A DNA stretch of 64,000 nucleotides from Terebella lapidaria (Eukaryota > Annelida > Polychaeta > Terebellida > Terebellidae): positions 7,130,001 to 7,194,000 of the forward strand of contig OX424564.1 in the NCBI GenBank assembly GCA_949152475.1, written 5' to 3'. Below are positions 1-64,000 of this stretch, piece by piece (position 1 is the first letter of the stretch; every line of letters begins with the position of its first letter). The notes beneath the pieces were generated by a model, which saw only the letters and a list, made by a program, of their open reading frames with translations, made no database searches and was not told the origin of the DNA. A program made the position numbers and the translations under genes.

Positions 1-329
1 CGAAATGTGACGATTGCCAGAAATGATGTCGATGACTGTCTCTTTAGCACAAGAAACACCACTCTAGCTGCAAAAAGCTGGATGAAAAACAGTCGACGCC
101 GACATTTCAGATGCAGACAGTTGATAAGAATAACCTGTGACGTCTGCAAAACATAATTAAATTCCAACAGACTTAAATCCAAGCTGTAATGAGAAACTTG
201 TAACTAGCATAGAAGTTTGTGGTCTGTATACATAGCGTTACATATAGTGTGTCGTCTACAGTATATATGTAAAGTACGTGATAAAATAATGCAAATGTAA
301 TCGTTAATTTGCCATATATGTCTTTTCAG

Positions 330-437
330 ATAACGACACGGTACCCGCGACAGAACAGAGATTCGGATGATTCAGTTCAGCAGCAGAGGATCTCGCATGG
401 GCGGACTTTCAACAGAGACGTTTTGACAATATTATGA
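330..437 (+). CDS. Possible 3'-terminal coding exon of an upstream gene (partial, unidentified)
   Basis: A splice-acceptor-like TCTTTTCAG ends at 329 and is followed by an open stretch of 35 codons to a TGA at 435-437. In that frame the peptide is hydrophilic (it contains RYPRQNRDSDDSV and QQQRISHGR), which looks more coding-like than the surrounding AT-rich DNA. An AATAAA at 638-643 would suit the 3' end of the transcript. A second frame from the same acceptor is also open for 12 codons, so the phase is not settled. I recognise no family. The rest of the gene would lie left of the window. The evidence is only local sequence character, so this is a weak call. Confidence 0.25.
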   Translation: MTTRYPRQNRDSDDSVQQQRISHGRTFNRDVLTIL

Positions 438-2220
438 ACTATAATTTATACATCGTAGACAACACTCTAATTTCGTGTTTTTGGGACATTTCTGATTTTT
501 TACAATGATTCGATTACATGTTTTTGTTCAATGTTTTCGAATCTCAGTGTCTTTGTTATGCTTCGTTTGATGCAACTGTACACATGTACGTTATAAAAGT
601 ACAGTTAACTTACGTTTTGCTACGCGCACTGTTTCGTAATAAACTATACCGTTGCGTTCTGTAAATCTCTTCACATTTGAATTAACAGCGAAAAATACAT
701 ACGGAAAATTGGATTAAATTCGTACAGAAAATCACTCAAAACTAAATCATCCTCGATCTCAGGCAGGCTGCCTCTCTGTCTGTGACCTTGTCCTGGTAAA
801 TTTGGTTACCGTAATATAAAAAGTGTCGATGTCTGGTGTGTGAGCGGTACTCGACAGGGAATAAATGTAATCTTTGTATTAAACCACTTCCAAGAAAACT
901 CATTGTGATGACGAGTAATGTGCGAGTGACTGTGAGACGTCTTCTGTTGCGGAATGTTGTTCCTGGTAAAATCGTTCGGAATATGAAACAAATGCAGTTC
1001 GAATCCATGTTAATAGAGGGACTCTTCTGGAGGAATGTCAACGGTAATGTTGAAGTCATGTAGCAACAACTTCCAAAGTTTTTTTACTAGTAACATCTTC
1101 AGTGTTCATAGCGTGAGAGCAACTGATTTTTTCGAGTACACCAAAGGCCAGACTGCAAAATACTGGTTTTATACGAGTATTTTGATTGCATGGATGCACG
1201 TTGTATATAACAATAAACACGCATATGGGTGGCATTGGTCGCTGCGACGCACGTGGTCGGACATCGGAGCACACCAACGGGATTGAGTTGAAAATCAAGA
1301 AATGAACGTTGTTTATGATAGGATAAATAGTTCGAGAACACTTGAAAGCGAAATGTGTATGTGAATACATCAATGCCAAAAGAGTATACATGATTTGAAA
1401 CATATGCTATCTTATGAGACAGATCGAGTTTTCCCAGATTTTACCATGTAGCCACCTTCATATGGTCCACCAATCCATGCGACGCGTGTGATCGGTCCGT
1501 AGGCTCCTGTATTATCACGGGTTAATCATATTGACCGCAAGCGGTCTAGATGCGATAGATTAAATTGAAACGTTCAAATTGATCTGTGGGTTGACGGATC
1601 CCACGGGTAACAAAATGCTCCCACTCAAATTAATTTCTCAGTGCCCCAGCAGTCTCTCCTGTATGATGCATGTAGGCCTATAGAGTTGTATGACCAAGAA
1701 AACTGTCGTAATCTTGGAAGAGAGTCGTTCAAAAATGTCGCCTCTTGTGGGATCGGTTGTCCGGGCAACATCTTGCAGTGATAATAAGTCGGGGCCCGGC
1801 GGGAAAGGAATTCATTTTTGAGAAGGGAATCAGGGAATTTTATCACGACTGACCATTTATCTTGCGAGTTGACTTGTTGATAACGCGCAAACATTATGCG
1901 ACAATCAGGATGTCTTGGTTCCCAGAGGCCGACCTGGCAATACATAGATGACTTGCGAAGGTTGAGAGGGCAACGTGTGTGTTGGTCTGCGTAAATTTGT
2001 TCTGTTTACAATAATGTGTATGGATTTAATGGCATCGATCAAATTGGTTGAACCATATGTTCGCATGTTCACTTGAATTTAGCATGGGCGATTGCAGCAG
2101 CTATGCCAATATCTAAGTTACGCGTTCGTTGTCTCGTGGACTGTTTTGATCATCACGAGCTAGGACCATGCAAGATTGTGATTTTCCAACTTCCCAGTTT
2201 CTGATTTGGCGTATCACAAT
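438..2220. other. Unassigned stretch (possible 3' UTR, then intergenic)
   Basis: Positions 438-660 would be the 3' untranslated region if the preceding exon is real, with AATAAA at 638-643. The remainder is AT-rich, with only short open frames on both strands that lack domains or splice support. I see no RNA gene, repeat or regulatory cluster here. Confidence 0.4.
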
Positions 2221-2239
2221 CTATCGACTGGTTATCTGA

Positions 2240-2480
2240 TCTTATTAACCGTTAACCCCAGCAGTTAACCCCGAGCTCCCGCCAAAATAAGCACGAGACC
2301 CGCTCCCGCCAAATCTTGACTCACTCGTGGCCGCGTGTGGAGGGAAAGGGATCCTTTATTAATTCATTTACTACCCGTCATCAATTGAAATTCGCTGCCT
2401 TTATGTGATTAAGACCGCGAGGACGTCTCGATAATATAAAAACGTGTTCCTCCACTGGGACCTCTGCTCTGCCCCCACAG
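2240..2480. promoter_or_regulatory. GC-richer block with two duplicated E2F-like sites
   Basis: TCCCGCCAAA occurs at 2277-2286 and again at 2304-2313. Its reverse complement TTTGGCGGGA fits the E2F consensus. Just upstream GTTAACCCC is also present twice (about 2251 and 2263), so a short segment appears to have been duplicated. An ATATAAAA-like stretch lies near 2435. Paired E2F sites are typical of cell-cycle promoters, but there is no recognisable gene next to this block, so a promoter or enhancer role is inference. Confidence 0.25.
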
Positions 2481-3228
2481 TTCGCTATTGACATCCCTTG
2501 ACCCGGGTTGTATCAGTTTTTGTTGTTTAACGGGTCCCATGTCCGGGTCTTGCCCCCATCCAGTGACAATAGAAGCTCTTGGCCCATGTAGCGGCGCAGA
2601 TTTCCTCTCCTATTCTGCTCCACGAGATATCAGATCAGTCTGAGATTATGACAAGTGACATTGGCTGGCTGATAAAAGTCAGCAAGCAATGGAGGTTATT
2701 TCCTTGGGGACGAGCCCTCCGCATCACTCAGACTACAAACCAACAGCACCCCCGTCTAGGGAGCAGCTTTCAAACTTAAAGAGCTCAGATTTCTAGATTA
2801 AATTCAATATGCAAAACACCAAGTGCTACCATGGAATTGCTCCAGTAATAAACATCAAAGTCTCGACGGTAGAAATGAAGTCGCAGAAAAAATTATGGAA
2901 GCTTGTACTTTTGTGCCGAAGATTGATTCGGTGCATCAATATTTTAGGGGCATTTATTTGAGACTTGTTGCCACTTTGAATCACCAATAGATCTACAAAC
3001 ACAGGAGCTATGGCTGCCTTGCGTCTTTGATAAATTACTCTGGATAAAAGATTTCCGTTGCGCGAACAGCGTAGACCGATCAATCGCCAAAGTGACTTCG
3101 CAGAGTCAGCTCCGCGTTCGCGTCTGGATACTTGAAAAGAGGCAAGGGTGCGTCTCAAAAACTTTCAAATAACGAATCACCTTTATGTCGCTGGCTCATA
3201 TTCGCCAGATGGAGGAATGCACTTTTTT

Positions 3229-3927
3229 CTTTACAGCGTTATAACGCTGTAATACAGCGTTATAACGCTGTAATACAGCGTAATAACGCTCTAATTTACA
3301 GCGTAATAACGCTCTAATTTACAGCGTAATAATGCTCTAATTTACAGCGTAATTACGCTCTAATACAGCGTTATAACGCTCTATTACAGCGTTATAACGC
3401 TCTAATTTATAGCGTAATTACGCTTTAATTTACAGCGTAATAACGCTCTAATTACAGCGTTATTACGCTGTAATTTAGGCGTTATTACGCTGTAAATTAC
3501 AGCGTTATAACGCTCTAATTTACAGCGTAATTACGCTCTAATTACAGCGTTATTACGCTCTAATTACAGCGTTATTACGCTGTAATTTACAGCGTAATTA
3601 CGCTCTAATTACAGCGTAATAACGCTCTAATTACAGCGTTATAACGCTCTAATACAGCGTAATAACGCTCTAATTAGAGCGTAATTACGCTCTAATTACA
3701 GCGTTATAACGCTGTAATTTACAGCGTAATTACGCTCTAATTACAGCGTTATAACGCTCTAATACAGCGTAATAACGCTCTAATTAGAGTGTAATTACGC
3801 TGTAAATTAGAGCGTTATAACGCTGTAATTTACAGCGTTATAACGCTCTATTACAGCGTAATAACGCTGTAATTAGAGCGTAATTACGCTGTAAATTACA
3901 GCGTTATAACGCTCTAATTTACACTGC
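3229..3927. repeat. Tandem array of 14-bp palindromes, period about 20-23 bp
   Basis: Roughly thirty units (counted by eye) share the core AGCGTWATWACGCT, separated by 6-9-nt A/T-rich spacers such as CTAATTTAC or GTAATTAC. The two W positions vary independently, so all four forms (TTATAA, TAATAA, TAATTA, TTATTA in the middle) occur, while the AGCG/CGCT arms are almost invariant. A second block of five cores lies at 4054-4165. The array sits inside the inverted repeats of element A. It would form many small hairpins or a cruciform on single strands. Confidence 0.9.
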
Positions 3928-4053
3928 CAGAGACACCATCGGACCTGCTAGTTCATCAGCTCAATCATTTGTAGGGAAATCTCAAAATTATTCTGATCTA
4001 GATATGTTTTACAAATCACGATAATGGAAATATGCTAGGAAGGTGAACGGTTT

Positions 4054-4165
4054 AATTTAGAGCGTAATAACGCTCTAAATTAGAGCGTTATAACGCTGTA
4101 AATTAGAGCGTTATAACGCTGTATTACAGCGTTATTACACTGTAATTAGAGCGTTATAACGCTTT
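4054..4165. repeat. Right-hand block of the AGCGTWATWACGCT palindrome array
   Basis: Five further cores of the same palindrome, some with the outer base changed (TTAGAGCG rather than TTACAGCG), follow the ~125-bp unique insert and run up to the right inverted repeat of element A. Because each core is its own reverse complement, this block and the left block may be parts of one long subterminal inverted repeat. Confidence 0.85.
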
Positions 4166-4249
4166 AAAAAAAATTTGTGCTCCTCTATGTGGCGAATATG
4201 AGCTTCCGTACTCCGAAACAGACGATGCATTGTGAAAGAAAAAGACAAA

Positions 4250-4300
4250 ACGCCAAATTTCCCGCCCTTGCCGATTCGCGCCAAAGGCGATCATAGGGAG
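4250..4300. promoter_or_regulatory. Adjacent E2F-like sites just outside element A
   Basis: TTTCCCGCC at 4258-4266 and TTCGCGCCAAA at 4275-4285 both match the E2F consensus (TTTSSCGC) in opposite orientations. They lie about 50 bp beyond the right end of element A, in otherwise AT-rich DNA. No gene follows on either strand, so any function is inference. Confidence 0.25.
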
Positions 4301-6990
4301 CATTCGTTTAATCACATCCTTGGTTGCTCCTGATGCTTTGCTATAAGGACTAACCGAGGGCGATATCGCTATTTCACAACGATAATCTCCGCTATCCGTG
4401 TAAACAAGTGCAACATTCGTATGTTATTCATGTATTGCCAATCTTTGCATTTCTGAATAGGTTTGTGTTTTACACATGCAATGACAATGTGCCGAAGATT
4501 GAGCTGTGAGTAAAACTGTCATGAATATACATGGATCTATTAGTGAACACACCACGGGCGGCGTGTGATAATTCGGGTTCAAACCCCTGAGTGGTCCACG
4601 TGACTGGTAGCATACTGATAGAGACGGGCATAAATCTTTCTGGCTAGTAATCCCGAAGATTTCACTGAATACAATCTCAGAAATCACATTTAAACACTGC
4701 CTCTGATGACAGCCTGTTAATTTGTGGTCGTCCCTTATAACCAGATGAGTTGGGACTGGAATTCATTGACCCTCTGCCAACCTTTCTATCAACAAAGCTT
4801 AATAGAGCAATTGCCCTCTATTATCGCCCGGGCTCAAGATATTCCCCTCTATGTCGGGGGTTGGGCGACCTGCTATCCATGAAATTATTAGCTTTGCTCT
4901 TTTTCGCCTCTTTCCCACGTGCTGTCCCCTGTGGAGGCCCCTTGCTCACTCGCGACCACCCCGATGCTTATTGCGACTCTGTCAATAGATAATACGCTCA
5001 TAGCCGGGACAAGGAGACCCTTGGCTCGTGCAGAGTGGAGATATCTAGCGACACGGTGCGACCCCGTCAGGTCGTCAACACCCGCCCGCGGTCCTGTGGC
5101 ACTTCGTCCAAGAGTGAGCAGATACATATTTACCGATGGATGCACGTCTAGATCCACGGGGGCGTCGCGCGCAGATTGGGGTTAACAGACCGGGGTCAGA
5201 ACGATTATTGATGGCGCGACCCCGCGAGTCCTGGAATGTCACCCTTCATGAGGCTCCATGGCAATACGTCATCTCTCTCGCGGAGCCGGGGCCCGTCATC
5301 CAGTTATCTGCACGTCCGCGTGTCGCGTGAGTCGCTCGTGCGGTCGCCCTCGTCAATGGTTTGTAGATTGTTGCAGTGCGCTGGCTCGTTCCCTTTGTGT
5401 CGGTGAATCCGTGGGATGAGACAATAGCTCGAGACTGCAGCATTGTATTCGATGGAAACTGTTGGTATTTTCTTTGAAATTCATCAACAGTGAAAATGTA
5501 CTGCATGGAAATTTGAAATACCCTCAGAATTCCATTCCCTTTTATGGGTTTCTGCTCAGTCACATGCATGGCTCTACCGCTTTGCTTATTTTTGCTTCTT
5601 TCTGCTCATATAGGACAGTGCACCATTTCTGCACGTTTGGGCCAACTACGACAATCTTTATTTAAAAGATGTCGAAACCATAAATGAATTACCCTTAAAC
5701 GTGTTTCATAACGTTTCAAAGGCAATAAAATCCACTTTTTCTCTCCGTATACCTTACACACGATCACTTCCGGTTTACATATGGTCGTTCTAAACACGGT
5801 CAACAAAAAAGTCAGATACCTGGATACCGACCAGTTGTGAACAGGCTGACTTATGGGCCTTTATATCAAGTAAACGACCCCGTTTATCGCCGTAACTGCT
5901 ATACCAATATCCATGCGTTAGAGTAGGATGGCTGGCGATGTAGGAAGGTCCAGAACCCGCAGGCATTATCCAGACATCTACACCCCTGGTGGGAACGCCC
6001 GGGCGATAATTGAATGAATTTAAGCAAACGTTTAATGAAAGTCGCCGCGCGTTGTCGTAGATCACGCTCACGTCTTAACATCATATGCAGCCATTGCCTC
6101 GATATTGAGCCTTTGGTGTGCTCTAAAAAAAATTCAGCCGGAGACAGACAATTGTTTAAGCCTACTTGGTATATACCGTAGTTGGATTTCTGAAAAAGGT
6201 AGGAACAAGATTACTGTGATATAGCACATACATTTCATAATTGCTAAGAAAAACCATGACTGTGGAAGTTACGATTATGTCATTGATCATTATCTGTACT
6301 TGTACTGTGGCTAATTCTAGTAGGCTACACCTTTCATGTGCTACAAATGTCGTTTCCGTTTGCTTGAATAAACAGTTTTTACCCCATGATAACCCATTGA
6401 TAGTCTCACCGCCCGTCCACATGGATTGTTGTACCCTTCCTCATCCACTGCCATGGCCCCAGGGGAGGAGGAAAGAGTCTCCTGGCCCTCCTACCCTCTT
6501 CAACTCCGGGCTCAACGACCAATATCCCGGCCATCCCTCCAATATCCCGCCTAAACCCCTGTATTACTCACCATTGCTACCACGGGGGCAGATTTATGGA
6601 AAAATTAGCCGTGATTTTAGTTCGGGTAAACATCCTCGGGTTAATGATGCTTGACGGAGCCCTCTCGACCCCAACAAGTGTGCTTATAGCCGAGTACGGC
6701 TTATACGCGAGGGGTAGGCTACTAGATCTATACACGGCCATAACAGAGACGCTGACTGGCTGGCTGGAATGACTGATCTTGTGTTGGACCGTGATGACTT
6801 GTTTTGTCCGAGATAGTTTCGTTTTGAATATCTGTGCTGTTGGGACCTTCTTTGACTCAGTTGTCGATTCGATAATTACGCAGACATAATTTTACACAAC
6901 TCCATATATATCCTTCAGTAACAATGATGCCACATTTTCAAGTATGTGACGATCGAATGTTTCTTTCAGTTATACAAAAAGTATACCGGT
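4301..6990. other. Intergenic stretch without supportable genes
   Basis: Short open frames on both strands show no domain, splice or codon evidence. The 4,900-5,350 part is markedly richer in G, C and CpG than its flanks, which may mark a regulatory region or just a local composition change. A B-box-like GGGTTCAAACCCC near 4570 has no matching A box or cloverleaf, so I do not call a tRNA. Confidence 0.4.
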
Positions 6991-7005
6991 ACATAGACCC
7001 TATAT

Positions 7006-7931
7006 TACGGAAGAGGATTAGGGCCAAGCAACAAATTTTTTTTTCCCGATTTGTCGACTTATGTTTCTCGATAAATCGACTTACTATCTCGATAAATCGA
7101 GACATTATCTCGATAAATCGACTTATTATCTTGATATATCGAGATATTATCTCGATAAATCAACTTATTTATCTCGATAAATCAACTTATTCATCTCGAT
7201 AAATTGAGTTAATTATCTCGATGAATCGACTTAATATCTCGATAATTCAAGATAATATCTCGATAAATCGACTTATTATCTCGATAAATCGAGATATTTA
7301 ACTCGATAAATTGAGTTAATTATCCAGATAAATCGACTTATTATCTCGATAAATCGAGTTAGTTATTTCGATAAATCGACTTATGTCTTAAGCATTTAAA
7401 GTTCAAGTAAACTGGAAATAGCTTAGTCACATTATTTATATTGAACACTATATTGAGTAGGCTTATATGATCGACCATTATGACGTTAAATATCGAATAA
7501 CACAAAACAAACTACCGAAATAAAAACTATACTGAAGTTATTATATCATATCTCTTCAAACAATGCAACATGTTCATGAATGAAATTGGTATATATATAT
7601 TTTTTTAATTATTTAGCTATTAAACATGGAATGATGTATATTCGTAACGTTATCTGGAACGGCTTCTTCAATTGTATAGTTTGGTATTATTCAAATTCCA
7701 TCGAATTTTCAAAATGAGTAATCAGTATATATTCTTTATCCCATCGTTTCCAAGGTAACCAATGAAATGGTATATGGCTTGCCTATATTACGGTCGATGT
7801 ATATTCATTTTACTTGTACTTTAAATGTCTGAGCCATAAGTCGATTTATCGAGATACGTATAAGTCGATTTATCGAGTTACATAAGTCGATATGAAAACT
7901 TTTTGTTCGGTGGCCCTAATCCTCTTCCGTA
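7006..7931. mobile_element. Non-autonomous TIR element B with a 6-bp target-site duplication
   Basis: The left end TACGGAAGAGGATTAGGGCC (7006-7025) is matched in inverse by the right end, which stops in CTTCCGTA at 7931. Inverted similarity continues inward through the A/T run into the first CGACTTATG unit, giving a TIR of about 55 bp. The element is bracketed by a perfect direct repeat CTATAT (7000-7005 and 7932-7937), consistent with a target-site duplication. There is no transposase frame. Subterminal palindromic units fill the left third and reappear inverted near the right end. A 6-bp duplication with TA-C...G-TA termini is compatible with what I recall of the IS3EU superfamily, but this needs a database comparison. 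Relationship to element A is supported by the shared TACGGAAG end and the AGCA(A)CAAA-plus-T-run. Confidence 0.75.
7046..7385. repeat. Tandem array of CTCGATAAATCGAG-type units, period about 21-22 bp
   Basis: About sixteen units (by eye) with core TCTCGATAAATCGA alternate between endings CTTAT and GATAT or GTTAA, separated by short A/T spacers. The core CTCGAT-AA-ATCGAG is a dyad of 6-bp arms. Period and core length match those of the array in element A, though the bases are different. Inverted units of the same kind appear at 7838-7893 next to the right TIR. Confidence 0.85.
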
Positions 7932-8837
7932 CTATATTGATGTGTTTGCCTGCACATTTTTTAGATCACTGACACGCAACATAACATTGCATATTTCTCG
8001 TCCAGATCTTTCCCACGCACACGGGACAATCCTGATTTTTGACATTAGAGCGTTGGGGGCGAAGCCCCCAACTCTCTACATGTCTATGTGCTGACTTTTT
8101 TTATGGAGGTTTCATGCCAACCTATCGACGCCCGTTTTCGCATGTAAACCTTTGTACACCTACTTCAAATGAGGATTTTCTTCGTCCTTGACATAAAATC
8201 TCTCGATTTGATGGCAAGCTTGGAATATTCCACAGATATATAATGCATAAATCGATGTGTTAGGTTTGAGAAAATTACGCAAAATGGTCAGCTCGTCTGG
8301 AAAACGTCAAAATGGCGGAGCTGATGGAAATTCACGTTCCCAGAATGCAAAGCAAATTTTACCGCAATGACGCATACTTTGGAACGCACAATTTTCTGTG
8401 CAGCATTTGTGCATGCATGTACATGTAACCTTGCCTGTGGCATTCTTTGGCGTCATGAAGTAAACACAACGATTCGTCTTCGGTACCACGACTACATTTA
8501 CTGTAATTGGACATATTTTATCACATGACAAGGTGTTCCATGCTGGGTTGCGAAACCTTTTTATTTTAAACTGGTCTTTTAATTTGCTCAGTATGCATGT
8601 GTTATCTATATCATGATATCAGATGCAGATATTCCTCATAGTTTCCAATATTTTAAGGATATTTTATTGAGTACGAGGACCCCAAATTATACTGTTTGAC
8701 CTGAATTTATTTTAGCTCTGTTATAATATTCTTTCAAACATACTTAAAGTCTGACAACCACATGATTTTGACACTATATGTCAACTCATACATGTATGTA
8801 TTTATCTGTTGTGAACTATGTAATTCCATGAGAAAAA
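7932..8837. other. Intergenic stretch without supportable genes
   Basis: No coding, RNA or clear repeat signal is visible between element B and the next interspersed repeat. The composition is AT-rich and open frames are short and unsupported. Confidence 0.4.
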
Positions 8838-9330
8838 ATTAGCCCAAGGGCTAAGATAGTTTACCGGACAATTTTGGTTTCAAGCATTGTAGGTGACATA
8901 TGATTTTGAGATTTACCAGTCAAGGTCATCTTTGTGAATCTCAATGTCACCATCAGGTATGCTGCATACGACTTCGTATGTTCATGATACAAACATATAA
9001 GTTTTATCAACAAGTATTTCGTGTGTAGAGGCCAATTTCAGATTTTGAGATTCGCCCTTCAAGGTCTTTGAGGTCAAGTTCAAGGTCACCAAAAAATGTG
9101 CCATTTATACATGACTTTTTTACAGGCTTATACACAATCATAACCTGTATGTGCAAAAGTTTATGCTTCAGAGGCCATTTTCAAGATTTCAAGTCAGACA
9201 TTTAGCACTCAAGGTCATCCAAGGTCAAAATCAAGGTCGTCATTAGTTGTTCCATATATGACTTCATATATGTTCATAATGCAAACTGAAGCTCTATCTA
9301 CATGCATTTCATCTGTAGAGGCAAATTTGG

Positions 9331-10215
9331 GCATTTTTTCACCCAAAAATGGCTGTTTTGACCTTTCAAGGTCATCAAAGGTCAAATTCAAGGTCACCTC
9401 CCAAGTCGCTATATATGACTTCCTATTTGAAAGTGCCAATATCTAAGCTCTATCTTCAAGCGAACTATGAGTACAGTCCTGGCAGCTCCCATTATGAAGG
9501 AAAAAAGTGCCGAAAATTTCAAACAAAAAGTCCAAATTTTTTTTCAAAGGGTGAAAATTTTTTTTTTGTCTAGAAATCCCAAAATGAATAGTAACGCGAT
9601 TTGGGGCAAACAAAATTTTTTTCGCCGACCCGTCAAAAATTCAAAATGGCCGCCACACGAAGACCGGCGATTCAAGGGCAACAAAACTTATAAACATCAT
9701 AAAGGTACATAAGGGGAATATTTTGAAACAATAATCTCAAAACTGATCAGACAGTTTTCGAGAAAAGACAGGCCAGGTTCAAATTTGAGCATTTCTCGAC
9801 CCAAAAATGGCTGTTTTGACCTTTCAAGATCATCCAAGGTCAAATTCAAGGTCACCACACAAGTCGCCATATATGACTTTCCATTTGAAAGTGCCAATAT
9901 CTAAGCTCTATCTTCAAGCGTTCTATGAGTTCAGTCCCGGCAGCTCTCATTATGAAGGAAAAAAGTGCCGAACATTTTCTAAGTCCAAAATTTTTTTCAA
10001 AGGGTGAAAATTTTTTTTTTTGTCTAGAAATGACCCAAAATGGATAGTAACGCGATTTGGGACAAAAAAAAATTTTTCGCCGACCCGTCAAAAATTCAAA
10101 ATGGCCGCCACACGGAGACCGGCGATTCAAGGGCAACAAAACTTATACACATCATAAAGGTACATAAGGGGAATCCTTTGAAACAAAAATCTCAAAACTG
10201 ATCAGACAGATTTTG
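9331..10215. repeat. Direct duplication, ~425-bp copies with a 458-bp period
   Basis: The segment starting at 9331 (GCATTTTTTCACCCAAAAATGG) recurs from about 9789 with few changes, through the shared GCCGACCCGTCAAAAATTC stretch, to AACTGATCAGACAG (about 9738 and 10197). The two copies are close enough in sequence to point to a fairly recent tandem duplication inside the larger repeat. Short open frames in it merely copy one another. Confidence 0.85.
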
Positions 10216-10388
10216 AGAAAATGGCCGCCAAAGTCCAAAATTGGCCATTTTTCGTCAAAAATGGCCACCATTTTGAGAAAAATGCGAAAATCAAAAAACT
10301 AAAAAATAACCCCCTCTTGAAATATTTTTAGGCAAGTTTGTGCAAAATTTCAGGAAAATCCGCCTGTAAAATTTAAAGATAAAAATGT

Positions 10389-10422
10389 GGACGGACGACG
10401 GACGACAGACGGACGACGGACG
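10389..10422 (+). repeat. Short GGACGAC/GGACG minisatellite
   Basis: Five imperfect GGACGAC or GGACGG units lie in tandem at the 3' side of the AAGGTCA repeat. The position near the element end suggests it is part of the element rather than an independent satellite. Confidence 0.7.
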
Positions 10423-10464
10423 CAACGTGATGGCAATAGGTTATCGGACCATAGGTAACCTAAA

Positions 10465-12225
10465 AAATGTGCCTTGAATATCGTGCTTGAAAAATGTAAG
10501 TGTGCTAGTCATTCTCTCCATAATCTATGATCCCTGATGACAAATGATTTTTAACTTTTAATGACATGGTTATGAGAACATAACATGATGCATAGAATAA
10601 ACACTGCTACTTTCGCACACAATCACAAACTTTTCATTTGCATATCACATCACCTTTAGTGTTGCCATGGTAAAAGCGCGTGGGCTGGCCTTATGAAATT
10701 CAAGGTGAATAGTGTAGACATGTAAGTGTTGCATCCTGGAAATACATATTTGCTCATAAGTTTCATTTCATCTGGCTACTGGAATATATCACAAGTATAA
10801 ACTATAAAAATTGGAGAGTTTTTATCATGATACTGTGCCATTAAGATCCGAAGGAAATGGACCCCAAAATATTTCCTGCATGGATCACCAGCAAATCACT
10901 GACCCCACTGGCATGACCACGGTACTCAACCTTACATATGTGGATAGTTTCAACTTATTGTACGGAATAGATATTCAATCATACATTATTAATGAACATG
11001 GTCATGGTCAATAATTTTCGTGGCCAGAATTTCTGGCGGCAGAAAGCGTTCAAGCGCCGTTTCCATGGTGACGGAGTCACTTTAAAATTTTACATGTGGT
11101 AGAAATGACACCCTGAGACAATTAGCTTTCCATTGATACCACATGTAGAAATATGTGAGCTGTGCAAGCGAAATCCAAAAATAATGGACTTTTTGAGATT
11201 TGGCCTCTGGACTATCAGGCGTGTCTGTTTCATTGAGTTCAAAATGAATGTTTACTCATTAGGAATATGATTGAAGTAGGCCTATGTGTTTCATCATAAT
11301 ATACGGGAATGAATTGGAATCATGTGGGACATGATATGTTTCAATTTTCTTTTTTTATAAGGGGGGGGGGAGGTTGTGTAAGATATATTCAGGTCTCGTG
11401 GTGCTGATGGTGTGCTCGAGCTCTAATGTCGTCTCCCGCAGTTAGCTGCATTTTTTGCAGGTTGTCGGCTAATTTGGTGTCGATCTATAATTGTTTCTCT
11501 GGCAGTACTCTGGATATAGAAACATAACGCCAGTTCCGTACGTGTGTATGATTGCGCTAGGGGTAATTTGAGACACGGAAATCGCACAAGCGTCCAGAAA
11601 ATTAACAACCCACTGATGTGGAATTCGGCTTGCCACATTTTCAGCCTGTCCAGTCTCTATTAATAAGAATATCGCCTGGCAGACAGGTTGTTATGACGTG
11701 GCGACTATGGCAACAATTTCATGTTTCCGGCTTCGTTACACGGACAGTTCAGAAAGTCGAGCACATGTCTGTATATTGGATACAGCCTGGCTTGTGTCTA
11801 TAGTTACTAACACACTGCACAAGCTGTATTATATTTGACGGGCTTCCCAATAATTGCTTTAATTACTGCTTGGCCGACTTCGATGATAAAAACGGTTTTC
11901 TTGTCATATACGGATATTTGGATGATATAGAACTCATGAAACCCCGAATATATTATACATGTGGGGTATAATATATAGATATAGACAGGGTCGCCATTTG
12001 GACCTATATGTATGCATGACAATGTATATTGGAGGCCTATACAGGGTCCATTTGGGTTGCATGGATGAAACAATATAAATTGGACTAAATTGATTACGAA
12101 GATTTGTTAATATAAAATATTCGTCATGTGTTCCAAACTAACAAAATTATTTTTCTTTCAGACGCGGATACAATAGCATTAGTATGCAAGCCAATTTTAT
12201 TTTGATAATATTATCCCTAAATTAT
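10465..12225. other. Intergenic stretch; no supportable gene
   Basis: It holds two X-box-like palindromes, GTTGCCATGGTAAA (10661-10674) and GTTTCCATGGTGAC (11059-11072), and a G10 run (11361-11370). Open frames on both strands are short and without recognisable domains. Confidence 0.4.
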
Positions 12226-12229
12226 ATTT

Positions 12230-12900
12230 TATGTGGGTAATAATCTGCGAGGAAGTGTACCTGACGTGCATTCATATGTCCGCTGTGTGTCGCTATGTGC
12301 ATAGAAGCGTGCATAAAACCGCTGTATTATCTCTCGCCCGCGGTGTTTTCCCGCCATAAAACATGACGTTTTAAGGAGAAATCCGCCATACGGAACAAAA
12401 TTCTTCCCGCCATAACTCGCTATAACATCCCGGCCCGTCACGACGGGGCTTATCTTGCCCTATATCTGGCTATTTCTGCCGATCTATAACAGCGTCAAGA
12501 ATTCCCGTCACACGCTCCTTGAGCGATTTGTCATTTTCTGGCGGCGTTGCGACGGGCGCCACGACCAGTGACCAGTCTGGTGGGCTGACGCCCTAATGGC
12601 CCGCTACATCATATCGGTCATTCTCCCCCGGCCGGGATATTCCCCCAAATAGATGGATGTCATTGCTCGTAATGTGATTTTAGCGGCGATTTTTAAAATA
12701 ATCACTCAATCAACACGGTGTCGGGGCCTCAGTTATGAACCGCCCACGGCAATAAAGATGGCTGCAAATTATTTAATATCGGCCGCTTGGACTTGTGGGA
12801 TAGGGCCATAAATCAGACCGGATGTGACGTCGGAGGAGGCCGTAAATATTAATTTTCTAGACGGAGATATGATATTAAGAGCAGTGGCATGGCGCCCGGT
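12230..12900. promoter_or_regulatory. GC/CpG-rich block with TTTATGG-type sites, enhancer-like
   Basis: This block stands out from the AT-rich flanks by its CpG content and by recurring CCATAAA/GCATAAA words (about 12310, 12354 and 12807), whose complement TTTATGG or TTTATGC resembles caudal and posterior-Hox sites, together with TCCCGCC and TATCTGG-like motifs. It has no long open frame. It lies about 12 kb upstream of the sall promoter, so a distal enhancer or CpG-rich regulatory element is a reasonable guess. This is inferred from composition and motifs only. Confidence 0.3.
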
Positions 12901-14205
12901 GAATACTGATGACCACTTTTGGCTGGAAAGATTCATTCCTTTAAAAGGTCTTCGTGTTGTGGTCTCCGAGAGATATGGAGGGCCCTAAAAGCTTTCATAT
13001 GTGGGGAGTGATTATTGTGCGACGTGAAAAACAGGGTAAAGGGCTCTAAGTTTTGATAACCGTTCCATATGTAAATGTACTTCCCGGATACTTCTGGTTG
13101 GTTTATCACAGTTTGTAGTCGCATGCATTAATTCACAATAGACTTTTGAACCAAAAAAAAAAAGGATAGCTTTCCCAAAAATGTTCATTCGCATTCATTG
13201 TGCATGAAATTCTCTTTGTTCCCTCGCAATCCTGGAAGCATGCAGAAATAGACAAAACACATGTATATAGACACATCAAAATGCGTGACAGGTATGCCTT
13301 TCCATATTTTATACGCATTGCAATGGAAATGAAATTAATGTTGCGATTAGCGAAGGCGTGCAGACAAAATACACGCTTCCAACAAGAGAAACAATGCCAC
13401 TTTGTTATGCCAAGCTTCACCCCGTTTCAAGCAAAGACAACACTGGTCCCTGTGATCTGTGGCACGCTCCAGGGAGTGTTAGGGGCCATGTAGCCTATAG
13501 TCTAGAACAAGGAGAGTCGCGACCTCTCGTTACCTCTATAGATCCAGCCGGGAAATAAAAGATACAGCGTTCCGGATCACGTAAAATTATTGTTTTTTTT
13601 ATGCAGTCAAACATTTGCCATGCACCGCGTCTTTTGTTATGGGGGCCCATATAGGCCTATAACAGGTATTCTTATATTTGTGTATATTCACTGGAAATCC
13701 TGGAAATTATGCACTTTTAACTCAAACGTGGAACCAAAAATAGCATAAAGGTAGCCTACATATATGGGCTTATACATGTTGAAAAGATAAATTGATATCA
13801 CAGAAATGTAGATATATATGTATCGTTATACCCATTGTATAGGCATAGGCCTGAAGTATATATATGTTCCCTTCTTCTCCCTCCTTGGTTATTGCTCTGT
13901 TCCATTATGGAAAGTGACAGGGGATTATAATTGCGTCATAAATCCTCCAAGTAAGTATGTAGGCCTATCACATTGCACACTGGTGTTATATGTCAGTAAA
14001 TATCACGAGATAATGCACGGGTAATACAATCTGTATCCTATACAGCAGATGGCTGATATCCATATGTAGTTATGTGCAATAATTATGTAGTGTCCTTGGT
14101 TTTCAGGATATAAGGTGTCGTATAACAATAGGTAGTCACGCACAAGCCCTACTCGATGTAACAGTGACAAGATGTCACACTAATACACCTTCTCATTTAT
14201 GATAT
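12901..14205. other. Intergenic stretch; no supportable gene
   Basis: AT-rich sequence with repeated TAGGCCTA words (13651-13660, about 13845 and 13959). No RNA, coding or mobile-element structure is visible. Confidence 0.4.
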
Positions 14206-14209
14206 TGTA

Positions 14210-14380
14210 ACGTCGGTTGCGTGGCAGCGGTTCATCAAATCGCTAAGTATGGCCGTATTTCCGGTCCTGCCCTGTCCTCGGCACTTCCGGCTGCGCGCGC
14301 GACTCACAGCACGCCACGTGCTCCCCGCCCTGGTCATTCCTACCCCATAGAGCAAGTGCGGTGTCGTGCGTGCGAGAAAA
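14210..14380. promoter_or_regulatory. CpG-rich promoter-like block with ETS sites
   Basis: A CpG-dense stretch contains TTTCCGG (14258-14264), CACTTCCGG (14282-14290) followed directly by CTGCGCGCGCG, and a CACGTG E-box a few bases further on. CACTTCCGG is the high-affinity ETS/GABP site, and adjacency to a GCGCGC-rich stretch is typical of TATA-less housekeeping promoters. I see no convincing first exon on either side. It could be a promoter of an unrecognised transcript or a CpG-rich enhancer. Confidence 0.35.
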
Positions 14381-16380
14381 ATTAACAGTCATTTCTTACG
14401 GCATCGCAATTCCAATATCTTATGCCTATAATAAGCGGTCATTTTGCGCCGTTGGTTGCATTAAAGCGAAATGATATGAAATTACCCGGCAACATCGAAG
14501 TGGAATGCGCATTTTGTGCGAGTTTAGAGACGAGGGTGACGCACTTGCCACCTCGCACCATACAAAGGCCAGCCTGCTGGTGATGACGATATCAATAAGT
14601 CGCCAGTGTCAAAGTCCGCTCGCATGCGACAACCACATCAGCCGAGACACTCGCAAAACTAACCAAAGTCCTCATAGCGGCCATAAAAGCAGGAAGGAAA
14701 GGCGAGAAATTGACCAGAATCATGCACAATGGATATCGTACATACTCCATCAAGCTCCTAATGAAGGCTTCTGTGCGGCAGATGATGGATGACTGGTAAC
14801 AGACACCGTCCGTCCGTCCGACACTTGTCTGCTCCTTGCATATAGCGTGAACGTCGACCCCAGAATGTGGCCAGATATCTCCACGCTACCTCGTGGCTGT
14901 GGCGTTATGGACCGACTGTCCTCCCCTTTCGTGTAATATCCTAGTTGCCTTCATAACTTCTAACACTCTTTGAGCACCCGTCTCCTTTTTGTGTATTCAC
15001 GATTCCTTGTCCTGAGATTGTAGGGGGCCATGGTCATGTTCTATGCCAGGTGTCATGCAAACTGTCCATTTTCTGTCCCATCTACGCCAAAATATGTTTT
15101 AAATCACGTGCCCTTTCTCTGGTTGCCCCTGTCTGCTGGATGGGCCCTCGGATATCCCTTATTGGCAATTATTGGACCATTGTTGTGGGGAGTCGCATCA
15201 CGCCATGGGTGATCTATGATTATGATCGATTAACGCATGTGAAGGGACGTGAATTAGTGTATATTATTGGCTTTGTCCCCGCCAGTGATGAGTGATTGAT
15301 TGATAAAGGTCCATGTTTTAATCGACATGACGCCCTCAGATACACCACGCCTATAGCCGTAACACGCACAACGTTCAAGGCTTGTCCCGGGCCTTTGGTG
15401 TGCTCGCTTAGCTTTGCTTGTCATGATATCAATATCGTGATTACCTACACTCCATGTACTAGTATTGAACAATTACGCAGTCAGTTATGATTTTCTGAAA
15501 TGTGTAAAACAAGATAATGATAAAGATACTATTTCATTTTGTGATAGTTGATGATCGCATGAATGGATAGGGCCTAATGGCTTCTGGATACTGGATTTAT
15601 AGTACAAATCAACATACCATTTACGCCAGTTGTTGAAATTTTGATACATACAAATTTTTGGTCACAACAATGTGCTATTATAATTAGAGTTGCTAAAACC
15701 AATAATTTTACAATGATATCACTAATTGATCACCCTTAATTGGTGGTAGTTGGTGCCATGACCACCACCACCACGTTGACAATTGTGTCAGGAAGCACAA
15801 ACCACGAGTAGCCAGCCTATCATGATGTATTCCCATGGCGATGGAGTCTGCTAACTGTGGAATGCCCGCGCAAGTACCTGTCAACAAACGATCTCAGCCC
15901 CGTTATCACTGTTGCTGGGTGTATTCTCAGCCGTGTCCCCAACTCCCAGATGTAAATACAGATATTTGACAGGACAATTTTCCCGCCGTGATGGATGACG
16001 GGACGGAGAGCGTTCGTTCTCTCGCCCAGGTTCTGTTCCGGGTGCCGCTTTTTTACCAGTCCTTATGAAGAGATTTATCAGCTGTTATTTTATGGAGTGA
16101 CCAGATATTGTGTGCATTTGTCACTTTACGTTTTGTCACAGATTGCGTGTTAAGTCGCAGGGCCATAAGCTTGTTTTATTGTTGATATTATTGCGAAATA
16201 AAACAATTCAATGAAGCACACACACACACACACGCTTCAGAAGAAAAACCCCACATGCATGCAGTTCACATTTATCAATTGTCATTGAAATGTTTTTCTT
16301 TTCGTTAAAATGTTTGTGACCTTACACGACATGCATTACGGTATTATAATGATATCTGAATGGTTCCAAATTGTGACAAG
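14381..16380. other. Intergenic stretch; no supportable gene
   Basis: No gene can be supported. A TGATTGATTGATAAA word near 15291 resembles PBX/Hox composite sites. Short frames at 15030-15295 lack any further support. Confidence 0.4.
16216..16233. repeat. (CA)n microsatellite
   Basis: Nine uninterrupted CA dinucleotides. Confidence 0.95.
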
Positions 16381-16387
16381 ACCCGGT

Positions 16388-16815
16388 CTTTTATTTATTT
16401 ATTTATTTCACCTCCAGTAACTGGAGAAATACATAAAAGCATGTAAAATATCAGCACATATAAAACATTAGACACACATATATATAATCAGACATGTAAA
16501 GATATATACCCAGAGATCACGGAGTGATAACACAGCCATTTGTATGAGGACATCAAAAAGATCTGGTTATTAGTTTGGTGAAGGTATACTCAGAGGACCA
16601 TGGCCTACAATAATTTTCATGGAAAAGTATAATTCTGAGGCTTTCAATATATCCATCCTCCACGAAATTGACATCCGGTAACTTGAGCCTATAGAAAGCA
16701 GACTTTGCTGGGGACAGACCCTCAGTACATGAAGCATTAGCGTGTATCGCCGATGGCCGAACAGTCTACTCGCTCCAACGTTTCCACTTTCCACCAACTT
16801 GCTTGTAGGCCTACA
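16388..16815 (-). mobile_element. Possible 3' end of a non-LTR retrotransposon (minus strand)
   Basis: Read on the minus strand, the segment ends in CTCCAGTTACTGGAG (a near-perfect palindrome), then GTGAAATAAATAAATAAA, a tail of the AAAT type found at LINE and SINE ends. Upstream on the same strand an open frame of 75 codons (16797-16570) contains RLFGHRRYTLMLHVLRVC, which reads like the Cys/His-poor C-terminal part of a LINE ORF, but I cannot match it to a clade. There is no visible target-site duplication. A 5'-truncated, decayed copy is the likeliest reading. Confidence 0.3.
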
Positions 16816-19800
16816 ATCTTATCACACGTTCTATATATAATTCCTTTGATGTGAATTTGTTTGGCAGTGAAGCCCTTAGTGTATTACACAATATTATATA
16901 TATTTATGATGTCCAAACCGAATTTGAGAGACAGAAATTGCAAATTGACAGGGTTTTCGTTCAATTTACAGACTAATTTTATTTCCCTTGATACAGTAGT
17001 TCAGGAATGTATATAAAGTTTGGAAGCACCCTCCGATACCTGTTTTCAAAACCAGTTCATTCAATGGTGATAGCAATTATTATACAAGTTCACACCGTAT
17101 CGCTGCACCCGGACCGATCAGAAACATGCATGCAGATGGGCGCAAACTCAATCAATCTACCCCGCCTTCTGGCAATGTGACCAATTAATTGTGTATCAAC
17201 TTGTGCCAATAAACTTTTCCCTGCATGAGCGCTCGTGCAATGTTACGTCACAAAGATGTCCCGCTGGTGACGCCAACGGCGCTCCGTAACCGTTCCCAAT
17301 CAAGCCGCACTATTGACGTGGATGGTGCGCCATACTCAATCCCTGGACTCCAGAATGACCAGTTTATTTTGCCTCGACGCCACAGGGACACAACAAGCCT
17401 GATGAAGTTGGAAAGCATCGTTGTACATATACATATGGTACGAGCAATTAGTTTGGTCCACAAATATGTTTACCTATTTACTGGTTAACAGTCTACATGT
17501 CTATGGAGCGTCATACTGAGATCTTTGTGCCATATACTGTACATTATCTCTGAGCATTAGCAAATGTCTTGAAAAATGTTACTCCCATACAAAGTACCAG
17601 ACACGAATCGTACATGCGCTATCAATGCAATTAACTGAAATTTGAATAAAGAGTATTTCTCTCTGTTACTATTAAGGAGAAATAGTCACGAAAGTGTATA
17701 CTAAGTAGATTTTAATTGCTGATTGCCCCTCTATTGGGTAACAACCGAGTTGCATTACATACCCCTACTACTCGCATTTCGTATTACACGATGTATTTAT
17801 TGACAGGATAACACGATGAAAGGATGCGCATTTCGTGACATATACCCTTCCTATAGTAACCAATGGTAACAGAAGATATACAAACATCACGGCAGTCTTT
17901 TATCCCTCATTGTATTCCGTATGCATTAGCGAGGAATATATAGGCGTGTAAGTAGGTGCGGTATCTAGTAGCAACTGTCTTCAATTTAGCAACAGTGTTG
18001 TTTCGGAATTGTTGTCCGTTAGTGAGAGTAATACAAAGTAAGGTACATTTACTGCTATAGTTTATACTCAAACAAAAAGGGCATATGTTTGAGAACCGAA
18101 CTTACAAGTGGAAGATATTAAGACATTTTGAGATGATACTATGAACTTGAATAAACATGAACAATGGTCTAAATATTCACATCATGAATGTGATTGCTCC
18201 CTTCGATAGCTCAACATTATGATCTATTAACTTATTTCCGGCAGTGAAATGTCAGTAGATCTGTTTGTAAACGTCTCCGGAACAAATAAATATGATATTT
18301 ACACCTCCAGAACTCTATATGTTCTGGATTCTCATATCTCGTCCGGAACGAGTCATATCCGGCAGCGGACAGACAAACACACATACGGACGGATATATCA
18401 GACGTGCAGATTACTATACCCCTCACAAATAAACAGAGGGAAATCCCACCAGGGAAAAATACACAGATTGAGACATTTCCATATTTCCCCCCGACTTGCC
18501 ATCTAGTTGTACCCGGGCAGAAGGTGATTATTATATCGGAGAAAAGGTCGATCGTAAAATCTTCGATCAGGAGCCGCTGGTGTCAACAGTTATGAGCATG
18601 TAATAGGAGTCAGCTCCCGACTTATCCCGACCTGCAGATCAGCAATATCATCTTACGGACTGCCGCTGTGAGAACCAGGGCCGTCTTGTTATCTTTCCAA
18701 AGAATATCTGACCCCTGTCTAAGTGTGGAACCCTATCGGGACCCCTATTGTGGGGTCGGAATATACATTCCGGTATGAATAACAAAAACCTGCAGCCAAC
18801 AGATCCGATAGAAAAGTTTCCTAAACACACAGAAGTAGATGCAGAGATCGCATGTCTGTGTGCGTGGTACTGCCTTTTTTGCCATGGCAAATAAATATAG
18901 TTTTCTAACCTTGTTCCATGCATGCAGCAATAATGTATCTCAGGCGATAAACAGAATACGAGAACGAATGAAACTGCGGGAATTCTCACTATTGCAAACA
19001 ATATTTGCTCTGGCGGCGCACACGTGCACATGTAATGCCCACCCACTCATGTAAAGGTAGCGGTCATTCTCCTCCGGCCCCGCGCGCGGTACCCCGACAC
19101 CATGCAGCAATACCCCGACACCATGGCCGAGCTGTAAGACTGCACGCCGTGGTGCAGGCGTTTGTAATTTGGCGAGAGCAGGGCACCGTTCTGATAGGTC
19201 AGCGATATAGACCAGATGCAGGAATTTGACAGCTTGTTGATCGTGTACGTCATCCGCAGTCCGTCAGTTCTGGACAGCTAAGGTATATCCATGCAAACAC
19301 CCTCACCCCGCGGGAACTGGACACACAGAGTTCCAGATCCAGAAATCGAACTGTACGATCATCATTCGGACTCAGGTACCATCATAGAGCGCCACCTATA
19401 TCCCTCTGGGATCACACCCGTACCCGAGGTCTCTTTGTGCATTGTATATGGTGAAAAATAATAATTTAGTGTGTTTAATTAATTCACAAATTCAAATTTT
19501 TATTTGTATGTCCATCTAAGCACTTTTATTTGATTTTCTAATAAATGATAAATGTACATGAACAAGTGATTGTTGCAATTAACGTACAAAATCATTAAAT
19601 CCACTTTTCCTTAACTAACGAGTCTATCTGAGTATGAACATCTTCAAGATTCGGTCGACATCAATCTACCTGACCGTGTCTACATGGGAACATCATAATA
19701 CAGCACAACGGTCTGTGATAATCTGCCCCGATTATAAAAGCTTTGTGGAGGGATAAAAGCAAATGGCCGAAGATGGACGCCAATTAGTACTACAAAGGAT

Positions 19801-22800
19801 GGAGGTAATGGACAAGACTGCAACAATCCTGCGTGGTCGGCCTCTCTCACGGGACATAACACATGAAAGTGTTCTCGTATATACGGATAGCCCTTCAGCA
19901 AATATACACCGTGTTTGCATTACATAAATATAAAACCTTTCCCCTTTCCATTTTGCATAACGCTAGGTATAGATAATTGTATATGTGTATAAAGTGCATG
20001 ACCCCCTTTCTCTCCCCTCGTTTCTGAGATACATATGTATGTCGGCGATATGGGCATAAAGTGGCCAGCGTAGGAAGGATGTTTGCCCAGGTATTAAACC
20101 CGTAACAAGGTTTACATTTCAATTACATAATTTCTCGATTTACATACGGAGTTGGTTATCAGAAAATTTAAACGAAACGGCAACACGGCCGAAAATGACA
20201 CCCTTGGGGCGCTTTTGTTCAAAGGGGGTCACTTTTCTTCTTTATTTGGTGACAAGAGACGCATAAAGTTTGCATTTTGAGTGGGCCCATGACATGACAG
20301 CACCTGACAAATTACAGCGTGTACCACCAAAATACATCGACTTAGTCCAGCTTGTCCGTGTGTAATTTCAGTTGTGACGTCATAGGCTGATCCTTAGTGT
20401 CACGAAAAGGACATTCGATAAGTATTCGAAGTTTTCAAAACTTAACACTCAATCATATGATTGTTACCTGTGGCAACATATTATGGTGGCCCATGAAAGT
20501 GTGAACATGAAAGTAGAATTGTCAACGACTCGAAGTTGAGAAATTTACTCAAGTTATTATCAAAGAGTGTACAAATATTTAATTTAAAAGGTTCGATTTT
20601 TCTCTCTGGTAGGGCGTGCTCAGTCGAGTTATCGGATCGGTTTCGTATCTGCAAAAAACATTGAATATACCCTTAGATCTATCAACGGTTCATGCGTATT
20701 CAATTATTGGTGCTTTTATGAAGTGTATCCGTCCTCATCACCCTCCCTCCTCCCCCAAAAAAATCACAACCCCATAGGCCTGCCTACATGTAGAGTACCA
20801 ACACGTACATTTCCAAATCATTCTGATGACTTTCATATGCCTCATCTACCTGTACAATTCAGTTTAAGTAGAGTTCTAATCCATCGTTCACTCAGGTTCG
20901 GACTATAGATCTATCATCACCTCTACATAATGTATATTGCCAGTGGTCAGTATTAAGCCGGTGGGAAACATATTTTTTCCTCATCATTTGACCGGAAATA
21001 TCTGTAACCTTGGATACCTATCGGCTTTGACCTATGGTACCGATCCGTGTGTACCCCTCGTATGTCCATCCAGTAACCATAGATCCAGAACTTGCAACGT
21101 GCTGATAGATTCCACCAAACTTTCTGGACATAAACAGCTCTATCAGTTCACCGGCATCATCGATACTCTTTTCCGCTTTTATCCCCATTTCCCCGGAAGC
21201 AATAGAGGATAACCTGGACATATCTAGGACCAATACTCGAAAGGACATTGACTGATACGAGGCAGCGGTTATGTATATTAGATAGATAGGTTGCCGATAA
21301 GATATCCAGAAAGTAACTTTTCTTATCCAGTCCAGTACATGATAGCCAGGTGAATTAGACAAATAGATCGATATCGATATGGAATCATTGTCTTTACTCA
21401 CAAACTTAGTTTGGGATGAAATAGGCAAGTATTAACTATCTCTACTCAAGATATTGAGATGTACTATAGATATAATTAAATGCCACGTTTTTAATAGCCT
21501 ATTACGGACAACACGTTCTCAATCGTCAAATGTGCAGTGACGTAACATATTTTGCCCCTGCACGAAGTTTTGGAAAGTTATTCTAACTACACATACAACC
21601 TCTTAAAAACGTGGCATTGGCAAGTTATCCTTGCAAATAAAAGTCTGGGAGATTTCCAGGTATGCGTATATCAAAACCATAAGTTCACACCGAACGCATA
21701 ATTCACAGAAACAATATTTATTGAAGAGAAATAAACATTTATGCAAATTGAAAATTAATTGAAGACTTTTTTACGTTGTTTGTGATTGACGCAGTTCCCG
21801 TATTTTAGTTTATTATATCCACACACGGGGATGTACAGGAATAGTTTGTTTTGAACGGACGGAAGATTTCAGTGAAATCAATTTAGACGATCATAAATAA
21901 TTTCCCTATTGCCAAGGTCCGCGTTCAAGTTTGTGTATGTGTGATCATGTACACAGCCCGTGTGAGCGCCAGATATTTATCGATCCAGGGTAAAAATCTG
22001 CACCAAAAACTATATCGTAAATATCTTTGATAAATAGTAAATATTGCATCAGGGCACCTCGCCGCATCTATATAGTGTGGTAACCATGCAGTTTGGTATG
22101 CAAAGTAGTGCAAGGCATTGCGAGTGAAGTTTTGTTTGCGAGTGAAAAATTATTATTAATATTTACATCGATGTTGCTTTGATTCATATCGACAAAGAAA
22201 GAACCAACATAAGGAATCGTTCTGTTCTTGTTGATCTTTAAAAAAAAAAACACTAATAACCTGATCAGATAAATTCTAATGAATAATTCGTAAAATTCAC
22301 CAATATTCGTACATCACAAACAATAATATGCGATATAAGTGTATTCATTGCAAGCTGAACCCACTGCACTTGCAGATCAACAATAATATATCAAAGTCCT
22401 GATTTCACACGTTAATAAAATGACTAAAATTACACCTGATCCTTCGTTGGGTTCTTTGTTTTCACTTGTTGTTTTATCAAAATTCTGTGGCTACGAAAGC
22501 ATTAAGGCGATAATAATTTATACGCAAAATCGAGTAGTGTTTCATTGACAACCACAGACTCGGCATTGGATATCAAGCCACCCTTGAAGCCCAATCTGAC
22601 ACCAAACATAGCTAAAGTATGCCGTATATGGCCGCTTTTGTTTTTGATTCATTCAATACTTTGGCAAGTACGAATCTAATTAACGGGCCTCTGAAGGATA
22701 TATGGACTAAATGTAATTTATTCACCATGCATAATCGCAAAGTAACCGTCATGAAATTATTTCCGTAAATTATACATGATACAAAAGCTAAGTTATGCGC

Positions 22801-24190
22801 ACTGGTCAGGGCCTTGCATTAATGAAGGCGTGAGTAATGGCACTTAGACTGTTTCCGCCGATTTTATGTATATTATAAAATTTCGAATTCAATCGCATGT
22901 TTTCATGTCAATGATTTTAGTTTCTACGATAGCAGGTGTAACTCAAAGTCGAACATGTCCATTTCACTTTGACCTACCGTGTCAAAAGCTTATGGTTCGT
23001 GAACCGTTAATTATGTCGCGCACGCGAAAGAAAAACATTGAAAACATATCTTTCAGTGATCCTTAACGTTTCCGTAAATAGTATGCGAAACACCAGGGGG
23101 GAAATCGCAACAAGATCATTCAAATCACGGGCTGCTCACTTTTGTTTACGATTTCTGAATCCTGCAGCAGAGATGTCATCTTTCAATACGTGTCGCTTTT
23201 CCCGTGAATTATATATCTAAATATTCATCGATGTATTGCTCGAGAACAATAACACAACACGGGACAATAGCCCGAGGAAACCAGACAATTACAGTATACG
23301 CCAGGCAAATGTATTTGTTATAACTGTCAACGTTCTTCAACCCATAATTAGTTTGCTCTCTTTTCTTGCTGCGCTTACGCCGTGGAAGATGCGTCAAGCC
23401 CAGTTTCTTCCTTTTGTCTCACGAGGCATTATGCCATCGGTGCATATATTGATCACAGTGGCGGGCCATACTTATACATTTTGTCCAGTAGCACAACAAA
23501 TGACGCTCTAGATTGTTCACACCTCCGCCCAGTGTCACCTATACCCTATTTATTGTGTAATCGAATTTCTTGCGATTTGCATACTAAGTAACTAGACATT
23601 GTGCACGTGTCATATTGAGATCTAATTTATGTTCGAATTTGTTGTTATATATGTAATTATGATATACAGACACGAATTTATTAGTAAACGTAATTAATTC
23701 AGTGGGTGCTTGACACACCACGCATGCATGTGAGCATTTTTTTTAAAATGTCAAAAGTCTTCTTTATTTCTTCTCTACTTCTAGAATGATTCTTTAGGAT
23801 TTTGTGTAGTTCTATATACATGTTTCGACCAATCCTAATACACAAGAGCACAATTAAAACTGTACTCAACAAAAAGCATATCATGATGTTCACAAATCTA
23901 TGCCTCAGTCACACGAGAATACGTGTATGAGAGCTGCACTAACCACGATATACAACCAACTACTCATTACCAATCAACACTCACACAGAAACAAACAATA
24001 AATAATATGCGGACCTTAGATCTGGCGTGGGTGATACGAGCCTCTTTCATGATTGCCTTTATTAGTAGCACTTTGATGAGATCGCTCAGAGCATTTGGCC
24101 ACCCCGAGCTGCAAGCGTGGACACTCGACGACTCAATACTGCAAGAGACCGTCCCAGCGACCGGACAGCGCTCCTACACACGACGGTGCC
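16816..24190. other. Long intergenic stretch upstream of sall; no supportable gene
   Basis: Seven kilobases of mostly AT-rich sequence without recognisable exons, RNA genes or mobile-element ends. Open frames up to 136 codons exist on both strands but overlap each other, show no domains and look like chance. The 18,990-19,420 part is GC-richer and contains AGCGCCACCTATAT (19388-19401), whose complement resembles a CTCF core. Confidence 0.4.
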
Positions 24191-24289
24191 ACTGAAGCAA
24201 ACTGACACTGGCCGCAGAAATATCATAACCTCGACACGCCAATGGTATTTCTTGTTGCAATTTGATTATGATAATTTCAGCGTCCGTCC

Positions 24290-24960
24290 ATAGCAGTGTG
24301 CTAAAGGACTTTTCCCAAAAGGGGAGGCCCCTTGTCCGGCTCAGCTAGAGACCAGCCAAGGCACTGGGACAGGAGAGACGGCCTCGGTGCCTCGCTCCTC
24401 TCACAAAGTTATCATATACAACGAGAAAGGACCCTGCTTCCTCGTCAGCATGTGCCAGTTTTACCCCCGGTCGGCATATCAATAAAGCGTCCATTCCCAG
24501 AAATACCGAGCCATTGCCCTGGCATCTTCAAGACGCCTAGCCACGCCGCTGCTGCTCCCAATTCCCCTCGAAATTTGATGGGCAGACAGCCGCGACACTA
24601 GCGCCTCCCAGCGACCGAGTTTGTCAGCTCTCTCTATGATATTTTGCTGTATTTTTGCCACCAACCGCGAGGCCGGTGTCTGTTATGCATTGTGATTGAG
24701 GCGGGCTGGGGCCACCCGCACGCGGCGGCTTACGGACGGACTGACGGACGGCTCGGCAGCTCACAGCCAGCCTGCAGCAGCAGCAGCAGCAATTTTCATA
24801 TAGCAATCATATAGAGTGAGCGGGCAGTGAGTTGGACGGTGGACGCGCCCCTCAGAGCTTGCCCCCTCGCGTAAAGGGACAGTGGTCCATCGGTATTTAA
24901 CAGAAGGCAGCGGGCGGGCTCAGGCGGCGCTTTATGATACAAGTCGCTTACTGGACCAAA
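24290..24960 (+). promoter_or_regulatory. Probable sall promoter region, CpG-rich
   Basis: GC and CpG content rises sharply here and stays high up to the sall start codon. Visible elements are a GC box (GAGGCGGGC near 24699), repeated GGACGG words, a (CAG)n stretch at about 24773-24791, and TATTTAA at 24894-24900, which could act as a TATA-like box with initiation some 30 bp downstream. The transcription start is inferred, not seen. Position directly upstream of the long leader supports promoter function. Confidence 0.45.
24773..24791 (+). repeat. (CAG)n trinucleotide run
   Basis: About six CAG units in tandem, not in a supportable coding frame, within the promoter-like region. Confidence 0.85.
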
Positions 24961-26020
24961 CCATCCATTCAATATTCATATTTTGAAGAAGAGGTGGCGT
25001 CAACGATTTGAAGAGCCGCTTTCAGTGGAGTGTCATAACTGGAGGCCCGCCACGGAGCAGTGGACACGGACAGCTCGTCTTGAGGCCCACCAGTAGCCAC
25101 TTCTGCTATTGTGTGACAAAACGCTGAAAAGAAAAAGTCAAAGCCTTTTGAGACCGTCACTGGGCGATCATTGCATGATACAACTTGAGGAAGAAGAAAT
25201 AAAAAACGATAAAAGCTCACGCGTTGATGACCCTCGCGGACGGGAGGAAATGTTTTCTGGCGCTCGGGTCAGGGCACACACACGGACTTGTAGCAGCTTC
25301 TCACGGGGAATAAAAACTTACGGCAACGCGAGAAACAATGGGAGTCAATCTACGCGGCAATTAGTGACGGTTTTGTGCAGCCACGTAACGGAGATTGTTA
25401 AACGTTTGTGATCCTGAAGAGTTGAACGAGTGATCCCCGGTCTGGATACAAACACGGGATTTTATCACGCACCAGCGCTGTCGGAGGGGATATTTGTTAC
25501 AGCTGGGAGACAGAATACCCTTCAGGTTATACATCTTGTACATCTACCAGAACAACAAAAGATCGCCATTTTTTACGAGATATGATATTTTTCTTAGCGT
25601 GTATGTCATCTCGTCACGAACGATAACTTGATTGAGGGGATGCCGCCGTTTTACATCGGCGGGAAAAGTCGGCAAAAAGAATCACCGTCATTATTTTAGG
25701 CTACAGATGAATTTCAAACCGAAAATTATTTTCATAACTTGGTTTCTATCAAGGAAACTTGACCGTTGACGACACTTTCACTTTCCTCTTTACAGAGTAT
25801 GATGCGCGCGTACTGACGGACGGTCAATCTCAACTTTACATAGAACGTTTACGTCATTTTTTACGTCTACGACCGCGGCGTGCAAGAAGGAAAACGTCTT
25901 TATCCGGCGGTCACTTTGATAGCAGGTGCGACGTCAGGTGCCCGCGTGCATGCGGCGGCCAGGTCGCCCGGGACAACTCGACTGATCGAGCGACTGGCCA
26001 CTATCCAGACTGACAGCACG
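24961..26020 (+). other. sall: Probable 5' leader of sall mRNA
   Basis: This CpG-rich stretch between the promoter-like region and the ATG contains several short upstream open frames. The frame of exon 1 is open back to 25880, where another ATG would add 47 residues, but that extension has no SALL-like content, whereas the ATG at 26021 begins the family's conserved motif exactly. A further spliced 5' exon cannot be excluded. Confidence 0.4.
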
Positions 26021-26216
26021 ATGTCGCGGCGCAAACAGCACAAGCCGCGGCACTTTGACTCGGTGCCGGGCGAGGAGGGAGAACTAGCGGTTCCCGGGGA
26101 CGGCCTGGGAGCGGACCTAGGGACTGGCCCGGACGACAGTCGGGCCTCCACACCCTGTTCCACGGACTCACTAGCTGACGACCCCTACCACAGCCCACAA
26201 CACGCCCCAGACAAGG
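26021..26216 (+). CDS. sall: Spalt-like transcription factor, coding exon 1
   Basis: Encodes residues 1-65 plus the first base of codon 66. It starts MSRRKQHKPRHFD, closely matching the SALL N-terminus (MSRRKQAKPQHI in vertebrates), a 12-residue motif known to recruit the NuRD histone-deacetylase complex for repression in the nucleus. The remainder is acidic and Ser/Pro-rich (contains GEEGEL, DSRASTPCSTDSLADDPYHSP). The start is fixed by this motif. The exon ends at a strong donor GG|GTAAGT (26217), leaving phase 1. Having the NuRD motif alone in a short first exon, followed by a large intron and the C2HC finger in exon 2, is the vertebrate SALL arrangement too. Family assignment is firm; which sall paralogue, and the species, cannot be told. 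Confidence 0.9.
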
Positions 26217-29200
26217 GTAAGTCCAGTCTTTTACAACTTATGTGATTTTTCACCGTCAGGATTGTTGTCCAAAATGTAGGCCTTTTTCAATCTTGAACAG
26301 ATATGTTTGCAGTAGATTTTAATTGGGTTGTAAAATATGATTGGTTCAATTATTCCAATTGATTTTTTTTTGACAAAAGATATGAAATTAATGGCAATAT
26401 ACCAATATTGAAGCAAAGTTTCAATGTATTGATGGCAATTCAGATGCATGGTTTCAAGGGGGGAATTAACCAAATATTTTGTGCAGGCAAAACAGCTAAA
26501 TGAATATAGTCCTATGAGTTATGTATGATAAGCACAGATGGTTCAATTAGCTGAGAACTTTGTATTTTACATGGATCCATATAATTCTACTGAAATCTAC
26601 CTTTGATTATAATTTATGTTTAGAAAAAAATTAGATGTATTTTAGATGTGTATTGCAAAACATGAATGATGGGATTTAGCTGAACATTTTGTCAGCAAGG
26701 TGGCCTGTTTTTCTGTTGGTAAAACCTCGTTGATTTCCCTATATACGTTGTTGGGACTTGTGGGAGGTGATTTTTGACACCTTTCTTTGCTTCTTCAATT
26801 TCACTTCTGTTATTGAAAGAGAACAAAAAATTTACTGCAGTGTCTTCTACTGGGCTAGGACTAGGGGTTCAGACACAAACACGCACGTGTGCCCTGCTTG
26901 TCCTCTTGTGTGTTTTTCAACCGGCCCCGTGTCTCAACTTTCCCCCTCGGAAAGCGTCTTGTGAGTCGCTGACTGCGTTAGTGCGGCCCGATTTCTTCCT
27001 TTGTACCTCTAGGCCCTCCCTACTGTTAGAGCCATGACCTTTGACCCTAGAGCGTGCCTCCTGTTACCAGGGGCAGCAGGGGAGACGATCACTGTGTAAT
27101 TGGCTCAGGTCTCCACAACATTTGGAAAGTGTGTCACTCAACATGATACTGTCGGTGTCAAGTTTGTCATTGCATCACCGGTCACTCGTCTGGCTCACCG
27201 GTCAACTGCTCATGCAGTTAAATAGTTACTACCTGAAATTACCATTTTTTATTGCAAAAAAAAAGTTGCTTTTATCGTATTTTCTGGGTTAGTATATAAT
27301 TTTTATGGGTTAGTATATCATTTTTAATACAGAATAGTTTATGATTAATAACTTCTGTTTCATATGAATTATTGCAGGAAATTAGAATGGCCAAAAAACT
27401 AGGTGGTATTGAAAAAAAATAGCTCTGAGATTTGTTTGTAGTGGAGTTTACAAAGCTATGAAAATTATATTACAAGTTATGTAAATGTTAGATTGTTTAC
27501 CCTAAGAATGCTATCCAAACAAATGTTGTAATAAGCAATTCATTTCATACATATGATGTGGAAATTGTCATTCATCTACTAAATCAACAAATGCCAAAGC
27601 AGTTCAGTGGCATGGACATTGTGTCAGAGTTACTTGTTTTGTTAAGACTGGCCAGTATTCTTTGAAGCTATGTTTTATGCATTAGCAAATCAAAACCAGT
27701 TCATTCAGCCCAGTCACAGACAATGAAGAGGTGTGTGGATAGCAATTAACATCATTCATAAAATGTCTGGGTAATATTTGGCCTACAATAAGAGAATCAC
27801 TCGGGCGTGGCTGTGATTGAAGTGAGATGGAGTTACTTTGTTTTGTTTGGCTTGATTGTTTTCATATAGGATTTTATTTAATAATCCCCCTGTGTATTCA
27901 TTTATTCCATACTTTAGACAGCACTTAACATTCCTCAGTCATACAGATAGATTCAGTTAGTGTGCAGGACCTCCAAGAGGATACTAGTACAATATGTACA
28001 GAAAGTGTGCAAAACTCACAGCACTATACCAAGTCCATCAATTAGTGTGAATATCACCCAAAACGGTAAGCAGAACTTGTCTTTGCTGTCCTATGATGAC
28101 CCCTAAACATTCATGCCAAAACATAACTTTGTCAATCTGCTGATATGAGTTCCAACACGCGGGGACATGAGTGGTGAGTGCTTCATGCAATAAAGGACTT
28201 CTCGTTCTTTTATCATAACAGTTGTTGGTAAGTAAACTCTGTATAAATACCAGTGGATTCTACTTGTCTATCTCCCGTGGTCTGTGACGACTTGACATTA
28301 TATATGATAATGTACATAAACTTATGAATCATGTCAATATTTGCCCTCAAACATAAGGATCGATTTATGAATAATAATATAATTTGATATAGCCATTGAC
28401 ATGATAATGCTTGGATATCCAAATAGACCTGAGAGAGTTGAGAGCTTTGAGTCTGGTGAGAGGGGGGGGGAGGGGGTGTCGGGTCAAAATTTAGGAAGGT
28501 TGTTCATCACTAAATATGGAGCCTTGAAAGGGCTTGAGAAGATTGAAGATCATTTGATCTGCTCATGATTTTCTTGAAGATTTTCATCATGCAGAACCAT
28601 AAAGATATGTAATAAAATCTGGTTTTATGAGAAAAGAGCAAACATAAGTCGCATAGAAATCTGAAGATAAATTGTCATAACTCACAAGTGACTGACAGTT
28701 TCACTGCTCTTGTGGGTTCAACTTTCTTCTCACACCAGCCAACCAACCCCCTCCGCGCGGCCTGCCAAGCCTGCATAGGTATCTCAAAATGGACAGAAAC
28801 ATTAACCAATACTCGCCTTTTCAGGTATTAATAAAATTAAAAACATGCACATGGAGTCAGCTATAAATAAAACAGGTACAAATGCCGTCACAAGTGCTCG
28901 TATCATTAGGGCGAACAAGTTTCTTGGACACGATTCATGACTCCACAACTTAAAGTGACTAGTTATGAGTTGATCATGGGTGGTCTTATTAATGTAAATA
29001 CACTGACAAGTTATGAATCACATCTACATGTCATTATTTACTGCTCGCACACATGTACTGGGTGTCGTGGTGCTTATTCCAGGAAAAAAATCATATTGTG
29101 TTCTGGGTATTTCGATATAAATTATGCATTTAATAATTCGAGGGTAAAACTCTCAAGAGAGAAAGTTTATGAATGACGGTAATAAGTGCGGCCAGAAATC

Positions 29201-30619
29201 ACTGCCCACCACCGCAGCAAGTGAACGAGGGAGAATGCGTGCTACCTCCATCTGTCGTGTGGGTCCGCTACTGGACTGAACGTGATCCAAGCCCAAAGCA
29301 AGGTCACAATAAATTGACTTTTCAGGTGTACCACTCATGCAACTTGGTAATAACTGTAGCTTGTCTGATTTCACGAGGCTATTTTGATCATGTGACACCG
29401 TCAAACAAAAAGTCACCTATAACCTGATCGAAAGTAGCCATATTCATTGTATTAATTTGATTTGGCAATGTCAAAATTGACGGAGCTATGCATCGATCAT
29501 GTTCAGCCATGAATAATCGACTACTGCCGGAAAACTGTAAATGATATCATGAGCTGCTATTGTTCTAGCTTGGGGTTTAATTTGTATGAATAAGTATATT
29601 TTGAAAGTTGATATTTGCAAGTGTGAATATGAATAAGTATAGGTCTCTTATTATGTAAATATAATACAGTAGGTAGCCACGGACGGGGAAGCTGATCAAA
29701 TACCCGGGATTGAAAGGGCTTGGCTTTTCGGAAAAACACATTATGAGAAATATAGAAAAAACAGGTAGCGGATTTTTGCTTCGTTTGTTTTACTTTGAAA
29801 GCGAGAATAATTCACAGAATGAGATCACATTAACAGGCAACAGGTAAAGGAAATGATTTAAAACTGCCATAAGTTGAAAAAATTTAGATTTGCATCAATT
29901 CTCTAACTTTTTGCTATTATATGCGGCTGATTTATCCAACAGACAGTCATGTCTGTGCGCTGGTGACTTTCATCTGATTATTGGTCGTTGGTGTGATTGA
30001 TTCTCAGTGTCTGGAAGTTTGAATAATTCTCAGTCACATCCAGCATTTATCAATTTATCAATCATGATGTGTATATCATTGCATCTATGAAAATGACATC
30101 TTCAGCAGGTAAAATGACAACTGCTGCAGCCAGAATCACCTTGGTGGGGATTTTTCATGTAGCTGATAGCTCAATTATTGAGATTTTTGATAAATCACCT
30201 TGTTCTATACTGGATAATTTCCTACTTCTCTGTTGAAACAAACTTGATGTAATAATTCGAGAAAGTTGTCATGTTAAAATAATTATTGATTTCCTTATCC
30301 ATGACTCAGAACCTTTAAGTGTAAGGCTTCCTTGCTGTTTCTCCTTCGCTCTTGGCGATAAATGTTACCTCGCAACTGGAATCGTGGAACTGAACAGTTT
30401 ACCAATAGTTACAGTACTGCGGTGAACCCGATGCCAGAAGGAACTTTTTCCTGTAGGCTGCGTCAGAAATGCCTCAAAGCCAGTCAACTGGAAACATATT
30501 ACAAATTATAACCTTCAGCTTTGAGATCGTTGGGAAGTTCTCATATTGTTTTTCTCCTTTGATTTTTCCTTTTTCCCTAAAACAGCAGTTACCTCTAGCA
30601 GATACAATGATCAGACCCT

Positions 30620-30633
30620 CCCCCCCCCCCCCC
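30620..30633. repeat. Poly(C) tract, C14
   Basis: One of a series of long C or G runs in intron 1 (others at 37679-37693, 40200-40214, 44345-44358, 48333-48347, 48624-48636 and 54317-54336). Confidence 0.95.
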
Positions 30634-31408
30634 TCTCCCATCCCCCTCCTGCATCTACCCCTCTCGGGATACTCCTGGAAGGCACTTCTCCCTGTGCTTA
30701 GTTTGAACCCAATCATAATACAAAAACTCTTCTCCAAATATTCTGCCGTGAAATCATAACCGGCTGTTCCGTTGAGGTATGGATGGCCACCTCGACCAAC
30801 AGGTAGCAAGGGGAGGCCACTGCTGCTCTTGGCCACTGTGTGATTCCAGAAATCCCTCGCCACTGCAAAATTTCACACTTTTCAAAATAATAAACACTTC
30901 TCGGGACCCACTGGTGGCTGTCCAGATCCGTGTCTCCAGATATGATTTCTGGACTTCTGGTCCTTTGGATCCAGATAAATGGATAATTGATCCTGATCGC
31001 TGGGGCCATTGGGGAATTGTATCTGGCATGCATAGATCCAGGATACCTGGGGAGATGCCCCTGCCTCCCTCCCATGGTGACAGACACTATCTAGTCACCC
31101 TCAGAACACAAACCTGACCCACCCCCTAGATTTATCCTGACCCCCTGGGTGGGACCACCCCCACCCCTACCCAAACACATCCCATCCCCATCCCTGTTTG
31201 GGAGGCGACTGGGTTAGATAAATTTCAGCTTTCTTCCCCAAAAATGCCAGGACATATTTTGCAAATCATCTCTCCGGGGTGATTGTATACTGTTTATGAT
31301 CACTGATCCGTGTCTGGGGTCCTGTTGAGCCGCTGATCTTGTTTGATTGACCAATGTAATTATGAGCGATCCAGCTAGCCATCACAGCCAGGTCCGAAGG
31401 TGCGTGAT

Positions 31409-31446
31409 GTACAAACTCTGCAGAATCGTACAAACTCTGCAGAATC
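31409..31446 (+). repeat. Perfect 19-bp tandem duplication
   Basis: GTACAAACTCTGCAGAATC occurs twice head to tail without a mismatch. Confidence 0.9.
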
Positions 31447-31949
31447 AGGAGCTGCGATTTATGACTGGCCAGATTGCTGATGACCTCAAAGGTGGCGCAT
31501 TCTTGGAGTGGACTGGTCTGGTCTGCCGCCTGATTTCATCCAGTCAAACATGTGATTTACTCCGCATCATTGAGCTTTATCGAGTTTGACAGGCTCCTTT
31601 TGAAGCTTGGAAGATAACCTTCGATATCTGGAACACCTTTCTACCTGTAAATCACTTCTCCAAGTCTTCCAGAGGCTAGCCATCCCGTCCTTCCATAATC
31701 CATACAGTTGTGATTGCACGGCTTCATCTCCCCTTTCATTCTTTTCTTTAGCATGATCAATGATGAATCCCCTTCCAAAACACTCCATAAGTTGGCATAC
31801 AGCATTCCCTCAGCCCCGATTCTTCAACTCCATATCAATGATCATGATGAATTTATTCGATTCATGGCTGGTCAGAGGACGTGTAGATGTGAGACGTGGG
31901 GAGCAGATTTCCCTCCTAAAGCTGGGGAGCATCTTCGCGTATGAATGGA

Positions 31950-32300
31950 ATATCTTTGGGAGTCCCGTGAGAGTTCGTTGTGAGACCGCGGACCTCCGCA
32001 ATCTATGAAATACATATTGCGGTCTATTGGCCTCTGAGGATCACCGCTTTAGAGCGAATAAAGACGCGGACGGAAAGTTTGATTTGTCGCCGGCTGGGGT
32101 CCGTCCGGGAGCGGGAGGGGACGCGGTGGTGAACTTAGAGTCAAGACAATGTCCGGATGAGCTCTCTTTGAAACCTTTAATATGAAGAAATATAAGGATT
32201 TGATTTGATCTTTGGCATTGCGGTGGTTTCCTCAACGTCTTTCTTTATTCCCCCTTTTCACAAATCATCGTAAGGAAGAGAGGGCTTCACATCGTGGGGC
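31950..32300. promoter_or_regulatory. GC-richer island in intron 1, enhancer-like
   Basis: A CpG-containing block (TGAGACCGCGGACCTCCGC near 31980, GACGCGGACGG near 32064) with no open frame stands out from AT-rich intron sequence. A canonical-looking GGGTATAAATAG follows at 32312-32323. It could be an enhancer or an internal promoter. The evidence is composition and motif only. Confidence 0.2.
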
Positions 32301-35300
32301 GGAGGGCTGAAGGGTATAAATAGTTCATGTTATGTTGGACATGGCATCAGATACCGGAGAAATCCCTGATCTGAATGTAAAAACCATACATCGGGCGATT
32401 ATTGATGATGGATGTATTTATAATGTGGAGACCGTTGGGGCTGCTGGATCACTTGCTCCAATTGTCATAAATAATGGTGTAGACGGAAGGCTGACAGGGA
32501 TCAATAGAGTGATGTATAGGATGAGGGGTGTGACAAACATGTTGAGCACGGGGTGGGGGTTGGGGGGTCTGGGTGAGGGATGAACACTGGTCAAGGCTTG
32601 AGTCGGGGTGGGGTGATGGTGGGAGGGGGGAGTCAAGAGGACGGGAGGAAACTTGACCTGGAAGAGGACACTGGAACCTGCTGGGGACATCGGAAGGTGG
32701 AGGTGTCCATGTCACTCCTACAGGGCATGCATCTTGCACAGTTCTCTCCACGATATCTCAAGTCACCAGGCCAAACATGCTGAGGTGCATAAATTGTTCG
32801 TCATTCCGGGAAAATTGTCTTTGGTTGTGATAAATAAATCTTGAGAGTTGAATGTATTGTCGCGTTCTGATCAGCTCCTCTTCTTGTGACGTGGAGCTGC
32901 AAATGAGATTTCTCTTTATTCTATCCTGTGCAGTGTGTACCAGATATATTGTCTTTTCGTATGTCTCTCCATTTCTTACCTATCCAATTGGACTGACTGT
33001 TGTGATGGAGCATGTGATCTATATTTCCCAACTTTCTGCTTTCCCATTTCTCGATGCCGTCACAATCACGACATCTGCGGAACTTTCCAGCATTCGGGGG
33101 AGATGACGAGGGTAGAGCGCCTGTCATCCTTCCCGCGGACTCGGACTTTCCGACATAAGATTGATGGCAAATGGGAATTATGTCGTTGAATTAAAAAGTC
33201 ACCGGATCTAAGTGGAGCTGATGAATTGCTGATACATACTCGGCGTATTTCGTAGATGAGGCGTAGGGCGCTGCCCTGATCAGCAAACGTGAAGCACCAG
33301 ATCACTGGATCAGGACCCCATAATTACACACTGCACTGTACAGATGTCAACCGGTGATCTCACATTTACAAACAATAATTCCCGTCTTTTGCCCGTGTTT
33401 CCGAAGGGGAAGCGCTTTAATTGAGATTTGGTGCAAATGGGCACAAAAGACAAAAAAGTTGTCACTCCGTAATGCCTGGTGATGGATATGCATTTCATTT
33501 TTCACCGCTGCGATTGCGGATGATTCCTATGAATAAATGACAAGGCAGAGGTTTAGTGTTCTTTAATAACCGCTCAAACATCTGTCCAAAGCGGCAGGGT
33601 TAACGAGCTTCTACGGGGTGTGATAGATGACACTTTTCCAGTGTCCCTGATAAATCACAAAACTTCCTGAAACGATTGCACAAAAATATATGTGGCTGTG
33701 AACTTCATAAACTTCGCTATAGATCGTGGATTTCGTTGAATCACGAGCTAATACTTCCACACTTGGTGGCTTTGGCTTCAGACATAAGTTTTCTGAATAC
33801 TGTTTATCATATTGATAACTATCTATCTGACAATTTACATAGGGAAAGCCCCTAAATTGATCTGGCGCCTTTCTATATTTGTCTTCCGGGGGTGTTTCGA
33901 TACTTTTTGAATATATTTCCAATATTTAAAACACTGTCGTGGATATTGTGGGGTTTCTAGTTCAGATGTAGAATTAGGTTCTGTCCAGACATGGACTCCA
34001 GTCTAATATTGCTGAGTCTCGATATATCCAATGTAGTTGGCTATATCTACCCACTATACAATGTATAATAACAACATGATGGGCGTGTGTATTGTCTAGA
34101 AATAGCCAGCCACAAGATGGAAGATGGGATTTGCCACTTGCAGGCCATTGTGGAAAGCGGAGACATTTGATGATTTTGTCGCGATATTCCCTCTGCCTGT
34201 GACAAGTACATTATGATTTCAAAAGGGACAGTGATGATGTTCGAGGGATTCCACGGTTTGGTTCTGATCCTGCCCGGGGGGGTTCAGCATGTGTGGGTGA
34301 CAGTTCTGGGGGTCGGGGGAGGGGGGTGCTGGGGGTGGGGGTGGTCTCCAAGGGAATGATATAATGGGCAGGACGTCAGTTATGGAAACAACTTGGGGGA
34401 ACAAAAGTTCAGTGACATGTCTCCGTTTGAAAGGTCAGCTATTATTGTGATCAAATTGTGATCATGTTTGTCATTCGTAGAGATTGTAATAATAGAATGA
34501 TTTGATAATTAATCTTTAATGTGACTGAAGTCCTTTCAGTGAATTTATCTGCAGAGAAAGCATCTGTCAGTCAAATGAATACCACAAATGAAAAGCTGTC
34601 TCCAAGTTTCTGCGAATATCAAATTATTATGTAAATGAGGACTAATTATCAAGGCAGGATAGTTGAAAAAAATTTCTTGTCCATCAGCTCACATCTTTTC
34701 CCGCTTCCAAGGTCTCAGTTCTGCGAGATTTTTTGTCTTTGGGCCTCAGGTGGTCAGGTACTTTGGTCATGGATCATAGTTAATATAGCAAGTTGAGAGG
34801 TCGGGCCACAAATCATGGTGCCTTGACTTGGGGTGTACGTGGAGTTCACAGGGACAGCGCGTCCGAGTGGTCACACGGACGGACACACGGAGCAAAGTTT
34901 GCGGTACATAAGAGGTGACAGCGACCTCTGGTGTCATACCACGACCCGGCGCGCGGGGCGGTGGGGGTAATGAATCGCTGCCTCGTAATGACAATGTAAT
35001 ATCCCATCACTGATTTGACTACAGATCGCAGGACATGAAAGGTCGAGAGCGCGTCCCTGAGAGTGCGGCACGGCGCTCCCAAGACACTTAACATCAACGA
35101 CCAAGCAGAAATTTGCCAATATCATGTACTCGGTCAGTGGCAGCAAGATCACTTAATAGGCTTAAGATGGAGCTTATGCCGAGGGGTTTTTCTGTCTTAG
35201 TGTGCGGGGTGACATGTAATCTTGGGGGGGGGGTTATTGTGACCTGTGTTTATTTCCCGCCGTGATGTTGATGGGGAGTGAGGGGGCTGGGTCCAGGACG

Positions 35301-37678
35301 AGGGTGACAGAAACACGTCTCATCTTCCGCTCGCCCAGGACGCCCTCGTCTTCCCAGATATGAGCGGTCCGTGAGCGAGCGATCCGGCACAACTCTGCCA
35401 CCCTTCACATCCATTTATACAAGTGAGAAATGATTATTCGACTTTGCTCGTAAATCAGCAACGGCGGCAATTTGAAATAGGACATTTGACAGGGAGTTAA
35501 TGGAACTCTCCGCCGGACCGGGTGGAGGTAGGAATGTTACACGGAGCGAACAAGCTTGCGAGCGGTAAGCGAAGTGGGAAAAACTGGACGCGATGGATCA
35601 CGTATAACTTTGTTGTGGAGTACTTTTGACATTACAGCGATGACGATAGAATGTAGTGATCAAGTTTTGTTTGCTGAATTAATAAAAAAAATTGTGACTT
35701 GATCCCAAATACCCATTGACTTGGAGTAGAAGAAGCAACAGGCAATGAGTCAGGATGGCTTGACATCATGATAATAGTAACATGGAAAATAATGCCCCTA
35801 AAATGAAAGAACAGTAAATGTGCCACAATGCTGCAATACCTTGATGTGTTGTGATATGAGACGAACAATTTCAATCATGTTCAAACATTTTCAGGTGGCA
35901 TGGAGAGTGAAAATCATTGTGTGTTTTAGAATGTAGAAAGTAACACTTATATTCCTTATATCCATGAATAATTATTGTGAAACTCTCAAAAGTCCAGTTA
36001 CATCATCGCTAAAATGCTAATATTGACGGAAGTTATACACAGAGATATGCAAACGGATGGCTAAGTCCACAATTCATTCATTCCTTTCAACGGCAGAATG
36101 TTTAGATTATATCACTTGTATCTTCTTTCCCTTGGCCAGCTTTCACAAAGGCTTAAATCCTGGTTTGGAAAACACTTTCCATAAGCAGTTTTGACAACAT
36201 TTCCTTTTTAGGCAAACATAAGTTGAAAGGCTTTTGGGAAATGGCATTTGGAAATGCCCAGTGGAAATGTTATCAGTTGCAAATTTGTTACATAATTGTG
36301 CCCGAAGTTTGTAAATATCACACACTATATACAAGCTTTAATGGCTTCTGAGGAGGTTGTCCAAAAGACAAACTTTATGACAGAAATTTGTTCACTGAAA
36401 ATTGGCAAACATTACACCGAGTGGTAACACCTGTGTTTGAATTACATGAATGGAAGTTTTAACAGGAATTCTGCCAGAAATAGTGCAAAGAGCAAGTGGA
36501 CAAAGGGATGTGTTGTTCTTGGTGAAGTTGTATTGTAAATTGTTTCTTGTATATCTAAACTAATATATTTGCAACTGACATATCCATGCCAAGAAAAACT
36601 AAATTTACGTTCTTGGCAAGAGAGCTGGCCTTTAATTAGCAACAAGATAGCAGCTGTTAGATCCGAGTAAAGCATTCGACTAAGTATGTCTCTAAATTTC
36701 AAATCATGATAACTCGAAGATACTCACTGATGAAATATAAGATGGCATAAATAAAACAATAAAAATGTCCCCATGTGCTCATATTTGGCAATCCATGTAC
36801 CAAATTATGTCCCTTTGAGGATATGGGCCATGATTACAGCACGCCTCTTTAATAAATTGCTACCAGTTCTATGACAACCAACTCCATGCAACACCTGCAT
36901 CAAAACTGTAAACCTTCCATCACAAAGGAAAGGGCGAGAGTAGAAAAGTTTTGAAAAAAAGTTAATCATACGGCACGAGGGTCTGTCTGCCTTCTGGTGT
37001 ATATATAATACATGCTAAAATTGCATATCTCAGGCTTTTGAATATTGCTATATTTTACCCGAGGCCACATACTAGTAACTTGAAAATGTTTTATTACAGC
37101 CTATTGCTCTGAACCCTGCAACTATCATTCATCTCATATTTCTTTTTTATCACTGGTCCTTTAACCTGTTCATTTTTTGCCAATCATTTTCAATTTTCTA
37201 CGGTGTCCATATCATTCCAGTTATGATGACAAAAGCTCGCTTTCTGCCAGTCTATAATCTGTCTGTCATTGGAGTTTCCTTCATATCCTTTAACTTTTCC
37301 CACCCCCACTTCATGACAAATGTCCGTGTATCAGGCCTACCGACATGTGCAAAAGTAATATGATATGACTTGATGCCCCATTCAGTGCCATAGAGAGTCA
37401 CCAGAGAAAATAGCTGATGTTCGTGTTTTTGATTGAGGTGAAGTAACAAAGAATGACACGAGGACGATCGTGCAGCGTTTCGGGGAGGTATTGCCACAGT
37501 GTGTCCAAAGTGTGACATAGACAAATATTCCGGCAAAACTCACAGATTGCCTTCTTCATCTGACAGATGTTAGTTTTGGGAATTAAAAAATGTAGGAAGG
37601 AAAAAAAGAACGAAAAGAATGAGAAAGTCGAAAATTAGGATACACGGTCTCTATTTTGGAGGTATGCACAATGTTTGA

Positions 37679-37693
37679 CCCCCCCCCCCCCCT
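37679..37693. repeat. Poly(C) tract, C15
   Basis: Uninterrupted run of fifteen C. Confidence 0.95.
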
Positions 37694-40199
37694 TACCCTC
37701 TCCATCTAGCATTCATAAGGAACACACACCATCATGAGCCCGGACCAAACTTTTCTAATTTGCCTAATGGTCAGGGTAACCAAGAGAGAAAATTGTTTTA
37801 CAACCCTTGCCCTGGGGCTGTGTGGGCTAATGCCCTAACCCAACACTGTGCAGTCAGTCAAATGCTTTAGGAAAATCATTTCTTGATAATAGGCACCTGT
37901 GAATCTATGTATTACGGGCAGCTATAAAAATGGTACAAGTTGAATGGACATCAGCAGTGTTACTGCTGGTTATGAATCAGTTTCATCTACTTAATGAGCA
38001 TATTATGCAAATTAGTCTGGCTAGTTTTGTTAATATATCATATATCAAGGGATGCACTTGAATTGTCAAAGGTTTTAACTTTCTTATGGGAACATTAGAA
38101 ATGTACTGACATGACTGCAATATCTAGATATATTTAAATAAATTTGTACTTCTTTAAAAAAAAAGTCTCCTATGATTGCGAGACATTGACATGTGCTTCC
38201 TTCAATGAAACTACTTTTTTTGACATCCCTATTTTATATAACCAATTTATATCCTGAAGATTTCACTTGTTGCACGCATGTGTATAAGCTGGTCATTTGA
38301 CTATTTCCTGTCTTCTGTGTTATTACAAAATGACAGTAAGTTTTAGTCGTCTATAATTACAAAGATCTACCAACAAAGCAGTCACGTAAGCAATCATCCC
38401 ACATTGGGCAGTTACAGCCCCGAGGCTTGATTCCTCTCCTTGCTTCTTTGTCTGTCCCTTGCGTTCCTTTTCCTGCTCAGAATTGAACGTTTCACAATAT
38501 AATTGCTTCTTACCGGACAGCAAATATGAACATTGAATGACAAATATCTGATAATTAAACACCAAGCTTTTAGAGAAGTGCCAAGATCTGCTGGTGTATT
38601 GTTACTGGATGCAGCAGCCCGTCTTTTATAAATACCCACTATATGACAGGTCTTACGTAATATTGAATCATCTCTGAGACAAAATGCCTCTGTTTTTGTG
38701 TGCACAAGGATTTTGTATTGAGTCATGTGACCAGAGATTCTGTTATCTTGTTACATAATCAAACTGACCATTCAAGTGGTCAAAAGGCATATTTATATGT
38801 ATATGGTTACAGTTCGGATGACAATGGAAAGTTAAATTATAAAATGAGCCATATATTATTACATTTCTGAAGAGGCCAACCAATGCCTGATGACAATGAT
38901 AGCCATTGTTATGGATGTGTTGTGGAATTTCTTTGAATGCTCTCTGCGAATCAATGAAACAAAATTGTAAGCTTGCATGACAATGGGATGGACTTTGTGA
39001 CTGTGAGTTGACAGTCGAGAGATGAGAATGAAATCATCCTTGCGTGACTCTTGACTAGATAATTGTGCAGTCTAATAAGCTGCAATCAAACGATACCTTC
39101 CACATGTGATCGTGTCCACCGTAGAGGCCACCAGGGAATACCATCAAGCAAGAAGTTGATGATGCTGCTTTTGGAAAACTTTAGTCTGTCAGAACTAGGT
39201 TAGTGTCTAGTAGATGTTCAGTGAGAAAATCGTAAAGCTTTTGTGGAAAATGTCATTTGTTAAAAATATATCATTTTTTACTAGCGACAACGACTTAAGA
39301 GAGTAGAGTGTTGTCTGTAATATGAGCAAGGCCGTGACTTGATAGGCGACAACATTAAATTATTGAAACGACCACGATATATTCTATTATATATGATTTC
39401 ATCGAAGCATGTCAACAATGACTATAAAAGTGACATGTAAATCAAATGTCCGTTGAAAGAAAAGTGCCGTCTTTAGATATTAAAGTCCCCGGGAATAACA
39501 AATGATAATAGATGACTGCGCTTGAGTTGACAGTAAATCAACGAGACCGTGGTGAATATAAACTATAAAACACTCAGACATGTATAATGTGCTGGTTTAT
39601 GCATTCCATGAATTTTAATACGTGTCTTTTCATCCTATACCAACATGACATCTCAGTAAAATTGATATATTTTGCTATAAGAGCTGTGAATGTTGTCCCC
39701 TTGCCACCCGTGCCTTGCCACACCTTTACTGCCTGCCGACAAATTCAACCCAATCATAAAATGCAAACACATAAACGAACTCTTGCTCTTCAACATAAGC
39801 TTTCTCCGTCAAGCACATTCCTCATTGGTTACTGCCCAAAGAAAATGAAAACGACAATCATGATATTGTAAATATAATATTTGCTCAGCATATAAAGGAG
39901 ATTATAAGTTGCTTTTCTTTGGTACATTGATATGAACTATATGGCTGTCTGTTTGCCCTCACAAAGTCAGGTACCAAATTTCCAAAGCAAACCATCACGT
40001 TACCGCCCGGTGTGTAGTGTGTTTTATTGTGGACAATAAAGCAGACAGAAATGTACATATATGGGGCTTAAAATACACCCTTGGGTATTATAGGAAATAA
40101 TGTTCCTCTATGTTCGCAGATTGGATGCACACTGTATGATAAATCTTTGAAGAATTTGTCATCGGGCTTATGTGACAATCTGTGCTGCTTCTACCCTGA

Positions 40200-40214
40200 C
40201 CCCCCCCCCCCCCC
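40200..40214. repeat. Poly(C) tract, C15, followed by CT-rich sequence
   Basis: Uninterrupted C run ending in TCTCTCCCTCCC. Confidence 0.95.
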
Positions 40215-43200
40215 TCTCTCCCTCCCACAATGAGATCACCCAGGAGGAGACAATCTTCCAAGACACACAGTTTGTTTAGGAAATGAAATATAAACCTTAA
40301 TCAATGCCGTGCCTTCAATGCAGTCGCTTGTTTGGGTAAAAACTAGGGGCGGAATAAAGAAAGCATATAACCAATAACAAGTTTATGTTTTTATGTGACA
40401 GAGGAAGACAGTGTGCCCGAGAATTGTACATTAGTCCATCAGTGAGGTGTCAGGGTATGTCCGGTCATTCCGAGCCGGATACTTTCTCTGTTATATTGTC
40501 CGCTGTGAGATATCTCATGTGGGCTTGATATGTTTACAAAGCATGATATATGCATGGCAAAAATTATTTGTCTAAGAGATGATGAATGAATTGAAAATTT
40601 TGCGTTCTAGAAGTATTTTTGACGATGTTTGTGGTCTTAGAATTCCAAGAAGAACTAACAATGAAGCTAAATAGAGCAAACGGTACAGATTTGACCTTTT
40701 CACTTGCATCTATATGTATGTCATGAATGGCAATATATAACAGAGAAATTATCAGTGAGTGATAATGTCAAAAATCAGAGTGATCGTTCCTACACAGTGA
40801 TGAATAGATTGCATTGATTTTGGGAGACATTATCCCGACTTCAGCAATTGCTCCGTGGAGTCTTCCCTTCATTCGATCCCTGTCCCATCATGGTATGATT
40901 CCATCAAAGTTCCAGTAACAGATCTTCCTCCATGCGTAAGCATGTCATGTTGAGGGGTGAGGGTCCGGACTTACACACGGAAAGGTTTAACCCCGACACG
41001 ACCTTTTCTCCGGATGGTCGGGATTCTGTCCTCTTTGGGGAATTGTCGGCAATGTCATATTTGACTGGAGTGGCACATCAAGCGAGTTTTGACCAGGCGA
41101 GGTTGACAGGATGTGAATTTGTGAAGGGACCCGGTGACAACCGTCGTAAAAAGGTTCTTTGCAGGGAAGCGGACGCAGTGAGGGATACACACACACACAC
41201 GCGAGGGAGCGAAGACGATAGGAATTTGTCGTCGGGAGAAACCGGTCGGAATTCCCGGGTCGCAAGGATCTGGAGTCACCTGACGGGGGCAAGAGACTAT
41301 TGACTTTTGGCTCGCACCCTGAGAGTCACCCCCGACATTTCTCGACTCCCATCTTCCATGCAGTGCCTCTCACGGTGCCATATTCCCTCCGTCCCTGCCC
41401 CCTCGCTTTTCCCCAGCCGACCAAACGTCAGGCCACCGTTCATTTCTGATTTGACAAGATGATAAAAAGTATTTGTCAACCATGAAAGGTTGATCGGATA
41501 TGGACTATTTTCATGGAGGCAAAATTTGATCAGCTAATGTCGGGTGACAGGGAAGAGCAGGGGACGGGAAGACGAGAGCTCAAGGGGGGTAGGGAATACG
41601 GGAGGGAGAGAGGTGGAGTGTAGGGGATCTCAAAAGTGCCAGACCTATTAGTTTGTCATAACTCTCAGTGGAAAGGAATATGTGTGTATTGGAGGCTGGG
41701 TTGAGGAAGTTTGTCAGGATGGCAGGGTGAGAGGTTCAGAGAGCTGAGAGGGTGACGTGCACACGGACCGACGGTACGTGCTTCCACACCATCGCTAGGG
41801 GCGACCATCCTTCAGAATGCGTGAGACAATAAAAGACTCACATTTAATAACCGACTGAATCCCTTTGATTTGGCAGGAGACATAATCCTCCCCACTTAGA
41901 GAGTCAGGGACTATGGCTTCCTAATGTCTCTGGGGAGGAGAGGAGGGTAGGGAAGTGGTGGGGGAAGGAAGGACTGGGGTTTGGATATAACTTGCAAAGC
42001 TGATAGATGTCCCTTTCATATACACAGCTAGAAATTAGAAATTAAGTAGCAAGAAGAGTATAAAAGAATCACAGTGATGATTGACCAGTGGAATATTAAT
42101 CTGCTTATAAATTAATTTTCTAGCTTGGGCCATTTCGTGCATAGTTGCCATGGTGATTTTGGTAACAATGCCACGAGTTGCTGAGTGATGACGGTGACAT
42201 GACATGGTACATCAATGACACTGAAAGAAACCATGGAGGGGTCTTAACCATTTGGTCAACTAATAGATTTCTGGGAAGGATACTACCTGTCCCATAAATT
42301 TATTAAGGTCCTTGCCTTTCGGCTATGCATGGTGAGATTTGTTAGTAGGCTTTGCTGTGTCTGGCAGACCTTGGGAACTGTCATATGGACATTTATCTGA
42401 TGGCTTGTGCATTTTACTGGTGTCTCCAATATAAGTTACATGTATTGTTCTTGGAGATAACCCCTTAAAGGTCAGTCAAGGTCAGGGGACTTGGAAGAGG
42501 TGACGAACATGGAGAAAGGGGGTCTTGATAGAGGTGATGGAACCATGGTATAGGGGTGATCTCAACATGCCGTGAAGTGTCAAAGTATGATAGAATTTAT
42601 CGGCATGAATGAAGTTAGGTCAACGGTTTGGTATTTCACAAGTCAGAAAGATGATTCCCGAAGAAACCAAGTACAGAATAAAGGCCCATCATTAATCAGT
42701 CTGGTACATTGCGAATTTGAGTAAAAAAAAACTCACGTAAGGACGTGGGAATATTTTTACGCTAGATATATATCTGTCGGATTAGCATCAAGTTTTTTGT
42801 CCATTGAGAAAATCCTCACGCTGCTACGTCAATTCTTGGTACTTTGATGAGTTTTCGGTGATGTTCACAGCAGCATTTCAAACTGTTCCAGTACATCAAG
42901 ATCTTCCAAGTTTCGTTTGTGGATAGATTGAAACACGATGAAGACGACTAAGTGCATTTGCTTGTGTCGTAGGGTTATATGTCATGTCGTAGGGGCGCCG
43001 AACATGATGCCCGTCTTGGTATAATTGACTGTGTAATTCAGTGGATATTCGCCAGGTGGCAGGTCAATCAGGTTCAAACATGTGCGTGGCAATTATCGCA
43101 CGTAAAGCCGTGGGGTTTGTATGGGTGACAATGGCTTATTTGACAATGGCATTATGATCAGCTCACTAAATGTGGGGCCAGACCTGATTTATGGCAGCAA

Positions 43201-44344
43201 CCTCCCGATTTCACGAGAAGTCGTACAAACTTGCTTGGGATTTATCTAGAGTCAACCCCCAGCAAGTTCGCGTAAGGCTATTTTTTTTTTCATTTCCACA
43301 TTGATGCCCGTCAGAAAAATCCTAACTCGAACATTTTGTCACTAGTTCAGGTAAGAAGATTCTACATAAAATTTGCCAACATGTGCCGGCCTGGAAACAG
43401 GGGGAAAGTTGGCATCTTGATCAAATGAATTATTCTCAGGCACTCTGAAGAAATCTGTTCAATAGAATCGGGTATACTGTAGGATACTATCATGTACTAT
43501 AGGTTTATCTCAACAAAACGACGCGCTATGTCGTAAAATGCGGACTGTGAGAATCAACACGTGACATCCTGACATCGGGCATGGACACATATACTGATAT
43601 ATACCGTTTGTCAAAAGTATGCATGCAACTATTTTCACTCAATTCTTAGTGTGTATTTGCATAAAAGGTACAACAATGCAGCAGTCATGATAGTGATGGA
43701 ATGCAGGTGTAAATCGTGTTTTGGAAATATTGAACGCAGTTTGATGATTTGATGTTAACGTGTAGATCTACATGATGTAATAATTTTCTTTGGTAATATT
43801 ACATGTCAAATCAACACTAATCAACTCCCAGAATACACCCACTGCTGTTTTTCATTATAGAATTTGATTACCTAACCACTAAGTTACAATTGTATCATGT
43901 GTATATATATGATTATCCAGTTTATAACCTACCATTAAGTTTCTGTGTGAGATAAGACTAGTACAAGTGTATAGCTTACACACACACACTCTCATCGATT
44001 TAACTTTCATAGACATGATCGAATCAATTTAGAAATGATCAGCGTTTACTAGTACACTATTTTTTCCCCCTGACATGGATAAGTGACAAAACGCTGTGGT
44101 GATGCTTTTCCTGACGAGCAACAGTGAGGCAAAAAAGAGAAAGTTGTGAGTGTGAAAGTTAAGAAGGGTTATGATAAACTGATGGCGCTTTTGCTGGAAA
44201 TTCAACCACGACGCGCTACCTCCCTGGATCATCTCAGACTTTTGCCGAAATGTGTGTACGTGAACAATCCATGGCTGAATGGGCTGCAATGGTTTAGTGA
44301 CTGTGCGAGTCGATGGTGGGGGTGGAGTTGATGGGGGTGGAGGA

Positions 44345-44358
44345 GGGGGGGGGGGGGG
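44345..44358. repeat. Poly(G) tract, G14
   Basis: Uninterrupted G run. The proline-run open frames on the minus strand here are only its translation. Confidence 0.95.
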
Positions 44359-44966
44359 AATGTGTGGGCGGGTAGCAGAATAGCTGGTTATAAGCGTGCG
44401 TTTGATTCTGTGTACTGACGAGGGGGCGGTAAGTAAAAGGGAGAGAAGACCAGAGGGGACGCCGCTCGTCCGTCCGTCCATCCATCCGTGCATGTATCAC
44501 TGCAGCCAAAAATACATAGGAGAGATCTCTCATGTTTTTCTGTTGTTGCAGATGAATATAATGTATGTTTGTACATTTGTAGGATGCACGTGATTTGGCC
44601 GTGATTTGGCCGACGAGAAGCCGGCTAGTGGCGTGTGCATTGTATGTTTTCTGGCCAACTTCAAGGTCTGCAGTTCTCTCTCGGATTCCCGTAAGAGAAA
44701 TTTCGCGACAGAGCCAACGCCGGGAAGACAAGACAACAGCCCATTCAGTTTTCAGACACGCAAGGAACCTGGAGAATTGATCCAGTGGAGAAAGGTTTTC
44801 AGATGATGTTCATGGTATGCGAAATGGAGTCGTTACCGTGACGCCAACCGAGCTTCCCTCATTTACCATGACAGATCCATTATCATGCTGGGTCAAAAAG
44901 TTTATAGGCTCTGACCAGAGACAACACCCAATACACAAGGCCATTTGGTACAAATACACAGTACGC

Positions 44967-45010
44967 GTTGAACCAGAAACCCATAAGCTCTTATGGGTTT
45001 GTGGTTGAAC
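44967..45010. repeat. Hairpin with 21-bp arms
   Basis: GTTGAACCAGAAACCCATAAG (44967-44987) pairs with CTTATGGGTTTGTGGTTGAAC (44990-45010) with two mismatches and a 2-nt loop. The loop is too short for a normal microRNA precursor. A related hairpin (AGAAACCCAT / ATGGGTTTCT) lies 2.1 kb away at 47115-47143. Confidence 0.8.
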
Positions 45011-47114
45011 TTATTTCAGTCGTTTTGAAGTTTAATATTCAGTGCCAATAAATTTATATCGTTGGAACTAAATAGCTAAAAAAAAAAACTAATTTGAATG
45101 ATGCACACGAGGTGTATATATAGACATAATGGTGTATAATTTTGCCTTGGCTTGTACATGTACATGTACCAACGACTAAATTTGGAAATAGTGGTGTACT
45201 CGCCAGAATTATGATAAAACTGTGCACTGCATGTGCCTCTCATAATGCAGCTATATATTTGGACATCCATTGGAATCCCAAGAGTCCCCGCAGAATCAGA
45301 TTGAGAATATATATATGAAAGGTTTTACATACAAACTAAGTAACAAGTGGATAGGAGGGACAAAAAACAATTAGCATGTGAAATCAATCAAGATGGACGA
45401 CAAAAAAATAAAGTATTGAACCAAAATAACGTGTATGTACAATGTAATACTGTGCAATTTTGTTGTGAATCCTATACATTGTAAATGGTAGAAATTATGG
45501 AATGAAGTTCGATCAATGAAACCAGAAAAACGTAAGAGAGACTCTTTATGTATTTCTGATGAAACCTAATATTACAGTTTACTCCTATGTTCCATAAAAG
45601 ACAACACACCAGTTTAACATGAGTTTGACCAAATTATTTCAGTTCTCACAAAATATTGGACAGTATACTAGTCTTATTGGGTCACACATGTGTATCATCG
45701 AACTGTTACAAATATTACAAAGTGAATTGTGCACAATGTGCAAGGATGATGGAGCTTGCAGCGAACTTTCAACAGGCATTTCAGTACACTGTACAGTCAA
45801 ACTACTACGATTGACGATGTGAACATGTAGATCCGTTAACGTATATTATCAACAGGCACTATTAGACAACATACTCGTAAAATGAAATGATTGGTTACTG
45901 GTAATACTCAACCGTGATCTGTTTGTTTCATGTCAAAGTTATGAACAATTCAGTTGCTCTTAATAGTATAGTTTATTTACTCTGAATGCATAAAATGGTA
46001 ACACATGGAGTAGTATGTTCTATATTATTATAAGAGAAACAAACAACTAAACTCACTTCAGTAAAACAATTCAATTTTAGTTTCCCCAACAGGAAAAAAT
46101 TTGAATGTAGTAGTTCTTTGATAATTTACCATAGAATTTTCATTACTATATCATATTCCAACTTCACTACAAGAGTCGACTTGGATCCATACTGAAGCGG
46201 CTGATGCTGTCATACTTGTTCCATTTGCTGGCGGTACATAAATTTTTGACAGGGTCGAAACAGAAATCTGACGCAATTACATGAGCTTTTTACTCACGGA
46301 TTACTCAACGCTTTCATGATGACTAGACACTAATGTAACTGTGTAAGATCGCCAAAAGTTGAGGACAATACATATCCGAACAACATTCATTACTAGTGTA
46401 CGGTTCCATTCCTTCGTGAATGGAAAACGTTGGTTATCAATGAGACTGATACTCAGCAACATCGAGTAGAGCTGTCCATACTGACCTCAACACCTTAACC
46501 CTGCACATCGTATGCAGAAACCAATAGAGATTCACAAGTACATATACGTGTACGTGTGTTAACCTTCGCCCGACAGTTACATTTGAATTGATTCGATATT
46601 TTAGAATATATATCTAGAGAAGATTACATGTAGGTGACTCAATAGTTATGTACAGTTTTCAATAAATCGAACAAAGTGGAAAACGTGTGGTAAAAAGGAA
46701 CACAGTCTCCATTTCCTTATAATCCATTAATATGTAGGCCCTCTGCGTATCTTAGCAGAAACTCGTAGAACATCAATGTGTCTAAAAAGATTATACCTGA
46801 GTAACTTTTGATTCGAGTTGAAGATAGAAAACTGCAACAAATATCATGACAGAGCAGTGTTCACATACATGAACATGTATCTGAACGGACAGAGGGAGAG
46901 ATGGATGAACAATATCTTTCAAGTACACAATATATTTCTGTGGAGAAAGGGACAGTGTGTATAATCACCCTTACCTCCAACTTCACACACCCAAACATAC
47001 ATGAGGTGCTTGCTGCTCAGAGAAACCTGACCAGTAAATCCAGCATGGTAAGTACTAGTATTACAATCTGATCAAAAGGGGTCATTTCATTTTCATATCC
47101 CTTGTACATTCAAG

Positions 47115-47143
47115 CAGAAACCCATCTCTCTTATGGGTTTCTG
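47115..47143. repeat. Hairpin CAGAAACCCAT / ATGGGTTTCTG
   Basis: Perfect 11-bp arms with a 7-nt loop (CTCTCTT). It shares its arm sequence with the hairpin at 44967. Confidence 0.85.
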
Positions 47144-47190
47144 AGTCAAGCAAATCCATTCAATTGTATTCGATGAGGAAATCCCCAATA

Positions 47191-47272
47191 CACAGCCAAT
47201 AAATTCACACTTTATTGTATGTTCATTTTCACATACGTATTGTTTATTTACAATACCAAATTATTGGCTGTG
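47191..47272. repeat. Hairpin CACAGCCAATAA / TTATTGGCTGTG
   Basis: Arms of about 15 bp (47191-47205 and 47258-47272) enclose about 50 nt of AT-rich sequence. It lies directly after the hairpin at 47115, within the candidate 6.5-kb element. Confidence 0.75.
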
Positions 47273-47494
47273 TTTCGTCCCGTTATACGTTAGTGGCCCA
47301 TACAGTCTGTCCAGGACTCGTCAGTTGGGTGCAGACCATTAACTTGAGCCAATCCTTCACTATCGTGCAAACAGCAACAAATTTGATATTTTATGGATAA
47401 ACTGATCCAAAATATTCAACAATTGAGTAATTTGACATGCACGTTTACATTGAACAATTATTTTGATCATTGAACGTGTCATACTGAAACAAAA

Positions 47495-47770
47495 TCTTAA
47501 GTAATCAGTGTGCTCCAAATGACGTAACACTTGATTAACATGCATACTCTCCCACAATCGATGTCTTAAGTAATAAGTGTGCTACAAATAAAGTAACACT
47601 TAATTAACATGCATACTCTCTCACAATTGATGTCTTAAGTAATAAGTGTGCTACAAATGAAGTAACACCTAATTAACATGCTTACTCTCTCACAATTGAT
47701 GTCTTAAGTAATAAGTGTGCTACAAATGATATGAAACTTGATTAATTAACAAGCATACTTTCCCACAATT
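47495..47770 (+). repeat. Minisatellite, four units of 69 bp
   Basis: Units begin TCTTAAGTAATAAGTGTGCT at 47495, 47564, 47633 and 47702, exactly 69 bp apart. Units 2 and 3 are nearly identical, while unit 1 and the second half of unit 4 are more diverged, the usual pattern of array edges. Confidence 0.95.
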
Positions 47771-48332
47771 TTTTTTTGAGGAGTGTTATGTGTAATTTGC
47801 CAGGGTTTTTTTTTCCAGGGGCGTTTGAAGACAATTTGACCAAGAAAAGTTTCTGTGGGGCTTAACTGCACTCTCCAAAATAATTGTTAACTACCATGAT
47901 AACGGTTGATGAACATTTGTCCAAAATTTAATATAAAATATAAAACATAACTTGTGTTCTTTGCAAACACCAAATTCAATATTCAAGGGTAAATTGACTG
48001 ATATTTGTATAAAATACCAGTCTATATTCTAGATAGTTCCATAATACTGGTATGCTTAGTAGTCTCTGTCATTGTTGTAAAGATGCCATTTTGTGTAGGT
48101 ACAGAATCAATTAAATATATACACATCATTTGCTTCTCAAATGTACGATTTATGGCACTCCCTGCCTCGACAATGCGCGGCCCTGTGCAAGTCTGTACAT
48201 TACTGTAAATGCACGTGAATACTGCACACACAGACGGATGGATGCTCTGTTGACAACGAACCCTCCCATTCACCTCCACAGTTAATAGGCTACAGGGGTG
48301 ATGTAACCATTCTCTGTGCTGGCAGAGATGGT

Positions 48333-48347
48333 GGGGGGGGGGGGGGG
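48333..48347. repeat. Poly(G) tract, G15
   Basis: Uninterrupted run of fifteen G. Confidence 0.95.
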
Positions 48348-48623
48348 CAGGGGGGAGGTCGTATGCTGACATACTAGTCAAAGCCTACGATATTTGAAGG
48401 ACTGTTTAGATTCCCGTTAAATATAACTTCATGGGTTCTTCAGGCTTTTTCCAGGGGTGGGTGCGACCCTAATAAATATTTATTGATGAATGTGCATTGA
48501 ATGTTGGATATTGATACATGTGGGAGGCGGGTGAGGGAGGGGGGACACCATCTGGTTAATTATTCATAAGTTATGACGTAGTTTATCTGCTTAGCCAATG
48601 AAAGGCTGTTCTTGCAAACCTCA

Positions 48624-48653
48624 CCCCCCCCCCCCCACACACACACACACAAA
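48624..48653. repeat. Poly(C) tract C13 joined to (AC)n
   Basis: Thirteen C followed directly by eight AC dinucleotides. Confidence 0.95.
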
Positions 48654-51090
48654 AGCACAGGATGAAAATGGCGAATATATACCAATCTTCCGATCTGACA
48701 CAGTCGAAGTGACACGATGCCGTCGAGATTTTTTAAACTGAACATTCTGTTTTAGATAAGCTAGCTTTGCAAAGACAGGTCATTATGTACACGGCTGATA
48801 TAAACTTGTTTCAGTTGGTGGTAGACCGGGAAGGTGAGGGGATGGGGGTTGATTTGAACTACTAGTGGCAGTAGAATCTGGCAACTAAGCCGGTGTTAGA
48901 TCCCGCCCCCACCGGAACTGTGAATAACAAGCCGTGAAATTTGTCCACCGCCAGGAATCACATATATAGATACTTGTATGTTGAAAACAGTTGCAAATCT
49001 AACGATTTTGCGTGGTGTTCTTTTGACTGATGATCTTCCTGTATTGCGCCATCTGGTGAATGTATTTAGCATTGATGTAATTTGGGGCAATTCATGGTCA
49101 CCTTGATCGCAAGTGCTGCCTCTGGCGGGAGAAATAATCTCCTGCCTAACCGACAGGAATTTATCTAGCGTAAAAATATTCTCACGTCCTTACGTGAGGT
49201 TTTTTTTTCTCAAATGCGCAATGTTCCAGACTGTTAATAGAGAGAGTGGAGGTCATTCTATGCCATCTGATTTATGATGTTTATAGTATTTTGTGGTTTC
49301 ATCATTTATCATTTCGCTATCTTTTGTATGGGTTTCTTGTTTGTTGGAAAGTGTTAATGGAAGTTAGCACGGCCTTGCGGTGAGTTGTAAGAGTGCAGAG
49401 AAAATTTGACAAGGGCGACCATGTACTTTTCGCTATTTTTCACAAGGTATTTATGATCATTCATTTCTTTCCATTCTTCTCAGTTTGATGGCAGACATTA
49501 AGCATTATATATTTCAATAACATTTTCATAAACATTTGGTTGGCTGACCAAGGACAACAGTAGACTGGATGGCAATACCCAGGAGAATTAATGGCCTGAG
49601 CTGGGATGGGTTGGTGGGTGGGTGGTGCGAAAACCTAAAGGACAAAATGAGCAGTTACAGGTGAAAAAATAACTCACCGGCCCCTGCCATAAAGAGCCTC
49701 GCGCGATGAAAATGAGCTTCTTAATGCATTTTAGTAAAATTCTACAGGAAGATTTATTGTTTTTTTGCCTTCATAAATGTCAAGCGGTGAATGAACGTGG
49801 TCGAAGGCCTTGTGTGACTCCGTGTGTTCTTGTGATGGTTAGTGTCTGCTTCCTTGAAGCGTCGTGAGCCACTGAAGGGTGAATTAAAGTAATATCTATT
49901 CTATACTGGGAGTTACAATTCACAGTGTATGACATTGAAAAAAAAAGGATGATAACTTGCGACTTGCATTGATAAAGGTAAAGCTGAGAAATATATTATG
50001 ACAACATCCTAATAAATATTCTGGCGAGAACAAAAGCAGTAAATCTGAGTGACTCGTTTGGTTCAAAATGCGAGGTACGTGATTAAAAATTTGAAACTTT
50101 ATATTAAACACAATGGATGAACTGATTCATGGACTTGTCTCTGAAATAAGTACACATGTCAATCTAAAAATAGATCTGCATCTACCTGTTTAGAATTTCA
50201 TTATAACGGTACCTAACACAAAAGCACGCTTTTGCATATTAATTACCACTATGTTTCAAGGGGGTCATGTTTAATCATGGTTTTGCACCAAAGCATTCAA
50301 CTGTCAGTTGTTGAGTATTTGCCCAGTTGTTTTGCGCCTCTAGGCGACTATGGGCTATGCTTGACTTCTTTCTTCCACTCAATAGATGCAGAATATGTTG
50401 ATTGGTTGTTTCTGATCATGATATGAACAGTTTATAATGAGGTATGTTCTGATTTTGATTGGCTTGCCCCAGACATGCGTGTCCAGTAGCCTGGAGCTCT
50501 GTTATACCTGGTAGTTATAGCAGGGAGGAATGAGGGGATAGGGGTGAAATATTTGTGATTAACAGGCAATGTTAATTGTATCCCCCGAACGAAGTTCGGC
50601 GGATACTATGGATTTGTCTTCGTCGCGCCGCGTCCGCGTCCGCAGACACTTTCTTGTGAACGCGCTACAGGTTGCAAATCTTAACCGATTCTAATAATTT
50701 TTTATACAGACACATCTTATGGTAAGATCCCGACACCAATCGATTTTGGTTGCCATAGCAACCAAATTGGCCGATTGGCGACACATTTTGTTCTCAAATT
50801 AGCCTGTTTAACACACATGGCTTGTGAACGCTCTACGGGTGGGAGTTTTCAATGAATGATGATGAAATCGCACAGACTCGAAGAGAAAGGGCCTCACACG
50901 AAACCTATCGTTTTTCAGAATGATCTAATAAATATTAACTACTTAACGGACTAACTTATTACGACCATTAAAATGCCGACTTGAACATCTGTGATCAATC
51001 CAATACCCTGTACTAGGAAAACAAATAACACTGCATTCTTGTTCAGAATGGAGAACTGATGTTTTTAGTGAAAACAGATCGATATTATCG

Positions 51091-51505
51091 AATAAGTTAA
51101 CCTTAATTTTACTAGTTAAGTCTATTATTGACCACAATTAAAATAGTTAAGATGAAAAACATTTATTATTACGCTCAACAAGGTGAAAGTTTTGTCCAGT
51201 ACAGATTTCATGAGTGTAACCGAATAAGTTAGCCTTATTATTACTAGTTAAGTCTATTATTGACCACAATAAAAATAGTTAAGACAAGAAATATTTATTA
51301 TTGGGCTCAACAAGGTAAAGGTTCTGTCCAGTAGAGATTTTATGGCTGTAACCAAATAAGTTGACATTATTTTTGCTAGTTAAATCTATCATTGATATCA
51401 ATAATAATAGTTAAGACGAGAAACATTTATTATTGAGCTCAACAAGGTAAAGATTTTGTCCAGTTGAGATATCTGGGTGTAACTGAATAAGTTAACATTA
51501 TTTTT
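51091..51505 (+). repeat. Internal minisatellite of 132-bp units
   Basis: AATAAGTTAACCTTA-type starts occur at 51091, 51223, 51355 and 51486, spaced 132, 132 and 131 bp. Three units are full and the fourth is cut short where the second array begins. Confidence 0.9.
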
Positions 51506-51895
51506 ACTGAAACATTGATCTGGCTCGAATTTCATCATCTTGAAATGCAGTTTTGGTCAACTTTTACTCTGAATTTCAACTTGAAACCATGTTTGATACA
51601 TATTATGAGTCAAAATATAACTTATAGTAAAAAGTTCAATCTGGCTCCAATTTCGTCATCTTGAAATGCAATTTTGGTCAACTTTTACTTTGAATTTCAA
51701 CTTGGAAACAAGTTTGTCACATATTATGAGTTGATATATAACTTATGGTGAAAAGTTCAATCTGGCTCCAATTTCATGATCTTGAAATGCAGTTTTGATC
51801 AATTTTTACTTTTAATTTCAACTTGGAACCAAGTATGTCAAAAATCCTGAGTTGAAATATAATTTTAGGTGAAAAGTTTGATCTGGCTGTGATTT
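51506..51895 (+). repeat. Internal minisatellite of 121-bp units
   Basis: ATCTGGCTC-type starts fall at 51518, 51639, 51760 and 51881, exactly 121 bp apart. Each unit carries CATCTTGAAATGCAGTTTTG and AACTTTTACTTTGAATTTC. The fourth copy decays after about 15 bp. Confidence 0.9.
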
Positions 51896-52779
51896 CGTTT
51901 TTGTTATCGAACATGTCGAAATGGACATTCATATGCAGTGGTTTCAGTGGTGATCTTGAAATCGCCCTTCAATAACCTTGAAAGATTAATGCAGCAATTT
52001 TGGTTTGAAAAAAGAACAGTTGTGGCCCAAGATTTTACATTTCTCTGGTAATCTTTTCTATCCCTTGTTCTAGTTTTTCACACTTATTAGTACATGTAAT
52101 ATATTTGGGGCAAAAGGAATGATAGTGCTACGGGGGATACACCCAAGCGGTCGTAGGCGACCGGAAGCATCTAGTTAGTTAGCAGTAAGTGACTTGTAAT
52201 GCATTACTGTGCTGACCAAATGTTTCATTCAGGGGAATGCGTCCAAGCTTTATTCAGAGCAAACAATTTGTTTGTCCAATGGTATGTTTGCAAGTTTCTA
52301 TAGCTGATTCTTCCATAATGAATGAGACATGACAGAGCAATATCTCCCGTCCCTTTGGAGAATTGTAGATAAATTTTTGAGCAAATGAGTAATCAACAAT
52401 GCCTCTGTTCCAGTAACGGCATGACATGTTATTTTATATTAACAAGAAAGCCGAACAACATGTCCCTTGACAACAGAATTTTTTTTTTTTTCATATCATG
52501 TATTCTACTGCTGCGGTGGTCCAGCGGTGAGCCCCCAGAGGGGATATGACTTCCTAAATAATTTGTCCCCCTCAGCCATAAAATAATACATTGGTATTTG
52601 TTGATGACTGTTGCTAACTCCAATTTGCCGGGCTGTCCAAGAGGAATCTGGCCCCTTGGAGACTTCCGTCCACTGTTGTTTTAACCTTTGGCAATGCAAT
52701 TTACCATATATGGTTTCTGTACATGTATATAATTCTGCGACTTTGCAAGCGTCTTGTTTCGGTGTGATCAGTTAATTTT

Positions 52780-53760
52780 TGTCCAAGGTCTTGAGTGACT
52801 GGGGCTCAGATGTTCTGTCGTCGATGACGTGAACTTCCCTAGCAACCTCGCCCCTCATAAAACTAGCCCTCGAAGGACAACTCGCAAAATTCACTTGTCT
52901 TGTTAGCTTTCATATTCATCACAGAGGGAGCAAGAAAAAACCCGGTGTCGTATGAATCGTCTTGTCAAAGTTGCCAAGTTGACTGGTCATCTTTATCTAA
53001 TGGATCAAACTCGGGAGCGGGTGGTCGGTAGTGTTTCCATGGCGATGAGGCGAGGGAACGCGGTGACCGCCACCGAGCAGTAATCCTGTAGTCTAGCCTC
53101 GTCTCTCCACCCGAGCAGGATATGAAATTAATAAGGAAATTCAAAATTGATAACCGCTAAGGGGTCTGGAGGGCAGACGGAATTCATTGTGTATAATTCT
53201 GTATTAAGTGCATCGGGGGACTTCCAAGCTACGTAATTCGATTTGGCCTCTTGTCAGCGCTGGTCGTCAACCGTTATGAATATGATATTGGGTCAAACAA
53301 GCAGTCGCCGGGTCTCCGGTCCCCTGATATGCATGCCAACTCGGCAATAAAAGAACAACATTTGTCCAAATGAAATTCATTGCCGAATGGCTGTTGGAGA
53401 GCCGTGATCGCATTTATAGGGAGAAATTCTGAGTGACTGAGAGCCAAGGGCAAGTTTTGCCGCCGTCCAATATGATACACGATCTCTCAGGCGAGGCCCA
53501 ACATATCAGCGCTGATCAAATTTTCAGAAATGTGCATCTATGAATAATATTTGGACAGGGTTAAGCTGAGGGGAATGTTAAAGAGCCGATACCACGGCGT
53601 GGAATAGTCCTGGGTCAGATCGGTCTCCGATCCCTATTGGAAGCCGTGACACTGCCCAAATCCCAGCCAGATTTTGTGGACCTTTGGGTCGCGTTTAATT
53701 CCCTCGATATGCCAGATTAAAGCTCAGATCGTTCTGCAAACATGTAGGGTTATAACTGTG
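52780..53760. promoter_or_regulatory. GC-richer, motif-dense block 1-2 kb upstream of exon 2, enhancer-like
   Basis: This non-coding block differs in composition from the flanking intron. It contains the X-box-like GTTTCCATGGCGAT (53033-53046), homeodomain-type ATTAATAAGG, ATCTAATGG and TATGCAT words and CpG-containing stretches, without an open frame. The density of intact-looking motifs suggests a conserved regulatory element of sall, but only comparison with related genomes would show it. Confidence 0.3.
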
Positions 53761-54316
53761 TGCGGCTTGGCGCGGGGTTTGTGACAGGGGTTAAGTTCCA
53801 AATATTTTCTGCAATCTCGTCATCTATTCATCTGAAGCCAGAAAACTGCCATCTCGAGAGAAAATAAAGATGAAAGGGAGGCCAGAAATTGTGAGCATAG
53901 GGTCCGAGGAGATAACCAGCAGAGCATTGATTTCTTAGTTCATGACAATTTTCAAAAATGCTGTCCCCGAGCACAAAATTGATTGCCTGGTATTTACCAA
54001 GAAAAAATTTATGGATGGTCCTGAATATCTACTCCATCTTGAGATTGCCCTTGGAAACAGATCTTTGACTTCAGTGAAGAAATGAAAACATGTTTTTTCT
54101 CCTGTCTCTCTCACTGCCTCACCACTACTTGGCTAATCTCAGCTATCGGGTGCTCGGTTGGGATGGGACTTGGTCGGCTCAAATGGAAGGATGCCAGATT
54201 ATTCCCTTCACGTTTGTTCCTCGACCACCGACTTTCTGCGCTGCTTCATCTTCCGTCATATTTCACGATAATTTCCGCCTGCTGCTGACCTGACCCACCC
54301 AACTCAACCCCATCCT

Positions 54317-54336
54317 CCCCCCCCCCCCCCCCCCCC
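54317..54336. repeat. Poly(C) tract, C20
   Basis: The longest homopolymer of the window, about 500 bp before the exon 2 acceptor. Confidence 0.95.
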
Positions 54337-54836
54337 GATCCCCACCCCTGCCATGGAATCAGACTCTTGGCCCCTCATCCCCCAGCCATCAAATCACCCA
54401 AACCACTCATAACCGGCGACTATTTGGTGCTAAAAGGGCTCTGGAGACAATTACATCCCAGGCAGCATGTAAAGCATGGTACCAGTCATTGTTCTATGGG
54501 GCCTTGTAAGGTGGCGACCCTGACCTTAGTGTCGTGTCGGCTAGAAGCCCACTCACTCCCCATCGCTCTGTCCGAGGCAATTGCGACATGACCATCTTGA
54601 TGATGGATGATTGTTACATAAATTTTGGTCAGTTTTAGACTGTTTCTTGATAGTTTGATGGTGCGACTCCAGCAATTAGAAAACACTTGAGCCTCATGTT
54701 AGAAGAATCGTGAAAACAGACTATGGAGTTGATTCTGAAGTTATAATCTTTATATTTAACTATTCTTATACTTTGGCCACGTTCTCTTGTGTGTGTACAC
54801 ATGTACTTATCTCCCATGTTTTTCGCTGTATTACAG

Positions 54837-56129
54837 ATCTGCCAGGCACGCGGATGGAGGACGATACCTCACACATTCCCCCAGACTGTGACATGCCTTC
54901 CAGCGACAGCCACATCTGTAAGGTCTGCTGCGCCGAGTTCTACCAGTTCTCAGACTTGTTAGAACACAGCAAACTCTGCACCAATCCAGAGGTCCTCTGC
55001 TATCCGTCAAACTCACACGGAGTGGAGTCAGCAATGAGTGACTCCAGCGATGCCCCGGACCACGGAAATCCTGATCTTGATGATCTTCACAAGGACGCAA
55101 TGCGGCAGTTACAGAGTCTCACACAAGGTGGCGCTGGGATCGGGTTCAGCGCTGCTGTTCCAAGTGAGGACGATATTGAGCGAAAGATGGGCGATGAACA
55201 TTACCGGGACAGCGAGGAGGGAAACGGAGAACCTCAGCGGAGATTCAGCGAAGACAACCTCCCTGCCGAGGACGGGTATGATGAGGAAGAAGGAGGGGAT
55301 GATGAGATGATGGGTGAGGAAGGTTATGAGGATTATGATGACTATGATGAGGATGATGTTGGTGGAGAAGAGGCTCCAGCTGCACCAGCTGCGGGGGTGT
55401 TCCCTGGACAGTTCCCACCTGGTCTATCCCCGCAGGTACAGCTGAGCATGATGCAGGCTTCTTGTAATGTCAAGCTGCAGTCACTGGAGAACACCAAGGT
55501 CGCAGTCGCGCAGTTTGCCGAGAACAACATCAACCCATCAGACATTGCCTCACTGCAGTCAACCCTCTACGGTCTCCAACAGCAACAGATGTTCCAGCTG
55601 CAGCTACTACAGCAGATCCAGCAGCAGATCCTGACGGCCGGACTGCAGAGTCTCCCGCCTGCGACCATCCAGGCTCTATCCTCTGGCATGCTTCCAGCAG
55701 CGCTACCAAACATGGCCGCCATGGCCCAACTCGCAATGAGCCAGAAAGCAGCCTCCACGTCAGACCCAGCCAAGTCATCCTCCAGCTCGTCATCAGGTCT
55801 CCCCTCGGAGGTCAAATCACAGGAGTCAAAGGAACCGCAGGACGAAGTGAAGTCCCCCGCTGATTCCAGCTCCACCACCACCACGTCTTCTACCTCAACC
55901 GCTATGTCAACCGCTATGAGCGATCTGGTCACTGCAGCAACTTCCACCAACCGCCAACCACCAACTAGTCCCAAAGTGTCGAGTGAGTCGCCAGCTCGCA
56001 ACAGCACCAAGAGCTCAGCCACATCCTCTAGTCACGGTCTGCCAACCATTCCCCCACTGTCAGCCATCGGAGGACCGATCTTCAGCACCGTCGTGCCGGA
56101 GATGTCCCAACTCTCCGCCATGGACAAAG
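54837..56129 (+). CDS. sall: Spalt-like transcription factor, coding exon 2
   Basis: Encodes the end of Asp66 to residue 496 plus one base. An atypical C2HC finger is formed by Cys93, Cys96, His109 and Cys113 (C-x2-C-x12-H-x3-C). CCAEF next to it and the LEHSKLCT ending match the N-terminal finger of SALL proteins. An acidic block (about 214-244) follows, then a Gln-rich segment (about 311-331, LQQQQMFQLQLLQQIQQQ) preceded by NTKVAVAQFAENN. In SALL proteins this region mediates homo- and heterodimer formation. Residues from about 357 are a Ser/Thr/Pro-rich linker. The acceptor is TATTACAG (to 54836) and the donor AAAG|GTAAGC (56130). The exon is 1293 bp, a multiple of three, with phase-1 introns on both sides. 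The paired C2H2 fingers are absent here, so they must be encoded by later exons beyond the window. Confidence 0.93.
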
Positions 56130-57539
56130 GTAAGCGATGCGCTCTTGCGATGTTTGTATTTTGGTGTTCTTGTTGTGATTAGTTGTTAGGTTTGTGGCAT
56201 GTAGAGTTAGTATTGCAAGACATTACAAGTCAAAAGCTCATGATGAAAACACGATGCATGTATAAATACACACCTCCCAAAAATACATGGAACTGATTCT
56301 ATACATATTTCCTCTGGCATGAACGATAAACAATACATATCTCTATCTCAAAACAACTCTTACTGAGAAATTCATCAGCATGTTTCACAAATTCATCAGC
56401 AAACAGTCCACAAAATCATTTGCACACAATCTTTTTGTAGCCTCGGTAAGAACCAAAGCGAAAACATGGTTCTTACACAAGCGCTGGCTGTGTTAACGAC
56501 AAAGTGAGTGTTGATAGTGTGAAGGACGGCAACATGACGTAAACATGTTCTTGTTGGTGCTCGGCAAGATGGCTGAGAGCCACTGACAGTCGACTATGGC
56601 CTTATTACTCAACAGTGATACTTTGTATCCCACCGCCGCCGACCTCCAAACAAAATATAGTCCATTATCCCTCTAGTGTTATCATCTACTCACAAAGTCT
56701 GCCATAACTTTGATACCACACAAGTTTCGGCCACCGGGCCTATTGCTGCATGTGAAATGATGAATGTGTGTTTGGGAAGGCAATATTCTACAGGGCTATG
56801 TATCATCGTTCCTATGTTGCAGTTGATTCAGATATTTTATGGTGTCATTGCTCATGCTAAAAGCCACCTTATCATAACTTGTTGCTAGATGAGATGGATT
56901 TCAGATGGTGGGTGCGTGTATTTGGGAGTGAAGGGTACCGAATTTTTGGCAATGGGGTTTGAGATATGAGAGCTGTGAATGGAGGCACTACAAATAATAC
57001 TCAAACTTTTTTGCTCCCCTGATAATTGGCTTATCAAAAATGTTTTCCCCAAGTTTAGCTTTTAAAACGGCCATTTGTTATGATATTATAAGGCGATAGT
57101 TACTCATGGCCTGCTCCTGGGAACTGTTACCGCCCTGCTTATCGTGGTTATGAATAATGTGAACCGAGTGCACCAAACCTCAGAGGTTAACTTCGGTAAT
57201 CTCTGGAAAATTTGGAAATTCATACTCGACCCGATAACATTTTGATAAAATTATCATTTTTCTGCAGGATTTCACTGATAATAGTGGAACAGGGTGTACT
57301 TGTGAAAAGACCTGCCAAATTTCATTGTTTTCTGTGAGGGCCATATGTATCTATAACACATGAGGTGAAAAATTTGTTAGAAGTCAAATTTGATCATTTT
57401 CTGAAAATTTAATGGAATAATGATGCAGTCAAGTCAACAATGACTATGTGGCGATGAAAATCAGTCACTGGTTGAGCAGAATTTCAACAACAGTATCGAC
57501 CCCTTGGCCTTTGTCTTTCATAACTCACAACAGTTGCAT

Positions 57540-57860
57540 TATCGCGGGGTCGTGAGGTCTTTGTCGGACGTTTCCCTCGGGACGCGGCCAGTGACAAAAA
57601 GGTCCTGACAGATTTGTCACTAGGTGGCACTGTGATGGGCAGTAAGATCTCATCGAAATATTCTCAGGGTCGTCTCTGAGCGCGGCAAAAGTTCCGACGA
57701 CAATCGCAGCTGATCGTCTTGTCATCTGCAATATTTTCATGGGATAATTCACTTAGGACCAACAGTGTCAGAGAAAGGTCGCATGAATTCCCCGTCATTG
57801 TTAGCTCCGCTTTGCTGGCCTGTGTGGATGGGGGGAAAGAAGGTGGAATGGCCGGTTGAC
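57540..57860. promoter_or_regulatory. GC-richer block with a CTCF-like core
   Basis: TCACTAGGTGGCAC (57617-57630) fits the CTCF core CCASYAGRKGGC except for the first base. The surrounding 300 bp is CpG-containing, non-coding and different from the AT-rich intron. CTCF is present in most bilaterians, so an insulator or enhancer is possible, but this rests on one motif. Confidence 0.25.
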
Positions 57861-58836
57861 GTGGTGACACTGAACAAGTTCCACCAGTCCCATACTGATG
57901 GCTTTAAACAATTTTGTTTTTGACACTCAGAATGTTTGGATTGCCTCACACTGCGTGATGTTGAGTGGTTTTGTAAGACAAGGCAGTCGAAATATCTTAA
58001 TCCATCTGTATTAGTCATAAAATGATTGAAACATCTTGACTGTACGCTTTGTGCATGTGTTTTGTGCTAATATCTTCCAAATCAACTTACATGATTCATT
58101 GAGCACTCAATAATTTTGTAGATAGACAGTTTGATTATCTTTTTGCTGCAGTCCGGTTGCTAAGGCGACATTGGTGCCCAGGCCCTCGAATGTTTTCCCA
58201 GTCCACCTTCGTTGTATGGAGACCCTTTGCTGACAAAATTCCTGTGGCGATTTGCCACTTCAGCGGCTGACGCAGACCACTAAATCCCAACACCCAGCCT
58301 GTCGGAATATCAATGTTCTGTGGCCTTTGCAACTTCCCTAGAAGAAAAATTTCCAAATTAGTTATTGTGAGCTCATCATGTCATGATTACCCGACATTTT
58401 GAGCATGCTTATTATCATTTTGCCCCTAACTGCTTATTCAGACTTCAGTCTCCTTATTGCACTCCTTCGACTTGAACAATGGCAGTCTTCAGCCGGATCC
58501 ATCCTGTGGTGAGCCAGTTCCTGGTCCCACCAAAACAGTTGCTACCTCGGGTGGTTATATGTTTGTAAACACAGAAAACGGAGCCAAAGATCGCCACAAG
58601 TTTTACAAAGTTACAGGCTGGTTTGTCTTCAAGGAAGGCCCCCAGTTCCACATGGTACCAATGGCTGGCCATCAACAGGGGACTTGGCTGGGCCCGCACT
58701 GGGCAGCCATCAAAGTGTAGCAGTGTGCAGAGCTCAAATTATGAGAGGTCAAAATTCTTGAGGGTTCCTAACTCAAGCCAGAGGTCAGTGGCTGGTGAAG
58801 AAAAAAGTTTTCATCAGTGGAAATGGTGATAGGGTT

Positions 58837-58850
58837 GTTTCCATGGTAAC
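58837..58850. promoter_or_regulatory. X-box (RFX-like) palindrome
   Basis: GTTTCCATGGTAAC fits the RFX X-box consensus (GTNRCC-N-RGYAAC type). It is one of about nine such sites in the window. Confidence 0.3.
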
Positions 58851-60022
58851 CTTTCTGCAGAAGTTCCAGGCAGATGTGCCTGAAGGAATAAATAAAGTGT
58901 GTTGAGGTGCTTGTAAGGCTATCGTATTGCATAAATTTTGGTGTTAGGAGCTTTCTGTTTACTGCTGGTGTTATGTGACCACTTGTAGAAAAGTCTGGCA
59001 CTCTACCAAAAGAAGAGATTGTGTAATAGTTAAATGGGTTGACCCCCTGCCTCAAACAGACTTAATGTGTGGGATAAAAGTGAGTCAAGTTACTGGATAT
59101 GCAGGTGGAATCCTGACCCTGCTCCACATGCTTGTGATCTGATTCTATCTTCAGCACACAACAGCCAGATAGATTATGTAACACCTGAGGGAGTTTACAT
59201 TATGGTTTGGACGCAGGGATTCCTGTTTGCTTAATTACCTTCCAAAGCTTTTATTTATTCAGAATAGTGTGCCCGCCATTAGCATGTCCTAAAACTTGTA
59301 AAGGTAGTTTTCTTTGTTCTTGAATTGACGATTTGAGAGTTTAAACTTGTTTGACATGTTTGCTCAAATCCTTTTATGTTGTATTCAGTGGTTACCGAAG
59401 GGTCAAATACTTCTACTTATTGAAACCGAAGATCCACAATAATTACATTGGAGTGACTGTTGTTTCATCGTTCTGACCCATCTGTGTGTGATAAGATTGT
59501 TCTACAAAAGTTGGATCCTTTGTGATAAAAAAGTTCGAATTGGAGAAAAAAACCCAGTTTATTATTTCATCCACGTCAAACTATTTCGCACCCATGCGAT
59601 AATCACTGATGTCACGAAAACGATGACACAAATTCAATTTTCTTATAATTTGGAGGTGACTTCAAGGAACCATCTCTTGTCTGATTGACTGAACACTCAA
59701 GCCACCCGACTTCCTTATGTAATTTCAGCGAGAAGGCCAGATATTTCCGGATGTGCGCGTTATGGATAGGAATCTGTAGCTTGTTCTGATATCTATACAC
59801 CACGCCTGGGTTAACCCACCTCAGTTATTCTGTCATTACCCCTAGCGATGGCTGTTACTTGCTTGAGACGACATATCACCGAGGTGACCCGAAGTCGATT
59901 GTTGTAACCGTGGAGCTTTAGTTTTCTCGTCGCCGTCTTGGGTCGCTCAGGATGTGCCATGGAGCGTAATGATATCTGGCACCTCAGCACGGTTCTGAAT
60001 TCATGCTGTCGTCTTTCAGGAT

Positions 60023-60025
<3 letters not shown>

Positions 60026-60054
<29 letters not shown>

Positions 60055-60068
60055 CAGAGAGAGAGAGT
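60026..60068 (+). repeat. (GA)n microsatellite, interrupted
   Basis: A run of GA dinucleotides with a single GGCAGA interruption. It lies inside an open frame, where it gives alternating Glu/Arg, a typical false coding signal. Confidence 0.95.
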
Positions 60069-63000
60069 AGCGATTTCTTCTTGGGGACGAGGAGATTTTT
60101 CTCCAGCAGAGCCCTGTCGGACCTTTTGTCACCCGCAGGTTGTAGGCAGGGGCACCGGGTCAAGCCCCGACATTGTCAACATCGGATCCCTCAATTAGGC
60201 GCGTGCGAGCGGAGTCGAGACCTCGGCTTTGTCGCGGCGACCTGGAGCTTTGTCACCATGGCGATCGGAGAGCAGGGACGTTTTGTCTTGGCCTCATCAG
60301 GACACAATCTGCCGGGTGCCAAATGCTACAGCTGACCAAAGATTGTGAGGGGTCATGGGAGGGGGGAGGGGTGGGGAAAGGTTGTCAAGGGAGAAGAGAA
60401 GATGCATAGATAGGAGGGAAGGGGTGTTTTGTGGGTGGAATGGATTAGGTGATTCAGACATCTAATATCCTGATTTGATGTGGTTGTCATTAATCTCACC
60501 AGATGAAAATTGTGACCACTGTCATTCAATGAAATATGACGAGAAGACAAATTCATATTATCAATATCCCAGGGGAGAAAAATTATAGAATAATCACGGA
60601 TGTCAGAATTAAAGAATGAGTCCTATATAGTGTAAGAAGAATGACACTAACATGTGCAAGATTTGAGCGATGTGATCTAGTTTTCCCAGTGTTCCACTCG
60701 CCCGGTGTTTGGATGTCGTCCAAACTGTTGAGAGTTGGAGCTGTTAGGGGATCTCGGTATCTCCTCAGGTCGTGTTTCCACATCAAACGATCAACCACCA
60801 GCTACGCACACACCCATATTTGGCTTTCCTGACCGCCTGAAAGAACAAATGTCGCAATAAGCTGGGTATTTTGTCATACGCGATATGAGTGTGGTCCCCT
60901 TTGTCAAGGGGCAGATCACTCAATGAACGCCTGATATTCATGTCCGATCAAACTGCCGATGAATAAATGGAAAGCTGAAGGGTCCAGGAGGCACAAAAGA
61001 CTCTTCCAAATACAGACGTCACAAAAATAGCAGAAAAATCTTCTACAAGCAGTGAGATTGAGGCAGTGGACAGGGCATTTTGGCAATGAACTTTTTGAAA
61101 TTGATGATTTTTTTCTGTGTGGAAAGAGTGAGTATCGTTTCCTGTATGGCAACCCTCAAGGGAAAGCATTTTTCTTTCCCAATTAATACGTAGAATAGGA
61201 ATGCCTGCTGGAGCAGTGTCCATGGAGTTGTCATACGTCGTCCGCAGCTGCCCCCTGTTTGGACAGAAAACAACGGCGTAAGTCAACCCCTCACCGTACT
61301 AGTTGTACGCCGTCGTAACTCATCAAATCCACGGGTCCCCATGCTCATGTCATGTCCATGTTACCAAATCGTGTAAAAATGTCCGCAACACGTATATGTT
61401 CGGTGATATAATTACAGTGGATTGATTAAAAGCCCTGTTGTTTATTCTCGGTGAACTAATAAATGAAGTCGTTCGTGGTGGTCCTTCTACAGGCTCACTG
61501 GGGTGTAGAGGCTGCTTGACCTTTGCATGAATTTGTCCTAGCCAGCAAGGGATCATCTCCTGTATGAGTTTCAATCTGCGACTGACCAGGGATCATTCCT
61601 TGCATGAGTTCAATCATTACAGTAGGTTTCCCCGAGATTTGATATGCGTGCTGTTTTCTTGCCATTCCTTTTGTTGACTTAGCAAGTGTGATCATTAGGC
61701 TAGGAAAAGCCCGGGATATATCCCAGTTGGATCGGAACTGCACGGATGGCAGCCATGCTTCGCCAAAAACTAGCTTTCCCGCACCGATGTTTGTTGAAAT
61801 CTGAGACCAGGGCTCATTCTCTATCAATATCATACCTGAAATTTCGTCAACATGTGGTTTGTTTTTGCAATGTGGAAGTCATAACGGCAAGCCTGCTGGG
61901 ATCAATAGGCGGCAATGGGGGAATCCTGGGAAATCCCGCACAATATGGCATCCTGACTTCCCATGGGTGCATAATCAAGGGGTGAAGCAAGGAAAACATA
62001 ACAATATTACTGGGTGGCAACTATTATAACCAGGGTGGTCAATATTTAGGAAGGAGGGGAAACAATATACTAGGCCGGACATATGCCTTTTCATGTTCAA
62101 ACACAGGCTAGTGGGTCTATTGTGTAAAATTGGGTATTATTGCCGGCAGAGTGTTTATGGTCACTGTCCAGCAATCTTGTACCAGTTGGCGCACAGCCCA
62201 AGTTTGTACGACCTTCGACCTGTGGTCACGCCTTTTGACCCTGGTTTAGAGTACTTCAGTGAAAGCATCACGGTCCAAGTCACTCCAGTGTGAGAGTCCG
62301 CAGGTTAAGTCTACAGATTCTCTGCATTTTGTTGGAAGTTAACTCATGTGAAATAGTCATAGAGAAGATGTTTGAGAATCAAGCCATAATTAGAGATGCT
62401 CGTATATATTGAAATGGAGATGCTAATGGCCTTCTCTGTAGAATGAATGAAAAACTGGCAGTCGAAGCTGTGAACCATGCAAAGCATCCTGGGTAGACTC
62501 ATCGAGGCAATCCATCTCCAAGGCCCTGGTGATTTAGGCAAAAGGAAATGCATTTGTCATAGGGCACTGTAATGGACTGACCAGTTCACACAATATCTAA
62601 CCTTTTGTGCAGGAAACATAAATTGTGGTCGACATGCGATTGTTACAAAGCACTTTGACCCGTCAGAAGTCGGGCACAGCAAGGAAGAAAGAATTGGCAC
62701 GGCAATGAGAAGTTCCTTGAGCACATTCATAAACAACATTGTTCTTCAAAGTGTTTAAGGCAACAGTCAGAAACATTGCTTGTTTACTCGAACAAAATTT
62801 ATTGCTGGCAATAATAATTTTGAAATATGTCCATGCGAGTTTTAAGAAGACTCAAACGGAGAAACTGAACAGAGATGCTTTCTTGGTTTTAAAGACAGAG
62901 GCCAGAATGGCCATAAAGTACCAAACCACTAGAACACGGCACTAAATCCCAACTATTTACAAAAAGCAGCTATCTGGCTATTGTTGGTGTCTTCCCTCGT

Positions 63001-64000
63001 CCAGAACAATAACTATCTCTCAGGAGCCATCACCCTGCCCCTTCTCAAGGCACATACACCACCCTGATCCTGCACATGGCCGGAGAAAATGACAGTTCAA
63101 CAGCTAGAAATTACATTCCAGAAAGATGTAGTCAATAAACTTCTAGGACATTGTAAAGGAGTATTCACAAGCAGTCCCTCCTCTCTTTCTGGATCAAACT
63201 TGTTGCCCACCCCTTACCACTCATTCCTCTCCTAGAAAACTACAATGAAGCTTTGTCTTGAAAACGCTTCCCTTCCTCGCTCGCTTGTTGCCGTTTGCTA
63301 GAGTTTGACCATCGCCAATCCATCCACAACCGTCAGTCAGCGGCCAGAAATGAAAAATTATAGAAGTCAAAAGCAATGGTTTAGGCAGGACAGCCCAGAG
63401 GTGCTGAGTGCGATGGAATTTGGCCATGAGAAGTAAAAAACGACTCTTCTTCAGTAGTTCCTTCCGTGATTTTTCTGATTTCTATACCTGCTGTTGAACG
63501 CGAATGCGTGTAGACGTAGGCTGTTTTTGGTCAGAGTCTGACGGGTTGCTGACAGCCAGCCACGGCTAACGCACTGACCAGTAGATCAGGGGCGATCTTT
63601 CTGTCCGTGGGGAGGGTGAGTTACTAGTCCTGGATAGAAAATCAAATCCCTGAAAATGCAATTAACTTGTCTTGATTCTCTCCAAGTTCACGTTCTTGAA
63701 AGGAATAAATAATGATGAAAGTTGAGACTACAAGGTTTCCGTGAACTAAAATTTCCTTTCAACGAAAATGATATGGATATTACGTTGAGAACTTTTGGTA
63801 TTCTACACCCCAGTGTTGATCCTTTTGGTAGTAGCCCAGAATTCCCCGAGACTATTTAAAGAGAATTATTTTCACTTTGGTGGACTTCCGTCTCATGCCA
63901 ACTCCATAACCCTGTGATGTTTCTGACACAGGCCTGTGAAAGGCGAAGATTATGAACAAATAGATGACCCCACACTAGGGAAGAGGGCGAGCTGTAGTAG

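Follow-up and report, generated by a model that had tools for sequence, protein, structure and literature searches.

The window, a 64,000-nucleotide stretch of the Terebella lapidaria genome (contig OX424564.1, positions 7,130,001 to 7,194,000), contains two non-coding DNA transposons with TACGG..CCGTA ends, referred to here as elements A and B. By published features, as judged from their sequences, both are members of the IS3EU/GingerRoot superfamily. We give a probability of roughly 60% to the reading that they represent two miniature families of this group, in which a conserved tip is combined with family-specific arrays of short palindromes (dyads) that would be read by the transposase.

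Elements A and B in the Window

Features are listed by window position, with the strand where one applies.

3187..4210: element A, 1024 bp, non-autonomous IS3EU-type, with a damaged left tip and no target duplication
3187..3207, + strand: left TIR of A; family form TACGGTGGCTCATATTCGCCA, first bases degenerate in the window copy
3235..3913: left array of A, dyad AGCGTWATWACGCT, centre-to-centre distance 21-23 bp
3922..4052: interior of A, dyad-free
4061..4163: right array of A, dyad AGCGTWATWACGCT
4190..4210, - strand: right TIR of A, TACGGAAGCTCATATTCGCCA
7000..7005: left target-site duplication of B, CTATAT
7006..7931: element B, non-autonomous IS3EU-type, 926 bp
7006..7026, + strand: left TIR of B, TACGGAAGAGGATTAGGGCCA
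7068..7379: left array of B, dyad TCGATAAATCGA, spacing mostly 21-22 bp
7841..7876: right array of B, 2 strict-core dyads
7911..7931, - strand: right TIR of B
7932..7937: right target-site duplication of B, CTATAT

As an earlier note on this DNA had described, A and B belong to two related TIR families with similar tips and different dyads, and the elements, their palindrome arrays, the common tip, the AGCA(A)CAAA motif and the T-run were all found. The start of element A, placed at 3194 in that note, lies instead at approximately 3187, where the tip is damaged (GTCGCTGG..) and the left TA is lost. The ends of the A family are asymmetric in most copies, with tips TACGGTGG.. and TACGGAAG.., and both the A TIR, which includes a common CTCATATTCGCCA stretch, and the B TIR (approximately 21 bp) are longer than TACGGAAG. 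The window copy of B is flanked by a perfect 6-bp target duplication (CTATAT). Allowing up to two mismatches, the right (TACGGAAGCTCATATTCGCCA) and left forms of the A TIR had a combined 1,181 matches in the genome and the first 20 bp of the B left TIR had 877; copies of A at 99% identity are present at other genome sites.

The A array comprises 36 units in a best-match scan and 32 with the strict core, and the B array 18 and 9, respectively. Chance palindromes were ruled out by comparison with shuffled sequences, as the A array has 39 palindrome centres (shuffle mean 4.2, maximum 11, 200 shuffles) and the B array 15 (mean 3.1, maximum 9). Plain satellites were ruled out by the ends and the target duplications.

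Copies Elsewhere in the Genome

We fetched 65 copies (28 A and 37 B), of which 59 had both ends and six were unpaired; the paired copies included 31 of the 37 B copies. Target duplications of 6 bp were perfect in 38 of the 59 paired copies, had one mismatch in eight and two to four mismatches in 13. By family, they were perfect in 18 of the 28 A copies, with a single mismatch in five more, and perfect in 20 of the 31 paired B copies, with a single mismatch in three more. Two pairs of B copies (L027/L028 and L025/L033) may not be independent insertions, since the members of each pair have the same duplication sequence and lie less than 8 kb apart.

The earlier note had asked whether ends and arrays occur independently, and they proved to be linked: A dyads were found in 27 of 28 copies with A ends, B dyads in 31 of 31 paired B copies, and A dyads in none of these 31. 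The only A copy with B-like dyads (L064, which also has A dyads) carries three of them, all inside a nested F3-type element, so this copy does not indicate free mixing. Neither the nested F3 copy nor a transposase-bearing F6 copy (L110) has a matching duplication. These counts are biased by array-containing queries, which had yielded eight of the 28 loci of A and 30 of the 37 of B; the remaining 20 A and 7 B loci were hand-picked on their ends alone, to span sizes, and here dyads were present in 19 of 20 A loci and in all five of the seven B loci that have both ends.

Full-Length Partners and Superfamily Membership

A full-length partner with a transposase and the same ends, which the earlier note proposed to look for, was found for B and, with one end seen, for A. 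The B autonomous element (L039) is 9,824 bp long, is flanked by the duplication GTTGGG, has B ends with B dyads at both of them, and encodes an integrase-core transposase with an rva_4 domain (E = 2.1e-25). The A-type autonomous locus has the A tip, a 19-unit array of A dyads and a transposase (rva_4, E = 2.4e-26) approximately 45% identical to that of B. We did not find its right end within the 7.9 kb covering and extending beyond its transposase, a region holding pieces that we take for another transposon. Two 3-kb elements with A ends (L046 and L047) were rejected as partners, as no frame of at least 100 residues appeared transposase-like by eye. L039 has additional coding segments, one of them HECT-like; a literature search combining IS3EU and HECT gave no match.

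The statement in the earlier note that no named family has this design did not hold at the level of the superfamily. We placed the elements in IS3EU/GingerRoot from their TA..TA termini, 6-bp duplications and IS3/IS481-like transposase, features which, with duplications mostly of 6 bp, are those given in the excerpted description of the group (PMC10045372). The TACGG..CCGTA termini occur in A- and B-family copies, and the perfect duplications reported above have the usual length. NCBIfam IS3 and/or IS481 profiles matched all six transposases scanned, all far under the curated cut-offs, with E-values of 1e-12 for A (IS3), 5.2e-8 for B (IS481) and, at the weakest, 0.0059 for F6. The rva_4 domain was found in 16 of 16 transposases. 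Inspection of alignment A1 by eye showed no HHCC zinc domain in the N-terminal columns ahead of the core, and the N-terminal region of the transposase model contains helices only.

In the predicted structure, the transposase has two helix-turn-helix (HTH) domains and an RNase-H (DDE) core. Its best structural matches in the PDB were TnsB, MuA and IstA, with TM scores of 0.28 or less for the eight best matches; a PDB sequence search with A1 as query gave none. The catalytic residues D141, D200 and E242 are invariant in the transposase alignment.

Tip-Plus-Array Architecture in Other Lineages

We examined 17 transposase lineages upstream of the gene, and in 13 of them a TACGG-like tip is followed by an array; no clear tip-plus-array was seen within the 1.2-1.4 kb read for F9, F13, F15 and F18. 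Short paired copies were also found for F5, F6 and F14, mainly from match coordinates. Where such a copy was fully read, as was done once for F14 and once for F6, it has the ends and units of its own family and a perfect duplication. Arrays are present at both ends in A, B, F6 and F14.

Mean unit spacing was 20-23 bp in all 13 array-bearing families, many of which have unrelated units. The ~21-bp period of the earlier note stands as an approximation but not as an exact value, given 21-23 bp in A and mostly 21-22 bp in B. Spacing is exactly 21 bp in F3, F4, F6 and F8, and it is 20 bp in the related families F14 (11 of 11) and F16 (39 of 40), in which the first unit lies approximately 98 bp from the tip. 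The suggestion that all dyads face the same side of the helix held in some families only. Coherence at 10.5 bp was 1.00 in F3, F4, F6 and F8 but fell to 0.33 in window B, 0.16 in window A, 0.12 in F14 and 0.04 in F16, so that this phasing was rejected as a general rule; coherence at other pitches was seen in F14 and F16 (10.0) and at the left end of the L039 B element (10.85).

The 12 unit consensuses are jointly palindromic, with an arm sum of 62 against 43.2 +/- 3.1 in shuffles (none of 3,000 shuffle sets equalled it). Few units are individually significant; those of F16 are non-palindromic, F8 had no palindrome centres in one scan, and the right end of the L039 B element had five against a shuffle maximum of six.

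Possible Functions of the Arrays

In the model that we favour, mobilisation of a family probably depends on the full-length partner belonging to it. The conserved tip (TACGGAAGC-N8-GGCCAT-like, frequently with an A/T run behind it) would probably be the site of cleavage and strand transfer, and the family-specific dyads, repeated every ~20-23 bp, would probably be read by an HTH domain of the family's own transposase, for which they are plausible subterminal binding sites. Each unit could be occupied by one dimer or by one two-domain protomer, and with many transposases bound, the ends would be marked and brought together as a pair. TnsB of Tn7 and MuA of Mu likewise act on repeated end sites.

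The main competing view is that the arrays are neutral, satellite-like slippage expansions carried as functionless passengers, which we consider unlikely. The number of units does vary from 3 to 40 among A copies with dyads, many of which have good duplications, and satellite-like arrays occur inside oyster Helentron elements, according to excerpts of PMC7492417. Slippage does not readily account for a shared 20-23 bp mean period across 13 families with often unrelated units, for joint palindromy beyond shuffles, or for arrays placed behind the tip, at both ends wherever both were read. Conservation of the dyad core over the spacer argues against slippage in A and B, a comparison biased because units were located by their core; in F3, F6 and F14 the core is not clearly more conserved, which speaks for slippage.

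The position of the arrays also bears on expression. In eight of the nine families measured, the left array ends 15-223 bp ahead of the transposase start codon, and from this position, within ~220 bp of the gene, it may autoregulate transposase expression. That the arrays serve solely to control this expression, as promoters or operators, is nevertheless improbable: short gene-less copies retain them, right ends far from the gene bear them in inverted orientation, and at the A locus the array stops ~820 bp short of the start codon.

We regard as similarly improbable a dyad reader that is a host protein, such as a silencer, or a further protein encoded by the element itself. The further coding segments of the B autonomous element, including the HECT-like one, would suit such a reader, as would the fairly conserved state of both HTH regions across families; in HTH1, S43, R45 and R49 are invariant, so the reading of divergent dyads is hard to assign to a particular transposase domain. 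A host factor would, however, need to recognise about ten distinct dyads, dyads are related where transposases are related, and no separate DNA-binding domain was found among six L039 frames in a non-exhaustive Pfam scan, which for L096 covered the transposase frame. In the sequences compared here, we saw no sign of a host silencer, nor of the hairpin- or replication-driven mechanism that the earlier note had raised.

Across 12 families, unit similarity correlated with transposase identity (r = 0.58, permutation p = 0.00015; rho 0.23), and leaving F2 out gave r = 0.38 (p = 0.006). The correlation is carried by close relatives, which have units in common, and below ~55% transposase identity unit similarity is mostly at chance level. 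It would also be expected from plain shared descent of linked DNA, and it was nearly equal for HTH1 (0.62) and the catalytic domain (0.55).

We tentatively propose, at somewhat less than even odds, a two-part address code. The common tip would serve the chemistry, and family identity would come from a mostly palindromic ladder private to each family, keeping sibling families apart without cross-mobilisation; a dyad and the transposase reading it would be replaced together, while the near-two-turn geometry, set by transposase packing, would be kept. If true, about a dozen transposases, each naturally paired with its own repeat ladder and all sharing one architecture, would be present in a single genome, and co-change of transposase and end sequences, avoidance of cross-mobilisation by sibling transposons and constraints on end geometry would become directly testable. 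Tip-plus-array would also offer a simple structural mark by which to recognise IS3EU elements, since without it their arrays may be recorded as satellites in genome annotation.

Comparison With Known Systems

Subterminal palindrome arrays, present here, are not among the features in the excerpted description of IS3EU/GingerRoot (PMC10045372). In a literature search for transposons or MITEs with arrays that are subterminal or palindromic, the excerpts of the matches listed did not show this design, and a search on CACTA subterminal motifs gave no match. In En/Spm (CACTA), the element protein TNPA binds many short, irregularly spaced end motifs, some in inverted pairs; its ends are motif-rich, as here, but the superfamily and transposase are different. 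Foldback and sea-urchin TU elements are similar in having long inverted ends of short tandem subrepeats; their ends are different, and to our knowledge the subrepeats are not family-specific palindromes.

Helentron/HINE elements have central arrays and are not known to carry TIRs or 6-bp duplications, whereas the copies studied here have both, which speaks against membership. Those of oysters resemble A and B in being non-autonomous and holding satellite-like arrays (excerpts of PMC7492417 and PMC11136912). The hAT transposase is of the BED-finger type, unlike here, and we know of no regular two-turn palindrome ladder in hAT elements. Subterminal repeats are nonetheless present in Ac/Ds and Hermes, as here, and a Hermes end is engaged by several transposase protomers (excerpts of PMC10368747 and PMC3260210). 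TnsB of Tn7/CAST, MuA of Mu and IstA of IS21 are integrase-fold transposases with HTH domains, as is predicted for the transposases here. The ends of Tn7/CAST, Mu and IS21 carry repeated binding sites of ~20-22 bp that are few and asymmetric, whereas the elements described here have up to ~40 units, which differ in most families.

Elements A and B in the window and across the genome

The two elements, A and B, occupy the following positions of the window:

~3187-4210, element A, with a damaged left tip
7006-7931, element B, with CTATAT on either flank

Both have terminal inverted repeats starting with TACGG (the left one of A being damaged), followed by an A/T run and, at each end, an array of short, often palindromic units (dyads), the middle of each element being free of dyads. 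The arrays are real, as 39 palindrome centres were counted in A and 15 in B, against maxima of 11 and 9, respectively, in 200 shuffles. Elsewhere in the window, 47495-47770 and 51089-51888 hold unrelated tandem repeats (periods 69, 132, and 121 bp). A reading frame of 490 aa at 54710-56182 (+) had no Pfam match; in our reading it resembles the large initial exon of Spalt-like (SALL) transcription factor genes, which suggests that the genome is that of an animal.

In the 761.6-Mb genome (438 contigs), the B end (20 bp, ≤2 mismatches) had 447+430 matches and its reversed control 0+3, while the A end had 597+584 (control 0+0). Sixty-five loci were fetched, including A and B of the window: 28 with an A end, all paired with a second end, and 37 with a B end, of which 31 were paired. 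Perfect 6-bp target duplications flanked 18 of the 28 A copies and 20 of the 31 paired B copies, two pairs of B loci lying less than 8 kb apart with an identical duplication and so perhaps not independent. Five A and three B copies had duplications with one mismatch, and five A and eight B copies had two to four mismatches. The window copy of A has a damaged left tip and no duplication, whereas a duplication flanks most of the A copies fetched. As to whether ends and arrays occur independently, which the earlier note said would refute its reading, 27 of the 28 A copies had A dyads; the 31 paired B copies had none of these and all carried B dyads. The A copy without dyads (L058) also had no matching duplication. 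Another A copy (L064) had three additional B-like dyads, which belong to an element nested in it and assigned to a third family, F3. Dyad-bearing A copies had 3 to 40 A dyads, the fewest in a 179-bp element with a one-mismatch duplication.

Full-length partners

The earlier note had also asked for a full-length partner. Locus L039, a 9,824-bp element flanked by a GTTGGG duplication, has B ends; the scan counted 11 units in its left array and 8 in its right one, and one of its reading frames encodes an integrase core (PF24764, E 2.1e-25). A 99% identical transposase occurs at two further places, with a B end ~10 kb from one of them. At an A locus on C3, the A tip is followed by 19 A dyads spaced 21-23 bp apart and by a gene for a transposase with ~45% identity to that of B; the right end of this element was looked for and not found in the 7.9 kb fetched. 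Therefore, a partner is available for B with both ends, but for A at one end only.

On the strand opposite the transposase, L039 also has a segment that matches the HECT ubiquitin-ligase domain (PF00632, E 1.4e-7, above the Pfam cut-off):

L039:3263-3640 (-), HECT segment
L039:4296-4844, 6246-7121 (-), neighbouring frames

The neighbouring frames had no Pfam match but look like parts of the same gene. The segment may be the element's own or may have arrived by capture or nesting; our literature search found no paper combining IS3EU and HECT. Downstream of the A transposase (L096:1-2300), reading frames look like those of a putative DDE_Tnp_4 transposase and a putative YqaJ nuclease, a combination seen in ISL2EU elements.

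Tips and arrays across transposase lineages

The transposase search listed at least 141 matches, and 145 of 243 candidates were scored. Upstream regions were read for 17 lineage representatives (B, A, F2-F11, F13-F16, F18; F17 is close to F15), and 13 of them had a TACGG-like tip followed by an array. Variant tips, both read by eye, were TACGA in F4 and TAGGG in F16, and the F7 array comprised two units only.

Array units of individual lineages
A: AGCGTWATWACGCT
B and F2: CTCGATAAATCGA
F3: TCGATAATATCGA
F4: TGCCCGGGC
F5: TCGCCTCGGCGA
F6: CGTGCGCACG
F7: TGGCGGCCGCCA
F10: ATCGCGTTCCCTCGCGAT
F11: ATTTCGTTCCCTCGAAAT

Within 1.2-1.4 kb upstream, F9 had an irregular array and no clear tip, and F13, F15, and F18 had no tip-plus-array; these last three elements may begin further upstream. 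Two arrays precede the F11 transposase (L080), where a short copy of F11 lies directly beside the element with the transposase, its tip facing the damaged one of that element; the measured array belongs to the short copy, and the transposase-side array has an identical unit and a damaged tip. Short paired copies were also found for F5, F6, and F14, mainly from match coordinates, which further gave five F14 end pairs ~10-11 kb apart. Two short copies were read from end to end, one of F6 (duplication TCAACG) and one of F14 (L107:586-1460, perfect duplication TTATGC); the latter is inserted in a full-length F14 element, ~400 bp inward from its end. No matching duplication flanked the nested F3 copy or the transposase-bearing F6 copy (L110).

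Spacing, symmetry, and divergence of the units

Neighbour spacings in the 17-26 bp range were 20 (59 cases), 21 (108), 22 (47), 23 (26), and 24 bp (1), leaving out the second loci of F2, F3, and F6; the second F2 locus has an 18. Outside this range were two element interiors and spacings of 14 (twice), 40, 44, and 50 bp. Spacing was exactly 21 bp throughout in F3, F4, F6, and F8, 21-23 bp in A, and 20 bp in F14 (11/11) and F16 (39/40). In the latter two, whose transposases group with two others (ultrafast bootstrap 85, SH-aLRT 97), the first unit lies ~98 bp from the tip (by eye for F16). With neighbour spacings clustering at 20-23 bp, the two-turn period proposed in the earlier note thus describes them fairly, but the alignment of dyads on one helix face along a whole array (10.5 bp) is not general.

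Summed arm length over the 12 unit consensuses was 62, against 43.2 ± 3.1 in shuffles, and none of 3,000 shuffled sets reached 62. A second palindrome score gave 73 versus 60.2 (maximum 68 of 2,000). Individually, only F7, F10, and F11 fell below 0.05 by arm length, and only A and F10 by the second score. The F16 unit was not palindromic, and raw-sequence scans gave no palindrome centres for F8 and five for the right B end of L039 (shuffle maximum, 6). In A and B, conservation was higher in the dyad core columns than in the spacers, which was not clearly the case in F3, F6, or F14.

Across 12 families, unit similarity correlated with transposase identity (r = 0.58, p = 0.00015; without F2, r = 0.38, p = 0.006), the rank correlation being weak (0.23; 0.15 without F2). 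Unit pairs within B/F2/F3, F8/F11, and F10/F11 exceeded the 99% null level and F14/F16 was at that level; F6 was not among them, despite sharing a tree group with F8, F10, and F11. The correlation fits co-evolution of dyad and transposase, but also plain descent. Plain descent alone, however, does not easily account for a symmetry (of the units as a set) and a period that outlast the replaced sequence.

The transposase is the candidate reader of the dyads, and that of F14 was modelled from a 16-sequence alignment (pLDDT 78, pTM 0.58). We read the predicted N-terminal helices as two three-helix HTH domains, followed in the model by an RNase-H core and a helical C-terminus. Its best Foldseek matches were TnsB, MuA, and IstA (E ~1e-4 to 2e-3, low TM scores), which bind repeated sites of ~20-22 bp at their element ends. 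Weak profile matches were obtained for HTH_21 in 5 of 16 transposase family members (best E 0.0038) and for Clr5 in 6 of 16 (best 0.008). Because S43, R45, and R49 of HTH1 are invariant, this domain could read the conserved tip instead of the dyads.

Relation to known systems

The earlier note knew of no named family with this design, a view that is not supported, as the features match those of IS3EU/GingerRoot, described as a single lineage in PMC10045372, according to which TA..TA termini occur in every complete IS3EU family and 6-bp duplications as a rule. The placement is based on four features, all of which agree (TA..TA, 6-bp duplication, IS3/IS481-related DDE transposase, no HHCC zinc domain before the core). 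Two satellites carry the label DNA/IS3EU in an oyster satellite survey (PMC8268682), so IS3EU-linked tandem repeats had already been noticed. The literature within reach, largely outside subscription journals, yielded no description of family-specific palindrome ladders. Therefore, the superfamily and the general principle of subterminal sites are known already, and it is their implementation here that is unusual and regular.
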